Of a DNA stretch of 64,000 nucleotides, positions 1-64,000 are shown in pieces. Numbering within the stretch: the stretch's first letter is position 1; each line of letters opens with the position of its first letter. Source of the DNA: Halorussus salinus (lineage in GTDB: Archaea > Halobacteriota > Halobacteria > Halobacteriales > Haladaptataceae); the NCBI RefSeq assembly GCF_004765815.2, contig NZ_ML974127.1, positions 124,001 to 188,000 on the forward strand, given 5' to 3'. Under the pieces are notes generated by a model. The model searched no databases. It was not told the DNA's origin and saw only the letters and a program-made list of their open reading frames with translations. Position numbers and translations under genes: made by a program.

Positions 1-101
1 ATTCGGCCTCGTTCCGACCCCGACCGGACCGCTCTACCGTCCGACCGCGAGCGTCCGGCGAGGCGAACGATTTTTCCCTATTTGCGCGAAATTCGAGACG
101 A

Positions 102-2093
102 ATGGTCGAAGGCAGTCCCGACGAGACGCCCCGCGAGCGCGAGTGGGTGGACCCGCCCGAGGAGTTCGTCGCGCAGGCGAACGTCACGGCGGCCGACCGC
201 GACGCGTTCCGGGGAGCGGGGTGGCCCGAGTGCTGGCGGCAGGCGGCCGACCTGCTGGAATGGGACCGCGATTTCGACGCGGTGCTGGCGGGCGGCGCGA
301 GCGCCGGGAGCGGCGACGGTGATGCCGCCGGGGAATCCCCGGCGTCGGAACCGATTCGGTGGTTCCCCGACGGGCGACTCAACGCCGCGCACAACTGCGT
401 GGACCGCCACGTCGAGGCGGGCCGGGGCGACGAGACGGCAGTCGCGTGGGAGGGGAAACTCGGCGAGACGCGCAGTTACACCTACCGGGAGTTGCGCGAC
501 GAGGTGAACGCGTTCGCGGCCGCCCTGCGGGAGTTGGGCGTCGGCGAGGACGACGTGGTGACCCTCTACTTACCGATGATTCCGGAGCTACCGGTCGCGA
601 TGCTGGCCTGCGCGCGCATCGGCGCGCCCCACTCGGTCGTGTTCGCCGGGTTTTCCGCCGACGCGCTGGCGACCCGCCTCTCCGGCGCGGACTCGGAGTT
701 TCTCGTGACCTGCGACGGCTACTACCGGCGCGGGGCGGCGCTCGACTTGAAGCGTCGCGCGGACAACGCCTGCGTCTCGGTCGAGCATTCCGTCGAGCAG
801 GTGGTCGTCGATCGCTTGGACGACGACCGGCCCGCGGGCGACTACCACGCCTACGCCGACCTCGTGGCGGAACACGAGGGCGAGACGGTCGAACCGGTCT
901 CGCGCGAGAGCGACGACCTCCTCTTTCTCATCTACACCTCCGGCACGACCGGCGAACCGACGCTGGTCCGCCACACCACCGGGGGCTACCTGACTCACGT
1001 CGCGTGGACCAGCCACGCGGTCCTCGACTTGGGTCCCGACGACACCCACTGGTGTTCTGCGGACGTGGGGTGGATTACCGGACACTCCTACGCGGTCTAC
1101 GGTCCTTTGGCGCTCGGCGCGACGACGGTGCTGTACGAGGGGACGCCCGACCACCCCGAGACCGACCGGCTCTGGGAGATTATCGAGCGCAACGAGGTGG
1201 ACGTGTTCTACACCGCGCCCACGTCCATCCGAGCGTTCATGAAGTGGGGCGAGGAGCATCCCGCGAGCCACGACCTGTCGAGTCTGCGCCTGCTAGGGAG
1301 CGTCGGCGAACCGATAGACGAGACGGCGTGGCACTGGTACCGCGACCACGTCGGCGACGGCGACGCGCCGGTCGTGGACACGTGGTGGCAGACCGAGACC
1401 GGCGGCATCGTTCTCTCGACGCTCCCCGGCGTGGACCGGATGCGTCCCGGCGCGGTCGGCAAGAGCCTGCCGGGCATCGAGACCGCCGTCGTGGACGAGA
1501 CGGGCCGCCGCGTCGCCCCCGGCGAGGCGGGCCAACTCGTCGTCACGCGCCCGTGGCCGGGGATGGCCCGGTCGCTCTGCGACGAGTCCGGATGGGGTGC
1601 GCGCCGGACGCGCCGAGTCGAGGGCGAGTGGCAGTACGCCACCGGCGACAACGCGGTCCGCGACGACGAGGAGTACCTCCACCTCCTCGGGCGGGCCGAC
1701 GACGTGGTGAAGGTCTCGGACCGGCGACTCAGCACCGCCGAAATCGAGTCGGCCATCGTCGGCGTCGAAGGCGTCGCCGAGGCCGCGGTAGTCGTCGGCG
1801 CGGACGACGAGGCGGCCCACCGCTCGGAGATTCACGCCTTCGTCAGTCCGGCGTCGAACGTCGCGGGCGACGACGCGCTCCGCGAGCGCGTCGGCGAGGG
1901 CGTCGAGGAGGCCATCGGTTCCATCGCGGTCCCCGACGCCGTGACGTTCGCGCCCTCGCTCCCGAAGACCCGTTCGGGGAAGGTCGTCCGGCGCTATCTG
2001 GCGGCCATCGCTAACGGCGAGGAGTTGGGCGACACCTCGGCGCTCCGGAACCCGGAGGTCGTCGGGGAACTGGAGTCGCTACTGGACCGGTGA
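102..2093 (+). CDS. Divergent acetyl-CoA synthetase paralogue (AMP-forming family)
   Basis: This 663-aa protein belongs to the ANL (AMP-forming acyl-CoA synthetase) superfamily and closely parallels the canonical acetyl-CoA synthetase 2.7 kb downstream over its whole length. The adenylate-binding regions (YTSGTTGEP, DTWWQTETGG) and the C-terminal acylation lysine motif (PKTRSGK) are present. Two motifs are altered. The P-loop reads EPTLVRH where the neighbour has EPKGVKH, so the conserved lysine is gone. The hinge region reads KVSDRRLS where the neighbour has NVSGHRLG. The N-terminal region carries an extra Gly/Ala/Ser-rich stretch of roughly 20 residues near residues 65-85. It probably activates an acyl group, but the substrate or even the activity may differ from acetate. 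No frameshift or stop is seen, so it is not an obvious pseudogene. The ATG at 102 follows an AT-rich stretch at 70-82 that could be its promoter. Confidence 0.85.
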   Translation: MVEGSPDETPREREWVDPPEEFVAQANVTAADRDAFRGAGWPECWRQAADLLEWDRDFDAVLAGGASAGSGDGDAAGESPASEPIRWFPDGRLNAAHNCVDRHVEAGRGDETAVAWEGKLGETRSYTYRELRDEVNAFAAALRELGVGEDDVVTLYLPMIPELPVAMLACARIGAPHSVVFAGFSADALATRLSGADSEFLVTCDGYYRRGAALDLKRRADNACVSVEHSVEQVVVDRLDDDRPAGDYHAYADLVAEHEGETVEPVSRESDDLLFLIYTSGTTGEPTLVRHTTGGYLTHVAWTSHAVLDLGPDDTHWCSADVGWITGHSYAVYGPLALGATTVLYEGTPDHPETDRLWEIIERNEVDVFYTAPTSIRAFMKWGEEHPASHDLSSLRLLGSVGEPIDETAWHWYRDHVGDGDAPVVDTWWQTETGGIVLSTLPGVDRMRPGAVGKSLPGIETAVVDETGRRVAPGEAGQLVVTRPWPGMARSLCDESGWGARRTRRVEGEWQYATGDNAVRDDEEYLHLLGRADDVVKVSDRRLSTAEIESAIVGVEGVAEAAVVVGADDEAAHRSEIHAFVSPASNVAGDDALRERVGEGVEEAIGSIAVPDAVTFAPSLPKTRSGKVVRRYLAAIANGEELGDTSALRNPEVVGELESLLDR

Positions 2094-2106
2094 GGCTTCG
2101 GCGGCG

Positions 2107-2132
2107 TTTCGTTATTTTAGAAGAAAACGAAA
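2107..2132 (+). terminator. Candidate terminator hairpin after the ACS paralogue
   Basis: The sequence TTTCGTT at 2107-2113 pairs with AACGAAA at 2126-2132 around a 12-nt AT-rich loop, 13 bases after the stop codon, and is followed by a short T run. A second small stem (TAGGG/CCCTA, 2194-2205) lies further on. Function is inferred only from position and shape. Confidence 0.35.
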
Positions 2133-2261
2133 TTTGATGGCGCGGTTGGCTCTCAACAAGGCGAGGATTTGTTTAACGTGTTTGTGTATTGCTTAGGGAA
2201 CCCTAGATGTGTCTTTGGAGTGGGTTTCCGGTGGCCTTGAACGGGGCGACCGCGGACCACA

Positions 2262-2391
2262 CAGCAACTGTACCGCGACCGTACCGCACCGCGACCGCCT
2301 CACACCTCCCCAACCTCCTCGTTCGCTCCGCTCGCTCGTCCCTCGCACGACGATGGCGCGAGCTAAACTCGCGCCAGCGTGCGCCGGGTCG
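2262..2391 (+). repeat. Dispersed structured intergenic element, family 2, copy A
   Basis: This is one of three related intergenic segments in the window; the others are near 22527-22701 and 35123-35369. Shared blocks, in order, are an ACCGC-rich tract, CTCCCCAACC (here 2306-2315), a CGTT-CTC-rich tract, a GC hairpin (here GGCGCGAG 2355-2362 with CTCGCGCC 2368-2375) and GCGCCGGGTCG (ending 2391). The hairpin sequence differs between copies but stays base-paired, which argues for a conserved structure. No coding potential is convincing. Copy A lies about 75 bases upstream of a family 1 element. Confidence 0.6.
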
Positions 2392-2464
2392 GTGGTCGAG
2401 GAGAGCGCAAGCACTACCAATCACTCCACCCTGCGACGACCGACCGGACCACCGTCGGGGTGGA

Positions 2465-2591
2465 TAAAGGGGCCGCGCGCTCGCGGGCCGCAGGCCCGTG
2501 GTCGTCTCCGCGAGCCACTATTCCCGCGCCGGGCGGTGCGGAGAGGCGCGGGAATATCTCGCGGAGCGACCGCGAGCGGGCGGGGGCTTTC
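2465..2591 (+). ncRNA. Candidate structured RNA, family 1, copy 1
   Basis: A nested stem structure of about 127 nt. The outer AAAG/CTTT (2466-2469 with 2587-2590) is followed by a purine-rich internal loop, then a GCGCGCTCGCG-type arm facing CGCGAGCGGGC. Further in, CTCCGCGAG (2506-2514) pairs with CTCGCGGAG (2558-2566), and TTCCCGCGCC (2521-2530) pairs with GGCGCGGGAA (2545-2554). A second copy at 53472-53596 keeps the same layout with different bases in the inner stems and an identical CCACTAT bulge. Either a transcribed RNA or a palindromic DNA repeat is possible. The strand is chosen by analogy with the neighbouring gene and is not certain. Confidence 0.55.
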
Positions 2592-2750
2592 GAAGTAATC
2601 GTTCTCGTCACTGGAACTCGCTTCTCGATAGTCGTTCCCACCGCAACTTCGAATTCCTCCCCACGACGGAACAGACGAAACCTCCTCCCCGACATCGCCG
2701 AGCGAGTTCACGGAAGCTTTATTCGGGTTCCTTCGAAAAGGCGAAACAGA

Positions 2751-4589
2751 ATGGCCGTCGAATCGAGCGACGACTACCTCACCACCCCGGAGTTCCAGCG
2801 TTTTCGCCGCCGGACCGAGACCTACCGCGAGGACCTCGTGGTCGCGCTCGCCGGGCGCGTCGGCCTGCGAGCGGCCGAGATTCCCCGCGTCCGCCCCGCG
2901 GACCTGCGCGAGGTCGAGCGCGGCGGGGACCTCCACTACCTCCTCGCGGTCCCCGAGGGCGACGCGACCGAGGGCGGAGGCAGTGACGACAGCGCGGGCG
3001 GTTCCGCGACCCGCGACGCCTACGTCCCGCCGGGGGTCGCCCACGACCTCCGGAAGTTCGCCACCGTAGAGGAGGTCGCGCGCCGGGACCCCGTGGTAGA
3101 CGTATCTCCTCGGCGCGTCCAGATGCTCGTCGCCGACGTGGCCGACCGGACCGCCGACCTCTCGGACGTGACCTGCCGGGACCTCCGCCAGCACTTCGCG
3201 TGGCGACTGCTCGCCGAGGAGGGCGTCCCGCCGAACGTCGTCAAGGCCGTCGGCGGGTGGGCGAGCCTCCGGAGCCTCGCGCCGTACCTCGGCGACCCGA
3301 CCGCCGCTGAAGTCGTGGACGCTTTCGCCGACCGGTCGCGGACCGGGAGTCGGCCGTCGGGTCCACCCCGACCGACCGACTCGCGGAACGCCCCACCGCA
3401 CCGCGCGGACTCCCGGAGCGACGACCTGCTGGCCTGCGGGGCGGCGCTCGGCGACGCGCTCTCCGACGCCTCGACCGCCGAGGAAGCCGAACGCGCGGTC
3501 TGCGACTGTCTCGCCGACCACTTTCGGGCGGTCTGGGTCTGCGACGCGCGGGGCGCAGTCCGGACGAGCGCCGCACCGGAGGGGAGCGACGGCGTGCCCG
3601 CCGACGCGCTGGACGGGGCGGACCTGCCCGACGAGAGCGCGACGGACGGCGGTGAAGGCGTATCGGACGCCGAGGAGACGCCGGACGCGACCCTCCTCGA
3701 CGCCGCGCCGACCGACGGCCCGCTGGCGGGGTGTTCGCTCGCGGTCGCGCCCCTCCGGTCGAGCGAGACCGTTCACGGCCTGCTCTGTGTGGCTCGGGAC
3801 TCGCTGTCGTCGGCCGACCGGACGCTTCTGGCGGACGCCGGGCGGCGCGTCGGCCGGACGGTCACGGCCATCGCGCGTAAACAGTTGCTGTTGGCCGACA
3901 CGGGTGTCGAACTCTCGTTCCGGACGACCGACCGCGGGGTCTTCCTCGCGGCCGCGTCCGCGGATTTGGGCTGTCGCTTCGAACTCGAAGGCGTCGTGCC
4001 CGTCGAGGACTCGTTGCTGTACTTCGTGACTGCGAGCGGTGCCGCGGTCGGCGACGTGTTAGAGCGCGTCCCGGCCGCCGAGTCGGTGGACGACGCCCGA
4101 CTCATCCGGGACTACGGCGACGGCGCGCTCTTCGAGTTCGCCGTCTCGGGGGAGTCGGTCGCCTCGACGCTGGTCGAGCGCGGCGGCACGGTCCGCGAAC
4201 TGTCGGCCGCGGACGGCGAGGCCGACGTTTCGGGCGTCTTCTCGCGGCGCGTGGACGTGCGCCGCGTCGTGGAGGCCGTCGAGGAGTCGTTCCCCGACAC
4301 GGACCTGCGTTCGAAGCGCGAGGTCGAGGAGCCAGTCCAGAGCGCCGCGACGGTCCGCCAGACGGTCCACGACCGCATCACCGAGCGCCAGCGGACCGTC
4401 CTCCGGGCGGCGTATCTCGCGGGCTACTTCGAGTGGCCCCGCGGGAGTACCGCCGAGGAGTTGGCGGCCTCGATGGACGTGTCCGCGCCGACGCTCCACA
4501 ACCACCTCCGGAAGGCCCAACAGAAGGTCTTCGACGCGGTGTTCGACGACTCCGACCCGTCTGGGACCGACGAGTTCGACGCTCCCTGA
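2751..4589 (+). CDS. Bat-type HTH-10 transcriptional regulator with integrase-like N-terminus and GAF domain
   Basis: This 612-aa protein combines three regions. Residues about 10-195 resemble the catalytic fold of a tyrosine recombinase: GLRAAEI near 38, RDLRQHFAW near 143, GGW near 168 and a candidate Tyr near 179. The usual histidine of the HxxR box is replaced, so recombination is doubtful. Residues about 224-380 look like a GAF sensor, followed by a bacterio-opsin-activator-like segment. Residues about 541-595 are an HTH-10 domain (TERQRTVLRAAYLAGYFEWP, then AEELAASMDVSAPTLHNHLR). This architecture is known among haloarchaeal bacterio-opsin activator relatives. The ATG at 2751 is preferred because the in-frame sequence upstream is the structured intergenic DNA. 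It sits between two acetyl-CoA synthetase genes, so control of acetate use is plausible but unproven. Confidence 0.85.
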   Translation: MAVESSDDYLTTPEFQRFRRRTETYREDLVVALAGRVGLRAAEIPRVRPADLREVERGGDLHYLLAVPEGDATEGGGSDDSAGGSATRDAYVPPGVAHDLRKFATVEEVARRDPVVDVSPRRVQMLVADVADRTADLSDVTCRDLRQHFAWRLLAEEGVPPNVVKAVGGWASLRSLAPYLGDPTAAEVVDAFADRSRTGSRPSGPPRPTDSRNAPPHRADSRSDDLLACGAALGDALSDASTAEEAERAVCDCLADHFRAVWVCDARGAVRTSAAPEGSDGVPADALDGADLPDESATDGGEGVSDAEETPDATLLDAAPTDGPLAGCSLAVAPLRSSETVHGLLCVARDSLSSADRTLLADAGRRVGRTVTAIARKQLLLADTGVELSFRTTDRGVFLAAASADLGCRFELEGVVPVEDSLLYFVTASGAAVGDVLERVPAAESVDDARLIRDYGDGALFEFAVSGESVASTLVERGGTVRELSAADGEADVSGVFSRRVDVRRVVEAVEESFPDTDLRSKREVEEPVQSAATVRQTVHDRITERQRTVLRAAYLAGYFEWPRGSTAEELAASMDVSAPTLHNHLRKAQQKVFDAVFDDSDPSGTDEFDAP

Positions 4590-4769
4590 GGCTCCGCCCC
4601 GACACTAATTGCTTAACCTCGCCCGCGAGCGCGGTTCAGTGAAGACGTGAACCCGACGACATTAAATGTCCTAAAACACACTTACGACGGCTATACATCG
4701 AGAAATTAGGGGCTTGAGATAGTTAGTTCCACGACTTATGTGGCTATGACGGGGTTGTGAACACAGCCC

Positions 4770-6761
4770 ATGCCGGAGAACGAAGACGTAGAACTCGAAG
4801 CCAGACTCGAAGACCGAGAGCGGTTCGAACCGCCCGAGTCGTTCGTCTCGCAGGCGAACGTCTCGGACCCGTCCGTCTACGAGCGGTTCGAGGAGGACTG
4901 GCCCGAGTGCTGGGAGGAGGCCGCGGCCCTCCTCGATTGGGACGAATCGTACGACGAGGTGCTGGACGACTCGAACCCGCCGTTCTACGAGTGGTTCACC
5001 GGCGGCGAACTCAACGCCTCGGCGAACTGTCTGGACAGGCATCTGGACGAGCGCGGCGACGAGGCGGCCATCGAGTGGGTCGGCGAACCCACCGACGAGG
5101 AGAACCGGACCTACACCTACGAAGAACTCCACCGCGAGGTCAACGAGTTTGCGGCCGCGCTCCGCGAGATGGGCGTCGGCGAAGGCGACGTGGTAACGAT
5201 GTACATGCCGATGGTGCCGGAGCTACCCGTCGCCATGCTGGCCTGCGCGCGCATCGGCGCGCCCCACTCGGTCGTGTTCGCGGGCTTCTCCGCGGACGCG
5301 CTCGCCACGCGCATGAACGCGGCCGACTCCGAATTCCTCGTCACCTGCGACGGCTACTACCGGCGCGGCGACCCCCTCGAACACAAGGCCAAAGCCGACG
5401 AGGGACTCGCGGGCGTCGAACACGAGGTCAGCGACGTGGTGGTCGTGGACCGCCTCGGTGACGACTACGACCACCCGATGGGCGAGTCTCACCGCGCCTA
5501 CGACGACCTCGTGGACGCACACGAGGGCGCTGAAGTCGAACCGGTCTCGCGGGACGCCGAGGACATGCTGTTCCTGATGTACACCTCGGGGACCACGGGC
5601 GAACCGAAGGGCGTCAAGCACACCACGGGCGGCTACCTCGCGTGGACCGCGTGGACCTCCCGGTCGGTCCTCGACATCAAGCCCGAGGACACCTACTTCT
5701 GCTCGGCGGACATCGGCTGGATTACCGGCCACTCCTACATCGTCTACGGCCCGCTCTCGCTCGGGACCACGACGATGATGTACGAGGGCACGCCCGACTA
5801 CCCCGAGAAAGACCGCCTCTGGGACATCGTGGAGAGCTACGAGGCCGACCAACTGTACACCGCGCCGACCGCGATTCGAGCCTTCATGAAGTGGGGGAGC
5901 CAGTACCCCGACGAACACGACCTGTCGAGCCTCCGACTCCTCGGTACCGTCGGCGAACCCATCAACCCGAAGGCGTGGAAGTGGTACTACAAGCACATCG
6001 GCGACGAGTCGTGCCCCATCATCGACACGTGGTGGCAGACCGAGACTGGCGGGATGATGGTCACGACCCTCCCCGGCGTCAAGGACATGAAACCCGGAAG
6101 CGCCGGGCCTCCTCTGCCGGGCGTGGACGCGCAGGTCGTGAACGGGCAGGGCGAGGAGGTCGCCCCCGGCGAGGCGGGCTATCTCACGGTCCAGAAGCCG
6201 TGGCCGGGGATGCTCCGCACCCTCTACCAGAACGACGAGCGATACATCGAGGAGTACTGGGCGGAGTACTCCGACACCCAATCCGACGACCCCGACGACT
6301 GGGTGTACTTCCCGGAGGACGGCGCGAAGATAGACGAGGACGGCTACATCACCGTACTGGGTCGCGTGGACGACGTTATCAACGTCTCCGGGCATCGACT
6401 CGGGACGATGGAAATCGAGTCGGCTATCGTCGGCGTCGAAGGCGTCGCCGAGGCCGCCGTGGTCGGCGGCGACCACGAGGTCAAAGGCGAGGCGGTCTAC
6501 GCCTACGTCATCACCGAGGACGGCTACGACGAGACCGACGAGATGCGCGAGCGCATCGTCGCGGGCGTCGAGGACGCCATCGGACCCATCGCTCGCCCCG
6601 AGCAGGTCGTCTTCACGCCCGAACTCCCGAAGACGCGCTCGGGCAAGATTATGCGCCGCTTGCTGGAGGACATCGCCAACGGCGAGGACCTCGGTAACAC
6701 CTCGACGCTTCGGAACCCCGAAGTCGTCAGCGACATCGAGGCGAAGGTCGGCGACGACTGA
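4770..6761 (+). CDS. acs: Acetyl-CoA synthetase (AMP-forming)
   Basis: This 663-aa enzyme converts acetate, ATP and CoA to acetyl-CoA, AMP and pyrophosphate in the cytoplasm. The hallmark motifs are intact: P-loop YTSGTTGEPKGVKH, DTWWQTETGG, GRVDDVINVSGHRLGTMEIE and the acylation-lysine motif PKTRSGKIMRR near the C-terminus. The length matches the family. It is followed by a sodium:solute symporter pair, which suggests acetate uptake and activation as one unit. A sirtuin deacetylase lies about 9 kb downstream. In other prokaryotes sirtuins reactivate acetylated ACS, but no direct link can be shown here. Confidence 0.96.
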   Translation: MPENEDVELEARLEDRERFEPPESFVSQANVSDPSVYERFEEDWPECWEEAAALLDWDESYDEVLDDSNPPFYEWFTGGELNASANCLDRHLDERGDEAAIEWVGEPTDEENRTYTYEELHREVNEFAAALREMGVGEGDVVTMYMPMVPELPVAMLACARIGAPHSVVFAGFSADALATRMNAADSEFLVTCDGYYRRGDPLEHKAKADEGLAGVEHEVSDVVVVDRLGDDYDHPMGESHRAYDDLVDAHEGAEVEPVSRDAEDMLFLMYTSGTTGEPKGVKHTTGGYLAWTAWTSRSVLDIKPEDTYFCSADIGWITGHSYIVYGPLSLGTTTMMYEGTPDYPEKDRLWDIVESYEADQLYTAPTAIRAFMKWGSQYPDEHDLSSLRLLGTVGEPINPKAWKWYYKHIGDESCPIIDTWWQTETGGMMVTTLPGVKDMKPGSAGPPLPGVDAQVVNGQGEEVAPGEAGYLTVQKPWPGMLRTLYQNDERYIEEYWAEYSDTQSDDPDDWVYFPEDGAKIDEDGYITVLGRVDDVINVSGHRLGTMEIESAIVGVEGVAEAAVVGGDHEVKGEAVYAYVITEDGYDETDEMRERIVAGVEDAIGPIARPEQVVFTPELPKTRSGKIMRRLLEDIANGEDLGNTSTLRNPEVVSDIEAKVGDD

Positions 6762-6844
6762 GCGACCTCCTCTTTCGACGCTCGAAAGCGACGCCGAGCG
6801 ACTCACCGACGAGAACTGCGAGAGAACATCACACGAGACGACCT

Positions 6845-7363
6845 ATGTCAGATAATCACTCACGACAGTCAGATACTGACTCACGAACCGACGAATCGAA
6901 TCCCAGCGTCGAGACCGACGGCGGTGAACCCGAACCGGGCGAACCTCGTCGGGGAGCGACGCGGACCGACGGCGGCGTCGCGACCGGCGGCCCGACCGCG
7001 GACACCGACACCGACTACCTCGACTCGCGGGTCAACATCTTCAAGCCCTCGACGCCGTTCATGCGCGACCACCTCCGCATCGTCTGGACGATGTTCGCGG
7101 CGTGGGCCGTCTTCGTCTTCGGTCCCGTGACCGCGACGTACCTCGCGACGGACTTCATGACGAGCGTGACGGTGCTGGGCTTCCCGCTCCACTACTTGCT
7201 GACCGCCATCGGCGCGCCGACGGGCGCGCTCCTGCTCTCGTTCGTTTACGCGCGAAAGCGCGACCAACTGGACGAGGAGTACGGCATCGACCACTCCGGC
7301 GGAGCGACGACTTCCGACGCCGAAAGTGAACCCGCCGCGACAGACGGAGGAGCCGACCGATGA
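6845..7363 (+). CDS. DUF4212 small subunit of a sodium:solute symporter
   Basis: This 172-aa protein has a disordered acidic N-terminus (about 60 residues rich in Asp, Thr and Gly) followed by two membrane helices around residues 83-102 and 108-135, and a short charged tail. The block MRDHLRIVWTMFAAWAVFVF and the ending YARKRDQLDEEYGID are typical of DUF4212, the small partner of a two-component solute:sodium symporter. Its stop overlaps the start of the large subunit gene (ATGA at 7360), so the two are almost certainly co-translated. The location directly after acs points to acetate or another short carboxylate as substrate, by inference. Confidence 0.88.
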   Translation: MSDNHSRQSDTDSRTDESNPSVETDGGEPEPGEPRRGATRTDGGVATGGPTADTDTDYLDSRVNIFKPSTPFMRDHLRIVWTMFAAWAVFVFGPVTATYLATDFMTSVTVLGFPLHYLLTAIGAPTGALLLSFVYARKRDQLDEEYGIDHSGGATTSDAESEPAATDGGADR

Positions 7364-9051
7364 CGTTCGCGCCCGTCCCCCTCGACCTCCTGCCGGACGC
7401 GCTGAACGCCTCGTTCAAGCTAATTCCCGCGATTATGGTCTCGGCGATGCTGTTGCTGTTCCTCGGCATCGGCTACGCCTTCCGCGTGGCCGACACCGAA
7501 GACCTCTGGGTCGCCGGACGCTCCATCGGAAACGTCGAGAACGGGATGGCCATCGGTGCCAACTGGATGTCCGCGGCGTCGTACCTCGGCATGGCGGCGC
7601 TCATCGCGCTGTCGGGCTACTACGGGCTGGCGTACGTCGTCGGCTGGTCTACGGGCTACTTCATCCTCCTCATCTTCCTCGCGGCCCAGATGCGCCGGTT
7701 CGGGAAGTACACCGCGCCCGACTTCGTGGGCGACCGCTTCGACTCCGACACGGCGCGGGCCATCGCCGCGCTGACGACCATCCTCATCGGGTTCGTCTAC
7801 TCGGTCGGACAGGCCCGCGGGATGGGGCTGGTCGGCATCTACGTCTTCGGCGGCGACTACGTCACGATGGTCGTCCTGATGATGGGTATCACGGTCGGCT
7901 ATCTGGCGCTGTCGGGGATGCTCGGCGCGACCAAGAACATGGCCGTCCAGTACGTCATCCTCATCGTGGCGTTCCTCGCTGGCCTCTACGCGGTCGGCTG
8001 GACGCAGGGCTACTCCACCTTCCTGCCGCAGGTCGAGTACGGCGCGCTCCTGAGTTCGCTCAGTACCGAGTTCACCGAGCCGTTCTCCTCGGGCGGGTTC
8101 TACCTCTGGGTCGCCACCGCGTTCTCGCTCATCGTCGGTACCTGCGGCCTTCCCCACGTTCTCGTGCGGTTCTACACGGTCGAGAGCGAGCGCACCGCGC
8201 GCTGGTCCACCGTGTGGGGACTGTTCTTCATCTGCCTGCTCTACCTGAGCGCCCCGGCGTTCGCCGCCTTCGGCACCGACCTCTACGCGAACAAGGTCGG
8301 CGAAGTCTACGGCGCGAACGGCATGAGCGGCGCGGAGGGCGACGTTATCGTCGTCATCGCCTCGCAACTGGCGAACCTCCCGACGTGGTTCGTCGGACTG
8401 GTCGCGGCGGGCGGCATCGCCGCGGCCATCGCGACGACCGCAGGCCTGTTCATCGCCGCGTCGTCGGCCGCCGCACACGACATCTACACGAACATCATCA
8501 ACTCCGATGCGACCCAGCGCCAGCAACTCCTCATCGGTCGCGCGACCATCGTCGCGCTGGGCGCTATCGTGACGCTCACGGCGCTCGACCCGCCCGCGCT
8601 GGTCGGCGAGTTGGTCGCGCTCGCGTTCTCGCTGGCCGGACTCGTGCTGTTCCCGATGTTCTTCCTCGGTCTCTGGTGGGAGAACGCCAACCGGCCGGGC
8701 GCGCTCGCTGGGATGACCACGGGACTACTCATCTGGGTCGGCGCGGTGCTGAACGAACTCGTTCTCGCCACCGACGCCGGGCCGGTCGTGCCCGTCTACG
8801 CCGACCTGTTCCCGGCCGTCGGGGCCGCGCTTCTGGGCACGCCCATCGTCTTCGCCGTGACCATCGGGGTCTCGCTGGCGACCGACGAACCGCCCGAGCG
8901 CATCAAGCGCATCGTCCGGCAGTGTCACAGCCCGGAGCCGATGGGCCAACAGCAGAGCGCCGAGGACGTGGTTTCGGCCGACGGCGGACAGGTCTCGACG
9001 GACGGCGGACGGGTTTCGTCCGACGACGACCACCCACAGGGGGACGACTGA
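7360..9051 (+). CDS. Sodium:solute symporter large subunit, probable acetate/carboxylate permease
   Basis: This 563-aa polytopic membrane protein of the sodium:solute symporter (SSS) family shows the family features near the N-terminus (WVAGRSIGNVENGMAIGANW, then SYLGMAALIALSGYYGLAY) and about 13 hydrophobic segments. It has a hydrophilic acidic tail from about residue 520. It is the large subunit of the pair with the preceding DUF4212 protein, starting within that gene's stop codon. Relatives near acs, such as ActP in bacteria, carry acetate. The gene order acs - small subunit - large subunit - uspA supports acetate uptake, but the substrate is an inference. Confidence 0.9.
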   Translation: MTFAPVPLDLLPDALNASFKLIPAIMVSAMLLLFLGIGYAFRVADTEDLWVAGRSIGNVENGMAIGANWMSAASYLGMAALIALSGYYGLAYVVGWSTGYFILLIFLAAQMRRFGKYTAPDFVGDRFDSDTARAIAALTTILIGFVYSVGQARGMGLVGIYVFGGDYVTMVVLMMGITVGYLALSGMLGATKNMAVQYVILIVAFLAGLYAVGWTQGYSTFLPQVEYGALLSSLSTEFTEPFSSGGFYLWVATAFSLIVGTCGLPHVLVRFYTVESERTARWSTVWGLFFICLLYLSAPAFAAFGTDLYANKVGEVYGANGMSGAEGDVIVVIASQLANLPTWFVGLVAAGGIAAAIATTAGLFIAASSAAAHDIYTNIINSDATQRQQLLIGRATIVALGAIVTLTALDPPALVGELVALAFSLAGLVLFPMFFLGLWWENANRPGALAGMTTGLLIWVGAVLNELVLATDAGPVVPVYADLFPAVGAALLGTPIVFAVTIGVSLATDEPPERIKRIVRQCHSPEPMGQQQSAEDVVSADGGQVSTDGGRVSSDDDHPQGDD

Positions 9052-9052
9052 G

Positions 9053-9517
9053 ATGTACGAACGCATCCTCGTGCCCACGGACGGCAGTAAGACGGCGGAG
9101 TTGGCAGTCGAGGAGGCCCTCGATATCGCCGAGAAGTTCGACGCCGCGGTCGATACCCTCTACGTCGTGGACACCGACGCGGTCGAGATGAGCCTCGGCA
9201 CCGAGCAGGTCGAGCGCATCCGACAGGGGCGCTTCGGCGAGATGGACGAACTCGAAGCCCGCGCCCGCGAGGCGACGGAGTTCGTGGCCGAGAGGGGCCG
9301 CGAGCGCGGTATCGAAGTCCGAGAACAGTTCCGCGGCGGCCGACCCCACAAGGTCATCGCCGACTTCGCCGAGGACGCGGACGCGGACCTCGTCGTCATG
9401 GGGAGCCACGGCCGGTCGGGCATCAAGCGGATGCTACTGGGAAGCGTCACCGAGCGCGTCCTGCGCTCGACCCACCGGTCAGTGCTGGTCGTGGACGAGC
9501 GGGAGGCCGAATCGTGA
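9053..9517 (+). CDS. UspA-family universal stress protein
   Basis: This 154-aa cytoplasmic protein has the single UspA fold: MYERILVPTDGSKTAE at the start and the nucleotide-binding signature GSHGRSGIKRMLLGSVTE (the G-x2-G-x9-G-S/T pattern) near residues 121-138. It is therefore likely an ATP-binding type. The start codon lies one base after the symporter stop, so it belongs to the same operon. UspA proteins commonly accompany transporters in haloarchaea, probably as nucleotide-sensing regulators. No specific role can be read from the sequence. Confidence 0.92.
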   Translation: MYERILVPTDGSKTAELAVEEALDIAEKFDAAVDTLYVVDTDAVEMSLGTEQVERIRQGRFGEMDELEARAREATEFVAERGRERGIEVREQFRGGRPHKVIADFAEDADADLVVMGSHGRSGIKRMLLGSVTERVLRSTHRSVLVVDEREAES

Positions 9518-9759
9518 CCGCGAGTCGGGTCGGGAGCGTCGCCGCGACCGTCCGCGAGAACGTCCGAAACCACGTCCGCGAGCATCGCTCGGGTATGGTC
9601 ACGGACTTCGTGTTCGCGGTCGTGTGGGTCGCCGCGGTGTCGGTGCTGTTCGACGCGTTGCAGGGGCCGCGGTGGGCCTATCACCTCTCACTGGCCTGCG
9701 GCGTCGTCGCCTACTTCGGCTTCTTCGCCTCGCTAAAGCTGGCCCGCGAGCAGGCATAA
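9514..9759 (+). CDS. Small two-helix membrane protein, last gene of the acetate-transport operon
   Basis: An 81-aa protein starting with GTG that overlaps the end of the UspA gene by four bases (GTGA). After a basic N-terminus of about 27 residues it has two hydrophobic helices (DFVFAVVWVAAVSVLFDAL and a C-terminal one around LACGVVAYFGFFASL), ending with a short charged tail. I do not recognise the family. Translational coupling with uspA suggests an accessory role to the transporter or stress protein. Confidence 0.75.
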   Translation: MTASRVGSVAATVRENVRNHVREHRSGMVTDFVFAVVWVAAVSVLFDALQGPRWAYHLSLACGVVAYFGFFASLKLAREQA

Positions 9760-9829
9760 CGCCCCGCGCACCGCCGACGCCGAGACCCGACGGTTTATCG
9801 GTTCCGGCCCACCAACCGCGTGACCAGAC

Positions 9830-12004
9830 GTGAGCCAGCGCATCACCCAACTGGACGACGCGACCGTCCGCAAAATCGCCGCCGGAGAGGTCGTCGAGCG
9901 TCCCTCCTCGGTCGTCAAGGAACTGGTCGAGAACAGCCTCGACGCCGACGCCGACCGCATCGACGTGACCGTCGAGGAGGGCGGCACCGACCAAATCGTC
10001 GTCAGCGACGACGGCGTGGGCATGAGCGAAGCCGACCTCCGGGCCGCGGTCCGGGAACACACGACGAGCAAAATCGAGGACGCCGACGACCTCGACGCTG
10101 GCGTGACGACGCTCGGTTTCCGGGGCGAGGCGCTCCACACCATCGGCGCGGTCTCGCGCGTGACGATAACGTCGAAGCCCCGAGCGGACGCGGACGGCTC
10201 GCCCGACGAGCGCGGGACGGAACTCCGACTGGAGGGCGGCGAGGTCGAGTCGGTCGGTCCCGCTGGCTGTCCCGAGGGGACCACGGTCGAAGTCGCCGAC
10301 CTGTTCTACAACACCCCCGCGCGCCGGAAGTACCTCAAGACGACGACCACGGAGTTCTCGCACGTCAACACGGTCGTCACGCGCTACGCGCTGGCCAACC
10401 CCGACGTGGCGGTGTCGCTGACCCACGACGGCCGGGAAGTGTTCGCCACGACCGGTCGGGGCGACCTCCGGTCGGCGCTCCTTTCGGTCTACGGTCGGGA
10501 GGTCGCCGAGTCGATGATACCCGCGGACGAGTCCGCGGCAGGCGTCGCGGTCTCGGGCTACGTCAGCGACCCCGAGACGACCCGGAGTACCCGCGAGTAC
10601 ATCTCGACCTACGTCAACGGCCGGTACGTCAGCTCGCCGGTCGTCCGCGAGGCGCTCCTCTCGGCCTACGGCGGGCAACTCTCCGCCGAACGCTACCCCT
10701 TCGCGGTTCTGTTCGTGGAGGTCCCGCCGAGCGAGGTGGACGTGAACGTTCACCCACGCAAAATGGAGTGTCGATGGTCGGACGAGAGCGCGGTGAAAGA
10801 TGCCGTCGAGACCGCCGCCGAGGAGGCTCTGCTCGACCACGGCCTCGTGCGCTCGTCGGCCCCGCGAGGTCGGAGCGCGCCCGACGAGGCCAGCGTCGCG
10901 CCCGAGCGAGAGACCCCCGAACGTGAGGACTCCGAACGCGAGAACCCCGAGCGCGAGGACTCGGAGACCCAATCGACGCTCGTGGACGCCGACGACCGCG
11001 AGCAGGCGACGCTGGACGAGCGTCCCGACACCGAGTCCGTCGAGGAGGGGACTGCCGAATCCGCCGACCCGACTCGGGAACCGGCTGACTCGACCGGCGA
11101 CGCCGACGAGCGCGGAACCGGTGCGTCGGGCAGGTCGGGGACCGGGACGGCCGACGCCGGGGCGACTACCGACAGCGCACCGACGGCGACCGGCACTGCC
11201 GCGACGACCGACGACACCGCGACGACTACCGGCGGTACCACGACGACCACCGACGCGACGACTACCGACGAAACCACCGAGCCAGCGTCCGAAGACTCAG
11301 ACCGTAAGTTCTCGGCTCCCACCGAGACCGAGACACTGGCGGGCGAGACTCCCGACGACCCCGGATTTGAGACCTTGCCACGGATGCGCGTCCTCGGGCA
11401 ACTCCACGACACCTACGTCGTCGCCGAGACGCCCGACGGACTGGTGTTGGTGGACCAGCACGCCGCCGACGAGCGGGTCAACTACGAGCGACTGCGCGAG
11501 GAGTTCGAGGAGGACGCGACCACGCAGATGCTCGCCCAACCCGTCGCGTTGGAACTCACGGCGGGCGAGGCCGCCGTCTTCGACGAGTACCGCGAGGCGC
11601 TGGAGCGACTGGGCTTCCGCGCCGAGCGAGCAGAGGGTGACGACGAAAATCAGCGAACCGTCCGCGTCCGGACCGCGCCGACCGTGCTGGACGAGACGCT
11701 GGACCCCGCGCTACTGCGCGACGCGCTCGGCGAGTTCGTCTCGACCGACCCCGACGACCGAGGAGAGACGGTCGAAGCCGTCGCCGACGACCTGCTGGCG
11801 GACTTGGCGTGCTACCCTTCGATTACGGGTAACACGTCGCTCCGGGAGGGGTCGGTGGTGGAACTCCTCGCGGCGCTGGACGATTGCGAGAACCCCTACG
11901 CCTGCCCGCACGGGCGGCCCGTGATAATCGAGTTCGGCGAGGAAGAAATCGAGGACCGATTCGAGCGCGACTATCCGGGTCACGCCGGGCGGCGCGAAGA
12001 ATAG
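9830..12004 (+). CDS. mutL: DNA mismatch repair protein MutL
   Basis: This 724-aa protein has the GHKL ATPase domain at residues 1-330 (AAGEVVERPSSVVKELVENS, DDGVGM, TLGFRGEAL). A low-complexity Thr/Asp/Glu/Ala linker follows at about 340-500. The C-terminal dimerisation/endonuclease domain carries the metal-binding motif DQHA-x2-E-x4-E (DQHAADERVNYE, near 542) and CPHGRP near 691. It is therefore predicted to be a nicking MutL, as in organisms without MutH. The start is GTG. MutS is not in the window. The last 34 bases of the gene recur at 13077-13110 (see findings). Confidence 0.95.
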   Translation: MSQRITQLDDATVRKIAAGEVVERPSSVVKELVENSLDADADRIDVTVEEGGTDQIVVSDDGVGMSEADLRAAVREHTTSKIEDADDLDAGVTTLGFRGEALHTIGAVSRVTITSKPRADADGSPDERGTELRLEGGEVESVGPAGCPEGTTVEVADLFYNTPARRKYLKTTTTEFSHVNTVVTRYALANPDVAVSLTHDGREVFATTGRGDLRSALLSVYGREVAESMIPADESAAGVAVSGYVSDPETTRSTREYISTYVNGRYVSSPVVREALLSAYGGQLSAERYPFAVLFVEVPPSEVDVNVHPRKMECRWSDESAVKDAVETAAEEALLDHGLVRSSAPRGRSAPDEASVAPERETPEREDSERENPEREDSETQSTLVDADDREQATLDERPDTESVEEGTAESADPTREPADSTGDADERGTGASGRSGTGTADAGATTDSAPTATGTAATTDDTATTTGGTTTTTDATTTDETTEPASEDSDRKFSAPTETETLAGETPDDPGFETLPRMRVLGQLHDTYVVAETPDGLVLVDQHAADERVNYERLREEFEEDATTQMLAQPVALELTAGEAAVFDEYREALERLGFRAERAEGDDENQRTVRVRTAPTVLDETLDPALLRDALGEFVSTDPDDRGETVEAVADDLLADLACYPSITGNTSLREGSVVELLAALDDCENPYACPHGRPVIIEFGEEEIEDRFERDYPGHAGRREE

Positions 12005-12052
12005 TCTAAATCGACGCTTTTTGGTTATCGGACCGGATACCGAATCGTAGGG

Positions 12053-12946
12053 ATGGCGCTACGGCCGGTACAGTTGGTCGAAGTCGGGTCCGGAGAGCAA
12101 ACGCGAGTCGGCACCGTCGTCGGCGTAGACGAGTCGGGAAACCCCACGGGAGACTCGAAGCCGTTCGCGGTAGCGGCCGTCTGCTGTGACCGGTCCGAAA
12201 GTACACGACTCGCGGAACGACTCGTGGAGTGTGAACTGCACCCGTGGCAGAACAAGTCACGGTCACTGACGGCGGTCGTAAACGGGCGGGACGAACAGAC
12301 GAACCGAGTCGAGCGATTTGCCGAGGCGATTTCGTCGGATACCATGTCTTGGAGCGTCGCAGTAGGGTGGCAACGGTACGACCTCGTAGAACGTGCGGCC
12401 GTTGCCTGCACCGTGACTAGCAAGGCGCTAACGACGCCACACGCGAAAATGTCTTGGTCGGTCGATGGAGATGCTGTACTGCTCCACGACGGCGGTGAAG
12501 ACACCTACGGGTCGAATCAGCGCGTTCTTCGAGAACAGGCCGCAGAAACGTTCGACGGAAGTTTCCAGTCTCACGTGTGTCCAGTCTTCGTCGCACCGCT
12601 AACGAAGGCCGACCTCACGTATCCCGAAGTTATCGCCGCGGACTACCTCGCAGGATTCGTCCGCGAGCGGGTTGCCGATGGAGGTTCTATCGGGGTTCTG
12701 CCTCCACAAGCCGTCCGGATAGACGGTAGTTGGACGGGACCGACTATCGCCCCGGCGTCGCTGTTTCGTCTCCGAACGTCCGGGGTATCACAGGCGGACC
12801 TCGTTCGGACGAGAATCACGGCGTGGATAGACGGCCAGCGTCCCTCAGAATCCGCGTCACTGACGAACGATGGACACTACGGCCGTCGCGTCACCCAAAT
12901 CGAGAGCGAGACGCTCCGCTCGTACCTTCGTTCGTTGACAGCGTAG
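12053..12946 (+). CDS. DUF3800-like protein (putative RNase H-fold), accessory
   Basis: A 297-aa protein of uncertain family. A DESG motif at residues 26-29 followed by KPFAVAAVC, and a late AADYLAGFVRERV segment near 195, match the pattern of DUF3800 proteins, which are predicted RNase H-like nucleases often found in mobile and defence contexts. Codon use is less GC-biased than in mutL, and the gene lies between two copies of the mutL 3' end. These features suggest recent acquisition. The family call is from motif memory only; the alternative is an unrelated haloarchaeal orphan. Confidence 0.55.
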   Translation: MALRPVQLVEVGSGEQTRVGTVVGVDESGNPTGDSKPFAVAAVCCDRSESTRLAERLVECELHPWQNKSRSLTAVVNGRDEQTNRVERFAEAISSDTMSWSVAVGWQRYDLVERAAVACTVTSKALTTPHAKMSWSVDGDAVLLHDGGEDTYGSNQRVLREQAAETFDGSFQSHVCPVFVAPLTKADLTYPEVIAADYLAGFVRERVADGGSIGVLPPQAVRIDGSWTGPTIAPASLFRLRTSGVSQADLVRTRITAWIDGQRPSESASLTNDGHYGRRVTQIESETLRSYLRSLTA

Positions 12947-13076
12947 AACGGATGTCATCGGAACGGGAGCCACTACCTCTCGCTCCTCGTCGAACCGCAC
13001 CCCGCGGCGTGCAAGGGTCCGGTCCGCATCCTCATCGGTAATATCGACGCCGAAGATATAAGGATTTTGTGCCGAG

Positions 13077-13112
13077 TCGAGCGCGACTATCCGGGACACG
13101 CGGGGCGGCGAA
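13077..13112 (+). repeat. Duplicated mutL 3' end
   Basis: Bases 13077-13110 match the mutL end at 11961-11994 with two mismatches, both at codon third positions (GGT/GGA and GCC/GCG in the peptide GHAG). The flanking sequence continues with weaker similarity, including a short AT-rich TTTTTTGG stretch after both copies. The two copies bracket the DUF3800-like gene, so this looks like an integration scar or recombination with a divergent mutL allele. Confidence 0.75.
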
Positions 13113-13188
13113 GAGAACGGGAAAACTAGATTTTTTGGAGAAAACTATTTTTCCCTCGTCGTACAAGGTATAGACGAGAGCCACGACG

Positions 13189-13800
13189 ATGACCGACCAG
13201 AACCAATCGCCCTCCGACCTTTGGGAGGGCGACGTGAACGAGGCGGCGGTCGAGGAGTGGGTCGAGGAGACCACGCCGTTCGAGCGCGTCAAAGACGTTC
13301 TCGACGCCACGACCGACCCACAGTTCGCCAAGGAAATCGCCGAGCGCGCACAGGTCAGCGAGCCGACCGCCAGAGACCACCTCTCGACGCTCGCGGAAAT
13401 CGGACACGCCGAGTCAGTTCCGGCCCAACGGGGAACGCGGTACAAACGGTCCGCACAGAGCGTCGCCGTCCGGCGCATCGCGTCGATTCACCGCGAATAC
13501 TCGAAATCGGAGCTGACGGACGCCATCGAGCGCCTTCGTGACCAAATCGCGTCGCTCCGCGAGGAGTACGGCGCGAACGACCCGGACGACCTCGCCTACG
13601 AACTCGAATCGGGCGACGAGGGGTGGCGAGCGGTCACTCGCTGGCGCACGCTCGAGGAGAACTTGGACGTGGCGAAGGCCGCGCTCTCGCTCTACGACTT
13701 CGACCCGGACGACGAGAGTGCCGCGAGAGCGAGCGATGGGCGCGTCGGAGACGAAACGAACGGAGCGTTCGCCGGAAGCGAATCGGGAGCGAACGTCTGA
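13189..13800 (+). CDS. Winged-helix regulator (DUF7342-type), putative antitoxin partner
   Basis: A 203-aa protein with a winged helix-turn-helix at about residues 30-85 (FAKEIAERAQVSEPTARDHL, then the wing region ESVPAQRGTRYKR). A coiled, charged segment (ELTDAIERLRDQIASLREEY) and a short acidic tail follow. This arrangement matches the haloarchaeal DUF7342 family. It is directly followed, 7 bases later, by a TumE-like gene, a pairing that resembles a toxin-antitoxin operon in which the DNA-binding protein controls the unit. The ATG at 13189 follows an AT-rich promoter-like region at 13125-13155. Confidence 0.8.
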   Translation: MTDQNQSPSDLWEGDVNEAAVEEWVEETTPFERVKDVLDATTDPQFAKEIAERAQVSEPTARDHLSTLAEIGHAESVPAQRGTRYKRSAQSVAVRRIASIHREYSKSELTDAIERLRDQIASLREEYGANDPDDLAYELESGDEGWRAVTRWRTLEENLDVAKAALSLYDFDPDDESAARASDGRVGDETNGAFAGSESGANV

Positions 13801-13807
13801 GAGAGCG

Positions 13808-14269
13808 ATGCTCGCCGAAGACGACTTGGACGGCGACGTAGGGCCACCGGACATCGCCGCGATGGAGCAAATCCGCGAGACGTTCTCGAACCTCGACGGA
13901 CTCGTAGACGAGTCCGAGTCGGGACTGAACGACCTCCTCGACCCCCGAGAGCTTCACGTCTCTCTCGAAGACGGAATCGGCGACGCCGAGTGGGCACGAT
14001 TCGACGTGACGTGGTACCGGAGTGGCTGCTACACCTTCCACCACGTCGATTCGGAGGACGTGAACTTCCGGTGGGATTGCCATCCGAAAGACGGCGCTCC
14101 CGCGCGCCACTTCCATCCGGCACCCAACGCACCGTCGAAAGACGCCGAGGAGTCCTGTATCCGAGTCGAGGAGCCGAACACCGTCGCTCGGGCAGTCCAC
14201 AAACTGTGGCGGCGCGCGTACGAGTCGGAAAAAACCACGAACCTCAACGACGCCGAAAATCCCCCGTGA
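13808..14269 (+). CDS. TumE-like (DUF6516-type) protein, putative toxin
   Basis: A 153-aa protein whose core (WYRSGCYTFHHVDSED, RWDCHPKDGAPARHFHPAP, SCIRVEEP, LWRRAYE) follows the pattern of haloarchaeal TumE-family proteins. It is rich in His and aromatic residues and ends in a conserved-looking LNDAENPP tail. The ATG at 13808, seven bases after the upstream stop, is chosen. Longer in-frame starts overlap the regulator gene. In known TumE/TumA modules this is the toxin; here that is inference. An N-terminal acidic stretch of about 45 residues precedes the core. Confidence 0.65.
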   Translation: MLAEDDLDGDVGPPDIAAMEQIRETFSNLDGLVDESESGLNDLLDPRELHVSLEDGIGDAEWARFDVTWYRSGCYTFHHVDSEDVNFRWDCHPKDGAPARHFHPAPNAPSKDAEESCIRVEEPNTVARAVHKLWRRAYESEKTTNLNDAENPP

Positions 14270-14273
14270 CCGA

Positions 14274-15578
14274 TTAGGCCCGATTCTGCGCCGCCTCGAT
14301 GGCCTGCTCCAAGTCCGCGATGATGTCCTCAACGTCCTCGATACCGACCGAGAGGCGCACGAGGTCGGGCGTCGTCCCGCTGGCCAGTTGTTCCTCCTCG
14401 GTGAGTTGCTGGTGGGTCGTGCTGGCCGGGTGGATGACCAGCGTCTTCGCGTCGCCGACGTTCGCCAGCAGACTGGCGAGGTCGGTCTCCTCGGTCACTG
14501 CGCGACCGGCCTCGTAACCGCCCTCCAGTCCGAACGTAATCATGCCGCCGAAGCCGCCGTCGAGGTACTTCTTCGCGTTCTCGTGGGTCTCGTGGCTCTC
14601 CAGTCCGGGGTAGTTGACCCACGCCACGTCGTCGTGGGAGTCGAGGAAGTGAGCGACTTCCAGCGCGTTCTCGGCGTGGCGCTCGACGCGGAGGGGCATC
14701 GACTCCAACTTCTGGAGCGTGACCCACGCGTCGAAGGGCGACTGTTGGTTACCCAAGTCGCGCAGACCGCGGGCGCGGGCGGCGTAGGCGAACGCGGCGT
14801 CGCCGAACCGCTCTTGGAAGTTGACGCCGTGGTACGCGGGATTCTCGTCGGCGATTTCGGGGTAGTCGTCGGCGTCCCAGTCGAAGGTGCCGCCGTCGAT
14901 GAGCGCGCCGCCGACGGTGGTCCCGCTCCCGTGGAGCCACTTCGTCGTGGAGTGCCAGACGAGGTCCGCGCCGTGGTCGATGGGGTTGCAGAGGTACGGC
15001 GTGGCGAAGGTGTTGTCCACGAACAGGGGCACGTCGTGGTCGTGGGCGATGTCCGCGACGCGCTCGATGTCGGGCGTGACGAGCGCGGGGTTGCCGACGG
15101 TTTCGAGGTGGACGAACGCGGTGTCGTCGTCGATGGCTTCCTCGTAGGCGTCGTAGTCGAGCGTGTCCACGAACTTCGCGTCCACTCCTCGGCGCGGCGC
15201 GGTGTGGGTGAAGTAGGTGTAGGTCCCGCCGTACAGCGACGAGGCCGTCACCACGTTGTCGCCGACCGAGGCCAGCAGGAAGGTGGCCAAATCGAGCGCG
15301 GCCATTCCGCTGGACGTGGCGAGCGCCGCGACGCCGCCCTCCAAGGTTGCGAGTCGCTCTTCGAGCGTCGCGTTCGTCGGATTGGTGAGTCGGCTGTAGA
15401 TGTTGCCCGGCTCTTCGAGTGCGAACAGCGAGGCGGCGTGGTCGGCGTCCTCGAAGACGTACGAGGTCGTCTGATAGATGGGCGGCGCGCGCGACCCCGT
15501 GGCGGAGTCGGGTTCTTGGCCCGCGTGAACGCTGTCGGTGTGGATGCGGCGGTCGTCTGCGTCGTCGGAATCGGTCAT
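14274..15578 (-). CDS. metY: O-acetylhomoserine sulfhydrylase (PLP-dependent, Cys/Met metabolism family)
   Basis: This 434-aa cytoplasmic enzyme of the Cys/Met metabolism PLP family probably makes homocysteine (or methionine) from O-acetylhomoserine and sulfide. Visible family motifs are PPIYQTTSYVFEDADHAA, NIYSRLTNPTN, a phosphate-binding SSGMAALDL, DNTFATPYL and the PLP lysine in HSTTKWLHGSG near residue 211. Length and the C-terminal HPASTTHQQLTEEE match MetY rather than the shorter MetB. The ATG at 15578 gives a normal MetY N-terminus (RRIHTDSVHAGQEPD). It stands alone; no homoserine acetyltransferase is adjacent. Its end lies four bases from the TumE-like gene, convergently. Confidence 0.88.
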   Translation of the reverse strand: MTDSDDADDRRIHTDSVHAGQEPDSATGSRAPPIYQTTSYVFEDADHAASLFALEEPGNIYSRLTNPTNATLEERLATLEGGVAALATSSGMAALDLATFLLASVGDNVVTASSLYGGTYTYFTHTAPRRGVDAKFVDTLDYDAYEEAIDDDTAFVHLETVGNPALVTPDIERVADIAHDHDVPLFVDNTFATPYLCNPIDHGADLVWHSTTKWLHGSGTTVGGALIDGGTFDWDADDYPEIADENPAYHGVNFQERFGDAAFAYAARARGLRDLGNQQSPFDAWVTLQKLESMPLRVERHAENALEVAHFLDSHDDVAWVNYPGLESHETHENAKKYLDGGFGGMITFGLEGGYEAGRAVTEETDLASLLANVGDAKTLVIHPASTTHQQLTEEEQLASGTTPDLVRLSVGIEDVEDIIADLEQAIEAAQNRA

Positions 15579-15706
15579 GGTCGTTCCCACCCACGCAGGC
15601 CAGCGGCTTATGTCGGTGGATGGTCGCAACTTCTGCTCGGCGGCCGGGGTTCCGGCAACTTCTACTCGCCGAGGCGCGAGCGGTCCCCGCGTCGCGGACT
15701 GCGACC

Positions 15707-16522
15707 CTACTCGCCGACCGCCTCGCGGAGCGCGGGCAGGACCTCGGTCACGTCCTCGCGGAACACGTAGTCGGCCCGCGCGTCCAGCGGCGTTTCGTCG
15801 AGATTGACCACGACGAGCGTCGCGCCGCCGTCGGCGGCCTCCGCGGGGAGCGACGCGGCCGGTTCGACCGTGAGTGACGACCCCGCGACCAGAAACAGGT
15901 CGCTGTCGGCCGCGAGTTCGCGGGCGGTGGCGAGCGCGTCGCGGGGCAGTTGCTCGCCGAACAGCACCGCGTCGGGTTTGAGCGCGCCGCCACAGACCTC
16001 GCAGTTGGGCGGTAGGTCGCCCGACGCGGCGCGCTCGCGGGCGTCGTCGGCCGAGGTCGCCCACCCGCAGTTCCGACAGACCGCGCGCCGGGCGTTGCCG
16101 TGGAGTTCGATAATCCGGTCCGACTCCCCGAGGGCGTCGCTCGCGGCGTCTCCGCGGTCGGCGAGCGCGTCGGCGGCCGCCCCGTGCAGGCCGTCGATGT
16201 TCTGCGTGACGAGCGCGTCGAGATGGCCCGCGGCCGAGAGGTCGGCCAGCGCGTCGTAGGCCGGGTTCGGTTCGAGGTCGGCGTCCAGCAGGTCCGCCCG
16301 GAGGTCGAGCCAGTCGGCCCAGAACGCGGCGGGTTCCCGCCGGAAGCGCCACACGTCGAAGGCGTCGGGGTCGTACTCCGACCAGATTCCCTCCTCGCCG
16401 CGGAACGGCGGGACGCCGGAGGGCGCGCTCACGCCCGCGCCGGTCAGCGCGACCGCCGCGTCTGCCGCTCGGAGGTCGCTGGCGGCCGCGTCGATTCTGT
16501 CCGCGTCGGAGGAGTCACCCAT
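15707..16522 (-). CDS. Sir2-family NAD-dependent protein deacylase
   Basis: This 271-aa sirtuin removes acyl groups from protein lysines using NAD+. NAD-binding GAGVSAPSGVPPFRG is near the N-terminus, TQNIDGLH and a catalytic HG (IIELHGNARR) are in the centre, and four zinc cysteines form two pairs, CRNCG and CEVCGG. GSSLTVEPA and VNLDETPLD complete the Rossmann fold. The start at 16522 (MGDSSDADR) is preferred; nine further in-frame residues are possible. ACS is a classical sirtuin target, and two acs-type genes lie in this window, but no operon link exists. Confidence 0.92.
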   Translation of the reverse strand: MGDSSDADRIDAAASDLRAADAAVALTGAGVSAPSGVPPFRGEEGIWSEYDPDAFDVWRFRREPAAFWADWLDLRADLLDADLEPNPAYDALADLSAAGHLDALVTQNIDGLHGAAADALADRGDAASDALGESDRIIELHGNARRAVCRNCGWATSADDARERAASGDLPPNCEVCGGALKPDAVLFGEQLPRDALATARELAADSDLFLVAGSSLTVEPAASLPAEAADGGATLVVVNLDETPLDARADYVFREDVTEVLPALREAVGE

Positions 16523-16604
16523 GTCCGACGAGTGGCGGTCGGCGGACAAAAACTGCCCGACAGCGCGGCCGAACGTCAGCTATCCGACGGCTCGACGGCG
16601 GACC

Positions 16605-17261
16605 TCAGCTCACGGCCTCGGCAATCATCGCGGCCTCCCGGTAGTTCGCGGCCGCGAGGAGACCGAGTCCCGCCAGTAGGACCGCGGTCTCCCGGCGGGA
16701 AATCGTCCAGTCGCGTGGGGAGCGAACGCGCTCGAACTCCTCGCGCCACCGCGGACCGGACGGTTGGTGCCAGACAATCGCGCCGCGGGTGGCGACCGCG
16801 ACGGCGACGTAGGCGGTGAGTTCGTAGACGCCGCTCCGGCCGAGCGCGACCGACAGCGAGGGCGCGAAGCGAGCGGTCTCGACGGCGAGCGACCCGGTAC
16901 CCCAGACGAGCGCGCCCTGCACCCAGTTGACGACCACGACGAGATAGCCGAGCGGCGTCTCGACCGACCGGAACGTGTTGGCGGCGACGACGAGGAGACA
17001 GACCCCGAGGTTCCACGCGAGGAGGGTCGCAAACTCGGCGGCGACCGACCCGGCGTACTCCGGGAGCGCGCTCGCGGCGTTCGTCCCGCGGAGCAGGCCC
17101 GCCGGGAGCAGGTAGTAGCCGACGGACCACGCCGCGACGAAGAGGGCGGCGCAGACGGCCCACAGCGAGGCGAACCGGACCAGCGGGTCGTCGTGGTTGA
17201 CGTACGCGCCGAGCGTCGCCAACGCGGCGAGCGCGGGTCGGTCGGTGTGACTCGACGCCAT
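16605..17261 (-). CDS. Polytopic membrane protein of unknown function
   Basis: A 218-aa protein with about five hydrophobic segments (around residues 28-55, 72-95, 103-125, 143-160 and 190-205) and a charged stretch (RWREEFERVRSPRDW) before the last. The layout and the segment NLGVCLLVVAANTF followed by NWVQGALVWGTG are reminiscent of SpoIIM/DUF95-type membrane proteins, but the match is loose. It lies between the sirtuin and the SDR gene on the same strand. I do not assign a function. Confidence 0.7.
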   Translation of the reverse strand: MASSHTDRPALAALATLGAYVNHDDPLVRFASLWAVCAALFVAAWSVGYYLLPAGLLRGTNAASALPEYAGSVAAEFATLLAWNLGVCLLVVAANTFRSVETPLGYLVVVVNWVQGALVWGTGSLAVETARFAPSLSVALGRSGVYELTAYVAVAVATRGAIVWHQPSGPRWREEFERVRSPRDWTISRRETAVLLAGLGLLAAANYREAAMIAEAVS

Positions 17262-17351
17262 CTCACCGTGCTACGACGCTCCGCGGGAAAAGCGCTGGGC
17301 GTCGCTCTCGGGGAAAACGCCGGGCGACGCAGGCGAGAGCGACGCGGCCTC

Positions 17352-18323
17352 TCAGTCCGCGGTCGCCGAGCGTTCGAGGTCGTAGGTCACGCCGGTCGCC
17401 TCCTCGGAGACCCGCCAGAGGCGGTCGGCGCGGTTCCGGTCGTAGGAGATCTCGCTCGACCGCTGGATTTCGGGCGGGCCGCGCATGTTCAGCAGGCCGC
17501 CGGGACCGACGTACTCCCCGCCCTCGATGTCGTGGGCGCTCGCGGCGTAGAGCATCGGGAGCGCGCCGTCTTCGGCCGACTGGGCGAGGAGGGCGTTCGC
17601 GGCCTTCATCGCCCAGAGCCTGACCGTCGAGTCGCTCATCTCCGGGCCGCGGCGCTGGAGGTTCGTGGCGGCGTAGCCGGGGTGACAGGCAACGCTCGCG
17701 ACCTCGGCGTCCGCGCCGTCCAGCCTGCGCTGAAGTTCGTAGGCGAACAGCACGTTCGCCAGTTTGCTCTGGGCGTAGGCCGCCCACTCGTCGTAGGACT
17801 CCTCGTGGTGGAGGTCCGCGAAGTCGATGTCCCCGCGTTCGTGGACGCCGCTGCTCTGGGTCACGACGCGGGTCCGACCGTCGGTGTTCAGCAGTACGTC
17901 GAGGAGGTGGCCGGTCAGCGCGAAGTGCCCGAGGTGATTGACGCCGAACTGCATCTCGAAGCCGTCGGCGGTCTCGCTTCGGGGAATCGCCATCACGCCC
18001 GCGTTGTTACAGAGGACGTGGAGGTCGTCGTGGGCCGCGCGGAACTCGTCGGCGAACGCCCGGACCGAGTCCAAGTCCGCCAAGTCGAGTTCGGCCACTT
18101 CGAGCGACCCGCGGACGCGCCCGTCGTCCTCGGTGCGGATGCGGCGCTTGGCCTCCTCGCCGCGCTCCTCGCTCCGGCAGGCCATGACGACGTGTGCGCC
18201 CTTCCGGGCGAACGCGCGGGTCGCCTCGTAGCCGAGGCCGCTGTTCGCGCCCGTGACGACCACGACGCGGTCGTCCATCTCCGGCATCTCGGCCGTGGTC
18301 CACTCGCCGCGGTTCCGTGACAT
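17352..18323 (-). CDS. Short-chain dehydrogenase/reductase (retinol dehydrogenase-like)
   Basis: A 323-aa NAD(P)-dependent oxidoreductase of the classical SDR family. The cofactor motif TGANSGLGYEATRAFA is near residue 24, NNAG is in the middle, and the catalytic tyrosine and lysine are in YAQSKLANV near 179-183. The extended C-terminus and HPGYAATNL resemble protochlorophyllide/retinol dehydrogenase-like SDRs common in haloarchaea. The substrate cannot be inferred. It is divergent from the conserved small gene at 18417. Confidence 0.92.
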   Translation of the reverse strand: MSRNRGEWTTAEMPEMDDRVVVVTGANSGLGYEATRAFARKGAHVVMACRSEERGEEAKRRIRTEDDGRVRGSLEVAELDLADLDSVRAFADEFRAAHDDLHVLCNNAGVMAIPRSETADGFEMQFGVNHLGHFALTGHLLDVLLNTDGRTRVVTQSSGVHERGDIDFADLHHEESYDEWAAYAQSKLANVLFAYELQRRLDGADAEVASVACHPGYAATNLQRRGPEMSDSTVRLWAMKAANALLAQSAEDGALPMLYAASAHDIEGGEYVGPGGLLNMRGPPEIQRSSEISYDRNRADRLWRVSEEATGVTYDLERSATAD

Positions 18324-18416
18324 GTACCGGCGTAGGGGCGGGAGCCACAGAAATCCATCGACGGCCGCGACGCGACGGCAAGAACGCCTTTGCTCGTGGA
18401 GTCCTCCGAGTCAGGC

Positions 18417-18836
18417 ATGTCGGACGACGACTCGGAGAACGAACCAGCACTCACGGACGCCGAACAGGATGCCCTTCACGAGATGCAGGTCGGCATCGAA
18501 CACGTTCGCCGGGGGTACGGCCGCCTGTTGGACTGTCACCACGAGGTCGGCCGCGGGATGGACCGCTTCGACGCGGCCCGCGAGACGTTGCGGGAGGCGG
18601 GCCACGACGAACTGGCCGACGAGTTGCGGGACCGCCACCTCCCCTCGGGTGCGGTCGGCGACCGCTGGACCTACGAACTGGTCGAGGAGTTCGAGGCGGG
18701 TCTCCTCACGGCGCTCTCGGAGTTCGAGGAGTCGGCCCGCGAACGACTGGCCGACGGCCAGAACCACGTTAGTGAACGGGAGTACCAGCGCGAGTGGCGC
18801 GACCGGGCCGAGAGCGAAGCGTGGCGCGAGGACTGA
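18417..18836 (+). CDS. Conserved haloarchaeal protein of unknown function, helical
   Basis: A 139-aa acidic protein, starting at MSDDDSENE, predicted to be almost entirely helical with repeated charged and His residues (LLDCHHEVGRGMDRFDAA, LADELRDRHLP). No enzymatic motif or membrane segment is visible. An in-frame ATG nine codons upstream is possible but lies closer to the divergent SDR gene. It resembles small haloarchaeal proteins of unknown function; I do not recognise a named family with confidence. Confidence 0.75.
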   Translation: MSDDDSENEPALTDAEQDALHEMQVGIEHVRRGYGRLLDCHHEVGRGMDRFDAARETLREAGHDELADELRDRHLPSGAVGDRWTYELVEEFEAGLLTALSEFEESARERLADGQNHVSEREYQREWRDRAESEAWRED

Positions 18837-18888
18837 TTCCGGAAGCGCGACGCGAAGACGGAGTCCGGAGGTGCGACGCGAGGAGCGA

Positions 18889-19068
18889 CTACTCGCGGCG
18901 CTCGACGACGAACCCGCGACACTTCGGGCAGACGACCACCGCGCGCTCGGCGAATCTGGCACCGCAGAGCGTGCAGACGTAGTCGCGCGCGTCGTCGGTG
19001 CTGTCGCCCGGTTCGTCGGTTCCACCGCCCCGTCGCCGCCGCTCGGCGAGTCGCCTGAGGAGTCTCAC
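18889..19068 (-). CDS. Small zinc-ribbon protein
   Basis: A 59-aa protein beginning with GTG. A very basic N-terminus (RRLAERRRR) is followed by a short acidic linker and a four-cysteine ribbon, CTLCG then CPKC, close to the C-terminus. It is too short for an enzyme. The likely role is metal binding or nucleic-acid/protein interaction. Start choice is uncertain because the frame stays open upstream. Confidence 0.6.
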   Translation of the reverse strand: MRLLRRLAERRRRGGGTDEPGDSTDDARDYVCTLCGARFAERAVVVCPKCRGFVVERRE

Positions 19069-19203
19069 GTGTGGACGGAAGCCGTCCACGGAGAAAGCAA
19101 TTGCTGACGGACGGCGACTTGTCTGCCCGCTGGCGATTCGAGCTAGGGGCGACCATTGTGGCGACCCGCGGACTTTTGCCCGCTGAGTCCGACTGTTCTC
19201 CCG

Positions 19204-19962
19204 ATGAGCGAAGACGGACGCGGGGACCGAACCGGGGACGCGCCCGGAGGCGAGTCGTCCGGGAGCGGTCGGGAGTCGTCCGGGAGCGGCCGGAACTCCT
19301 CGGACGAGGAGCGCCCGACGCCGCCGACCGACCGCGAGGAGCCGGTCGGCCAGCCAGTCGTGCGCGGCGACGCCGCCGTCGCGGGGCAGGCCGCCGAGCG
19401 GGCCAAGGCCTTCGACCCAACCGACCCCGAGAGCGTCGCGGAGGCCGCCGAGACGGTCGCGTCCTTCGCGGCAAACACTGCCGGAGCCGAGGACAACGTG
19501 TTCATGCTCCGGGGCGCGGCCGCCTGCGCGGCGCTGGTGCGCGGGGAAGGCTCGTACAAGGCGGCCGCCGAGCGCGCGGGCGGCGACGTGACGGTCGCGT
19601 TCATCCGCAAGTGGGCGCGGGTCCACGACCTGCCACAGTCCATCCGGCGCTACGTGGCGATGGGACAGGTCGCGCCGACCGCCGCCAAGCACATCGCGCG
19701 GGTCGGCGGCGAGGACCGCTTCGAACTCGCGTGGGCCGTCCTCGATGGTGACCTGACCGTCCGGGAGGTCCGGTCGGTCGCCAGTTCGGTCAACGCCGGG
19801 ACGCCGGTCGAGGAGGCCCTGTCGGACCACGGCGTTCGTCCCGGCCGCGTCACGCTTTCGCTCCCCTCTGAGACCTACCGGGAACTGCGCCGCGCCGCGG
19901 CGATGGAGGGCAAAGACCCCGAGGAGGTCGTCGCCGAGGCGCTGGACGAGAAGTTCTCGTGA
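19204..19962 (+). CDS. ParB-like HTH and ribbon-helix-helix DNA-binding protein (DUF7119-type)
   Basis: A 252-aa protein. The first 55 residues are a Gly/Ser/Asp-rich disordered segment with a tandem SSGSGR element. Residues about 115-195 look like a ParB/KorB-type helix-turn-helix region (SYKAAAERAGGDVTVAFIRK, then RRYVAMGQVAPTAAKHIARV). The last 35 residues (RVTLSLPSETYRELRRAAA, EEVVAEALDEKF) read as a ribbon-helix-helix. Two DNA-binding modules suggest a chromosome- or replicon-associated binding protein. No parA is adjacent. The ATG at 19204 is chosen because upstream codons are unlike protein sequence. Confidence 0.75.
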   Translation: MSEDGRGDRTGDAPGGESSGSGRESSGSGRNSSDEERPTPPTDREEPVGQPVVRGDAAVAGQAAERAKAFDPTDPESVAEAAETVASFAANTAGAEDNVFMLRGAAACAALVRGEGSYKAAAERAGGDVTVAFIRKWARVHDLPQSIRRYVAMGQVAPTAAKHIARVGGEDRFELAWAVLDGDLTVREVRSVASSVNAGTPVEEALSDHGVRPGRVTLSLPSETYRELRRAAAMEGKDPEEVVAEALDEKFS

Positions 19963-20224
19963 AGTGGGGAAGACGGTCCTGTTGGAACTATGACGCCCCG
20001 GAACTACTAATAGCTCCACCACATCCGACCATTCACACCCTTTCCAACTACCCGACAGCTTAGTCGAACTAAGTTATACCCCCACAAGTCCATTAATCCT
20101 AATTGGCAGATACAGGCCGCCAATACCGATTCTAGATTTAATTCGGTATATTTTCTTTGGGAAAATATCTCGTATTTGCAGGGTGGGGTTTGGCTTTATA
20201 TGTGACATCCCGGAACCACCAGCT
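19963..20224. other. AT-rich intergenic segment
   Basis: This 262-bp stretch is markedly AT-richer than its surroundings. It contains small inverted repeats (CTTAG/CTAAG at about 20049-20064, ACCGA/TCGGT near 20130-20155) and the promoter of the 84-aa gene. No coding sequence is seen. Together with the integrase remnant at 20591 it marks an acquired patch. Confidence 0.5.
20193..20201 (+). promoter_or_regulatory. TATA element of the 84-aa membrane protein gene
   Basis: The sequence GCTTTATAT ends 24 bases before the ATG at 20225, the spacing expected for a leaderless haloarchaeal transcript. Confidence 0.55.
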
Positions 20225-20479
20225 ATGGCACAAGAAATCGCAGTCTTAGTCATCATCGCCCTTGCCGCAGGTGCAGACGGAACGTCTCTGCTTCAGAACC
20301 TCACGACCACTCTCGGACCACTCGCTACGTTTTCAGTAGCACCCATCTCAGTCCCTATTCACATCTACCTCTCCGCTCAGATTTCCTTATTCTCAACTAA
20401 TAGTGACGAAGACGGAGAAGATGAGGACGACGAAGACGACGAGGAACTCAAGGCCGGTGGAGTCGTTATTGAATGGTGA
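20225..20479 (+). CDS. Small membrane protein with acidic C-terminal tail
   Basis: An 84-aa protein with two hydrophobic stretches (IAVLVIIALAAGADG and a segment around TFSVAPISVPIHIYLSAQIS) and a strongly acidic tail (DEDGEDEDDEDDEEL) before a final GGVVIEW. Its base composition is AT-richer than the core genes, and it is next to an integrase remnant, so it is probably accessory. I do not recognise the family. Confidence 0.6.
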   Translation: MAQEIAVLVIIALAAGADGTSLLQNLTTTLGPLATFSVAPISVPIHIYLSAQISLFSTNSDEDGEDEDDEDDEELKAGGVVIEW

Positions 20480-20590
20480 GACAGGTCCGACTCGTCTAAA
20501 TACAAGCTAGAGCGCCTACCGTCGGACGATTTAGCGAAACTCCGAGTAGAGCAAACGAGTACTATCGGAAGCGGTAGCGATTATCGCCAC

Positions 20591-20870
20591 TCAGATGCCC
20601 AGTCGGTAGATGTTGTTCCGGTACAACTCCTTCACGTCCTCGTAGTACGTGTGCAGATACGCGTGAATCGGCTCGTTCATCGACCCCTTCCGCACCGAAT
20701 CACCGCGCATGTACTTCATCAACTCCTCGTTCGCGTTCTACTGGACGTGCCACCACGTCGTGAACCGATGCCGCCCGAAGTGCGACGTGACCGGCTTGTA
20801 CTCCTCTATCTCCCTGACTCTAAATAGAACACTTTCTCCCGCGAGAAGTTGACGAGTATCTGATTCCTCT
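20591..20870 (-). pseudogene. Remnant of a tyrosine recombinase (integrase) C-terminus
   Basis: The minus strand encodes the end of a haloarchaeal phage-type integrase. YKPVTSHFGRHRFTTWWHVQ contains the H-x-x-R box. MKYMRGD follows, then IHAYLHTYY with the presumed catalytic tyrosine and a final NNIYRLGI. An in-frame TAG interrupts it after HVQ. A frameshift near 20813-20825 separates it from an upstream fragment reading NFSREKVFYLESGR. The N-terminal two thirds are missing, so this is a dead fragment of an integrated element. Confidence 0.8.
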
Positions 20871-20879
20871 CGATGGGGC

Positions 20880-22154
20880 CTACTTGAGGAACGCTTTCGC
20901 CGCGTCCGCAAGCACCTCGCCAGCGGTCAGCACCTCGGCCCACCGAATCGTCTCGTCGGGGAAGTGGGCCTGCTCGATGGTCCCCGGTCCGAACATCACG
21001 GTCGGGATTCCGGCCTCGACGTACCAGCGAGCGTCCGCGCCGTAGGTCGCGCCCTGCGGTTCGGTCCGCGAACCGCCGAGGTCGTTCGCCTCCATCGCGC
21101 GCTGGACCGCGCCGACGACCGGTTCGTCGGCGTCGATTTCGGAGGGTTCGAACTGGACCGAAAACCGCTCGAACTCCGGCGGATGGGCGGCCAGCCAGTC
21201 GTCGGCGGCGACCACCTCGGCGAGTCGCTGGTCGAAGGTCTCCTCGACCTCGGCGACGGTCTCGCCCGGCGCGACGCCGATTCGGACCTCGGCGGTGAGG
21301 TCGGCCGGGACCGACGAGGCCCAGTCGCCCGCCTCGACGCGCCCGACGACCACCGGCCACGGGACGGGGAACTCGTCGTAGAGGGGATGGGTCACGGTCT
21401 CGCCGCGCTCGGTTTCGAGGTCCCGGAACGCCCGGCGTATCTCCTCGAAGCGCGGGAGAACGTCCTCGCCGCGCCACCGCGTCGCGGCGTGGGCCGACCG
21501 GCCTTCGAGTCGGAGGCGCTTCATCAGGCTCCCCTCCGCGGCGGTAACGGGCCGCAAGTCGGTCGGCTCGGCGATGATGGCGGCGTCGCGCTCGAAGGGG
21601 TAGGGGTTCGAGAGCGCGGCCGCGGCCGCGCCGACGCCGCCGGACTCCTCGCCGACGACGCTCTCGACTACGACCCGGCCGTCGAGGGAGTTCGGGGCGG
21701 TCGCGTCGAGTTGTTTCGCCGCGAAGACGCAGGCCGCGAGACCGCACTTCATGTCGGCCGCGCCGCGGGCAGTGAGCCGTTCGTCGCCGTCTATCTCGCG
21801 CCACGTCGGCTCGAAGGGGTCGCTCGACCACGACTCGCTGGCGGCCGGGACCACGTCCACGTGGCCGTTCAACACGAGCGTCCGTCCCGCGTCGGGGTCG
21901 CCCAGTTCGAGGAGACCGCCGACAGACGGGCGGTCGGCGACCGGAATCTCGTCGGGGTCGTCCGGGAAGGAGTCGTGGCTGGCCAACTCCTCGGCGTCGG
22001 CGGTCCACTCGTAGGTCTCGAACCCGAGGTCGTCCAGACGCTCGCGGACGAACCGCTGGGCTGGCGCTTCGTTTCGCTCGGTGGTGTCGTACCGGAGTAA
22101 CTCTTCGGCGAACTCCCGCAGGTCGGCGTCCCACTCGCGGGCGAAGTCGTTCAT
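20880..22154 (-). CDS. M20-family metallopeptidase (ArgE/DapE-like)
   Basis: A 424-aa di-zinc amidohydrolase of the M20 family. Visible ligands and catalytic motifs are NGHVDVVPA, ARGAADMKCGLAACVFA, VVGEESGG, an internal dimerisation domain beginning around EGSLMKRLRLEGRSAHAATR, and a late MFGPG segment. Family members hydrolyse N-acyl amino acids or dipeptides; the substrate is not determinable here. The start at 22154 gives a typical N-terminus (LREFAEELLRYDTTERNEAP). It ends ten bases from the integrase remnant. Confidence 0.9.
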   Translation of the reverse strand: MNDFAREWDADLREFAEELLRYDTTERNEAPAQRFVRERLDDLGFETYEWTADAEELASHDSFPDDPDEIPVADRPSVGGLLELGDPDAGRTLVLNGHVDVVPAASESWSSDPFEPTWREIDGDERLTARGAADMKCGLAACVFAAKQLDATAPNSLDGRVVVESVVGEESGGVGAAAAALSNPYPFERDAAIIAEPTDLRPVTAAEGSLMKRLRLEGRSAHAATRWRGEDVLPRFEEIRRAFRDLETERGETVTHPLYDEFPVPWPVVVGRVEAGDWASSVPADLTAEVRIGVAPGETVAEVEETFDQRLAEVVAADDWLAAHPPEFERFSVQFEPSEIDADEPVVGAVQRAMEANDLGGSRTEPQGATYGADARWYVEAGIPTVMFGPGTIEQAHFPDETIRWAEVLTAGEVLADAAKAFLK

Positions 22155-22200
22155 GTCCCGTTCGAGTGACGACGCGGGCGTAAAGCTTCCGAGAAATCCT

Positions 22201-22210
22201 AAACGTTTAA
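22201..22210 (+). promoter_or_regulatory. Candidate box A promoter of tRNA-Lys
   Basis: The AT-rich AAACGTTTAA lies 28-37 bases upstream of the tRNA 5' end, matching the usual archaeal TATA spacing for a stable RNA gene. Confidence 0.45.
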
Positions 22211-22237
22211 CTACGCCCGGTGCAATCGAACGAGTGA

Positions 22238-22350
22238 GGGCTGGTAGCTCAGTTAGGCAGAGCGTCTGGCTTTTAGCACGATTCACCCGGAGATTCCGGA
22301 TGGTCGTGGAAGACACCAGACGGCCAGGGGTTCAAATCCCTTCCAGCCCG
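22238..22350 (+). tRNA. tRNA-Lys(UUU) with a 39-nt intron
   Basis: The acceptor stem GGGCTGG/CCAGCCC (7 bp) with discriminator G, the D arm GCTC/GAGC, the anticodon stem TCTGG/CCAGA and the T loop GTTCAAATC all fold. The anticodon UUU is at 22272-22274. An intron occupies 22276-22314, between positions 37 and 38. It forms a bulge-helix-bulge: 5' bulge UA^G, a 4-bp central helix CUUU/GAAG, 3' bulge AC^A and an outer helix CACGA/UCGUG. The mature length is 74 nt. CCA is not encoded. Confidence 0.93.
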
Positions 22351-22521
22351 CTTCTGCGACGAACGAAGGTGAGGAGCGAAGCGGCCACGACGGGATTTGA
22401 ACGAGACGAGTCGCACGCCCGGAATGGCGCGACGCGCCACACGCCCGGAACGTCTCGGCGTTGTTCAAATCCCTTCCAGCCCGTTTCTGCGACGAACGAA
22501 AGTGAGAAGCGAAGCGGCCAC
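22330..22521 (+). repeat. Direct repeat of tRNA-Lys 3' end plus flank (att-like), with internal inverted repeat
   Basis: Bases 22330-22388 (T-arm and acceptor end of tRNA-Lys plus 38 bases downstream) recur at 22463-22521 with three mismatches in 59. Between them, GGGATTTGAAC at 22392-22402 is the exact inverse of GTTCAAATCCC at 22463-22473, with GAGACG/CGTCTC also pairing. Duplicated tRNA 3' ends are the classical footprint of integrative elements. Here only about 75 bases separate the copies, so any element has been lost. Confidence 0.75.
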
Positions 22522-22526
22522 AGCGT

Positions 22527-22701
22527 GACCGCACAGCACCGCACCGCGAACTGTTGCCGACAAAACGGAGTCTACCGCACCGCCCTGCACAGCACCGCTC
22601 CTCGTCCTCCCCAACCGCCTGCGTTGCTCGCTTCGCTGTGCTACTCGGCCCTCGCGCGGTGGGCGCGGCGCGAACACGCCGCGCCCGCACGCGCCGGGTC
22701 G
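22527..22701 (+). repeat. Dispersed structured intergenic element, family 2, copy B
   Basis: It shares with copies A and C an ACCGCACAGC-rich start, CTCCCCAACC at 22607-22616, the following CCTGCGTT-CTC tract, a GC hairpin and GCGCCGGGTCG at the end. The hairpin here is GGGCGCGGCG (22661-22670) with CGCCGCGCCC (22677-22686). It fills most of the gap between the tRNA-Lys region and the next gene; no coding sequence is apparent. Confidence 0.65.
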
Positions 22702-22815
22702 AACGTGTCGCCAGCGCGCCCCGCCGGTCGTCGAATCGAGCGCCACTGTCGAGAGAACGAAACGCTTTCGCTCGCGGCCCCAAGTCGCAACACGCCCACC
22801 GTCGTATCGTGAGTA

Positions 22816-23946
22816 ATGACCCAGACTCCGGCCTACGAGGTGGTCGTCGTCGGCGGCGGCCCGGCGGGACTCACCACCGCGCTCTACGCGACCCGACTCG
22901 GCCACCGGACCGCGCTCGTCAACCGCGAGGGCGGGCGATACGAGTGGGTCGCGTCGGTCCACAACCTGCTGGGCGTCTCGGAAGACACGTCCGGCGGCGA
23001 GGTCACGGAACTCGGCATCGACCAACTCGAGGAGTACGGCGCGGACTACTACCCCGACGACGTGCGCGAGATAGGGAGTGTCGAACCCGACCAGTCGCCC
23101 GACGCGGCCGACTTCGAGAACGAGAGCGACGGGACCCAGTTCTGCGTGACCGGCGAGAACGTGACGCTCCGGGCCGACCGCGTGGTCCTCGCTACGGGGT
23201 TCACCGACACGCCGCCCAACGTCCGCAATCTCCGGCAGTTCACCGGTCGGGGACTCCACTACTGTCTGCACTGCGACGCCTACACCCTCGGCGACGAACC
23301 CGTCTTCGTCCTCGGGCACGACGACCACGCCGCCGAGATGGCGATGATGCTGTTGAACTTCACCGACGACGTGGACCTCCTGTTGAACGACGAGGAGGCC
23401 ACGTGGAGCGACGACGCGGCCGCGCAGGTCGAGGCCCACCCGGTCTCGGTCGTGGGCGACCGCGTGGACCACGCGTTCGCCGACCGAGCGTCCGACCGCG
23501 CGAGCGACGCCGACCACCGGAACGAGAGCGAGGAGGCCGACCCGTGGCTCGGCGGCTTGGAGTTCGCCGACGGTCACACCCGCGAGTACGGCGGCGGCTT
23601 CGCGGTCTACGGCAAGGAGTACAACAACGAACTCGCCGCGGACCTCGGCTGTGACCTGCGCGAGGACGGAGCCATCGCGGTGGACGACGACCGCGAGACC
23701 AGCGTCTCCGGGGTCTACGCGGTCGGCGACGTGACCCACGGCCAGAACCAGACGCCCATCTCGCTGGGCGACGGCGCGTACGCCGGTATCGCGCTCCACA
23801 AGGACCTGCGCCAGTTCCCCGTCGCGGCCGACGACTTGGACCGCATCGACGACCTCGACGCGCCCGCGATGGCCGACGACCTCCGGGCGCGGATGTGGCG
23901 AGTCCGGGAGGCCGACGACCACGCCGGAATGACTCCCGAGGAGTAG
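22816..23946 (+). CDS. FAD-dependent oxidoreductase, thioredoxin reductase-like
   Basis: A 376-aa flavoprotein with an N-terminal FAD dinucleotide motif (VVVVGGGPAGLTTALYATRL) and the second FAD motif GVYAVGDVTHGQNQTPISLG at the C-terminal side. A redox-type CxxC is present as HYCLHCDAYTL near residue 150. The expected second dinucleotide (NADPH) motif just after it reads LGHDDHAAEMA rather than GxGxxA, so pyridine nucleotide binding may be altered or absent. It is about 60 residues longer than bacterial TrxB, with a charged insertion around residues 215-240. The natural electron donor and acceptor are unknown. Confidence 0.85.
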   Translation: MTQTPAYEVVVVGGGPAGLTTALYATRLGHRTALVNREGGRYEWVASVHNLLGVSEDTSGGEVTELGIDQLEEYGADYYPDDVREIGSVEPDQSPDAADFENESDGTQFCVTGENVTLRADRVVLATGFTDTPPNVRNLRQFTGRGLHYCLHCDAYTLGDEPVFVLGHDDHAAEMAMMLLNFTDDVDLLLNDEEATWSDDAAAQVEAHPVSVVGDRVDHAFADRASDRASDADHRNESEEADPWLGGLEFADGHTREYGGGFAVYGKEYNNELAADLGCDLREDGAIAVDDDRETSVSGVYAVGDVTHGQNQTPISLGDGAYAGIALHKDLRQFPVAADDLDRIDDLDAPAMADDLRARMWRVREADDHAGMTPEE

Positions 23947-23979
23947 CGCCAGTGGCGACGGCGAGACGGGTCGCCGACC

Positions 23980-25029
23980 TCAGAGCGCGTCCAGTGTCGC
24001 GTCGAGGAGTCGCCCCGGCCCCTCCTCGTCGTAGACGTTCCCGGCGGGCAGTCCCCACGCGGCGGACTCCTCGTCGGCGTCGCCCCACGTCGAGAGTGCG
24101 ACGACTTCGGTATCGCCATCCGCCAGCGTCTCGACGGCGGCGACCTCGCGTTCGACGCCCGCGACCGAGAAGCGGTCGAAGTCGGTCCGGCCCTCCCTGC
24201 TCGGGTCGTCCACCAGCACCACGGCGTCGGGGTTCGCACCGTGCAGTAGCGAGAGCGTCACGCCCGAGTAGGCGCGATGAGTCAGCGCGGCTTGCCCCTC
24301 CACGAAGACGACTTCGTGGTCCTCCGCGACCGAGCAGACCAAATCCTCCACGACGCCCGCGGTGAAGTCCGCGGGCACGCGGTCGACGACGACGCCCCGA
24401 TGCGCGCCGACCATGATACCGGTCTGGCCGGTGGCGACCCACCCCGCGTCGAGACCCGCCTCCGTCGCGGCCCGGTAGAGTTCGAAGGTGGTCGTGCGTT
24501 TGCCGACCGCACAGTCGGTACCCATCGTCAGCACCACGTCGGCGTCTACGTCGTCCACGCGGCCGTCGCCAACGCGCAACTCGTCGTCCGCGGGCGGCTT
24601 GCGCACGTCGAACAGGCGGACGCCGAACTCGTCTGCCACGTCGCGCCACTGACAATCCTCCGAGAGGAAGGTGTGCAGTCCGGAGACGATGTCACACCCC
24701 GCCCGCATCGCCCGCTTGATGTCCTCGACCCACTCGTCGGGCAACTCGCCGCCCGCGGGCGCGACGCCGATTACCAGCGCCTCGGCGTCGGGGGCCGATT
24801 CGAGGGCCTCCTCGGTCGAGGAGACCACGGGAACGTCCGGAACGCCCTCCCGGCCGAGTACCTCGGCCGCGTTCTCCCCGGCCTGCGTCGAGTCCACGAC
24901 GGCTCTGGCCTCGAACAGTTCGCTGTGCATCACCACGCCGTTGGCGGTCTTGCCCTCGGTGGTCCCGAACTCGCCCTCCGCGAGGACGACGGCGGGGACC
25001 GGCGCGTCGAAGGCGTCGTAGAGGTCCAT
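23980..25029 (-). CDS. DUF1611 family protein (DgcN-like)
   Basis: A 349-aa cytoplasmic protein of the DUF1611 family. The N-terminal half resembles a Rossmann-like domain (VIGVAPAGGELP). The C-terminal half has a P-loop-like GTDCAVGKRTTTFELYRA near residue 185 and EGQAALTHRAYSGVTLSLLHG. Bacterial DgcN relatives are linked to N-acetyl D-amino acid metabolism and usually sit beside a dipeptide epimerase, which is absent here. The biochemical function remains open. Confidence 0.82.
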   Translation of the reverse strand: MDLYDAFDAPVPAVVLAEGEFGTTEGKTANGVVMHSELFEARAVVDSTQAGENAAEVLGREGVPDVPVVSSTEEALESAPDAEALVIGVAPAGGELPDEWVEDIKRAMRAGCDIVSGLHTFLSEDCQWRDVADEFGVRLFDVRKPPADDELRVGDGRVDDVDADVVLTMGTDCAVGKRTTTFELYRAATEAGLDAGWVATGQTGIMVGAHRGVVVDRVPADFTAGVVEDLVCSVAEDHEVVFVEGQAALTHRAYSGVTLSLLHGANPDAVVLVDDPSREGRTDFDRFSVAGVEREVAAVETLADGDTEVVALSTWGDADEESAAWGLPAGNVYDEEGPGRLLDATLDAL

Positions 25030-25132
25030 GCCGGTTTCGCACGGACGACGCGGCCAAAACCCTACCCCCGTCCATGAGAGGGACCGAGAGACAGCTATTT
25101 AAGCGGGGGTTCCATCTCCTCCACCGAGGCGC

Positions 25133-25828
25133 ATGGCACGAGATACCACGGGTGGGTTGCGACTCACGCTCGACATCTGGCATCCCGACTGCTGGACGCT
25201 GGAGGTCACCGACCGGACCGCGGGCGGACTGTTGGGCCACGGCGTCCACCGCATCGACGGGATGGCCAACGGCCGGTTCACGGCCTACGGTGACTCGACC
25301 GCGGAGGTGGACGAACTGGTCGCAGAGATACGGGCCTCGTCGCTCACCGACTCGGTGTGGGAGACCGCCGACCCGCACGCCGACGCCGACACGCAGGTTC
25401 CGGGGAGCGCGAGTCGCGGCATCGTGGTGCGATACGACATGGCAAAGAGCATCAACGACGCGCTGGTCTCGCGGGGGTTCATCCCGGACGAACCGGTCCG
25501 GATGTACGACGGCCGGGAGTACTGGACCGTCATCGTCAACGAGAGTCGCACCGGCGTCCACGAGCGCATCGACGCGGTGCGCGACGAGATGGACGCCGAC
25601 GTGGCGGTCGAACTCATCACCGCGCCCAGCGCCGGGAGCGGGATGTTTCGGACCGACGCGCTCTCGGCCCGCCAGCGCGAGGTCTTCGAACTCGCCCGCC
25701 AGCGGGGTTACTACACGTGGCCCCGCGAAGTCTCGGCGACGGAACTGGCCGACGACCTCGAAATCTCGAAGGCGACTCTCCTCGAACACCTCCGGAAGGC
25801 CGAAGTGAAACTGCTGGGCGAGGCGTGA
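25133..25828 (+). CDS. HTH-10 (Bat-type) transcriptional regulator
   Basis: A 231-aa regulator. Residues 1-160 form a haloarchaea-specific sensor-like domain (LRLTLDIWHPDCWTLEVTD at the start). Residues about 178-230 are an HTH-10 domain (SARQREVFELARQRGYYTWP, then ATELADDLEISKATLLEHLR). It is transcribed away from the DUF1611 gene and toward an amino acid permease/M20 pair, which it might regulate. An AT-rich CTATTTAAGC at about 25092-25101 lies upstream at promoter distance. Confidence 0.88.
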   Translation: MARDTTGGLRLTLDIWHPDCWTLEVTDRTAGGLLGHGVHRIDGMANGRFTAYGDSTAEVDELVAEIRASSLTDSVWETADPHADADTQVPGSASRGIVVRYDMAKSINDALVSRGFIPDEPVRMYDGREYWTVIVNESRTGVHERIDAVRDEMDADVAVELITAPSAGSGMFRTDALSARQREVFELARQRGYYTWPREVSATELADDLEISKATLLEHLRKAEVKLLGEA

Positions 25829-25965
25829 CGACTCGGTTCCGGTTCTGCCCTATTTACTAGCGAGAACGACCCTTCGGAACGAAATCGACCGATACGACTT
25901 CGCCGAGCCTCCCCCTTCCATTCTAGGCACGGGGGCTTTGCCCACCCATTCGAGTATGATAGGGT

Positions 25966-27444
25966 ATGTCATCACAATCCAGAGACGACAGGAGTCTCTC
26001 GCGGGACATGGGACCGCTGGCGGCGATGAGTACCGTCGTGGCCGGGACCCTCGGCGCGGGACTGTTCGTCACGCTCGGCACCGCGAGCGCGACCACGGGA
26101 CCGAGCGTCATTCTCGTGGTTATCCTCTCGGGCCTGCTGGCGATGAGCATCGCTATCAACTACAGTTGGATGGCCACCATCTTCCCGGCGGCCGCGGGGT
26201 CGTACGCCTACGTCTCTCGAACGTTCGGGAGTCGCCTGCCGGGCTTTCTCGTCACGTGGTCGAAGTGGCTCGGCTACATGGCCGCCGACGCCGTGCTGGC
26301 AATCGGCTTCGGGAGCTACTTGCAGGTGTTCTACCCCTCGGTGGACCCCGCCCTCGCCGGTTTCGGCCTGTTGACCGTCCTGTTTCTCGTGAACCTCGTG
26401 GGAACGAAAGGCTACAGCATCTCGCAGAACGCCATCTTCGGCGTGCTGATGCTGTCGATTCTGGTGCTGGTAATTCCGGGGTCGGCAAACGTCGACATGG
26501 CGAACTACCAACCGTTTTTCACGGGCGGGTTCGACGGGTTCGTCGCGGCCGCCGTCCCGCTGTTCTACGCCTACATCGGCATCGCGGTCGCCGGGCAGAT
26601 GGGCGCGGAGGTCAAGAACCCCTCGCGGAACCTCCCGCTGGCGATGGCGGGCGGCACCTTCGTCCTCATCACGCTGTACGTCTGGACCGCGGCGGTCATC
26701 TACGGCGTCGTCGGCGACTACACGACGCTGGCGAACTCGGCGCGTCCGCTGGCGACCGCGGCGGAAGCGTTCCTCGGCGACACGGGCACCGCGGTCGTCG
26801 CGTTCGGCGGCCTGCTGGCTACGGCCTCGTCGGTCCACGCGGTGATGGCCGCGGGCATCAAGATGCCCTACTCGTGGTCGTGGGACGAGGTCTTCCCCGC
26901 GAAGTTCTCGGAAGTGAGCGACCGGTTCGGCACGCCCCACTGGTCGCTGTTGACCCTCTACGTCGTCGCCGCGAGCCTGACCTTCTGGAGTGCGGGCCTG
27001 AATCAGGCGCTCGCCATCGCCACCTTCAGCTACCTCATCGCGTACGCCTCGGTCGCGGTTGCCGCGGGCTACCTCTACGCGACCAACCCCGAGAAGGCGG
27101 CGACTGCGGGATTCAACCCCGGCAAGTGGCTCTACCTCCCGATAGTCGTCGGCGGACTCGGCTCCGTCGGCCTGCTGACGCAGGCGGCTAACTGGAGCGC
27201 GCTCGTCGCGCTCGACTTCGGGGCGCTCTCGACGCTCGCCATCTACCTGCCGTGGCTGGCGGTCGGCATCGTCGTCTTCGGCGTCTACTGGTACCGCGGC
27301 GAGCAGAAGGGGACCGACGTGGAGGCAATCCTCGACACCCTGCCGGGCGTCGCCTCCGACGAGTACGACCCGAACGTGGGGCACGCGACCGACGAGAGCG
27401 TCGGCGCGAGCGACGACCGCGTCGGAGGTGCGAGCGATGACTGA
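25966..27444 (+). CDS. APC-superfamily amino acid permease
   Basis: A 492-aa integral membrane protein with about 12 helices. The APC signature near helix 1 is STVVAGTLGAGLFVTLGTAS, followed by AAAGSYAYVSRTFG near helix 3. The C-terminal 35 residues are acidic and cytoplasmic. Its last codons overlap the next gene, an M20 peptidase/deacylase, suggesting that a transported amino acid derivative or peptide is hydrolysed by the partner. The substrate cannot be told. Confidence 0.9.
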   Translation: MSSQSRDDRSLSRDMGPLAAMSTVVAGTLGAGLFVTLGTASATTGPSVILVVILSGLLAMSIAINYSWMATIFPAAAGSYAYVSRTFGSRLPGFLVTWSKWLGYMAADAVLAIGFGSYLQVFYPSVDPALAGFGLLTVLFLVNLVGTKGYSISQNAIFGVLMLSILVLVIPGSANVDMANYQPFFTGGFDGFVAAAVPLFYAYIGIAVAGQMGAEVKNPSRNLPLAMAGGTFVLITLYVWTAAVIYGVVGDYTTLANSARPLATAAEAFLGDTGTAVVAFGGLLATASSVHAVMAAGIKMPYSWSWDEVFPAKFSEVSDRFGTPHWSLLTLYVVAASLTFWSAGLNQALAIATFSYLIAYASVAVAAGYLYATNPEKAATAGFNPGKWLYLPIVVGGLGSVGLLTQAANWSALVALDFGALSTLAIYLPWLAVGIVVFGVYWYRGEQKGTDVEAILDTLPGVASDEYDPNVGHATDESVGASDDRVGGASDD

Positions 27445-28660
27445 GGAGGCTCCTTCGACGTTCGAGGTGGACCCCGACGAGACCATCGACCTGCTCCAGC
27501 GGCTGGTCCGGATTCCGAGTCCGTACTTCGAGGAGCACGCCCTCGCGGAGTTCGTCTACGAGTGGCTGGACGACCGGGACCTCGACCCCGAGTACCACCA
27601 CGTCAGCGAACCCGAGATTACCGAGTACGAGGGCGACAACGTACTCGCCCGCTTGGAGGGGACCGACCCCGACGCGCCGACGCTCCTGCTGAACGCCCAC
27701 ATGGACACCGTGAAACTGGTCGAGGACTGGGACGAGGACCCCTGCTCGGGCCGCATCGAGGACGGCAAACTCTACGGGCAGGGAGCCTGCGACATGAAGG
27801 GCGGTCTCGCCGCGGTGATGAAAGCGTTCGAGGCGCTGGCGGAGGCCGAGGAGAACGGCCAGTTGCGCGGCGACGTGCTTCTGACCGCGGTCGTGGACGA
27901 GGAGGGACCGTACGGTCTCGGCACCGACCGACTCATCCGGGACGGCATCACCGACGACTGCGACGCCGCCATCGTGACCGAACCCGGCCCGATTCTCGCG
28001 CAGGCGGACATCGACAACCCCGCGCTCCTGCTCGGGGCGCGCGGGCGCTACCTCTACGACATCACGGTCAAAGGCAAGGCGGCCCACGGCTCGCAACCCC
28101 ATAAGGGCACGAGCGCGCTGGTGGACGCCGGACGACTCGCCGAGCGCCTGACCGAAATCGAGGTCGGGAGCCACGAGAAGTTGGGCGACGGGTCGGTCTG
28201 CCCCTTGCTCCTCGACTCCGGCAGTCAGACGCTCTCGGTGCCCGAACGCGCCCACCTGATGGTGGACCGCCACGTGGTCATCGGCGAAACCGAGGAGGCC
28301 GTGCGCGCCGACGCCGAGGAGGCCGTCACGGACTTGGACCTCGACAGCGAGGTCGAAATCAGCTTCCGGGAGGCTCCCGACCCCGGCATCAAGTACGGCC
28401 CTTACGTCACCGACGAGGAGCATCCACTCGTCGGGGCCTTGCAGGACGCGACGCGGAGCGTCGCGGGCGTGGACCCCGAACTCGGCTACTTCGCCAGCGT
28501 CGGCGACTTCAACTATCTGGGCGACCGCGCGGGTCTCCCGACGGTCATCGTCGGCCCGGACGGCGAGAACATCCACGGCGCGGGCGAGTTCGTCTACACC
28601 GACGAGGTGGTCGAGGTGGCCGAAATCGTGACCGAGGCGGCGGCTGAGTTCTGCGGGTAA
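27437..28660 (+). CDS. M20-family metallopeptidase/deacylase coupled to the permease
   Basis: A 407-aa M20 hydrolase with NAHMDTVKL, GQGACDMKGGLAAVMKA, VVDEEGPYGLG and a dimerisation domain starting near GARGRYLYDITVKGKAAHGS. The start ATG at 27437 lies inside the end of the permease gene (8-base overlap) with a good GGAGGTG ribosome site just before it, so translation is coupled. It probably acts on a substrate imported by the permease, such as an N-acyl amino acid or small peptide. ArgE, DapE and succinyl-diaminopimelate desuccinylase-type activities cannot be distinguished by eye. Confidence 0.9.
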   Translation: MTEEAPSTFEVDPDETIDLLQRLVRIPSPYFEEHALAEFVYEWLDDRDLDPEYHHVSEPEITEYEGDNVLARLEGTDPDAPTLLLNAHMDTVKLVEDWDEDPCSGRIEDGKLYGQGACDMKGGLAAVMKAFEALAEAEENGQLRGDVLLTAVVDEEGPYGLGTDRLIRDGITDDCDAAIVTEPGPILAQADIDNPALLLGARGRYLYDITVKGKAAHGSQPHKGTSALVDAGRLAERLTEIEVGSHEKLGDGSVCPLLLDSGSQTLSVPERAHLMVDRHVVIGETEEAVRADAEEAVTDLDLDSEVEISFREAPDPGIKYGPYVTDEEHPLVGALQDATRSVAGVDPELGYFASVGDFNYLGDRAGLPTVIVGPDGENIHGAGEFVYTDEVVEVAEIVTEAAAEFCG

Positions 28661-28687
28661 ACGGACGAAGAAAGAGAACTCTGCTTT

Positions 28688-29891
<1,204 letters not shown>

Positions 29892-30068
29892 CTATCCTAA
29901 TTCGCTACCCGATAGGAAGTTGGTGAGGATGGTCGGGAGTATCACACCGACGACCAATCCGACGCCGATAGCTATCGACGTGCTACCCGTCAGCTGCTGA
30001 ACAGCGTAGAAAGAACCGATTGCGAGTACTATCGCCGCCAAGATGATGACGTTGTTACGTGAGTTCAT
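29892..30068 (-). CDS. 58-aa two-helix membrane protein next to the halocin gene
   Basis: A small protein on the same strand as, and downstream of, the halocin C8-like gene. It starts MNSRNNVIILAAIVLAIGSF, has a second hydrophobic segment (around IAIGVGLVVGVILPTIL) and ends SGSELG. It has its own TATA element (TATAAAATAC on the minus strand, 30091-30100), 23-32 bases before the ATG, consistent with a leaderless mRNA. By position it could be an immunity or secretion helper. No homologue is known to me. Confidence 0.65.
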   Translation of the reverse strand: MNSRNNVIILAAIVLAIGSFYAVQQLTGSTSIAIGVGLVVGVILPTILTNFLSGSELG

Positions 30069-30090
30069 ATTTCAGTATCTTACCTGTGCG

Positions 30091-30100
30091 TATTTTATAC
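30091..30100 (-). promoter_or_regulatory. TATA element of the 58-aa membrane protein gene
   Basis: TATTTTATAC on the plus strand reads GTATAAAATA on the coding strand, centred about 27 bases before the start at 30068. This is the spacing for leaderless haloarchaeal transcription. Confidence 0.6.
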
Positions 30101-30309
30101 AGTATAGTGCATATACTTTTTGCCAGTGTCTTTTTATGTCGTTCTTCGAAGAGGACGGATCGACGCGGTTTAACCGCGCTCGAACGTGGTCGATCTGAGC
30201 AGACTACCGGTAATACGAAGAATGTGATAGGACAGCGAGCAACCATCAGCAAAAAAGAAACGAATTGGAAAGTATGCGGTGCAGATCGTCGCCGGAACTA
30301 TCGGCCAAC

Positions 30310-31173
30310 TCAGCAGAGACCGACTTCTTCGCACGCCGCCTCGCCGACGCCCGTCTCCGAGCAGCCGTAGTAGGCCGCCAGCGAGCAGGTGACACTGACG
30401 AGCGTCGTACAGGCGACACCGCCGATGGCGGTGATGCCGAGGATACCACAGGCGAGACCGCCAGCGAGTCCACAGCCGTTCTGACAGATGAGGACCGCGG
30501 CCCACTTACACTCGCCACAGACGCCTTGCGTGGTGATCTGGTCTCCAGACTCGCCCTCGATGCGGTCTTTGGCGTTGTCGATGGCCGTCCGAATCTCGTC
30601 CTCGACCTCGACGACCTTCTTCGTCGCGCCGAAGCTCGTCGACTCGATGGCGACGTTGTCGGTGGTCGCGGTGCTGAGGTCGGCGTCGCTCAGAACGTCG
30701 TAGACGACTTTCTTCTGGAGAATGCCGTCGTCTGCGTAGAACTTCTCGGTGACGTTAGCGACCGAGACGCCCTCGCTGAGGTCGCGGCCGATGTTCACGA
30801 AGAGTTCGCCCTCGGAGTCCGAGTCGACGGCAACCGAGACGACTTCGCGGGTCTTACCGTTCGCCTCGAGACGCGCGGCCTCGGAAGTTTCGGTAAGTTC
30901 GCCACCTTTCTCGGCGACGATGTCGAGGAGCTGGTCGTACTCCGACGTTTGGCTGAGACGCTTGAGGAGGCCCTTCTTTCGGCCGCCTTCGATCTCCGTG
31001 AAGTCCCACGGAATGTCGGACTCGCTGAGGCCGCCCTGCGTTTTCGCGGCGGCGTTACCGAGACCGAACGCCGTCGCTGCGGCACCAGCACCGAGCGTCT
31101 TCAGTACGTTACGTCGATCGAATCCACTGTCCGCTTCGCTGTCGTTGCTTCGGGGAATGTCTTTGTCGGACAT
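30310..31173 (-). CDS. Halocin C8-like bacteriocin precursor (Tat-exported, immunity domain plus Cys-rich peptide)
   Basis: A 287-aa precursor with a twin-arginine signal (DRRNVLKTLGAGAAATAFGL, residues about 19-45) and a central domain of about 165 residues. In halocin C8 the corresponding region acts as the immunity protein. The C-terminal segment of about 73 residues, starting around GVCGECKWAA, has ten cysteines in a pattern like mature halocin C8 (CGEC, CQNGC, GGLACGILGIT, a late YYGC and a final EEVGLC). The precursor length is close to the known one (283 aa, as I remember). The mature peptide is hydrophobic and probably disulfide-bonded. The gene is AT-richer than its neighbours. Confidence 0.88.
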   Translation of the reverse strand: MSDKDIPRSNDSEADSGFDRRNVLKTLGAGAAATAFGLGNAAAKTQGGLSESDIPWDFTEIEGGRKKGLLKRLSQTSEYDQLLDIVAEKGGELTETSEAARLEANGKTREVVSVAVDSDSEGELFVNIGRDLSEGVSVANVTEKFYADDGILQKKVVYDVLSDADLSTATTDNVAIESTSFGATKKVVEVEDEIRTAIDNAKDRIEGESGDQITTQGVCGECKWAAVLICQNGCGLAGGLACGILGITAIGGVACTTLVSVTCSLAAYYGCSETGVGEAACEEVGLC

Positions 31174-31200
31174 TGCAATAATTCATTAGTGCCATGGTTG

Positions 31201-31210
31201 AATAAAATAT
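31201..31210 (-). promoter_or_regulatory. TATA element of the halocin-like gene
   Basis: AATAAAATAT on the plus strand (ATATTTTATT on the coding strand) lies 28-37 bases before the ATG at 31173, matching a leaderless promoter. Confidence 0.55.
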
Positions 31211-31277
31211 TCGGACGCGGAGAAATAAAAGTAATTAAGTAAGGAAATGTATCTTAGGCAGAGTATAGTGAGTCATT

Positions 31278-31409
31278 ATGATTATAAACCAAAATAAACC
31301 TGTTCTCGATGTATTAAGTCCTGTTGAAATATTAGAAGTTCTACTAATTGGGCCAAACTACGACAAACGTCATCCTCGGGTGCGGACCTGCTCTCGTCGC
31401 GGTACGTGA
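31278..31409 (+). pseudogene. Possible truncated 5' gene fragment beside the halocin locus
   Basis: An AT-rich ORF begins MIINQNKPVLDVLSPVEILE and continues plausibly as protein for about 30 residues. It then runs into GC-rich sequence (from about 31370) with Arg-rich, non-coding-like codons before stopping at 43 aa. The composition break suggests the start of a gene cut off where the AT-rich island joins the core genome. It could instead be chance. Confidence 0.3.
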
Positions 31410-31416
31410 ACTCGAC

Positions 31417-32688
31417 TCATTTGTCGCGCCACGCCGCCGAGACCCGCAGTTCGTCAGCTACGGCTCCGATGCTGTTCTCGGCCAGCACGCCCCGCTCCGT
31501 GACGACCCGCGAAATCGCGGCCGCGGGCGTCACGTCGAAGGTCGGATTCAGCGCCGTGAGTTCGGCGTCGCCGTCGTACACTGCCGCGGGGTCGCCGTTC
31601 TCCAGATGCACCGCGTCGTCGGTCCGCACCTTGTCGCTCGCGGCGACGGCGTAGACCGGGATGCCCTCGCGACTCGCGGCGAGTGCCGCGCCCCGCGTCC
31701 CGGTCTTGTTCACGACGCGCCCGTCGGGCAGAATCGCGTCCGCGCCGACGACCATGCGGTCTACCTCCTCGGTCGCCAGCACGTGGGCGACTGCGGCGTC
31801 GGTGTGGAGCGTCACGCGGGGACCGGAGCCGTCGGATTCCCCGCCGCTCGCGGCCAACTCTGCGGCGACGCCGACGCCCTCCCGTGCCGGGCGCGACTCG
31901 GCGACGAAGACCCGCCGGGCCGCGGGCAGGGCGTCCAGCAGGGTTCCCGACCGCGAGAGGGTCAGGACCGACTCGCCCCGAATCTCGTCGGCGGCGTTCG
32001 CGGCGGCCTCCTCGTCCGCGCGGTAGGCTCGCTCGATGCCCTCGCGGGCGGCGCGCTCGACGGCCGTCGGGCTTCGCTCCTCTGCGGCCGCGGCCATCGC
32101 GCGGTTCACGCGATTGGCGACCGCGGCCATGCTCGGGCGGGCGTCGAGGAGCTTTTCGGCGACGGCGACGAGTTGCGCCCACCCGACTCCGTCGCGCTCC
32201 GCGAACGACCCCGCCCGGTCGCGCAGAACCTCCAGCGCCCGGACCGAGAGGTACGCCGACCCGTGGTCCGAATCCTCGGCGACCTGCCGGATGGTCGGGC
32301 CGACCCGCGAGTACGACGCCCAGAGGTTCGGGACGGTCTCGCGCCGCAGTATCTCGGTCGGGTGGACCCACTCGAACTCGCTAGTCTCCCAGTCGGTCTC
32401 GGCGTCGCGGCGCTCGCAGTCGAAGAGATAGGGGTGGACGGTCCACGCGATACCGAGGTCCTCGTCCTCGAAGGTGAACGTCACGCCTTCCCGAGCGAGC
32501 GTGCAGGCGTCCAGAAGCCCCGTCTCCTCTGCTATCTCGTCGCGGGCCGCCCGGTCGGGGTCGCCCTCGGCGTGACCCGCGACGCCGCCCCATCTGCCGG
32601 GATAGGACCCGACCTCCTCGGAGCGACGCAGGAGGAGTACTTCGCCGCGGTTCCGCAGGAAACAGGTCACGACGTGGGTCTCGTCCAT
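31417..32688 (-). CDS. Nudix domain fused to an eIF2B/ribose-1,5-bisphosphate isomerase-like domain
   Basis: A 423-aa two-domain protein. Residues 1-130 form a Nudix-type domain with a slightly irregular Nudix box (GHAEGDPDRAARDEIAEETG). Residues about 150-423 belong to the eIF2B alpha/R15P isomerase/MtnA superfamily (VFVAESRPAREG, VGADAILPDGRVVNKTGT, VYAVAASDKV). The fusion is found in haloarchaea and could couple nucleotide cleavage with sugar-phosphate or nucleotide metabolism; a true translation factor role is unlikely. The start at 32688 (MDETHVVTCFLRN) is preferred over nine extra upstream residues. Confidence 0.87.
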   Translation of the reverse strand: MDETHVVTCFLRNRGEVLLLRRSEEVGSYPGRWGGVAGHAEGDPDRAARDEIAEETGLLDACTLAREGVTFTFEDEDLGIAWTVHPYLFDCERRDAETDWETSEFEWVHPTEILRRETVPNLWASYSRVGPTIRQVAEDSDHGSAYLSVRALEVLRDRAGSFAERDGVGWAQLVAVAEKLLDARPSMAAVANRVNRAMAAAAEERSPTAVERAAREGIERAYRADEEAAANAADEIRGESVLTLSRSGTLLDALPAARRVFVAESRPAREGVGVAAELAASGGESDGSGPRVTLHTDAAVAHVLATEEVDRMVVGADAILPDGRVVNKTGTRGAALAASREGIPVYAVAASDKVRTDDAVHLENGDPAAVYDGDAELTALNPTFDVTPAAAISRVVTERGVLAENSIGAVADELRVSAAWRDK

Positions 32689-32770
32689 GCCCGACACGTC
32701 GGTCCCGAGTAGCAAAAAAGGTCGGCGGGGTCGTGTTCGACTACTCCTCGTCGCGCCGTGTCGTCTCGCG

Positions 32771-34363
32771 CTACGTCGCCGTCGTCTCGTTCGCGTCGCT
32801 CGATTCGGTCGTCGCGTTCGTCACCGTCACCGGACCGACTTCGGGCCGGACTTCCGATAGCTCCGCGACGGTCGGCGCGTTTACGATGGTCACGTTCCGG
32901 CCGTCGATGTCCACGTAGAACGCGTCGGCGAACTTGCCGTCCGGGATGCGCCACGCGTTCGGGCCGATCTGCTGGCCACCCCAGTACTGCAGCAGTCGCT
33001 CGTAGCCACCCACGAACTGCTGGGCGTTCTGCGGTGAGTCCCACGCCAGCTTCCAGACGTAGCTCAGCGAGCCGTTCTCGTTCTCGTAGACGTGGAGTCG
33101 GTCGCCGTCCCACCCTGTCGAGTAGTTCGACTCGTAGTTCAGCGGGTCGAACTCGCTGACGTTGCCCGACTGGTTGTAGTCGAACCACTCGGCGGCCGAG
33201 ACGAGTTGCGTCTGGCCTTGGCTGTGGTAGTAGGGGTAGACGAACGACATCATCACCGCGGCCTCGCCGAGTCGGGCGTAGCCCGGCCGGTCGGGCGCTC
33301 GCACGCGCGACCAGCTATCGGTCGCGGTGTCGTTCAGCGTCACGTTGGTCGGCGGGTCGCTCTCGTACCGGAGCGGGTGGATGACCTGCTCGGTACTCGC
33401 GGGCAGGTTCCCGTAGAGGTCGTTGACGGCCTCCCATCCGCCGACGTTCCGGACCATGCGGACGAACGCCGGACCGTCGCTGTAGGGCTGGAACTTCATC
33501 AGGTAGACCCCGATGTTGGCGAGCTGACCCGCGCTCCCGCTCCGCGTCGCGTCGAGACAGTCCCAGTTCGCGCCGCACTGTCGCTGGTAGAGCGTCTCGG
33601 TGTAGCTCGCGTCCCCCTCGACGACGCCGTTCCGGGCGTTCACTTGGTCGCGCAGTTGCCCGTCGAAGGGACTCCCCGCGAGGTCGAACTGCTGGTCCTG
33701 CCACGCGTGCATCAGTTCGTGAGCCAGCGTGAGTTCGTCGATTCGTAGCTCCTCGGCGCTCTCGGCGATGACGACGATGCGGTCGTTTCGCGGGCTGTAG
33801 AACCCGAGGACGCCGCTCCCCCGGTTCTCGTTCTGGACCGCGATGGAGTCCTCGTCCTCGCCGACGAGGAGCAACGCCTCGAACTTCGCGTTGTCGAACG
33901 TGCGGAGTTCCGCCGACGCGTTCTGGCTGGCCTGTCGCTGGCGGAACTCCTCGCGGCTGAGGACCGACACGGGCACGCGTTGGTCGAACTCGACGCACCG
34001 CACCGCCTCGACGCGGGCCATCGTCCGCGAGACTATCTTGCGGCGCTCGGCCCTTTGCACCCCGTCGTCTTGGTTCACGTCGATGGACTCGTCGTACCAG
34101 ACGCCGTTCTCCCACCCTTTCACGTCGGAGTCGGGGTCCGCCCCGTTCTCGGGTGGAGTCGCCGCGCAGTTCGTCCCGGTCTGTCCGACGCCGGTCCCGT
34201 CCTGTGTCGTCGCGCTCCCGTCCTGTACGCTCGCGCTCGGCGTCCGTTCCGTCGGGGCCGCCGCGTCGGCGGTCGTCCCCCCGAGTGTCGCCCCGGCGAC
34301 GCCGGACCCGAGCATCGCGATTACCAGTAGTACGGCTGTAAGCTTACTGCCCTGTGATAGCAT
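32771..34363 (-). CDS. Hvo_1808-type secreted/surface protein with HExxH-like metallopeptidase motif
   Basis: A 530-aa exported protein with a Sec-type signal (LTAVLLVIAMLGSGVAGATL, residues about 8-27) and a Thr/Gln/Gly-rich low-complexity spacer to about residue 75. The large extracellular domain contains HELMHAWQDQ near residue 220, a zinc-peptidase-like HExxH motif. An EGDASYTE segment some 35 residues later could supply a third ligand. I recall a haloarchaeal Hvo_1808 surface protein family with this layout. Proteolytic activity is inferred from the motif only. Confidence 0.82.
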   Translation of the reverse strand: MLSQGSKLTAVLLVIAMLGSGVAGATLGGTTADAAAPTERTPSASVQDGSATTQDGTGVGQTGTNCAATPPENGADPDSDVKGWENGVWYDESIDVNQDDGVQRAERRKIVSRTMARVEAVRCVEFDQRVPVSVLSREEFRQRQASQNASAELRTFDNAKFEALLLVGEDEDSIAVQNENRGSGVLGFYSPRNDRIVVIAESAEELRIDELTLAHELMHAWQDQQFDLAGSPFDGQLRDQVNARNGVVEGDASYTETLYQRQCGANWDCLDATRSGSAGQLANIGVYLMKFQPYSDGPAFVRMVRNVGGWEAVNDLYGNLPASTEQVIHPLRYESDPPTNVTLNDTATDSWSRVRAPDRPGYARLGEAAVMMSFVYPYYHSQGQTQLVSAAEWFDYNQSGNVSEFDPLNYESNYSTGWDGDRLHVYENENGSLSYVWKLAWDSPQNAQQFVGGYERLLQYWGGQQIGPNAWRIPDGKFADAFYVDIDGRNVTIVNAPTVAELSEVRPEVGPVTVTNATTESSDANETTAT

Positions 34364-34507
34364 TACCCACTTCTCCCCCGTGGGTAATCACGGACGCGCC
34401 GGGCAAAAGGTCGTCGCCTACGCCCGCGGGTGGGCCTCCTCGCCGTTTCCACGCTTTTCGCGGAAATCGCCTCCACGCTTTTGACTGATGCGGCCGAAGG
34501 CGCTGGC

Positions 34508-35041
34508 ATGGAAGTCGCTATCCTCAGTGACACGCACGTCCCGTCGCGCGCGGACCGACTCCCCGACTGGGTGGCCGACCGGGTCCGCGAGGCCGACCAC
34601 ACCATCCACGCGGGCGACTTCGACAGTCCCGCGGCCTACGAGACCGTCGCGGACCTCGCGGCCGAGGAGTTCACGGCCGTCGCGGGGAACATGGACCCGC
34701 CGTCGCTCGACCTGCCGACCGTCGCCACCGTCGAGGTGTCGGGCACGACGTTCGTCGTGACCCACGGAACGGCGGCCACGGAAGCGGAGTACGAGGAGAC
34801 CATCGCGGAGGCCATCAGCGACGAGTTGACTGGGCCGGGCATCGCGGTCGCGGGCCACACCCACGCGGTCGTGGACGACGACATCGAGGGCATCCGGTTC
34901 TTGAATCCGGGGAGCGCGACCGGTGCCGACCCCGCGAACGTGGCGACGATGATGGCGGTCGAGATTCTGGAGGGCGACGTGACCGTCGAGGTGTACGTCG
35001 AAGACGAGCGCGTCGAGGAGTTCGATGAGTATCCGGAGTAG
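34508..35041 (+). CDS. YfcE/MJ0936-type metallophosphoesterase
   Basis: A 177-aa calcineurin-like phosphoesterase. Metal-binding motifs appear in order: LSDTHVPS (D-x-H), HAGDFDS (GD), AGNMD (GN), VVTHGT (H) and AGHTHAV (GHxH). Relatives hydrolyse phosphodiesters in vitro; the natural substrate is unknown. The ATG at 34508 puts the first beta strand (MEVAILSDTH) exactly at the N-terminus, as in the family. Confidence 0.93.
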   Translation: MEVAILSDTHVPSRADRLPDWVADRVREADHTIHAGDFDSPAAYETVADLAAEEFTAVAGNMDPPSLDLPTVATVEVSGTTFVVTHGTAATEAEYEETIAEAISDELTGPGIAVAGHTHAVVDDDIEGIRFLNPGSATGADPANVATMMAVEILEGDVTVEVYVEDERVEEFDEYPE

Positions 35042-35122
35042 GGGGACGTTGGGATTTTTGCATCGGTTTTCGAAACGGCTGTGGGGTCGATAGAACGTGA
35101 TGACTGGCGTTCGACGAAACCG

Positions 35123-35369
35123 CGACCGCACAGCACCGCGACCGCGAACTGCACAGCATCCGCGAACCGCCCTGATGCCGACGCCTATCATACCGCACCG
35201 CTCCTCGTCCTCCCCAACCGCCTGCGTTACTCACTCCGCTTCGCTCCGTTGTGTTACTCGGCCACCGGAAGACAACCCGCGTCTTCCGAGCCTGCACTCA
35301 CGTCCGTTCGCGCAGACCTCGCGCGGAAAGGCGCGACCACGCAGGGTCGCGCCCGCACGCGCCGGGTCG
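35123..35369 (+). repeat. Dispersed structured intergenic element, family 2, copy C
   Basis: The longest of three copies. Shared blocks are ACCGCACAGC-type repeats at the start, CTCCCCAACC at 35210-35219 with CGCCTGCGTT after it, a GC hairpin (GGCGCGACC 35330-35338 with GGTCGCGCC 35345-35353) and GCGCCGGGTCG ending at 35369. Extra short inverted repeats lie between the blocks. The rest of the 456-bp gap up to cofE shows no gene. Confidence 0.65.
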
Positions 35370-35497
35370 TTGCTCTCCTCCAGCGCACGCCGAGTAGGGT
35401 GTCGAATCGCGGGTTTCGTCCCACTCCCTGCTTTCGCCGCTCGTATCGCTTGCCCCTATTGGACGGGTTTTTACTGCCGACGCGCCAATTCGACTGC

Positions 35498-36289
35498 ATG
35501 AACGTGTTCGCGGTGCCGGGACTCCCCGAGGTCCGGCCGGGCGACGATATCGCCGCCCTCGTAGACTCGCAGGCCGACCTGCGTGACGACGACGTACTGC
35601 TGGTCGCCAGCACCATCGTCTCGAAAGCGGAGGGTCGTCGCGCCGACTTGGCGGACTTCCCGGCGGGACCCAGAGCGAGAGAAATCGCGGAGCGACTGGA
35701 GGAGATTTCGGGCGACGAGAAAGACCCCCGGTTCGCGCAGGCCGTGCTGGAGGAGAGTACCGAGATAATCATGGAGGCACCGTTCCTGCTGACCGCGACG
35801 AAGTTCGGCCACGTCGGCGTCAACGCGGGCATCGACCGGTCGAACGTCGGCGGAGCGGGCGAGGGCGAAGCGGGCGACGACGGCGCGGACTTGCTCTTGC
35901 TCCCGGAGCGCCCGAGCGAGAGCGCGGCCCGGATACGCGAGAATCTCGAATCGGACCCCGCCGTCGTCGTGACCGACACCTCCGGGCGACCGTTCCGGCA
36001 CGGCCAGCGCGGCGTCGCCATCGGGTGGTCGGGCATCCCGGCGAGTCGGGACTGGCGCGGCGAGGAGGACCGCGACGGCCACGAACTCGAAGTCACCGTG
36101 GAGGCCGTGGTGGACGAACTCGCGGCCGCGGCGAACCTCGTGACCGGCGAGGGCGACGACGGCCTGCCCGTGGCGGTCGTCCGCGACTGGGAGTTCGGCG
36201 ACCACGAGGGGAGCGACAACCTCTACCGGGACATCGAGGGCGACTTCGTGCGACAGGCGCTCAGGGGGTGGGAGTTTGCGCGGGATTGA
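35498..36289 (+). CDS. cofE: Coenzyme F420-0:L-glutamate ligase
   Basis: A 263-aa enzyme that adds glutamate to F420-0 using GTP. CofE features visible are the N-terminal VPGLPEVRPGDD, a long VASTIVSKAEGR stretch, TDTSGRPFRHGQRGVAIGWSG near residue 155 and EVTVEAVVDELAAAANLV. Length and start (MNVFAVPGLP) match the archaeal family. It overlaps by 14 bases with the next gene, an F420-dependent reductase, so cofactor making and use are encoded together. Confidence 0.93.
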   Translation: MNVFAVPGLPEVRPGDDIAALVDSQADLRDDDVLLVASTIVSKAEGRRADLADFPAGPRAREIAERLEEISGDEKDPRFAQAVLEESTEIIMEAPFLLTATKFGHVGVNAGIDRSNVGGAGEGEAGDDGADLLLLPERPSESAARIRENLESDPAVVVTDTSGRPFRHGQRGVAIGWSGIPASRDWRGEEDRDGHELEVTVEAVVDELAAAANLVTGEGDDGLPVAVVRDWEFGDHEGSDNLYRDIEGDFVRQALRGWEFARD

Positions 36290-37319
36290 ACTCACGCCCG
36301 AGCATCCCGTCTCGGACCTCGTGGACATCGGCCAGTGGGCCGAGGAGGCCGGGTTCGACACCCTCTTCGCCAGTTGCCACTACAACAACCGCGACCCCTT
36401 CGTCGTCCTCGACCGGGTGGCCGCGGCGACCGACGACCTCCGGGTCGGGCCGGGCGTCGCCAACCCCTACGAGAGCCACCCCGTCTCGCTGGCCTCGCGG
36501 GTCGCCACGCTGGAGGAAACCAGCGACGGCCGGGCGGTCTACGGTCTCGGCGCGGGCGACCGCTCGACGCTCCGGAACCTCGGATTCGAGCGCGACAAGC
36601 CCCTCCGGCGCGTGCTGGAGTCGATGAAGGTCGCCCAGAAGCTCTGGTCCGGCGAGCGCGTGGACCACGACGGGACCTTTCGGGCGACCGACGCGGGCCT
36701 GAACTACGCCGACGCCATCGGCGGGGGCGAAGTGGGTGAGGCTGAGCGAGCAGGTGACGACGCCGACGCCAGCAGTGAGATTCCGGTCTACGTCGGCGCG
36801 CAGGGACCCCACATGATTCGGATGGCGGCGAAACACGCCGACGGCGTGCTGGTCAACGCCTCCCACCCCGACGACTTCGCGTGGGCCGACGAGCAGGTCG
36901 CGGAGGGACTCGCAGACCGGCCCTCCTCGCGGGGCGGCCCCGAAGCGTTCGACTTCGCGGCCTACGCCAGCGTCAGCGTCGCCGACGAGACCGACGAGGC
37001 TCGGGAGGCCGCGCGCCCGCCGGTCGCGTTCATCGCGGCCGGAGCGGCCCCGCCGGTCCTCGACAGGCACGGTATCGAGAGCGACGCGGCCGAGCGAATC
37101 GGCGATGCCATCGAGTCGGGCGAGTTCACCGACGCCTTCGAGCGAGTGACGCCCGCGATGATAGACGCCTTCTGCATCGCCGGGACGCCAGACGAGGCCG
37201 CCGAGAAGATAGCTGGCGTGTTGGAGTACGCCGACAGCTTCGTCGCCGGGTCGCCGCTCGGCCCGGACCCTAAGGAGGCGGTCGAACTCGTCGCGGCGGC
37301 GCTGGACGAGACCGAGTAG
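36276..37319 (+). CDS. mer: F420-dependent methylenetetrahydromethanopterin reductase-like protein (Mer family)
   Basis: A 347-aa luciferase-like (LLM) flavin-independent F420 oxidoreductase. N-terminal DIGQWAEEAGFDTLF and GPGVANPYESHPVSLASRVA, GLGAGDRSTLRNLGFER and YVGAQGPHMIRMAAKHADGV are typical of Mer, which interconverts methylene- and methyl-tetrahydropterin. In haloarchaea, which make no methane, it is thought to serve folate-type one-carbon metabolism. Translation seems to begin at TTG (36276) inside the cofE end, since no ATG or GTG in frame fits. Confidence 0.88.
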   Translation: MRGIELTPEHPVSDLVDIGQWAEEAGFDTLFASCHYNNRDPFVVLDRVAAATDDLRVGPGVANPYESHPVSLASRVATLEETSDGRAVYGLGAGDRSTLRNLGFERDKPLRRVLESMKVAQKLWSGERVDHDGTFRATDAGLNYADAIGGGEVGEAERAGDDADASSEIPVYVGAQGPHMIRMAAKHADGVLVNASHPDDFAWADEQVAEGLADRPSSRGGPEAFDFAAYASVSVADETDEAREAARPPVAFIAAGAAPPVLDRHGIESDAAERIGDAIESGEFTDAFERVTPAMIDAFCIAGTPDEAAEKIAGVLEYADSFVAGSPLGPDPKEAVELVAAALDETE

Positions 37320-37326
37320 AACGAGT

Positions 37327-37533
37327 CTACTGGCGCTGTGCGGGCGGTTTTCCGGCCGACTCGGGGACGAGGAGGTCGACGACCGCGCCAGCGGTGAGAT
37401 ACGCCAGCACCAGCGACGACCCCGCGACGAAGATGAACCCCATCGCCAGCAGGATGATGGAAGTCGGGAACGCCAGCGCGGCGTCGGTGAAGTAGCCGAT
37501 CATGTCCACGACGTTCTGGATGATGCTCGCCAT
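37327..37533 (-). CDS. Small two-helix membrane protein
   Basis: A 68-aa protein with one long or two closely spaced hydrophobic helices (around ALAFPTSIILLAMGFIFVAG and SLVLAYLTAGAVVDLLV) and a short Pro-rich polar tail. It lies eight bases from the convergent mer stop. Small proteins like this are widespread in haloarchaea, but I do not know a function. Confidence 0.7.
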   Translation of the reverse strand: MASIIQNVVDMIGYFTDAALAFPTSIILLAMGFIFVAGSSLVLAYLTAGAVVDLLVPESAGKPPAQRQ

Positions 37534-37644
37534 GTCTACCCCTCCGGAGTCCGGATACTTGTTTGCTCCGTCTGCTGACGAGGAGTCCGGAACGAACGAC
37601 TGCGCTCCGGCACGCTTACGACGGGGGCCTCCGTAGTCCGGTGC

Positions 37645-38025
37645 GTGCCAGAGGACGCATCGCTCGACGCCTTCGCTTCGACCGGCGACGACGAGACCGA
37701 CTCGACCGACAGCGAGTCCCGGAGCGGCGAGTCGGCGGCGACCGACTGCGAACCTCCCGAAACCGATTCCGCCGAGTCCACTGAGTCTGCCGAGTCCACT
37801 GAGTCTGCCGAGTCCACTGAGTCTGCCGAGTCCACTGAGTCTGCCGTTGGCGACCCTGCCGAGTCCGCCCCGACCGCCGAGGAGGCCGACCCCGCCGTCT
37901 CGACCTACCGGTGGTCGCCAGCGGGCGGCGAGTGCGCCGACTGCGGCGAGACCGCCTCGCGTCGCTGGCGGGCAGACGGCGAGCGAGACGGCGCGCTGGT
38001 CTGTGGCGACTGCAAGGAGTGGTAG
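37645..38025 (+). CDS. Acidic protein with C-terminal zinc ribbon (DUF7573-type)
   Basis: A 126-aa protein starting with GTG. The first 85 residues are disordered and acidic and include four perfect AESTES repeats. The C-terminal 35 residues (YRWSPAGGECADCGETASRR, then CGDCKEW) form a four-cysteine zinc ribbon, likely the conserved functional part. It may bind nucleic acid or partner proteins. The start follows a divergent small membrane protein gene. Confidence 0.72.
   Translation: MPEDASLDAFASTGDDETDSTDSESRSGESAATDCEPPETDSAESTESAESTESAESTESAESTESAVGDPAESAPTAEEADPAVSTYRWSPAGGECADCGETASRRWRADGERDGALVCGDCKEW
37771..37842 (+). repeat. Four perfect tandem copies of an 18-bp coding repeat
   Basis: GCCGAGTCCACTGAGTCT occurs four times without a mismatch, encoding AESTES each time inside the preceding zinc-ribbon gene. 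The perfect identity implies recent slippage-type expansion, so the copy number may vary between strains. Confidence 0.9.
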
Positions 38026-38055
38026 GCGGCGGTCCCCGCGGCGCGCGGCGTGCGC

Positions 38056-38664
38056 TCAGTCCGCCTTCGAGAGGCAGTTATCGACGTAGGCGTCCAACTC
38101 CTCGTGGACATCTCGCGTCGCGTCCGAAGTCTCGGTCGTCACGCAGTCGGTCATCGCGCCGTTGGCGAGCGTCAGCAGGAACGACGCGGTCCGGTCCGGG
38201 TCCACCTCCCGGAAGAGTCCGGCCTCGATACCGTCGGCCACGATGCCCGCGATGTGGTCGCGGAAGAACTCGTTGCTCCGGGTGAAGTGGGCCGCGTAGT
38301 CGTCGTCGTGGACCGCCTGCATGCGCAGTTCCACGACGACGCCGACGAACTCCTCGCTCGGTCCGTCGTCCGGGGCGGCCAGCGACCCGACGAGCGACCG
38401 GAGTCGCTCGTCGGGGTTCGCCCCCTCGCTCAACGTGATTCCCTCCTCGAAGTGGTCGAGGACGAATTCGAGGAAATCGACAAGCAGGTCGTCTTTCCCG
38501 TCGTGGTGGTGATAGAGCAGCGACTTGCTCTTGGAGAACTCGTCGGCGATGCGCTGTATCGTTAGGTCGGCGTACCCGTGTTTCACTAGTGCCTGATACG
38601 TGGCTTCCATGATGGCCGTACGGGTGTCGTCGGCCGAGTCGTCGAAGAGACCGTCGGGCGGCAT
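38056..38664 (-). CDS. TetR-family transcriptional regulator
   Basis: A 202-aa repressor-type protein. The N-terminal HTH (TRTAIMEATYQALVKHGYAD, LTIQRIADEFSKSKSLLYHH) spans residues 13-60 and is followed by a helical ligand-binding domain with an acidic surface. It has no adjacent efflux pump or enzyme; the nearest divergent gene is the MoxR ATPase 256 bases away. An AT-rich CTTTAACC at about 38696-38703 is a candidate promoter. The ligand is unknown. Confidence 0.9.
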   Translation of the reverse strand: MPPDGLFDDSADDTRTAIMEATYQALVKHGYADLTIQRIADEFSKSKSLLYHHHDGKDDLLVDFLEFVLDHFEEGITLSEGANPDERLRSLVGSLAAPDDGPSEEFVGVVVELRMQAVHDDDYAAHFTRSNEFFRDHIAGIVADGIEAGLFREVDPDRTASFLLTLANGAMTDCVTTETSDATRDVHEELDAYVDNCLSKAD

Positions 38665-38920
38665 ATGATTGAGTGAAGACGTAGCGCAGAGGGAACCTTT
38701 AACCCTCGGGCTTTACTTAGGATAATTTACTATTATGCCGGTGAAAGTCGGAAAGATATCCCAGAGCGGGGCGCGGGCGGAACTCCCGGTTCGCCCGCGT
38801 TCTTGCCGGGACAAAAGTTTCAAAGGTGGCGTCGCTACGTACGAGTAGTATCCGCACGCTTCGGCGGCCAGCGGACCGGTCGCCGAGTTCGTCGCCCTCC
38901 GCGTGCAGACCCACTCACCC
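38665..38920. other. Divergent promoter region between tetR and moxR
   Basis: It holds AT-rich promoter-like sequence near 38696-38735. An ORF of 37 codons at 38735 (starting MPVKVGKISQ) is basic and unlike the surrounding proteome, so I do not call it. No RNA gene is recognised. Confidence 0.4.
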
Positions 38921-39895
38921 ATGACGGAAGCCAATCCCCCTCAGCGCCGAACCGACGCGTCACCCGACCCCTTGCCGGTAGACGAGGCGGCCGCCGTCGC
39001 CGAGCGAGTGGTCGAGAACGTCGAACGTGTCATCGTGGGCCACCACGACGTGACCGAACAGATAGTCACCGCGATTCTCGCGCGGGGCCACCTCCTGTTG
39101 GACGACGTGCCCGGCGTCGGCAAGACGATGCTCGCTCGGTCGCTCGCCCGCTCCATCGACTGCGAGTTCTCGCGGGTGCAGTTCACGCCCGACCTGATGC
39201 CGACAGACGTGACCGGCGTGAACGTCTTCGACGAGCGCAGTCGCGAGTTCGAGTTCCGGCCCGGTCCCGTCTTCGGCAACGTGGTGCTGGCCGACGAGAT
39301 AAACCGCGCGCCGCCGAAAACCCAGTCGGCCCTGCTGGAAGCGATGGAGGAGGCCCAAGTCACCGTGGACGGCGAGACCTACGAACTCGACCAGCCGTTC
39401 ACCGTCATCGCGACCCAGAACGACGTGGAAGCCGACCGGACCTACGAACTCCCGATCGCCGAGGTGGACCGGTTCGCCAAGCGCCTGACGCTCGGGTACC
39501 CCTCGCCGGAAGACGAGTCGGAGGTCCTCCGGCGCGTGACCGGCGGCCACCCCATCGACGAGTTGGGACCGGTCGCCACCGCCGCTGACGTGCTGGCGGC
39601 CCGCGCCACCGTCGAGAACGTCACCGCCGAGGAGGCCGTCCGGGCGTACGTCACCCGACTGGCCAACTACACCCGCGACCACGCCGACCTCGGGGTGAGT
39701 CCCCGCGGGTCCATCGCCCTCCTCCGGTCGGCCCAAGCCCGCGCGGTGCTGGAGGGCCGCGACTACGTGATTCCCGACGACGTGCAGTCGGAGGCCCCGA
39801 GCGTCCTCGCCCACCGGGTTCGGACCGGCGCGTCCGGCGGGCAGTCGGGCCGAGAGCTGATAACCGAGGCGCTGGACGCGGTGCCGGTGAAGTGA
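38921..39895 (+). CDS. MoxR-family AAA+ ATPase
   Basis: A 324-aa ATPase. Walker A is DDVPGVGKTMLARSL near residue 70, Walker B VVLADEINRAPPKTQSALLE near 125, and a sensor-1 asparagine lies in FTVIATQNDVE. MoxR proteins act as chaperones that mature metal- or extracytoplasmic-domain proteins. It heads an operon with a DUF58 protein and a transglutaminase-like membrane protein, a common MoxR-DUF58-TgpA arrangement. The ATG at 38921 is preferred; an in-frame upstream GTG would add six residues. Confidence 0.94.
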   Translation: MTEANPPQRRTDASPDPLPVDEAAAVAERVVENVERVIVGHHDVTEQIVTAILARGHLLLDDVPGVGKTMLARSLARSIDCEFSRVQFTPDLMPTDVTGVNVFDERSREFEFRPGPVFGNVVLADEINRAPPKTQSALLEAMEEAQVTVDGETYELDQPFTVIATQNDVEADRTYELPIAEVDRFAKRLTLGYPSPEDESEVLRRVTGGHPIDELGPVATAADVLAARATVENVTAEEAVRAYVTRLANYTRDHADLGVSPRGSIALLRSAQARAVLEGRDYVIPDDVQSEAPSVLAHRVRTGASGGQSGRELITEALDAVPVK

Positions 39896-39896
39896 G

Positions 39897-40979
39897 ATGC
39901 TGACGCGACGCGGCTGGGCGCTCGCGGCCGTCACCCTCGCAGGGTTCGTGATGGCCGCGTGGTTCAGCGCCCGCTCGTTGAACGCGGTCGTCGGTCCCGT
40001 CGCGGTCGCCGTGGTCGCGGGGTACGTGCAGGTCAAGCGCGCCGGACAGCCCGAACTCCGGACCGAGTCGGCGGAGTACGGCTTCGCGGGCGAGACGGTC
40101 CCGGTCTCGCTGTCGTTCGACTCCTCGACGCCGCTGGCCGCGACGGTCCGCCTCGACGCCGACGACGGACTCGCCGTCGCCGACTCCGAAGTCGAGACGA
40201 CCGTCGCCGACGAGACGCTGTCGTTCGACGTGACCCTGCGCGAGCGGGGGTTCCAGTCGGTCGGGCCGGTCGAAGTCGTCGCCGAGGACGTACTCGGCGT
40301 CTGGTCGGAGACCTACTCCTACCCCGTGAGTCGAGAGGTCGTCGTCTTCCCCGAGATTCACCGCCTGCGGGACGCCAGCGACCTCGCGGCGCTCCGCCGG
40401 GAGTTCGGTCTCGGCGGACGCGACCGCTTCGACCAGTTGCGCGAGTACGAACGAGGAGACCCGCTTCGGGACGTTCACTGGAAGTCAAGCGCCAAGCGCG
40501 CCGACGACGAACTCGTCGTGATGGAGTTCGAGGCCGAGGAGGAACGCCAACAGGTCGAACTCCTCGCGGAGGCGGAGGGCGGCCGGATGGACGACGTGGC
40601 CGAGGCGGCCGCCAGCATCCTGACCTACCTGTTGGACGCGGGACTCGCGGTCGGCCTGACAGTCCCCGGCGGCCGGGTCGAACCCGGCACCGGACCGGAC
40701 CACCGGACCGAACTGCTGACCCTGCTGGCGCGGACCCACCCCGGCACTGTCAGCGACTCGCGCCGGGAGCGAGCGGACGTGTTGGTCGAGTCGTCGGCCG
40801 ACGACGAGGAGGTTCGGGTGACGGTCGGCGACCGGACCGTCGCGTTCAGTCAGCTGTCCGGCGAAAGTCGAGACGCAGAAACCGGTCGGGAGTCCCCCGG
40901 TCGGTCGTCGGCGGACGCGGACGACCGGACCGCGTTCGCCGACGGCGGGTCGAACGTCTCGGGAGGTGAACGCCGATGA
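39897..40979 (+). CDS. DUF58 domain membrane-anchored protein
   Basis: A 360-aa protein starting one base after the MoxR stop. The N-terminus has one or two hydrophobic helices (LAAVTLAGFVMAAWFSA and a following VVGPVAVAVVAGYV). A beta-rich region follows, then the DUF58 signature near residue 180 (YERGDPLRDVHWKSSAKRAD), related to von Willebrand A folds. It works with MoxR ATPases in known systems. The acidic C-terminal 60 residues look disordered. The stop overlaps the next start (ATGA). Confidence 0.9.
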   Translation: MLTRRGWALAAVTLAGFVMAAWFSARSLNAVVGPVAVAVVAGYVQVKRAGQPELRTESAEYGFAGETVPVSLSFDSSTPLAATVRLDADDGLAVADSEVETTVADETLSFDVTLRERGFQSVGPVEVVAEDVLGVWSETYSYPVSREVVVFPEIHRLRDASDLAALRREFGLGGRDRFDQLREYERGDPLRDVHWKSSAKRADDELVVMEFEAEEERQQVELLAEAEGGRMDDVAEAAASILTYLLDAGLAVGLTVPGGRVEPGTGPDHRTELLTLLARTHPGTVSDSRRERADVLVESSADDEEVRVTVGDRTVAFSQLSGESRDAETGRESPGRSSADADDRTAFADGGSNVSGGERR

Positions 40980-43255
40980 GTACCGACCGCGCGGTCGGGA
41001 CCGACTTCGAGTTGGGCGACGTAGAAGTGTCGTACCACTGGCTCGCGGTCGGGTCGCTCGGCGTCACGATGGTCGCGTACCTGAGCGTCCTCTTTCACAT
41101 CACCGACATCGTGGGCGGGACCGCGACGCTGGCCGCGCTGGTCGTCGGGACCGCGCTGGCGGGGGTGGCGACCGCCCGGCGACTCCGCCCGTTGCAGGCG
41201 GCGACGCTCGCGGTCGTCCTGTTGGCGGTCGGGCTGGTCGGCTACTATCTGGCGGTGCCCAGCGCCTACCTCGTGGCGCTCTCGCTCGGGAAGGTCGTCG
41301 CCGACAACGTGGCGCTGTTGACCGGCCTGTCGGTCCTCCGGATGACCGAGGTCGGCGCGTGGGCGCTCGGAGTCGCCCCGGCGATGGTGTTCGCGCCGGT
41401 GTATCTCGTCTCCCGGCGGCGCTACGCGCTGGCGGTCGGCGCGGCCGGGACCGCGCTCGGGTTCTTCGTGTTGACCGGCGACTTGGGCAACTTCGCCACG
41501 CTGGTCGGCACGCTCGGTGCGACTGCCGCCCTCGGGTTCGGAACCCTCGCGCGCCGAGGAGGCACGGCCGCGCAGGTCGATACGCTGGCGGTCGTGCTGG
41601 TGGCGATGGTCCTGCTGGCCTCGACGGTCAGCGTCGTGCCCGGCGGCGCGAGAAGTCCCATCCTGCCGGGGGGCGGCGCGTCCACGCCGACGGTCGAAGA
41701 CGCCTTCGTCACCAACGAGGAGCGCGTCTCGATTCAGGGGTCGATTCGGCTCTCGCCGAAGGTCCGGTTCACCGTCGAGTCCGACGAACCGGCCTACTGG
41801 CGCGTCGCGGCCTACGACCGCTACGACGGTAGCGGCTGGATTCGGACCGGCGACAGCACGCCCTACCGGTCGCAGCCAGCGCCGCCCGGTCCGACCCGGA
41901 CCGTCGAGCAGACCGTGAGCGTCGAGGCCGAGCGGATGGCCGCGATGCCCGCGGCGTGGAAGCCGACCCGGTTGGAGTCGGGCGACCGGGACAACACCCG
42001 CATCAGTTCGCTCGGGGCGTTCGACCCGGTGGGCGCGCTCCGACAGGGCGAGTCCTACACGGTCGTCAGCCGGGTCCCCGACCCCACCGAGAGCCAACTC
42101 CAGCGAACGGGCACCGACTACCCCGAGTACGTCGAAAAGCTCTACCTGCAAGTGCCGGAGAGTTCGGCCGACCGCATCCGCCAGCGCACGAACCGGATTA
42201 CGGGGTCGGCGAACGCGACGACGCCCTACGAAAAAGCCGAGGCCGTCGAAGCGTGGCTGGAAGCCAACAAGGCCTACTCGAAGGACGTGTCCCGGCCCGA
42301 GGGCGACGTGGCCGAGCAGTTCATCTTCGAGATGCAGGAGGGCTACTGCACGTACTACGCCACCTCGATGGTGACGATGCTCCGCTCACAGGACATCCCG
42401 GCGCGGTTCGTCGTCGGCTACACCTCGGGCCAGCGCGTCGCCGAGGACGAGTGGGTCGTCCGGGGACTCGACTCTCACGCGTGGGTCGAGGTCTACTTCC
42501 CGCGGGTCGGGTGGGTGAAGTTCGACCCGACGCCCGGTGGCCCGCGCCAGCAGGTCGAGAACTCGCGCGTCGAGCAGGCCCGCGAGGGCAACGTCTCGAA
42601 CGTGGACACCGACGAGAGCGACGAGGGCACGTGGACGCCCACGACGACCGAGACGACCGCCGACCCCGGCGACACGGAGACGACCACCGTCGTCGGCAAC
42701 GAGACCACCGGACCCGCCACGGCCGCTCCCGGTCTCGGCGACCGCCAGCCCATCAACCCCGGCGACGGAATCGGAGGCACCGTCGGCGAGTTCACGACGA
42801 CCGCGGGCGGCGGGACGGGCGGCGACTCCGGCGACGAGGGCGGCGGGATTCCGATTTCGATGCCCTCGCGCGAGCAGACGGCGCTCGGCGCGCTCGTGGT
42901 CGCGGGCCTGCTCGCGGCCGCGCGCCGGACCGGCCTGCTGGCGCGACTCCAACGGGCGGTCTGGCTCCGCTGGCAACCGCGTCGGGACCCCGAGACAGAC
43001 GTGAACCGCGCGTTCGAGCGACTGGAACGCCTGCTCGCCGACGAGTACCGCGAGCGCGACTCCGGCGAGACGCCCCGCGAGTACCTCGCGGCGATTCGGT
43101 CCCACTACGACGTGGACGACCGGGCCGAGCGCGTCGGAGCCATCTACGAGCAGGTCCGCTACGCGGGCGCGACCGACGACGGCCTCGCCGACGAGGCGGT
43201 GTCGCTGGTGGACGAACTGGTCCGGGACCACCGGGGCCTCCTCGGCGGGCGGTAG
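40976..43255 (+). CDS. TgpA-like transglutaminase-domain membrane protein
   Basis: A 759-aa protein with about six to eight N-terminal membrane helices (residues about 20-235) and an extracytoplasmic transglutaminase-like domain whose Cys, His and Asp appear in GYCTYYATSM (C near 458), DSHAWVEVYF (H near 501) and KFDPTP. A Thr-rich spacer, another membrane helix near 640 and a C-terminal DUF4129-type region complete it. Together with MoxR and DUF58 it forms a conserved three-gene module of unclear target, possibly modifying surface proteins. A GGAGGTGA ribosome site precedes the coupled start. Confidence 0.92.
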   Translation: MSTDRAVGTDFELGDVEVSYHWLAVGSLGVTMVAYLSVLFHITDIVGGTATLAALVVGTALAGVATARRLRPLQAATLAVVLLAVGLVGYYLAVPSAYLVALSLGKVVADNVALLTGLSVLRMTEVGAWALGVAPAMVFAPVYLVSRRRYALAVGAAGTALGFFVLTGDLGNFATLVGTLGATAALGFGTLARRGGTAAQVDTLAVVLVAMVLLASTVSVVPGGARSPILPGGGASTPTVEDAFVTNEERVSIQGSIRLSPKVRFTVESDEPAYWRVAAYDRYDGSGWIRTGDSTPYRSQPAPPGPTRTVEQTVSVEAERMAAMPAAWKPTRLESGDRDNTRISSLGAFDPVGALRQGESYTVVSRVPDPTESQLQRTGTDYPEYVEKLYLQVPESSADRIRQRTNRITGSANATTPYEKAEAVEAWLEANKAYSKDVSRPEGDVAEQFIFEMQEGYCTYYATSMVTMLRSQDIPARFVVGYTSGQRVAEDEWVVRGLDSHAWVEVYFPRVGWVKFDPTPGGPRQQVENSRVEQAREGNVSNVDTDESDEGTWTPTTTETTADPGDTETTTVVGNETTGPATAAPGLGDRQPINPGDGIGGTVGEFTTTAGGGTGGDSGDEGGGIPISMPSREQTALGALVVAGLLAAARRTGLLARLQRAVWLRWQPRRDPETDVNRAFERLERLLADEYRERDSGETPREYLAAIRSHYDVDDRAERVGAIYEQVRYAGATDDGLADEAVSLVDELVRDHRGLLGGR

Positions 43256-43378
43256 TCCCGGCCGCGCGTTTCGTCCCTCGCGCAACACTACCCCCGGACG
43301 ACCGGAGGCGAGACGGACTCCGGCGTCCGAGCGCGCTGGCGTCTCCGTTCGCTTTTTCTCGCGGCTCGACTCGGGTAA

Positions 43379-43717
<339 letters not shown>

Positions 43718-44001
43718 CCTCGCGTCGGTTTTGCGCTGTGTAGAGGGTCAACGAGTGACGACTACGACTCGCGCCGGGGCGTCGTAATCCGTCGCCCCGC
43801 AATCTTCATCATTCACCGAACACGATATTGGTTGCTTAGGAAAATATATAGGTTGCTTTCGGAACGCTGTAGTGGTGGCTCCGTGCGAGCGGCGGAGGCG
43901 TGCAGTCCACACAGGGGTTCGCGCTCGGACTCGCCGCCGAGACAGTGCGACGATACTGACAGTCGCGGGGTATTTTCCCGGTCGCGGGCGTAGGCTCTCG
44001 T
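43718..44001. other. Intergenic region with an unassigned promoter
   Basis: A strong TATA-like AAAATATATAGG lies at 43842-43853. Transcription from about 43873 would run through GC-rich sequence toward the 32-codon ORF at 44002. A short RNA or leader is possible. The frame beginning at GTG 43872 is Arg-rich and not convincing as protein. Confidence 0.35.
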
Positions 44002-44100
44002 ATGAGTTCCCGCTCAGACACCGACTCGAACGACGACGAGAGCCAGAAGAACGACCTCCTCGACCGCATCGTGAACTTCCTCGCGACGTACCTCCCGTAG
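44002..44100 (+). CDS. Putative 32-aa protein
   Basis: A short ORF starting MSSRSDTDSNDDESQKNDLL and ending with an amphipathic IVNFLATYLP. The acidic composition and amphipathic C-terminus fit a genuine haloarchaeal small protein, and a TATA-like element lies 150 bases upstream. No ribosome site is evident, and I have no homologue to cite. Confidence 0.4.
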   Translation: MSSRSDTDSNDDESQKNDLLDRIVNFLATYLP

Positions 44101-44154
44101 CGCAACCGACCCGAGGACGAAACCCAGTAGTCCCCGGCCTCCGAAGGCCCGCCC

Positions 44155-44565
44155 ATGGAGACTCACGGCTTTCTCGCGCCCGAGACCGAGGCGGAGGCCC
44201 GCGACCGCTACGACGAGACTGGTCCCGCGGCCCAGACCGTCGTCAAGGAGACTGCGAAAGCGATGGCGTTCGCACCCGACGAGTACGACGAGCGCGTGAC
44301 CGGCGAGGTCATCGAGACCGCACGGGACGCGCTGTTCGCGTCGCTCCTGACCGTCCGGACCGGCACGCGCGAGGAGTTCGACGACTGGCTGGCCGACCGC
44401 GACCGCGAACTCCTCGAAGAAGGCTCCGAGAACGTCGAGAACGTCGCGTGGCACGACGCGCTCGGCGAGACGGTCGTCGCCGCCACGTACCAGAACGAGG
44501 AGCGCGCCGCGGTGGCGACGCTCCGGCGGCAGGCGTTCGGGCGCGTCTACCGGGAGTTGCTGTAG
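44155..44565 (+). CDS. DUF5809-type conserved haloarchaeal protein
   Basis: A 136-aa soluble, acidic, helical protein that starts METHGFLAPETEAEARDRYD. I recognise this pattern as the haloarchaeal DUF5809 family, which has no known function. No catalytic motif is obvious. It is convergent with the DtxR-type regulator, with stops one base apart. Confidence 0.78.
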   Translation: METHGFLAPETEAEARDRYDETGPAAQTVVKETAKAMAFAPDEYDERVTGEVIETARDALFASLLTVRTGTREEFDDWLADRDRELLEEGSENVENVAWHDALGETVVAATYQNEERAAVATLRRQAFGRVYRELL

Positions 44566-44566
44566 C

Positions 44567-45085
44567 TCAGGACTCGGACTCGGACTCGACGCGCTCGGCG
44601 GTCGTCCGGACCTCGCTACTGCACTCGCTGTACTCGTCGTGTGGCGCGCGACACGCGCCGTCGCAGGGGTGGTCCACGATATCCTTGAGCCGGTGGACCG
44701 CCTCGTCGGAGAGGACCTGCCCGAGCGCGCGGGGGTCGGTCGCGTCGTCGGCCTCCTCGTCGCGGTCGGCCTCGCGGAGCGCCGTCACGTCCAGTTCGAG
44801 GTCGTCTTCGAGGAAGTTCTCGGCGACACAGCGCCGCCACGCGAACTCTCGGGCGGCCGACTCCCCGTCGTCGGTCAGCGTGACGCCCTCGTACTTCTGG
44901 TAGTCGGCGAGGCCGCGGTCGGCCAGCGTCCCGACCATGCCGGTGACGCTCGCGTCGCTCACGTCCAGCACCTCGGCGAGTTCCCCGGTCTTCGCCCGGC
45001 GGTCGGTCTCGGCGGTGAGGAGGTGGACGGCCCTGAGATAGCGCCCCTCACTCTCTGAGACCTCGCGTTCCGAAGCGTCGCTCAT
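44567..45085 (-). CDS. DtxR/MntR-type metal-dependent transcriptional regulator
   Basis: A 172-aa regulator. An N-terminal winged helix (SEGRYLRAVHLLTAETDRRA, KTGELAEVLDVSDASVTGMV) is followed by the dimerisation helices (CVAENFLEDDLEL, DEAVHRLKDIVDHPC) and a short Cys/His-rich tail with HPCDGACRAPH that may bind metal. It probably controls manganese or iron uptake genes elsewhere. An alternative ATG nine codons upstream (MTTRAYTPP) is possible. Confidence 0.88.
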   Translation of the reverse strand: MSDASEREVSESEGRYLRAVHLLTAETDRRAKTGELAEVLDVSDASVTGMVGTLADRGLADYQKYEGVTLTDDGESAAREFAWRRCVAENFLEDDLELDVTALREADRDEEADDATDPRALGQVLSDEAVHRLKDIVDHPCDGACRAPHDEYSECSSEVRTTAERVESESES

Positions 45086-45294
45086 AGGTGGAGTGTAGGC
45101 GCGCGTGGTCATAATTTTGTTCCCGGACACCTCCGAGATGGGTATGGACGTATCTCGGTTGCGTGTCCCGTAGCTACTGCCGACTCGGACGGACCGTCTC
45201 GATGCAGTGAGGCCGCGCTGGAGGTACCGGAGAAGCGAGCGACCCTCGACGCCGAGGAGTCACGCTTTACTCGCCCCGCCCCGACCACTCGCGC

Positions 45295-45825
45295 ATGAGC
45301 GACGACTGGCGCGTCATCGAGTCGGTCGCGGAGTACGAAACCGGCTGGTACACCGGCGGCTACGACCTCGTGGAACAGCCCGACGGCTCCACGAAGAAAT
45401 ACTACTGGGCCGAACTCCCGCCCGCAGTGGTCATCTTGGCCGTCACCGACGGACAGGTCGTCTTCGTCGAGCAGTACCGGCCGGTCATCCGCGAGGAGTG
45501 TCTCGAATGCCCGGCCGGAATCGTCGAGGACGGCGAGTCCTACACCGAGGCCGGAGCGCGCGAGTTGCGCGAGGAGACCGGCTTCGACCCCTCGGGAATC
45601 AGCCTCATCGAGGACTTCTACTGCTCGACCGGCGTCCTGCGCCACGAGCGGGGCATCGTCTTCGCCGAGGGGCTGACGCCCGTCGAGCGGGACCTCGACG
45701 GCAACGAGTTCCTGTCGGTCCGGTCGATGCCTGTCGAGGACGCCCTCGCCGCCGCGCGCGAGGCCCCGGCCAACGACGCGACCATCGAGGCCCTCCTGCT
45801 GGCCGACGAGGAGGGCCTGCTTTGA
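45295..45825 (+). CDS. Nudix hydrolase (first of a tandem pair)
   Basis: A 176-aa enzyme of the ADP-ribose pyrophosphatase-like Nudix group. The Nudix box follows the form G-x5-E-x7-RE-x2-EE-x-G: GIVEDGESYTEAGARELREE, then TGF. VVFVEQYRPVIREE before it is typical of ADP-sugar hydrolases. The substrate (ADP-ribose, ADP-sugar or other nucleotide) is not determinable. It overlaps the next Nudix gene by four bases. Confidence 0.9.
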   Translation: MSDDWRVIESVAEYETGWYTGGYDLVEQPDGSTKKYYWAELPPAVVILAVTDGQVVFVEQYRPVIREECLECPAGIVEDGESYTEAGARELREETGFDPSGISLIEDFYCSTGVLRHERGIVFAEGLTPVERDLDGNEFLSVRSMPVEDALAAAREAPANDATIEALLLADEEGLL

Positions 45826-46400
45826 ACTGGTCGCGGGAAGCGAGTCTCACCGTTCCGACGCCGTGGGGTGACGTGGGCTACGACCGCCTCCGGCGACCCG
45901 ACGGCGAGAGCGACGGCTCCGCGTGGGCCGACCCCCGCGACGCGGTGGTCGTGGTCGCGGTCCGCGAGAACGACGACGAGTCCACCGACGCGACCGGCGA
46001 CGACGCTACCGCCGCGACCGCCGACCGCGAAGTCGTCCTGATAGAGGAGTACCGCCCGAAACTCCGCGAGACGGTCGTCACCTGTCCGGTCGGCAGGCTC
46101 GAAGACGGCGAGTCCTTCGAGGCGGGCGCGGCCCGCGAGTTGCGCGAGGAGGCGGGCTTCGACCCCGGAACAACGCGGCTCCTCGACGTTCACTACCCGG
46201 TGAGTTGGCTCCGCAAGCGACGAGGCGTCGTCTTCGCCACGGACCTGACGCCGGTCGAACCCGACCGCGACGACGGCGAGTTCACCGACCCGCGCACGGT
46301 CCCGGCCGACGAGGCCATCTCGCGGGCGCGCACCACTGGGCCGACGACGGGGTGGACGCTCGCGCCGCTCCTGCTCGCGGACCACGAGGGTCTGCTCTGA
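45822..46400 (+). CDS. Nudix hydrolase (second of a tandem pair)
   Basis: A 192-aa paralogue of the preceding enzyme with an intact Nudix box (GRLEDGESFEAGAARELREE, then AGF) and EVVLIEEYRPKLRE. It seems to start at TTG within the upstream stop (TTTGA), so it is translationally coupled. A less conserved, Asp/Thr-rich insertion lies near residues 48-63. The two enzymes could form a heteromer or divide substrates. Both end with LLLADEEGLL- or LLLADHEGLL-like tails, showing recent duplication. Confidence 0.88.
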   Translation: MNWSREASLTVPTPWGDVGYDRLRRPDGESDGSAWADPRDAVVVVAVRENDDESTDATGDDATAATADREVVLIEEYRPKLRETVVTCPVGRLEDGESFEAGAARELREEAGFDPGTTRLLDVHYPVSWLRKRRGVVFATDLTPVEPDRDDGEFTDPRTVPADEAISRARTTGPTTGWTLAPLLLADHEGLL

Positions 46401-46412
46401 GAAGACCGGCCG

Positions 46413-47060
46413 TCAGGTCTCCGTGACCAGCGTCCGCGCGATGAGTTTCGCCTCGGCGCGGCGCATCCGGCCCGACACCGCGGTCGGCGACAGCCCCAAC
46501 TCGTCGGCGAGTTCTTCGAGCGTGATGTCGCGTGGCTCCTCGAAGTAGCCCCGGTCGAGCGCGGTCAACAGCGTCTCGCGCTGTTCGGGCGTCAGGTCGT
46601 AGCTCCCGTCGGTGCCGACCGCCGACAGCGAGTGAAGTCGCCGGAGTTCGAGTCCGACCTCGCTGTCCACGCACTCGGCCTGAAACGACCGCACGCCGTC
46701 GTGGTCGGTGAATCGGAGTTCGAAGTGCCACGCGTCGTCCCGCCCGCTGGCTTCCAGTACGGTGGCGTCGGCGGTCCGGAGGACGCCCCCGAGGTCGGTC
46801 GTCGCGTCGGTCCACTCCACTCGGTAGAGACTCCGGTCGTCAACCCCTTCGACCCGCTCTAACACCGCGACGCCGGACTGCTCGCGGACCGTCTCGGCGA
46901 ACGCGTCCAACTCCGGCCCGCGCGCCCAGAAGAACGGTACCACCTCCTCGCGGGTCGGCACGACTTTCTCCAACTCGACGCGCACGTCGGGATGGGCGGC
47001 GAGCGCGCCGCCCAGCACGAACTCGTCGGCTGGCGTCGTGAACTCCGCGATGATACTCAT
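46413..47060 (-). CDS. HTH-10 (Bat-type) transcriptional regulator
   Basis: A 215-aa protein with the usual two-part plan. An N-terminal sensor domain begins MSIIAEFTTPADEFVLGGAL, and a C-terminal HTH-10 spans about residues 155-210 (TPEQRETLLTALDRGYFEEP, EELADELGLSPTAVSGRMRR). The opening motif is shared by a large haloarchaeal subfamily. It is convergent with the Nudix pair, and no target is indicated. Confidence 0.9.
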   Translation of the reverse strand: MSIIAEFTTPADEFVLGGALAAHPDVRVELEKVVPTREEVVPFFWARGPELDAFAETVREQSGVAVLERVEGVDDRSLYRVEWTDATTDLGGVLRTADATVLEASGRDDAWHFELRFTDHDGVRSFQAECVDSEVGLELRRLHSLSAVGTDGSYDLTPEQRETLLTALDRGYFEEPRDITLEELADELGLSPTAVSGRMRRAEAKLIARTLVTET

Positions 47061-47122
47061 CTCCTCTGACGACGGTTCGCACACCTAAAATAGAAGTGGC
47101 AACGTGTATCACAAAGTGACGC

Positions 47123-47782
47123 TTACTCGCCGCGCCCTCGACGCTCGCCGACGACCGCACCGATTTCCGCGACGTACTCCTCGCGCGAGTAGCCGATTCG
47201 AGGGAGCCAGACGTTCTGGTACGAAGGATGCAGGAGGGGCAGGACGGTCGCGTCGAACTCGTCGGACGCGACCGGTTCGAGGACCGAATCGAGGAATCCC
47301 CCCGGCAAATCGCCGAGGAGCGACAGGGTGGCGTGCTTGCCGGTCGTCGCCACCACCGCGGGGGAGACCCGCTCGATTTCGGTCCGGAGGTGGGCGCGGC
47401 AGTTCGCGCGCTCGTCGGCGGTCGGTTCGCGGTTCGTCGGGGCGTCGTCGCTCTCGTCGTTCTCGCCGCGCTCCTCGGCCGGGAAGCACTTCACCGCGTT
47501 CGTGAAATAGAGGTCCTCGTTCGCGAGTCCCGCGTCGGCGAACAGGTCCCGGACCGCCCGGCCGGAGTGTCGGGAGGTGTAGGCCATCCCGGTCCAGTTG
47601 CCGCCCCGCCAGCGGTCGGCGTCGGGGTTCCCGTAGGCGGGGGCCTCGCCGACGACCAGCACGTCGGCGTCGAGCGACCCGTTGCCCCACGCGACGGACT
47701 CGCGGGACTCGACCAGCGCGGGACACCGCGCACAGTCCGGTTCGAGGAGGGCCCGCGAGTCGGGGTCGGGAAACTCGGCCAT
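47123..47782 (-). CDS. Uracil-DNA glycosylase superfamily protein (Fe-S type)
   Basis: A 219-aa DNA repair glycosylase. The N-terminal CARC pair and two later cysteines (in KCFPAEE and ANCRAHL) could ligate a 4Fe-4S cluster as in family 4/5 enzymes. VVGEAPAYGNPDADRWRGGN replaces the standard GEAPG-type motif with a longer loop, LYFTNAVKC follows, and LLHPSYQN near residue 190 is the conserved H-P-S motif. It probably excises uracil or another damaged base, but the altered first motif leaves substrate specificity open. Confidence 0.85.
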   Translation of the reverse strand: MAEFPDPDSRALLEPDCARCPALVESRESVAWGNGSLDADVLVVGEAPAYGNPDADRWRGGNWTGMAYTSRHSGRAVRDLFADAGLANEDLYFTNAVKCFPAEERGENDESDDAPTNREPTADERANCRAHLRTEIERVSPAVVATTGKHATLSLLGDLPGGFLDSVLEPVASDEFDATVLPLLHPSYQNVWLPRIGYSREEYVAEIGAVVGERRGRGE

Positions 47783-47859
47783 ACTCCACGTTGGCGGTCG
47801 GCGCTACTCAATCCCACGCTCGCGGAAGCTATTTGTCGCCGGTCGCACACCCCACACGC

Positions 47860-48405
47860 ATGGACGCGAACGTTCGCCCGGCGACGACGAGCGACGTGGC
47901 CGACGTGCGCCGGGTCGCCCGCGAGTCGTGGCACGCGACGTACGACGACCTGCTGGGACCCGAGGCGGTCGAGTCGGTCGTGGACGACTGGTACGACCTC
48001 TACGCGCTCCGGCAGTCCGCCGAGCGCGACGATGGCGTCTTTCTGGTCGCCGAGCGCGAGGCGGGTAGCGGGGACGACGAGAGCGGGGGCGACGAGACCG
48101 ACCCCGAACTCGTCGGCTTCGGACAGGGACTCCTCCCCGACGAAGCCGAGGACGGCGCGGCCGAACTGCCCCGACTCTACGTCCACCCCGACTGCTGGGG
48201 CGAGGGCGTCGGCACGGCGCTCGCCGACGAGATAGAGGCGTGGGCCGCCGAGCAGGGGGCCGAGCGCCTCCGTCTCGTCGTGCTGGCCGACAACGAGGTC
48301 GGCAACGCCTTCTACGAGTCCCGAGACTACCGGACGGTCGGCTCGCGCGAGTCGGAACTCGACGGCGAGACCGTCACCGACTACGTGCGAGAGAAAGAGC
48401 TGTAG
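47860..48405 (+). CDS. GNAT-family N-acetyltransferase
   Basis: A 181-aa acetyl-CoA-dependent transferase. It starts MDANVRPATTSDVADVRRVA, with the GNAT core ELPRLYVHPDCWGEGVGTAL (motif A: G-x-G-x-G-like pyrophosphate loop) near residues 106-126 and VLADNEVGNAFYESRDYRTV in motif B. An acidic insertion lies at residues 68-84. The substrate is unknown. The start at 47860 follows a divergent glycosylase gene. Confidence 0.88.
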   Translation: MDANVRPATTSDVADVRRVARESWHATYDDLLGPEAVESVVDDWYDLYALRQSAERDDGVFLVAEREAGSGDDESGGDETDPELVGFGQGLLPDEAEDGAAELPRLYVHPDCWGEGVGTALADEIEAWAAEQGAERLRLVVLADNEVGNAFYESRDYRTVGSRESELDGETVTDYVREKEL

Positions 48406-48414
48406 TCCGGCCTC

Positions 48415-50358
48415 TCAGGCTCCCACGTCGTTGAACCGTATCTCGACGCGGAGACCGCCCGACGCCGAGTCGGTCGCCCGGACCGACCAGCCGTGGGCCC
48501 GCGCGATGTCCTCCACGATTCGGAGGCCGAGTCCGGTTCCGCCGTCACCGGTCGTGTAGCCCCGCTCGAAGAGTCTGTCGTAGTCGCCGTCCACGCCCGC
48601 GCCGTCGTCGGCGACGTAGAACCCCTCGGCGTCCGCGAGACCGCCAGCTTCGACCGTCACGGTGGTTTCGCCGTGTTCGACCGCGTCGTCGGCCGACGGC
48701 TGACCGCTCGCGGAGCCGTGTTCGACCGCGTTCCGGAACAGGTTCTCGAACAGTCTGCCGAGTCGAGACTCGTCGCCCGACGCCTCCGCGGGCAGGTCGT
48801 CGGCCCGGAGCGCGGCGTCGCCGGTTTCGACCATCTCCCACGCCTCCCGGACCGCCTCGGGGAGCGAGAGCGTGGTCGGTTCCCGGACAGTCCGGCCCTG
48901 TTCGGCGAGCGCGAGCGCCTCCTCGACCAACTCGTCGATTCGGCCGAGCGCGTCCCGGAGCGGTTCGACGTACTCGCTGTCGCAGTCTTCCGCCAGCAGT
49001 CGAGCGTTGCCGTCGGCGACTTCGAGCGGGTTTCGCAGGTCGTGGCCGAGGACGCCCGCGAACTCGTCGAAGCGTTCGTTCTGGCGCTGGAGTTCGCGCT
49101 CGCGGCGCTTCTGGTCGGTGATGTCCGTGTAGATGACGAAGCCGTTGGCGTCCTCGTCGGGCGCACGGACCGTGTGCAACAGGAAGTCCCGCGGGCCGTC
49201 GGCGGTGACGCGCCGAACCTCCTTGCCGGTGACGTGGTCGCCCGCCCGCATCCGGCGGTTTATCTCGGCGGCCTCCGCCGCGGCCTCGTCGGTGTCGGGG
49301 ACGATGCGGTCGTCTACGGGTTCGCCAGCGATGTCCTCTATCGCCCACCCGAACACCTCCTCGAAGGTCGGGTTCGCCTCGGTGATTATCGGTTCGTCCT
49401 CCTCGAACGCGCCGATGCCGATGGCGTGGGGAATGTTGTGGAACAGCGCGGCGAACTTGTCGCGCTCGTTGCGGAGTTGCTCGTCGGAACCGATGCGGTC
49501 GAGCGCGGCCGAGACGTGGGCCAACAGCAGTTCCGCGAGTTCGCGGTCGCGGTCGCCGAAGCCGTTCACGTCGCGGGCGACCGCCTGAAACACGCCGTGG
49601 TCGTCTATCGGGACCGTCAGGGCCGACCGGTAGTCGGACTCGGCCGGAGCGAACTCGTGGCTGTCGAGGTCGGTGACGCGTATCGACTCGCCCTTGCGGT
49701 ACGCGCGGGCCGCGAGGTTGCCGTCCGAATCGACGGGCGTCGAGCGGTAGTAGCCGTCGGAGGGGACGCCCTTCGAGACGGCCTGCGGAACGAGTTCGCC
49801 GTCCACCACGAGGCTGAGGTCACAGAGGTCGAACTCCAGTATCTCCTCGGCGGCCTCAACCGCGAGTTCACAGAGGTCCGTCCGGTCGGTGCAGGTCGCC
49901 GCCTGCGCGGCGGTCTCGTGGAGCGCCTCTATCTTCTGGCGGGTCCGCCGGAGTTCCACCTTGGCGCGGTTCTGGGAGATGGCGTTCTCGATGCGCTTTG
50001 CCAGCACCTCGTAGTGGTCGGTGCCGGTCTCCTTCTGGAGGTAGTCGGTGACGCCCGCCGAGATGGCTTCGGACGCTATCTCCTCGCTTCCCTTCCCGGT
50101 GTAGAGGACGAACGGGAGCGAGGGGTACCGCTCGCGGACCGCTTCCAGCAGTTCCAACCCGTTCATCTCGGGCATGTTGTAGTCGCTGACCACGCAGTCG
50201 AACTCGCCCTCCTCGTCCAGTCGGTCGAGGGCGTCACTGGCCGCGGCCGCAGTCGTGACCGACATGTCGTCACCGATTCGCTGGAGGTACTCGGCCGCCA
50301 CGTCCGCGAGACCCGGTTCGTCGTCCACGACGAGGACGCGCTTGCTAGAGGCTACCAT
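48415..50358 (-). CDS. Hybrid sensor histidine kinase (REC-GAF-PAS-HisKA-HATPase)
   Basis: A 647-aa soluble kinase. A receiver domain is at residues 5-125 (LVVDDEPGLADVAAEYL; phosphoacceptor Asp in VVSDYNMPEMNG). A GAF domain spans about 150-310 and a PAS domain about 325-440. The HisKA box has histidine in FAGVLGHDLRNPLEVA near 455. The ATPase domain has N and G boxes (FENLFRNAVEHG, ADDGAGVDG, GDGGTGLGLRIVEDIARAHG). The N-terminal receiver with no membrane segment suggests a cytoplasmic relay that receives signals from another kinase. Confidence 0.92.
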   Translation of the reverse strand: MVASSKRVLVVDDEPGLADVAAEYLQRIGDDMSVTTAAAASDALDRLDEEGEFDCVVSDYNMPEMNGLELLEAVRERYPSLPFVLYTGKGSEEIASEAISAGVTDYLQKETGTDHYEVLAKRIENAISQNRAKVELRRTRQKIEALHETAAQAATCTDRTDLCELAVEAAEEILEFDLCDLSLVVDGELVPQAVSKGVPSDGYYRSTPVDSDGNLAARAYRKGESIRVTDLDSHEFAPAESDYRSALTVPIDDHGVFQAVARDVNGFGDRDRELAELLLAHVSAALDRIGSDEQLRNERDKFAALFHNIPHAIGIGAFEEDEPIITEANPTFEEVFGWAIEDIAGEPVDDRIVPDTDEAAAEAAEINRRMRAGDHVTGKEVRRVTADGPRDFLLHTVRAPDEDANGFVIYTDITDQKRRERELQRQNERFDEFAGVLGHDLRNPLEVADGNARLLAEDCDSEYVEPLRDALGRIDELVEEALALAEQGRTVREPTTLSLPEAVREAWEMVETGDAALRADDLPAEASGDESRLGRLFENLFRNAVEHGSASGQPSADDAVEHGETTVTVEAGGLADAEGFYVADDGAGVDGDYDRLFERGYTTGDGGTGLGLRIVEDIARAHGWSVRATDSASGGLRVEIRFNDVGA

Positions 50359-50513
50359 TGCTCGTTAAAGGCAGATATCACGTTATAAATTTCTCGAAAA
50401 TTATATCGAGATTTAGGAGTCGGGATAGTCAATATGTTCGAAGTTGGTTCGGGTGTGGCTGGTCGGATAGTAAATTTCCGAGGAGGGACGGCGAAGTAAT
50501 CGACCGGCGGTCG

Positions 50514-51791
50514 CTACTCCTCGACCACTTCGAGGCCGCGGTTGTTGACCGCCGCGGCGTCGAGACCGACCTCTTCGAGGAACTGCTTGTACTCGCGCTC
50601 GCAGGCCTCGGCGTCGGCCTGCTTGTCGCTGGCGCGGTCACAGAGCGCCACGAGGTCCTCGGGCACGTCGTTGGTGTACACTATCCAGTGGTTGATGAGG
50701 TCGGAGAGTCGCCGGATGGGCGAGGTGAAGTGACCGTAAATCTCGAAGTTCAGAGCGTGGTGGCCGCCGAAGGGGTCGTTCATGTAGCGCGCTCGCGGCA
50801 TGACCTTCATCACGGCCCACTGAATCTTGTCGAGTTGTCGGTCCGGGGCGTCTTCGAGCGTCGCGTTGACGGCCTGACGGGGGTCGTCCCACTTCGACCC
50901 CGGAATCGAGACGCCGTCGAGGTCCTGAATCTCCTGCAACGCTTCGCTCCACTCGTCGGGACTGGGTTGGGGGTGGACCCGGTACATCGCCTCGACGCCG
51001 CGGTTCCACATCAGTTCGTGGGTGACGGCCTTGTTGGCCTTCAGCATCGACTCCTCGATGATGGTGTGGGCGCGGTCCCGGCGGGGATTGAGGACGAGAC
51101 TCCCCTCGTCCTTGCGCTGTTCGTGCATCTGGTCGGCCAACTCGAACGCGAGTTTGTTCTCGTGGTGGAGGTCGGCCTCCTCGTCGTCGATGCGGCGCTC
51201 GGCCTGCGTGTAGGTCAGTCGCTCGTCGCTGTTGATGACCGACTTGTAAATCTCGATGTTCTCGTAGCCCAGATTCTCCTTGTCGAGATGCATCTCGACG
51301 GTGTGGGCGAGTCGGTCCTCGTTGGGCACCAGCGAACACACCGTCTCCGCGAGGACCGGCGGGAGCATGTGCATCGTGTAGGCTGGCAGATAGACCGTGT
51401 TCGCGCGCTCGACGGCCTCCTCCCACATGTTGGTCTCGGGGTTGACGTAGTGGGTCACGTCCGCGATGTGGACCCAGAGGACGTACTCGTCGTCGCGCTC
51501 CTCGATGGAGAGGGCGTCGTCGAAGTCTTGGGCGTCCACCGGGTCGGTGGTCCACGTCGTCATCTCGCGGAGGTCTTTCCGCTCGTCAACTTCGTCCTGA
51601 ATCTCCTGTTGGATGTCCTCGGTCCGCTTCTCGGCCTCGGTCAGTACCTCTTGGGGGAACTCGTCGCGAATCTCGAACTTCTCGAACAGCTCCTCGCGCT
51701 TCTCTTCGAGTTTGTCGGCGAGTTCCGGCGAAATCTCGACCGGGCCTTGTCCCTCGGGAGTTCCGGCCTCGGCCTGCGTGTCACTCGTCAT
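50514..51791 (-). CDS. rnr: RNase R-type exoribonuclease (RNB domain only)
   Basis: A 425-aa 3'-5' exoribonuclease of the RNase II/R family. The RNB active site is in DPVDAQDFDDALSIEE near residue 85, with HIADVTHYV after it and YGHFTSPIRRLSDLINHW near 350. Unlike bacterial RNase R it lacks cold-shock and S1 RNA-binding domains, a known haloarchaeal form. It is likely central to RNA turnover because haloarchaea lack the exosome core. Confidence 0.9.
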   Translation of the reverse strand: MTSDTQAEAGTPEGQGPVEISPELADKLEEKREELFEKFEIRDEFPQEVLTEAEKRTEDIQQEIQDEVDERKDLREMTTWTTDPVDAQDFDDALSIEERDDEYVLWVHIADVTHYVNPETNMWEEAVERANTVYLPAYTMHMLPPVLAETVCSLVPNEDRLAHTVEMHLDKENLGYENIEIYKSVINSDERLTYTQAERRIDDEEADLHHENKLAFELADQMHEQRKDEGSLVLNPRRDRAHTIIEESMLKANKAVTHELMWNRGVEAMYRVHPQPSPDEWSEALQEIQDLDGVSIPGSKWDDPRQAVNATLEDAPDRQLDKIQWAVMKVMPRARYMNDPFGGHHALNFEIYGHFTSPIRRLSDLINHWIVYTNDVPEDLVALCDRASDKQADAEACEREYKQFLEEVGLDAAAVNNRGLEVVEE

Positions 51792-51926
51792 ACAGAGGAG
51801 TAACGGAGTCGAGTAGTTAGGCGTATCGGAGCGATACCGAGTCGAAACCGGCGGCGGCCGGACCGCGCCGGGGTTCCCGAGCCCGGTAGGCGTTGCTTAC
51901 CGGTCGGCGCTCGTCGTCGCGGCGGC

Positions 51927-52226
51927 TCATCGCTCGTGGTCCAGCGGACCGTAGCGCTCCTCGACGGCGTTCCAGTACGCGTCCAGAAACTCCAGTTCGG
52001 TCATCCCTCCGGCGTCGATGTCCACCAGCAGGTCTTCGAGTTCGTCGCGCGGCTGGTGACAGAGGTCGGTGTGACAGCCCTTACAGAGATGTTCGAACTC
52101 TTTGCCCTTCCGGTCCCAGCGGTCGCCCTCCTTGTCGTACTCGCGGGCGTCCGAGCGCCGGACGGTCTCGCCGCAGGCGATGCAATCGACCGAGTCTCTG
52201 CCCCGGTTGCTCCGGGAACCCCACAT
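51927..52226 (-). CDS. Small Cys/His zinc-binding protein (DUF7562-type)
   Basis: A 99-aa protein with a CIACG pair near residue 15 and HLCKGCHTDLCHQ near 45, giving at least four cysteines plus histidines for one or two zinc ions. The C-terminal helical part (ELEFLDAYWNAVEERYG) is acidic. The motif order recalls HNH-like or zinc-ribbon proteins, but no nuclease residues are clear. The start at 52226 (MWGSRSNRGRD) is chosen; MTTS four codons upstream is possible. Confidence 0.75.
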   Translation of the reverse strand: MWGSRSNRGRDSVDCIACGETVRRSDAREYDKEGDRWDRKGKEFEHLCKGCHTDLCHQPRDELEDLLVDIDAGGMTELEFLDAYWNAVEERYGPLDHER

Positions 52227-52410
52227 ACTCGTAGTCACGGGCCGGGATTACTTGCTGTTTTTGGTCACTTTTCGGGGAGATTCGCGCAACCAACCGACGA
52301 AAGTAACGACGGCTTACCTCGAAGCTTCCGCGCCGGACTGGTCCGGAGCGGAACCGGAACCGCTCCGCGCATCGCGGGGCTTATCCACTCGGACGGCCAA
52401 CGTGGGGTCG

Positions 52411-52809
52411 ATGGACGCCGAAATCGCTCCCGACGAGGTTCGGGACCTCCTCGACGCCGACGACGAGGTCCGCGTCGTGGACATCCGGTCGGAAGCAGAG
52501 TTCGAGCGCGGACACATCCCCGGCAGTGAGAACGTGCCGTTCCACGCACTGGCCGACGAGATAGAGCGATTGGACGGCGCAGAGCGCGTCGTCACGGTCT
52601 GCCCGCACGGAAAAGCCAGCGTGCAGGCCGCGCGACTGGTCGCCTCCTACGAGGGCCTGCCCGAGGAGGCCCGCGTCGAGAGCATGGCCGGTGGTCTCTC
52701 GGAGTGGGACTACGAACTGGAGACCGCCGACGAGTCGGCGGGCGAGTCCGACTCGGTGGACGAGTCCGACGCGACGGACGCCGACGAAGGGCCGGAAGCG
52801 CCGTTCTGA
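52411..52809 (+). CDS. Rhodanese-like domain protein
   Basis: A 132-aa single rhodanese domain. VVDIRSEAEFERGHIPGSEN lies near residues 21-40. The active-site cysteine is in VVTVCPHGKAS near 70, so it should be able to form a persulfide. GGLSEWDYEL ends the fold, and a short acidic tail follows. The sulfur acceptor is unknown. The ATG at 52411 starts the domain cleanly. Confidence 0.9.
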   Translation: MDAEIAPDEVRDLLDADDEVRVVDIRSEAEFERGHIPGSENVPFHALADEIERLDGAERVVTVCPHGKASVQAARLVASYEGLPEEARVESMAGGLSEWDYELETADESAGESDSVDESDATDADEGPEAPF

Positions 52810-52821
52810 GTCCGCAGGTCG

Positions 52822-53298
52822 TTACTCGTCGTCCGACTCGCCGTCGGCCCCTTCGTCTTCGTCCAGCATCTCCTCGGTCATCGCTCGGGCCTCTTGGAGA
52901 ATCGACTGGGCCTCGCCGTCGAGCGACCCCGCGCCCGCCCCGCCTGCGCCTGCACCACCTGCGCCCGTGCCCGCACCCGCGCCGCTGGCCATCGACCCGC
53001 GACCCTGCGAGTTGGCGCGCTCTAACTCGTCTTCGAAGAGGTCGCCGCCCTGCGGTTCGTCGCCGTGACTGTGGTCGTGGGTCGTGTCCTCGAACACCTG
53101 CGGGAAGCCGACCTCCTTGGCGTACTCCTCGACGCGCTCGGCGAGTTCGTCCTCGCCGTCCTCGTTCCACCCCGGCGCGTGGTCGTCCAGCCACTCCTCG
53201 TGGTCGTCGTCGCCGAGCATCGCCGTGAACGCGAGGTGGTTGGCGAGGTGTTCGGCGTCGGACTGGGGCGTCTCGCAGACCGGACAGGCGTATCCCAT
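52822..53298 (-). CDS. DUF5810-type zinc-finger protein
   Basis: A 158-aa protein beginning MGYACPVCETPQSDAEHLAN, with a C2H2-like finger (CPVC, then HLANH) at the very N-terminus. A central WLDDHAPGWNE region and a Gly/Ala-rich low-complexity spacer (residues about 105-128) follow, with an acidic helical tail. I recognise the haloarchaeal DUF5810 pattern; function unknown. It is convergent with the rhodanese gene. Confidence 0.8.
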   Translation of the reverse strand: MGYACPVCETPQSDAEHLANHLAFTAMLGDDDHEEWLDDHAPGWNEDGEDELAERVEEYAKEVGFPQVFEDTTHDHSHGDEPQGGDLFEDELERANSQGRGSMASGAGAGTGAGGAGAGGAGAGSLDGEAQSILQEARAMTEEMLDEDEGADGESDDE

Positions 53299-53471
53299 GT
53301 CTCCCGATTGGTCGCGCGCGCCGAAAAGCGCCACGCTCGATGAGTGGGCGAAGATGGTTTTTGAGAATCTGGCGTGTGTGGGCGCAACTGCTCGTGGGTC
53401 GCGCCTACCGTACTCGGTGCGACAGGCCACGCGCGGACGCTCAGTTCGATATCCGGGCGTTTGGGTGGACT
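53299..53471. other. Intergenic segment before the family 1 RNA copy
   Basis: No gene or clear repeat is seen. The GTGGA just before the structured element (53466-53470) is shared with the first copy (2460-2464), so the conserved unit may start slightly upstream of the drawn boundary. Confidence 0.4.
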
Positions 53472-53596
53472 GAAAGGGGCCGCGCGCTCGCGTGCAGTTC
53501 AGTCGTCTCTGCGGGCCACTATCCGAGACGAGTCGAGCGAAGCGACGACGAATCGAGGATATCCCGCAGAGCGACCGCGAGCGCGCGGGGGCTTTC
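53472..53596 (+). ncRNA. Candidate structured RNA, family 1, copy 2
   Basis: It has the same layout as the element at 2465-2591. The outer GAAAG/CTTTC pairs 53472-53476 with 53592-53596. A GGGCC/GGGGG internal loop follows, then arm GCGCGCTCGCG with CGCGAGCGCGC. The inner stem CTCTGCGGG (53507-53515) pairs with CCCGCAGAG (53563-53571), then the bulge CCACT and ATCC/GGAT. The inner stems differ from copy 1 by paired changes. The apical part is a longer set of GA/CG-rich repeats. It lies between the DUF5810 gene and rimI. Confidence 0.6.
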
Positions 53597-53687
53597 GAAA
53601 ACTGCATGACGGTGCTAGGAGTGTAGACGACGGCCGAAACGCCACTTTCGATGAACTATCTCCCGAAATGGACACCGACTCAGACCG

Positions 53688-54200
53688 CTATTCGTCCAAG
53701 TCCACGACCAGAATCAGCGCGTCCTCGCCGTCGTCGTAGTACCGCGGGATGGTCCGCAGGTACTCGAAGCCGAACTCCTCGTACAGCCCCACCGCGCGGT
53801 CGTTGCTCGCGCGGACCTCCAACTTCACGCTCTGGGCACCCCGCGTGCCGAGAATCGCCAGCGCGCGGTCGAGGAGGCCCGCCCCGATGCCCTCGCCGCG
53901 GTACTCGGGGTGGACCGCGATGTCCTTGACGTGGCCGAACGCCCGGCCGTGGTTCGGCACGAGGTTGGCGACGACGTAGCCGACGACGCTCTCGTCGCCC
54001 TCGCCGTCGAGGTAGCCCGAGGACTCCTCGCTGGCGACCGCGACCAGAAAGCCGGGTTCGCCCAAGTACCGCTCGAACGCGGAGAACGGCCACGGCTGGT
54101 CGAAGGAGGCCCGTTCGATGCGGAGGACGGCCAACAGGTCGGCCTGCACCGCCCGCCGAATCTGCACGTCGTCGCCGCCCTCCTCGGGAGTCGTTGTCAC
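53688..54200 (-). CDS. rimI: Ribosomal protein N-acetyltransferase RimI-like
   Basis: A 170-aa GNAT enzyme of the RimI/archaeal NAT type. It has VQIRRAVQADLLAVLRIERA near residue 12, the acetyl-CoA loop DIAVHPEYRGEGIGAGLLDRA near 92-112, LEVRASNDRAVGLYEEFGFE and a terminal YYDDGEDALILVVDL. Archaeal members acetylate protein N-termini broadly. An acidic insertion lies near residues 57-70. The start gives a short Thr/Glu-rich leader before the fold. Confidence 0.88.
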   Translation of the reverse strand: MTTTPEEGGDDVQIRRAVQADLLAVLRIERASFDQPWPFSAFERYLGEPGFLVAVASEESSGYLDGEGDESVVGYVVANLVPNHGRAFGHVKDIAVHPEYRGEGIGAGLLDRALAILGTRGAQSVKLEVRASNDRAVGLYEEFGFEYLRTIPRYYDDGEDALILVVDLDE

Positions 54201-54707
54201 TGCCCGCGATTTCTCGCCCGACCCTTAAGAGTGTCATGCCCGATACCGACCCCGTAATTCTTTAGTAGGACTAATCATAAGAACGAAATGCACTCTCCGG
54301 CCGGAGGTGCAAGCTCCCGAAATCTCCCCCACCCACCCCCACCTTTTGCGTGCTGTGCGTCGGAGTCGGCTATTCGTTCGCTAGAAGAACTACGGTCGTA
54401 GCTGTTTCCGAGTCGGACTAATCGCAATACCGTGCTAGAGTTGATTCAGACGTGGTTAGATACTATCGTACCAGTGGAAGTGAGATTCATGTCCGGATTC
54501 ATCACGAGCCGATGTGGCTACCCGCCGCACGACGAACCTGCCTGTATGTACTGACGGGACCGGCTCGATGGGCCGGTAGACACCATTCCCGGCGACTTCG
54601 ACGGGTTCGTACCCGTCACCACCGTCCGGGTTCGCCGTCCGTCGAGAGCGGAGCGTTACGCCGTCCGGTCCCCGCAGATGCGACCGCTCCGTAGGAAACA
54701 CGGCAGT
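54201..54707. other. Gene-free region upstream of the 19-aa micropeptide
   Basis: About 500 bases without a convincing gene. ORFs on either strand here are Arg/His-rich and unlike the acidic proteome. A GC hairpin (ACCGGCTC/GGGCCGGT) lies near 54558-54577. Part of it may be a regulatory or RNA region for the downstream micropeptide. Confidence 0.4.
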
Positions 54708-54710
54708 AAA

Positions 54711-54724
54711 TTTTATATATTTTA
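54711..54724 (+). promoter_or_regulatory. TATA box of micropeptide 1
   Basis: TTTTATATATTTTA lies 34-47 bases before the ATG at 54758, placing transcription start near 54740 and leaving a leader of about 18 nt that contains the ribosome site. Confidence 0.6.
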
Positions 54725-54743
54725 GCACGCAATAAATTTCAAC

Positions 54744-54751
54744 GGAGGTGA
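54744..54751 (+). promoter_or_regulatory. Perfect Shine-Dalgarno site of micropeptide 1
   Basis: GGAGGTGA lies six bases before the ATG at 54758. Strong ribosome sites of this kind are unusual in haloarchaea, where most first genes are leaderless. Confidence 0.65.
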
Positions 54752-54757
54752 GAGATA

Positions 54758-54817
54758 ATGTTCGGAATCAATCTGTTCCATCACTGCGAACTTACCGACC
54801 CGGCCTGTCTCCACTGA
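54758..54817 (+). CDS. Micropeptide 1 (19 aa, Cys/His-containing)
   Basis: The ORF encodes MFGINLFHHCELTDPACLH, with a TATA box, a short leader and a perfect GGAGGTGA ribosome site. It has two cysteines (positions 10 and 17) and three histidines. A very similar arrangement precedes a 21-aa ORF at 61532. No modification enzyme or transporter is adjacent; the next gene is convergent aconitase. It could be a regulatory leader peptide, a signalling or metal-binding peptide, or chance. I know no homologue. Confidence 0.5.
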   Translation: MFGINLFHHCELTDPACLH

Positions 54818-54990
54818 GGGACTTCGGAGGAGCGTATCGTACGCGAATCGACCGTTTCTCGACGGTGAGAGGCGTATCCGAGAGACTGCTCCGTCGGCGT
54901 TTCGACGCGACGGTGAGACGCGTCACCCCGCGGTGACGCCGCCCCCGGCACTAACGAACGCGAGAAAAAACGGGGAAAGTAGCGCGCTAC

Positions 54991-56967
54991 TTAGTCGTCT
55001 GCGGGCGCGGGCGAGTCGCCGCCGGACTCGGCCTGCTTCTTCGTGTGCGAGAGCTTGCCACCGTCGGCGAGAATCTCGCGCTCGCGCTGGGACGCGTCGA
55101 GGTGGGCCGTCGCTTCCCACTCGTCGTTGACCCGAACCGTGAACTCCTCCTGACCGGAGCGGACCGCTTCGGCCACGTCGTCCACGATTTCGATGTTGTC
55201 GCCTTGGTCGATCTTCTCGTAGGTCTCCTCGTCGATGGTCAGCGGGATGAGACCGAAGTTGAAGAGGTTCGCCTTGTGGATACGGGCGAAGCTCTGGGCG
55301 AGGACGCCCTCGACGCCGAGGTACATCGGACACAGCGCCGCGTGTTCGCGCGAACTACCCTGTCCGTAGTTCTCGCCAGCCACGAGGAAGCCGCCGTCGG
55401 ACTGCTGGGCGCGGGTGGCGAAGTCCTCGTCCACGCGCGAGAGCGTGAACTCCGAGAGTTTCGGGATGTTCGAGCGGAACTTCAGGATGTCGCTGGTCGC
55501 CGGGATGATGTGGTCGGTCGTGATGTTATCCTCCATCTTCAGGAGGTTCGGACCGGCCAGTTCCGAGTCCAGTTCGTCCTTCAGCGGCACGTCGCCGATG
55601 TTCGGCCCCTTGATGAGTTCGTCGTCGGGTGCCTCGTCGGGCGAGATGAGGTCGGTCTTGCTACCCGTGTACTTGTCGGGCATCTCGAATCCGGGGTCCT
55701 CGAGGTCGCCGAGTTCGTCGGCGAGGTCCCGCGGGTCCACGATTTCGCCTTTGATGGCGGCCGCGGTGGCGACCTCCGGCGAGCAGAGGTAGACGTTGTC
55801 GTCCTCGATACCCGAACGACCCTCGAAGTTCCGGTTGAACGTACGGAGCGACACCGAGTCGCTGGCCGGGACGTGGCCGATGCCGATACAGGCACCGCAC
55901 GTCGCCTCGGAGAAGTTGACCCCTGCGGCCATCATCTCGGAGACCCAGCCTTCCTTCGCCAGCATCTCGGAGGCCTGCTTGGAACCGGGCGCGACGATCA
56001 TCTCGGTCGTCTTGTTCGTCTCGCGGCCCTCCAGCATCTTGGCGGCCGGGAGGATGTCCTCGTACGCGCCGTTGGTACAGGAGCCGATCATGACCTGATC
56101 GACTTCCGTGCCTTCGACCTCGCGGACGGGCACGACGTTGTCGGGCATCGACGGCTTGGCGATGAGCGGTTCGAGGTCGCTCAGGTCGATGGTGATCTGG
56201 TCGGCGTACTCGGCGTCCTCGTCGGGCGTGACTTCGACGTACTCGTCGCCGCGGCCGAGGCGTTCGAGGTAGTCTTTGGTGTTCTCGTCGGTCGGGAAGA
56301 TCGAGGAGGTCGCACCGAGTTCCGTCCCCATGTTGGTGATGGTCGTCCGCTCGGGGACCGAGAGGCTCTCGACGCCCGGACCGGTGTACTCGAAGATCTT
56401 GCCGACGCCGCCCTTCACGCTGAGACGACGGAGCATCTCCAAGATTACGTCCTTCGCGGTGGCCCACTCGGGGAGTTCACCTTCGAGTCGGACTTCGACG
56501 ACTTCCGGCATCTCGATGTAGTAGGCACCGCCGCCCATCGCGACCGTCACGTCGAGACCGCCGGAACCGATGGCGAGTTCGCCCATCCCGCCGGGCGTCG
56601 GCGTGTGGGAGTCCGAGCCGAGCATCGTCTTGCCGGGCGCGGCGAAGTTCTCCTTGTGGACGTTGTGACAGATGCCGTTGCCGGGTCGCGAGAAGTGCGC
56701 ACCGAAGGTGCCCGCCGCCGAGCGCAGGAAGCGGTGGTCGTCGGTGTTCTTGAAGTCGAACTGGTAGGTCTGGTGGTCGCAGTACTGCGCCGCCAGCTCA
56801 GTCTGCACTTCGTCGAGTCCGAGCGCTTCGAACTGCAGCCAGACGAGCGTCCCTGTCGTGTCCTGTGTGAGGACCTGATCGATCTCGATGCCGATCTCCT
56901 CGCCAGTTTCGAGGTCGCCCTCGACGAGGTGGTCCTCCAGAATTTTTTCCGTTAGCGTCTGTCCCAT
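54991..56967 (-). CDS. acn: Aconitate hydratase
   Basis: A 658-aa 4Fe-4S enzyme that isomerises citrate to isocitrate in the TCA cycle. The cluster cysteines are in IGSCTNG and ATCGACIGIG, with LGSDSHTPTPGGMGELAIGS near the N-terminus and the swivelling-domain motifs LVAGENYGQGSSREHAAL and FARIHKANLFNFGL at the C-terminal side. The length fits archaeal/mitochondrial-type aconitase. The start at 56967 gives the expected MGQTLTEKILEDHLVEGDL; a longer frame upstream looks non-coding. Confidence 0.96.
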   Translation of the reverse strand: MGQTLTEKILEDHLVEGDLETGEEIGIEIDQVLTQDTTGTLVWLQFEALGLDEVQTELAAQYCDHQTYQFDFKNTDDHRFLRSAAGTFGAHFSRPGNGICHNVHKENFAAPGKTMLGSDSHTPTPGGMGELAIGSGGLDVTVAMGGGAYYIEMPEVVEVRLEGELPEWATAKDVILEMLRRLSVKGGVGKIFEYTGPGVESLSVPERTTITNMGTELGATSSIFPTDENTKDYLERLGRGDEYVEVTPDEDAEYADQITIDLSDLEPLIAKPSMPDNVVPVREVEGTEVDQVMIGSCTNGAYEDILPAAKMLEGRETNKTTEMIVAPGSKQASEMLAKEGWVSEMMAAGVNFSEATCGACIGIGHVPASDSVSLRTFNRNFEGRSGIEDDNVYLCSPEVATAAAIKGEIVDPRDLADELGDLEDPGFEMPDKYTGSKTDLISPDEAPDDELIKGPNIGDVPLKDELDSELAGPNLLKMEDNITTDHIIPATSDILKFRSNIPKLSEFTLSRVDEDFATRAQQSDGGFLVAGENYGQGSSREHAALCPMYLGVEGVLAQSFARIHKANLFNFGLIPLTIDEETYEKIDQGDNIEIVDDVAEAVRSGQEEFTVRVNDEWEATAHLDASQREREILADGGKLSHTKKQAESGGDSPAPADD

Positions 56968-57134
56968 ATCGACCGAATATCGACCCTCCAAGCGTATAAA
57001 TCCCGCGTGTTTCCGTTCTCTACGGCGGTTGTAAATCCCGACGCCGTGTGGCAATAATTGTACGAACCGAGTCGCCGACCCACGCCCGAGGAGACTCCGT
57101 CAACGCTATACTCCCTCGGTGGAACCGAACGCAC

Positions 57135-57629
57135 ATGTTCGAGAGCGGCCCCTTCGTCGCCGAACACGTTTCCGACACCGACGAGGACCAGATTCAACCC
57201 AACGGCGTGGACCTCACGCTGGAGGCGGTGTACGAGCAACGAGAACCCGGACGAATCGGGCGCGAGGAGAAAGAGGTCGGCGAGCGCCAGCAGTTGGAGA
57301 CCGAGCAGGTCGCCGACGACGCCCCCGAGACGTACTACCTCACACCGGGCGGCTACGTCGTCCAGTACGCCGAGACGGTCCGGATTCCCGAGAACCACGT
57401 CGGCTACATCTACCCGCGCTCGTCGCTCCTGCGCAACTCCTGCATGCTGAACACCGCGGTCTGGGACGCTGGCTACGAGGGCAAGGGCGAGGGTCTGCTC
57501 GAAGTCCACCACGACATCGAAATCGAGACGGGCGCGCGCATCGCGCAACTCGTCCTCGCGGAGGCCGACCACGACGGCACCTACGACGGGTCGTATCAGG
57601 GCGAGAACGTCGCGCTGGACGAGTTCTGA
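57135..57629 (+). CDS. dUTPase/dCTP deaminase-family nucleotide hydrolase
   Basis: A 164-aa trimeric-type fold shared by dUTPase and dCTP deaminase. Motifs include DQIQPNGVDLTLEAVYE near residue 18, YIYPRSSLLRNSCMLN near 93-108 and VWDAGYEGKGEGLLEV after it. It keeps deoxyuridine nucleotide levels low. Haloarchaeal members with this PRSS motif are annotated as dUTP nucleotidohydrolase, but deaminase activity cannot be excluded. The ATG at 57135 matches the family N-terminus (GPFVAEHV). Confidence 0.85.
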   Translation: MFESGPFVAEHVSDTDEDQIQPNGVDLTLEAVYEQREPGRIGREEKEVGERQQLETEQVADDAPETYYLTPGGYVVQYAETVRIPENHVGYIYPRSSLLRNSCMLNTAVWDAGYEGKGEGLLEVHHDIEIETGARIAQLVLAEADHDGTYDGSYQGENVALDEF

Positions 57630-57739
57630 GTCGAGCGGTTCGGCTCTCCCCTTCTACCCGGTGCGGTTTCGCGGTCGGTCCGCACGACCGCAGGTGGTTT
57701 ATCTGCGTTCCGACCGACCCTTCTTCCGGTGTGGGAAAA

Positions 57740-58768
57740 ATGACACACGATAGACGAGAGTTTCTGCAACTCGGTGCGCTGGCGGGGGTCGGCGCGTTCG
57801 GGGGCGACCGACTGACCGACGTACCGATTCGATTCGAACAGGACGACCAGCGGAGCGGCGTTCGCGCCGACTGGCCCGGCCTCGAACTTCGGGTCACACA
57901 GGGGTCGGACCGGACCGCTCACTGGGTCCTGCCGGGGCGACGCCGCATCAGCGCGTACGTCTTCGGGACGCCCGAGAACCCGCGGACGACGGGCCAGCAC
58001 TGGGTGAACGTGGCCGAAGGACCCGTCAAGTCACTCTTGGAAGAACAGACGTTTCAGGTCGGTCTACCGGTCGAACAGCGCCGGACGAGTTCGGATGGGT
58101 CGAGCTACACCGTCACCGAGATTCTGACCGGCTACAGCGACTCGGCCCAAGAGGCCGACGGCGAACTCGACGTGACCTACGTGGACCGCCAGCCGTACGA
58201 CACGCCGGGCGACCCCGGCGACACGCTCGACACCGCCGAGGTCGAGGCGAGTTTCCGGGACCCCGCGGGCAACCGCTACGAGGTCCTCCTCGACCACGTC
58301 GTCCAGCCGCCGTTTCCGCCGTGGGAGACCGGCGGCGGCGTCGTGACCGGAACGTGGCTCCACGGCGTCACGGGCACCGGGACGCCGCTGATGCCTCGCC
58401 TGTTCAACTACGGCGCGCTCTGGGGCGTCGGCGCGCTCCGGGTCAACGGCGAACTGGCCGAGGAGGGCCGCGTGATGCACTTCATGACGACCGAGAACGT
58501 CCGGAAGGCCGACAGCTACGCGCTGGCGCTGGACGAGGAGCTACCCCTGAGCGAAGACGAGGCGTACCTCGGTCGCCAGCACCACACGCACCTGTTCCTG
58601 CCGCCGATAAAGGCGACTCCGGAGGGGCCAAAACCGAGTCCGGTGCCCACCGCGTTCGAGTTGCCCAACGGCGAGACTCAACCGTTCGTCCACTTCATGT
58701 GGGACGAGGACACCATCGAGGAGTTGGTCGTCCGCGGGACGGGCGAGGGCGGCGAGACGACGACGTAA
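57740..58768 (+). CDS. Tat-exported protein of unknown function
   Basis: A 342-aa protein with an N-terminal twin-arginine signal (DRREFLQLGALAGVGAFGG). No lipobox cysteine follows, so a soluble secreted product is likely. The mature part is beta-rich and acidic with a His cluster (GRQHHTHLFLPP near residue 285). No enzyme motif is certain. A TATA-like element is not obvious upstream. I do not recognise the family. Confidence 0.75.
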   Translation: MTHDRREFLQLGALAGVGAFGGDRLTDVPIRFEQDDQRSGVRADWPGLELRVTQGSDRTAHWVLPGRRRISAYVFGTPENPRTTGQHWVNVAEGPVKSLLEEQTFQVGLPVEQRRTSSDGSSYTVTEILTGYSDSAQEADGELDVTYVDRQPYDTPGDPGDTLDTAEVEASFRDPAGNRYEVLLDHVVQPPFPPWETGGGVVTGTWLHGVTGTGTPLMPRLFNYGALWGVGALRVNGELAEEGRVMHFMTTENVRKADSYALALDEELPLSEDEAYLGRQHHTHLFLPPIKATPEGPKPSPVPTAFELPNGETQPFVHFMWDEDTIEELVVRGTGEGGETTT

Positions 58769-58790
58769 GCCCTCCCACGGCGACCTGAAC

Positions 58791-58800
58791 TTTTTATACT
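58791..58800 (+). promoter_or_regulatory. TATA box of the small acidic/PIN-like pair
   Basis: TTTTTATACT lies 38-47 bases upstream of the ATG at 58838, with an AGGAGGA ribosome site in between (58823-58829). Confidence 0.55.
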
Positions 58801-58837
58801 GATACGGACAATCAGTTCACGTCAGGAGGATTCAGGG

Positions 58838-58987
58838 ATGACGACAGATTCGTCGGACTACAGTGACGCGATTCAGGAGTACGTCGAAATCGAACTCGAA
58901 AGCTCGTTCGAGTTCGACCGTCTCAGCCCGGACGAGGAGGACCCGCTCTACGACGAGGAACGAGTCGGAGGAGACGACTCGGAGTAA
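58838..58987 (+). CDS. 49-aa acidic protein, putative antitoxin
   Basis: A small, very acidic protein starting MTTDSSDYSDAIQEYVEIEL, preceded by a good AGGAGGA ribosome site and a TATA box. It ends ten bases before the PIN-like gene, so the two are likely co-transcribed. Small size, acidity and order (small gene first) fit a type II antitoxin, but no DNA-binding motif is visible. This is a functional guess from context. Confidence 0.6.
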   Translation: MTTDSSDYSDAIQEYVEIELESSFEFDRLSPDEEDPLYDEERVGGDDSE

Positions 58988-58997
58988 ATCGCTTTCC

Positions 58998-59582
58998 ATG
59001 TCTCACGTCCGTAACCGCCGACCAGCGACAGCTTTACAACGCCACTCGGAAGCCGACCTCACTCCGCAAACGCAGGGACCGGTCAACTTCGCGCTCGGAA
59101 AGGAGGCACTCCTCGCGCTCTACACGACGCTTCGCTCGGAGCAACACTCCGTGGTCGATTACCTGTTTCGAGAGGCGAAGCGACGAAATGCAGGCGTCTT
59201 CACGACCTCGCACGTCCTCGCCGAGGTCGTCGGAACCGTAAAGAGCAAGCGAGACGCGGATGCCGCCGTCCGATTCTGGAATGTGGTCGTCGATTCGAAA
59301 ATCGTCGTCCTTCACGGAGCGCGCCCGTGGGGCAGGACGGACGCCGGACTCGGCGAGAAGGCCATCGGTACCGGCGTCAAAAATCTCTATCGCCAGTGGA
59401 CGACCGTCGATTTTAAGTTCCACGAAGGAACGCTCGTCATGGACGCCGTCAAACTCAACGAGGAGCGTGCGGCAGAAGAGACGTTCGTCGTCTCGCTCGA
59501 CGGAAGCCTCACGAACCTCGCGTGGAACGAAAATCTGAACATTCTCCCCTCACGGACGCCCCATCGCTCCGACGCCCGCTGA
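58998..59582 (+). CDS. PIN-like domain protein, putative toxin
   Basis: A 194-aa protein. The segments ALGKEALLALYTTL, FTTSHVLAEVVGTV, LVMDAVKLNEERAAEETFVV and SLDGSLTNLAWNENLNIL follow the order of a PIN RNase fold with Glu and later Asp residues. The first Asp of the usual N-terminal strand (xDTxALxAL) is not evident: it reads NFALGKEALLAL. Either the fold is divergent or activity is reduced. A basic 25-residue leader precedes it. It pairs with the upstream acidic 49-aa gene. Confidence 0.6.
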   Translation: MSHVRNRRPATALQRHSEADLTPQTQGPVNFALGKEALLALYTTLRSEQHSVVDYLFREAKRRNAGVFTTSHVLAEVVGTVKSKRDADAAVRFWNVVVDSKIVVLHGARPWGRTDAGLGEKAIGTGVKNLYRQWTTVDFKFHEGTLVMDAVKLNEERAAEETFVVSLDGSLTNLAWNENLNILPSRTPHRSDAR

Positions 59583-59657
59583 GACGCCACGTTTCCCCGG
59601 CCGTTCTGTCTCGGCCGGAGTACTCCATCTCGACAGGACTACGCCGACTCGATTCGA

Positions 59658-60830
59658 CTACCCGAGGTCGAACATCTCGGCGGCCTGCTCCATGTCCTTG
59701 TCGCCACGGCCCGAGAGGTTCACCAAAATCACGTCGTCGTCGTCCATGTCCGCGGCTAGCTCCTCGGCGAGCGCGATGGCGTGGCTGGATTCGAGCGCGG
59801 GGATGATGCCCTCCAACTCCGAGAGTTTGCGGAAGGCGTCGAGCGCGTCGTCGTCCTCGACCGCCCGGTAGTCGCACCGACCGACCGCCTCGAACATGGC
59901 GTGTTCGGGACCGACCGCGGGGTAGTCGAGTCCGGCCGACACCGAGTGGACCTCGGTCTCCTCGTCCAGCGTCCGGGTCTTCATGCCGTGCATCACGCCC
60001 TCCTCGCCCTCCGCGAGCGGCGCGGCGTGCTGGCCCGACCCCTCGCCCTCGCCGCCGCCCTCCGCGCCGTAGAAGGCCACGTCGTCGTCGCGGAACGCGT
60101 GGAACAGGCCGATTGCGTTCGACCCGCCGCCGACGCAGGCCACCGCGGCGTCGGGGAGTTGCCCCGCTTTCTCCCGTATCTGCTCGCGGGCCTCGCGGCC
60201 GATGACCGACTGGAACTCCCGGACCATCCGCGGGAAGGGGTCGGGTCCGACCACCGAACCGACGAGGTAGTGGGTGTCCTCCATATTTTCGGCGAAGTCT
60301 TCGAGCGCCACGTCCACCGCGTCGGCGAGTCCGGCCCCGCCCTGCGTGACCTCGGTGACCTCCGCGCCCATCAGGCGCATCCGGAAGACGTTCATCTTCT
60401 GGCGGTCGGCGTCCTTCTTCCCCATGTAAATCTCGGTGTCGATACCGAGAAGGGCACCCACCATCGCGGTGGCGACCCCGTGTTGCCCCGCGCCGGTCTC
60501 GGCGATGAGGCGGGTCTTCCCGGCCTCCTCGGCGAGGAGGCCCTGCCCGAGGCAGTTGTTTATTTTGTGCGCGCCGCCGTGGAGCAGGTCCTCGCGCTTC
60601 AGGTAGATTTGGGCACCGAACTCCTCGGAGAGTCGTTCGGCGTGGAACACGGGTGTCGGTCGCCCCGCGAAGTCTTCGAGGTAGCTCCGGAACCGCTCGC
60701 GGAAGCGGTCGGTGTCGTGAATCTCGTCGAACGCCGCGGCGAGGTGGTCGAGCGGTTCCTCCATCGGTTCGGGGACGTGTCGGCCGCCGAAGCCCTCGAA
60801 GTCGCCGGTGTCCGTGTCTTCAGTTGGCAT
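59658..60830 (-). CDS. trpB: Tryptophan synthase beta subunit
   Basis: A 390-aa PLP enzyme that joins indole and serine to tryptophan. Features are the PLP lysine in [12 protein letters not shown] near residue 90, [20 protein letters not shown], the phosphate cup [14 protein letters not shown] and [13 protein letters not shown]. It is of the TrpB1 length rather than the longer TrpB2. No trpA or trpC adjoins it, although those are often clustered in haloarchaea, so it may be a second copy or a relocated gene. It is convergent with the PIN-like gene. Confidence 0.9.
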
Positions 60831-61055
60831 ACCCCATCGTTGAGCGTCGGCGTATATAAATGTACGATTCTGCACACGACGGCGTTCCGTGGCCACCGGC
60901 ATCTTCGTCGTCGCTCTCTCGAAAAACAAACCCGATTGTTTCTCCATCGAAGACAGATTTATATTCCGAACGAAATCTCTACCCACCGAATACACTACTA
61001 AACGTTGCTAGACGTGGCCGTCGGACCTATCCGCGCGAGTCCCGAACGAACGACG

Positions 61056-61355
61056 ATGACAGATTCCCACCGAGAACTCGGCGTGGAGTTCGGCGACCTC
61101 GCCGCGCTCCTCGACGGCCACGACTACCCGGCGACCACGCAGGAACTGACCGACGACTACGGCGACCGACCGGTCGAACACCCCGGCGGGGCCGAGGAGT
61201 TCGGGGCGCTCCTCGCGCCGTCCGAGGACACCTATCGGTCGGCCACCGAGGTCCGGCAGGCGGTCTTGAACGCGGTCGGGCAGGGCGCAGTCGGTCGGAA
61301 GGGCTACACCGACCGAGGAGCGTTCTCTTCGACGCCCGACGACGTGTCGTTTTGA
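61056..61355 (+). CDS. DUF5789-type small haloarchaeal protein
   Basis: A 99-aa acidic protein starting MTDSHRELGVEFGDLAALLD and ending SSTPDDVSF. The central EHPGGAEEFGALLAPSEDTY and VRQAVLNAVGQGAVGRKGYT match the haloarchaeal DUF5789 pattern. No function is known. It has its own short upstream region after divergent trpB. Confidence 0.78.
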   Translation: MTDSHRELGVEFGDLAALLDGHDYPATTQELTDDYGDRPVEHPGGAEEFGALLAPSEDTYRSATEVRQAVLNAVGQGAVGRKGYTDRGAFSSTPDDVSF

Positions 61356-61482
61356 ACCTTCGGAGAGCCGTCGATTCACCGACTGTCCGACCGTCCGGCC
61401 GAAGCGGCGAGGCAGACCGGCTGACTCGGTTCCCGGCACGATTGTACGTTCTTCTCCCGCAGAGAATTAATACAGAAAACAC

Positions 61483-61491
61483 AAAATTTAT
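61483..61491 (+). promoter_or_regulatory. TATA box of micropeptide 2
   Basis: AAAATTTAT lies 41-49 bases before the ATG at 61532. This is almost the same distance as in micropeptide 1, giving a leader of about 18 nt. Confidence 0.5.
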
Positions 61492-61516
61492 CGGCCGATG
61501 GAAGTACGGTGTGGGT

Positions 61517-61524
61517 GGAGGTAA
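61517..61524 (+). promoter_or_regulatory. Perfect Shine-Dalgarno site of micropeptide 2
   Basis: GGAGGTAA lies seven bases before the ATG at 61532, matching the strong site in front of micropeptide 1. Confidence 0.6.
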
Positions 61525-61531
61525 CTTGACA

Positions 61532-61597
61532 ATGTTTGCCATCGAGCTGACTCCGCTCAAGCGCTGTTACCACTCGCTCGGTTGCGGTGGGCCCTAA
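61532..61597 (+). CDS. Micropeptide 2 (21 aa, Cys-containing)
   Basis: The peptide begins MFAIEL and ends RCYHSLGCGGP, with cysteines at positions 12 and 18. The start (MF-x-I-x-L), the length, the two cysteines, the TATA distance and the GGAGGT site all parallel the 19-aa ORF at 54758. It lies about 270 bases before otsA, with a palindrome and a hairpin in between. It may be a free-standing micropeptide or a leader controlling otsA. No homologue is known to me. Confidence 0.5.
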   Translation: MFAIELTPLKRCYHSLGCGGP

Positions 61598-61695
61598 ACG
61601 GTCACGAAGCGCCGAATCAGTACACTTCTTTCGCGCCACGGTCGCTTCACGCGATTGACCGCCGCCACACGCAGTTCCCCGAAATAATCGGCGAT

Positions 61696-61757
61696 TACCG
61701 GCCGGTAAACGCTCCCTACTCCCCGCCGAGAACCGTTTCAATCGCCGAACGGTTTTG
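61696..61757 (+). promoter_or_regulatory. Perfect palindrome and hairpin upstream of otsA
   Basis: TTACCGGCCGGTAA at 61696-61709 is a perfect 14-bp palindrome suited to a dimeric regulator. At 61732-61755 AACCGTT and AACGGTT form a stem followed by TTT, which could be a terminator of the micropeptide transcript or a switch before otsA. Functional meaning is inferred. Confidence 0.4.
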
Positions 61758-61869
61758 AACGGACGACTACGTTATTTCCGCGTATCGGCATTCTTCCCGT
61801 AGAGACGCGCGGTTGGCGGACGGTCGGCCCGCGGCCGGTCCGCCGGGAGACGGGAGAGCTACCCACAGG

Positions 61870-63414
61870 ATGAACACGAACACGACAGGGGCGACGGCCG
61901 AATCGGCCGCCGAGACAGTCGCCGAACTCTGCGAGGAGCGCGAACTCGTCGTCGTATCGAACCGCGAACCGTACAGTCACGCTCGCGAGGAGGGCCGACT
62001 CACCGTGGACCGACCGGCGGGCGGATTGACCGCCGCGCTCGACCCCGTGATGCAGGCCGCCGAAGGGACGTGGGTCGCGTGGGGTGACGGCGACGCCGAC
62101 CGCGAGGTCGTCGGGCCGGACGACGCCGTGGCGGTCCCGCCCGACGACCCGGCCTACGACCTCCGGCGCGTCTGGCTGACCGACGAGCAGGTCGAGGGCT
62201 ACTACCGGGGGTACAGCAATCGGGTCCTCTGGCCGCTGTGTCACCTCGACACGGCGAAGATGACTCCGCGCGAGGAGTTCTGGCGGGCGTACCGGGAGAC
62301 CAATTCGGAGTTCGCCGACGCCCTCCTCGACTCCACCGCCGACGCCGACCGAGACCCCGTGGTCTGGTTTCAGGATTACCACCTCGCGCTGGCCCCGCGG
62401 GCAGTCCGGGAGTCGCGCTCCGACGCCTTTTTGGCGCACTTCTGGCACATCCCGTGGCCCTCGCAGGACGTGTTCCGGGCCTGCCCGCAGTACGAGCAGT
62501 TGCTCGACGGACTCCTCGCCAACGACCTCGTGGGCTTTCACACCGACGAGTACTGCCGGAACTTCCTCGACTGCGTGGAGTCGGCGACCGACGCCCGCGT
62601 GGACCGGTCCAGTCGGAGCGTCGCCCACCGGGGCCAGCGCACCTTCGTCCGGGCGCTCCCGCTCGGCATCGACGCCCGACGACAGGCCGACCTCGCCGAG
62701 CGCGACGCCGCCGACGAGTGGTGGGCCGACTTCCGCGAGGAGGAAGGCATCGACCCGAGTACGAGCGTCGCGGTCGGCGTCGAACGCCTCGACTACACGA
62801 AGGGCATCGAACCTCGCCTCCGCGCGCTCGAACGCTTCTGGGCCGACAACCCCGAGTGGCGCGGCGAGTTGACCTACGTCCAGAAGGGCACCGAGAGCAG
62901 GTCGGGCATCCCGGCCTACGACGCGCTCCAGAAGCGAGTCGCCGACGCCGTAGAACGCGTCAACGACCGGTTCGCCACCGAGGAGTGGACGCCGGTCGTC
63001 TACACCACCGACCACCTGCCCGAGGAGGCCATCGCGGCGCTCTACCGGGAGGCCGACCTCGGTCTCGTGACGCCGGTCCGGGACGGGATGAACCTCGTCG
63101 CCAAGGAGTTCGTCGCGGCCCAGACCCGCGACCCCGGTCTCCTCGTGTTGAGCGAACTCGCGGGCGCGACCGACCAGTTGGGCGACGAAGCCCTCCTCGT
63201 CCACCCCTACGACACCGCGGGGTTCGCCGACCGACTCGGGGACGCTCTCGCGCTGTCGCGCGCCGAGCGCCGCAGGCGCGTCGCCGACCTCCAGCGGGAG
63301 GTCCACGCCGAAGACGTGTACGACTGGCTAGAATCGACCTTCGAGACCGCGGCCGCCATCGAGCGCGGCCGTCGCTCGGTCCGGACGACCGGACCCCGAG
63401 CGACCGACGACTGA
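61870..63414 (+). CDS. otsA: Trehalose-6-phosphate synthase
   Basis: A 514-aa GT20 glycosyltransferase making trehalose 6-phosphate from a nucleotide-glucose and glucose 6-phosphate. Visible: VVSNREPYSH near the N-terminus, RPAGGLTAALDP, a long YRGYSNRVLWPLCH block, VWFQDYHLALAPRA, HIPWPSQDVF, VGVERLDYTKGIEPRLRAL and VTPVRDGMNLVAKEFVA for donor binding. Trehalose is a compatible solute in haloarchaea. The ATG at 61870 is chosen. A probable phosphatase gene follows 26 bases later. Confidence 0.94.
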   Translation: MNTNTTGATAESAAETVAELCEERELVVVSNREPYSHAREEGRLTVDRPAGGLTAALDPVMQAAEGTWVAWGDGDADREVVGPDDAVAVPPDDPAYDLRRVWLTDEQVEGYYRGYSNRVLWPLCHLDTAKMTPREEFWRAYRETNSEFADALLDSTADADRDPVVWFQDYHLALAPRAVRESRSDAFLAHFWHIPWPSQDVFRACPQYEQLLDGLLANDLVGFHTDEYCRNFLDCVESATDARVDRSSRSVAHRGQRTFVRALPLGIDARRQADLAERDAADEWWADFREEEGIDPSTSVAVGVERLDYTKGIEPRLRALERFWADNPEWRGELTYVQKGTESRSGIPAYDALQKRVADAVERVNDRFATEEWTPVVYTTDHLPEEAIAALYREADLGLVTPVRDGMNLVAKEFVAAQTRDPGLLVLSELAGATDQLGDEALLVHPYDTAGFADRLGDALALSRAERRRRVADLQREVHAEDVYDWLESTFETAAAIERGRRSVRTTGPRATDD

Positions 63415-63440
63415 CACCCGACCCACGACCACCTCCCAAG

Positions 63441-64000
63441 ATGGTTTCCGACGACTCCGAACCGAATGCACGCACCGACCCGACCGAGACCGACCACGAG
63501 ATTCCGGCCCCGCTCCGGGACAACCTCCACGCCATCGTGACGGAACTGGTGGCCCACGAGGGCCTGCTGGTCGCGCTCGACTTCGACGGGACGCTGGCGG
63601 CCATCGAGCGCCGCCCCGACGAGGCCGCCATCCCCGACCCGACCCGCGAGGCGGTCGCCGCGCTCGCCGCCGCGGAGAACGTCGAGGTCGCGGTCGTCAG
63701 CGGCCGGGAACTCGCCGACGTGCGCGAGCGCGTCGGCCTGCCCGGCGTCTCCTACGCCGGGAACCACGGTCTCGAAATCCACGCCGACGAGTACGAGGTC
63801 CACCCGACCGCCCGCGAGGCCGAGGCGGACATCGCCGACCTCTGTGACCTCCTCGGCGACCGACTCGCGGACGTAGAGGGCGTCATCGTGGAGAACAAGG
63901 GCGTGACCGCGACGGTCCACCACCGACTCGTTGACGACGACGAGGTCCCCGCGGTCGAGAACGCCGTCGAGACGCTGGTCGCCGCCCGCGACGACGTGCG
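63441..64000 (+). CDS. otsB: Trehalose-6-phosphate phosphatase (truncated by the window end)
   Basis: The visible 186 residues begin MVSDDSEPNARTDPTETD, then enter a HAD-type phosphatase fold. ALDFDGTLAAIERRPDEAAI holds the catalytic DxDGT motif near residue 47-51. VVSGRELADVRERVGLPGVS and YAGNHGLEI follow, all typical of OtsB. It dephosphorylates trehalose 6-phosphate from the preceding enzyme. The gene continues past base 64000. Confidence 0.9.
   Translation, partial: MVSDDSEPNARTDPTETDHEIPAPLRDNLHAIVTELVAHEGLLVALDFDGTLAAIERRPDEAAIPDPTREAVAALAAAENVEVAVVSGRELADVRERVGLPGVSYAGNHGLEIHADEYEVHPTAREAEADIADLCDLLGDRLADVEGVIVENKGVTATVHHRLVDDDEVPAVENAVETLVAARDDV

Follow-up and report, generated by a model that had tools for sequence, protein, structure and literature searches.

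A short accessory insertion in Halorussus salinus probably carries a two-gene module of the halocin C8 (HalC8) family, in which a bacteriocin precursor gene is followed by the gene for a 58-aa membrane protein that is most likely a partner in producer protection or export. Its precursor belongs to this family, the two genes lie in one shared insertion, and small membrane proteins are statistically associated with HalC8-like genes. The module would be one case of a general layout, since HalC8-like loci most likely combine a precursor with an exchangeable small membrane protein that would serve in self-immunity or export. The window, i.e. the whole 64,000-nt stretch of contig NZ_ML974127.1 that was analyzed, contains the features listed in Table 1.

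Table 1. Features of the halocin C8-like locus (positions in the window)
Feature	Positions	Strand	Basis
Halocin C8-family precursor, 287 aa	30310..31173	-	TIGR04449, HalC8-type alignment, tree
C-terminal halocin C8-like domain, residues 219-287	30313..30519	-	TIGR04449 match and Cys spacing
Predicted membrane protein with two helices, 58 aa; proposed role in immunity or export	29892..30068	-	Hydropathy, AlphaFold2, homologues
Possible leaderless promoter, 31-nt stretch starting with TATAAAAT	30069..30099	-	Sequence inspection only
Accessory insertion, about 1.63 kb, between D-2-hydroxyacid dehydrogenase gene and NUDIX/IF-2B-like gene	29795..31422		Empty sites in G014/G017; GC

The HalC8/ProC8 precursor, which has about 283 aa, is covered by the NCBIfam family TIGR04449. 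This profile (halocin_C8_dom) matches the C-terminal domain of the window precursor with 35.4 bits (cut-off 24), and the original prediction that the 287-aa ORF keeps the halocin C8 plan of a Tat signal, a middle domain, and a hydrophobic ten-Cys C-terminal peptide was supported. The twin Arg of the Tat signal are residues 20-21, with the Pfam TAT_signal profile scoring 21.7 bits, marginally under its cut-off of 22.7. Pfam Hac8_like_N (PF22862) gives 18.7 bits over residues 62-159, below its cut-off of 27, and the putative middle domain is backed by a full-length alignment with the HalC8-type precursor (32% identity, pairwise E 3e-28). The ten Cys are in the HalC8 register as anticipated, with spacings of 2,7,3,7,12,7,7,9,5 versus 2,7,3,7,13,7,8,8,5 in the HalC8-type peptide, i.e. 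six of the nine are identical and three are off by one residue. At 44-45% identity to the HalC8 peptide, the C-terminal peptide is also considerably unlike that of the type halocin, again as originally proposed. In a tree with 54 relatives, the precursor forms a separate, deeper branch that is sister (97/90) to a clade in which the HalC8 types are joined by a group bearing a DIPYF-like C-terminal extension. Taken together, the TIGR04449 match, the Cys register, the full-length alignment, and the tree indicate that the precursor is a genuine, divergent member of the HalC8 family. As judged from its sequence, it is a member by domain and not an equivalog of the NF040679 type (halocin C8 precursor-like protein), for which it scores 14.1 bits against a cut-off of 200.

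AlphaFold2, using a shallow alignment of seven sequences, modeled residues 56-207 of the precursor as a helix pair followed by strands with fair confidence, and the peptide with low confidence; a comparison of this model with PDB folds returned no match at E <= 0.001. A search of the genome contigs with the window precursor as a single query gave no match, and the same search with alignment A2 as query identified six named relatives. No plasmid relatives of the window precursor were found. In the window's own genome (G000), there is no match to TIGR04450, the Gram-positive HalC8-like family, and there are three HalC8-like genes, whose downstream neighbors all differ; the other two are at C4:335984-336796 (L087) and C5:223635-223832 (L088).

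An ITTQ motif occupies residues 213-216 of the precursor, ahead of the first Cys. Of 60 precursors, 10 (L086, L104, L095, L111, L117, L125, L091, L126, L123, and L144) have a motif of the form [VI][ST]TQ shortly ahead of the first Cys, compared with about 0.4 expected, and this motif could represent a processing site. The start of the mature peptide is probably a few residues ahead of residue 219, near ITTQ, a position for the cleavage site that we infer from the sequence.

The boundaries of the insertion are given by two related genomes in which the site is empty. Their alignment to the window ends at 29772 (G014) and 29794 (G017) and restarts at 31424 and 31423, with 146 and 63 bp in between, respectively, so that the insertion reaches slightly past the interval first noted (29892-31409). 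In several relatives' genomes, 148-397 bp separate the two flanking genes, versus 1797 bp in the window. The insertion is absent from closely related genomes, and in five relatives (G020, G013, G026, G012, and G021) different, non-halocin ORFs are found at this position, which is therefore a variable site. The locus is indeed AT-rich: its GC content of 54.7% compares with 67.2% in the window as a whole and is about the minimum among all 1628-bp stretches there. Apart from the precursor and 58-aa genes, it holds no convincing gene. In particular, the 43-aa ORF at 31278, which had been regarded as a truncated gene bounding the locus, found no support as a gene remnant: it has no Pfam or NCBIfam match, and tblastn found nothing better than E = 1 in the loci examined. 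A T-rich tract follows the precursor stop, and a terminator scan of the insertion found none. There were no signs of a mobile element, i.e. no transposase-like gene among the insertion ORFs and no notable flanking repeats.

Outside the insertion, at 29692-29756, an intergenic element of about 65 nt is conserved; it consists of an outer helix and two inner hairpins and is possibly an undescribed structured RNA. The outer helix displays compensatory changes (GGCGGC/GCCGCC to GGTGGT/ACCACC), and the element has no match in Rfam. The 27-nt core of the element occurs once per genome in 16 of 59 haloarchaeal genomes, from eight genera, and adjoins different genes in other genera.

The second gene starts 241 nt downstream of the precursor on the same strand, and its product is the two-helix companion originally predicted. 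Hydropathy reveals two hydrophobic segments, and AlphaFold2 (single sequence) places helices at residues 2-27 and 30-54 with a mean pLDDT of 79. The protein has a net charge of 0, and comparison of its gene with the nearest homologue gives a dN of 0.40 and a dS of 0.82. A leaderless promoter is plausible, because a TATA-like box, TATAAAAT, begins 31 nt ahead of the ATG. As shown by a profile match, identity of up to 58% to members, and the two predicted helices, the protein belongs to an uncharacterized, MVSREN-type two-helix family whose members typically start with MVSREN and have a VGVxxPTxxN-like second helix; unlike typical members, the window copy starts with MNSRNN. The family is present in 205 of 391 haloarchaeal genomes (63 of 86 genera), including a further copy in the window's own genome, and its members are mostly away from halocins, usually adjoining other genes. 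By sequence, the 58-aa protein is therefore not halocin-specific.

The co-occurrence of the 58-aa protein with halocins, raised in the original prediction, consequently does not extend to the sequence family as a whole. The nearest relative (58% identity, in G319) has no HalC8-like gene within the 16 kb read around it. However, two loci do show it. A family profile built without the G085 protein was run on the 7771 small ORFs from the surroundings of 60 halocin loci; its best non-self match was a 61-aa protein, a weak homologue (E 3e-5, only 22 bits), 18 nt after the halocin gene of that genome (L104). At a second locus (G413/L173), a homologue of the 58-aa protein (E 6e-6) is found 1.65 kb from the halocin gene on the other strand; the peptide of this halocin closely resembles that of the window in its C-terminal half, and its precursor frame is only 150 aa. 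Co-occurrence also holds for position and architecture, since small membrane proteins are over-represented downstream of HalC8-like genes.

This over-representation was determined for 60 HalC8-like loci, with 399 other genes in the same regions (up to 20 kb) as controls. Companions were defined as proteins of 45-135 aa with at least two hydropathy-predicted helices, encoded no more than 300 nt downstream by mechanically called ORFs; the 300-nt threshold was chosen after data inspection, and the outcome is similar with limits of 100 nt and 150 nt. A companion follows 33 of the 60 HalC8-like genes, compared with 2 of 60 on the upstream side and 20 of 399 controls (Fisher p 2e-20). Counting by clusters at 50% identity, the figure is 25 of 45 (p 8e-17), with related genomes not independent despite the clustering. 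Among eight further loci, five have a companion downstream and none upstream, two of the five being near-copies of companions already counted. The gap is below 130 nt in 31 of the 33 cases, and the window's 58-aa protein fits this proposed positional class by its size and location, with the longest gap of the set.

At E < 1e-3, the 33 companions fall into 20 sequence families that share no common sequence, several of which recur across genera. A single superfamily was suggested by eye and is not claimed, because membrane helices yield false profile matches. For pairs of companions from one family, the per-site difference is lower for non-synonymous than for synonymous changes. Ten small proteins of this type, mainly companions, were compared with Pfam and NCBIfam, and none attained a cut-off; one companion corresponds to an annotated protein (WP_012289645.1) of H. 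salinarum pHSAL1. One family occurs in both co-directional (L117 and L134) and convergent (L120 and L122) orientation. We found no earlier report of a precursor followed by a small membrane protein in the open-access literature searched, which did not include the original HalC8 papers and Besse et al. 2017.

At L088 (9632-11674, minus strand) and L100 (8070-10115, plus strand), the HalC8-like domain forms the end of a much longer protein of 680 aa, which matches a Tat signal weakly and contains no further Pfam domain, and a convergent 71-86 aa two-helix ORF comes after its gene; a similar long form of 706 aa is encoded at L142. At L106, a convergent AI-2E family transporter adjoins the HalC8 gene, and at this and two more type-like HalC8 loci (L111 and L145) an ORF for a two-helix protein of 69-74 aa lies some 4.2 kb upstream and weakly matches the profile of the 58-aa protein's family (E 0.007-0.7). 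On pNRC200 of H. salinarum NRC-1 (L148, 3031-5354), the halocin C8-like gene is shorter, and an ISH30 transposase gene stands where 91-R6 has a small companion, possibly a natural loss of both the peptide end and the partner.

We propose that the precursor would be exported via the Tat pathway and cleaved to release a putatively toxic, hydrophobic ten-Cys peptide of roughly 71-75 residues. The middle domain would have an immunity-like role, in line with what is reported for HalI of HalC8, and the 58-aa two-helix protein would sit in the membrane as a partner in producer protection or export. The downstream slot would be filled from many unrelated families, in this instance by a common haloarchaeal two-helix family. 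Recurrence of the layout at about half of the HalC8-like genes examined suggests an overlooked immunity partner for a toxin thought to be single-gene. We put forward more tentatively that HalC8-like bacteriocins may generally be two-gene modules in which the exchangeable small membrane protein is the cognate immunity protein, single-gene production and immunity then being the exception.

The main alternative, rather unlikely in our view, is that the precursor is a self-sufficient halocin with a HalI-like immunity domain and that the 58-aa gene is a bystander with an unrelated membrane role. A housekeeping bystander was in fact our first idea, demoted to a rival after the neighborhood test. It fits a family that is widespread and mostly found in other contexts, and the TATA-like box together with the T-rich tract past the precursor stop suggests separate transcription. 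In addition, production and immunity of HalC8 are reported to come from one gene, according to the account of Sun et al. 2005 given in PMC11509114. These points count against a two-gene module, as do the distance of most family members (including that in G319) from halocins, the unusually long gap, the missing adjacent partner at the type-like loci L106, L111, and L145, and the many unrelated families of companions. On the other hand, both genes share a 1.63-kb insertion with nothing else convincing inside, and the enrichment in the downstream slot applies to small membrane proteins as a whole. Moreover, by a rough estimate, chance adjacency of this two-helix family would account for about 0.006 cases among about 60 halocin genes, versus two observed within 300 nt, one of them at only 22 bits.

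It is unlikely that the small membrane proteins serve export, anchoring, or processing of the precursor rather than immunity; both roles can also coincide. bPH_2 (YdbS/YdbT-like) proteins, which are required for transport of a leaderless bacteriocin (enterocin) in Enterococcus (PMC8657885), are encoded on the downstream side at two HalC8-like loci, a genetic position of the same kind as in leaderless bacteriocin operons, but they are absent from the window's island. Of four such loci that were followed further, three have a second membrane protein (334-366 aa, with seven to nine predicted helices) after the small one. However, Tat signals on the precursors imply that export is already provided, and the lack of sequence relation among companions is more readily explained by a recognition role that changes fast than by a common machine. 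It is highly improbable that spurious hydrophobic ORFs account for the enrichment. Such an artefact could be suspected in AT-rich islands, like that of the window, given the mechanical ORF calls and the use of hydropathy only for helices. However, the upstream side of the same loci is nearly devoid of such ORFs, companion pairs look coding, several families recur across genera, and one companion is an annotated protein.

Our preferred reading, a halocin C8-family precursor with a membrane partner, can be compared with known systems. The window locus differs from type-like HalC8 genes in that a small membrane protein gene adjoins its precursor. Halocins are not known to be circular. Circular bacteriocins usually have small hydrophobic dedicated immunity proteins encoded next to the bacteriocin gene (PMC6131525), a likeness in general description that speaks for the proposed role of the 58-aa protein; they are described as cationic, whereas the 58-aa protein is neutral.

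Should a separate membrane partner prove to be present in most relatives, the view of how archaea protect themselves would change. About 20 small-protein families would gain a testable function, and the downstream slot would offer a simple rule for locating candidate archaeal immunity genes.
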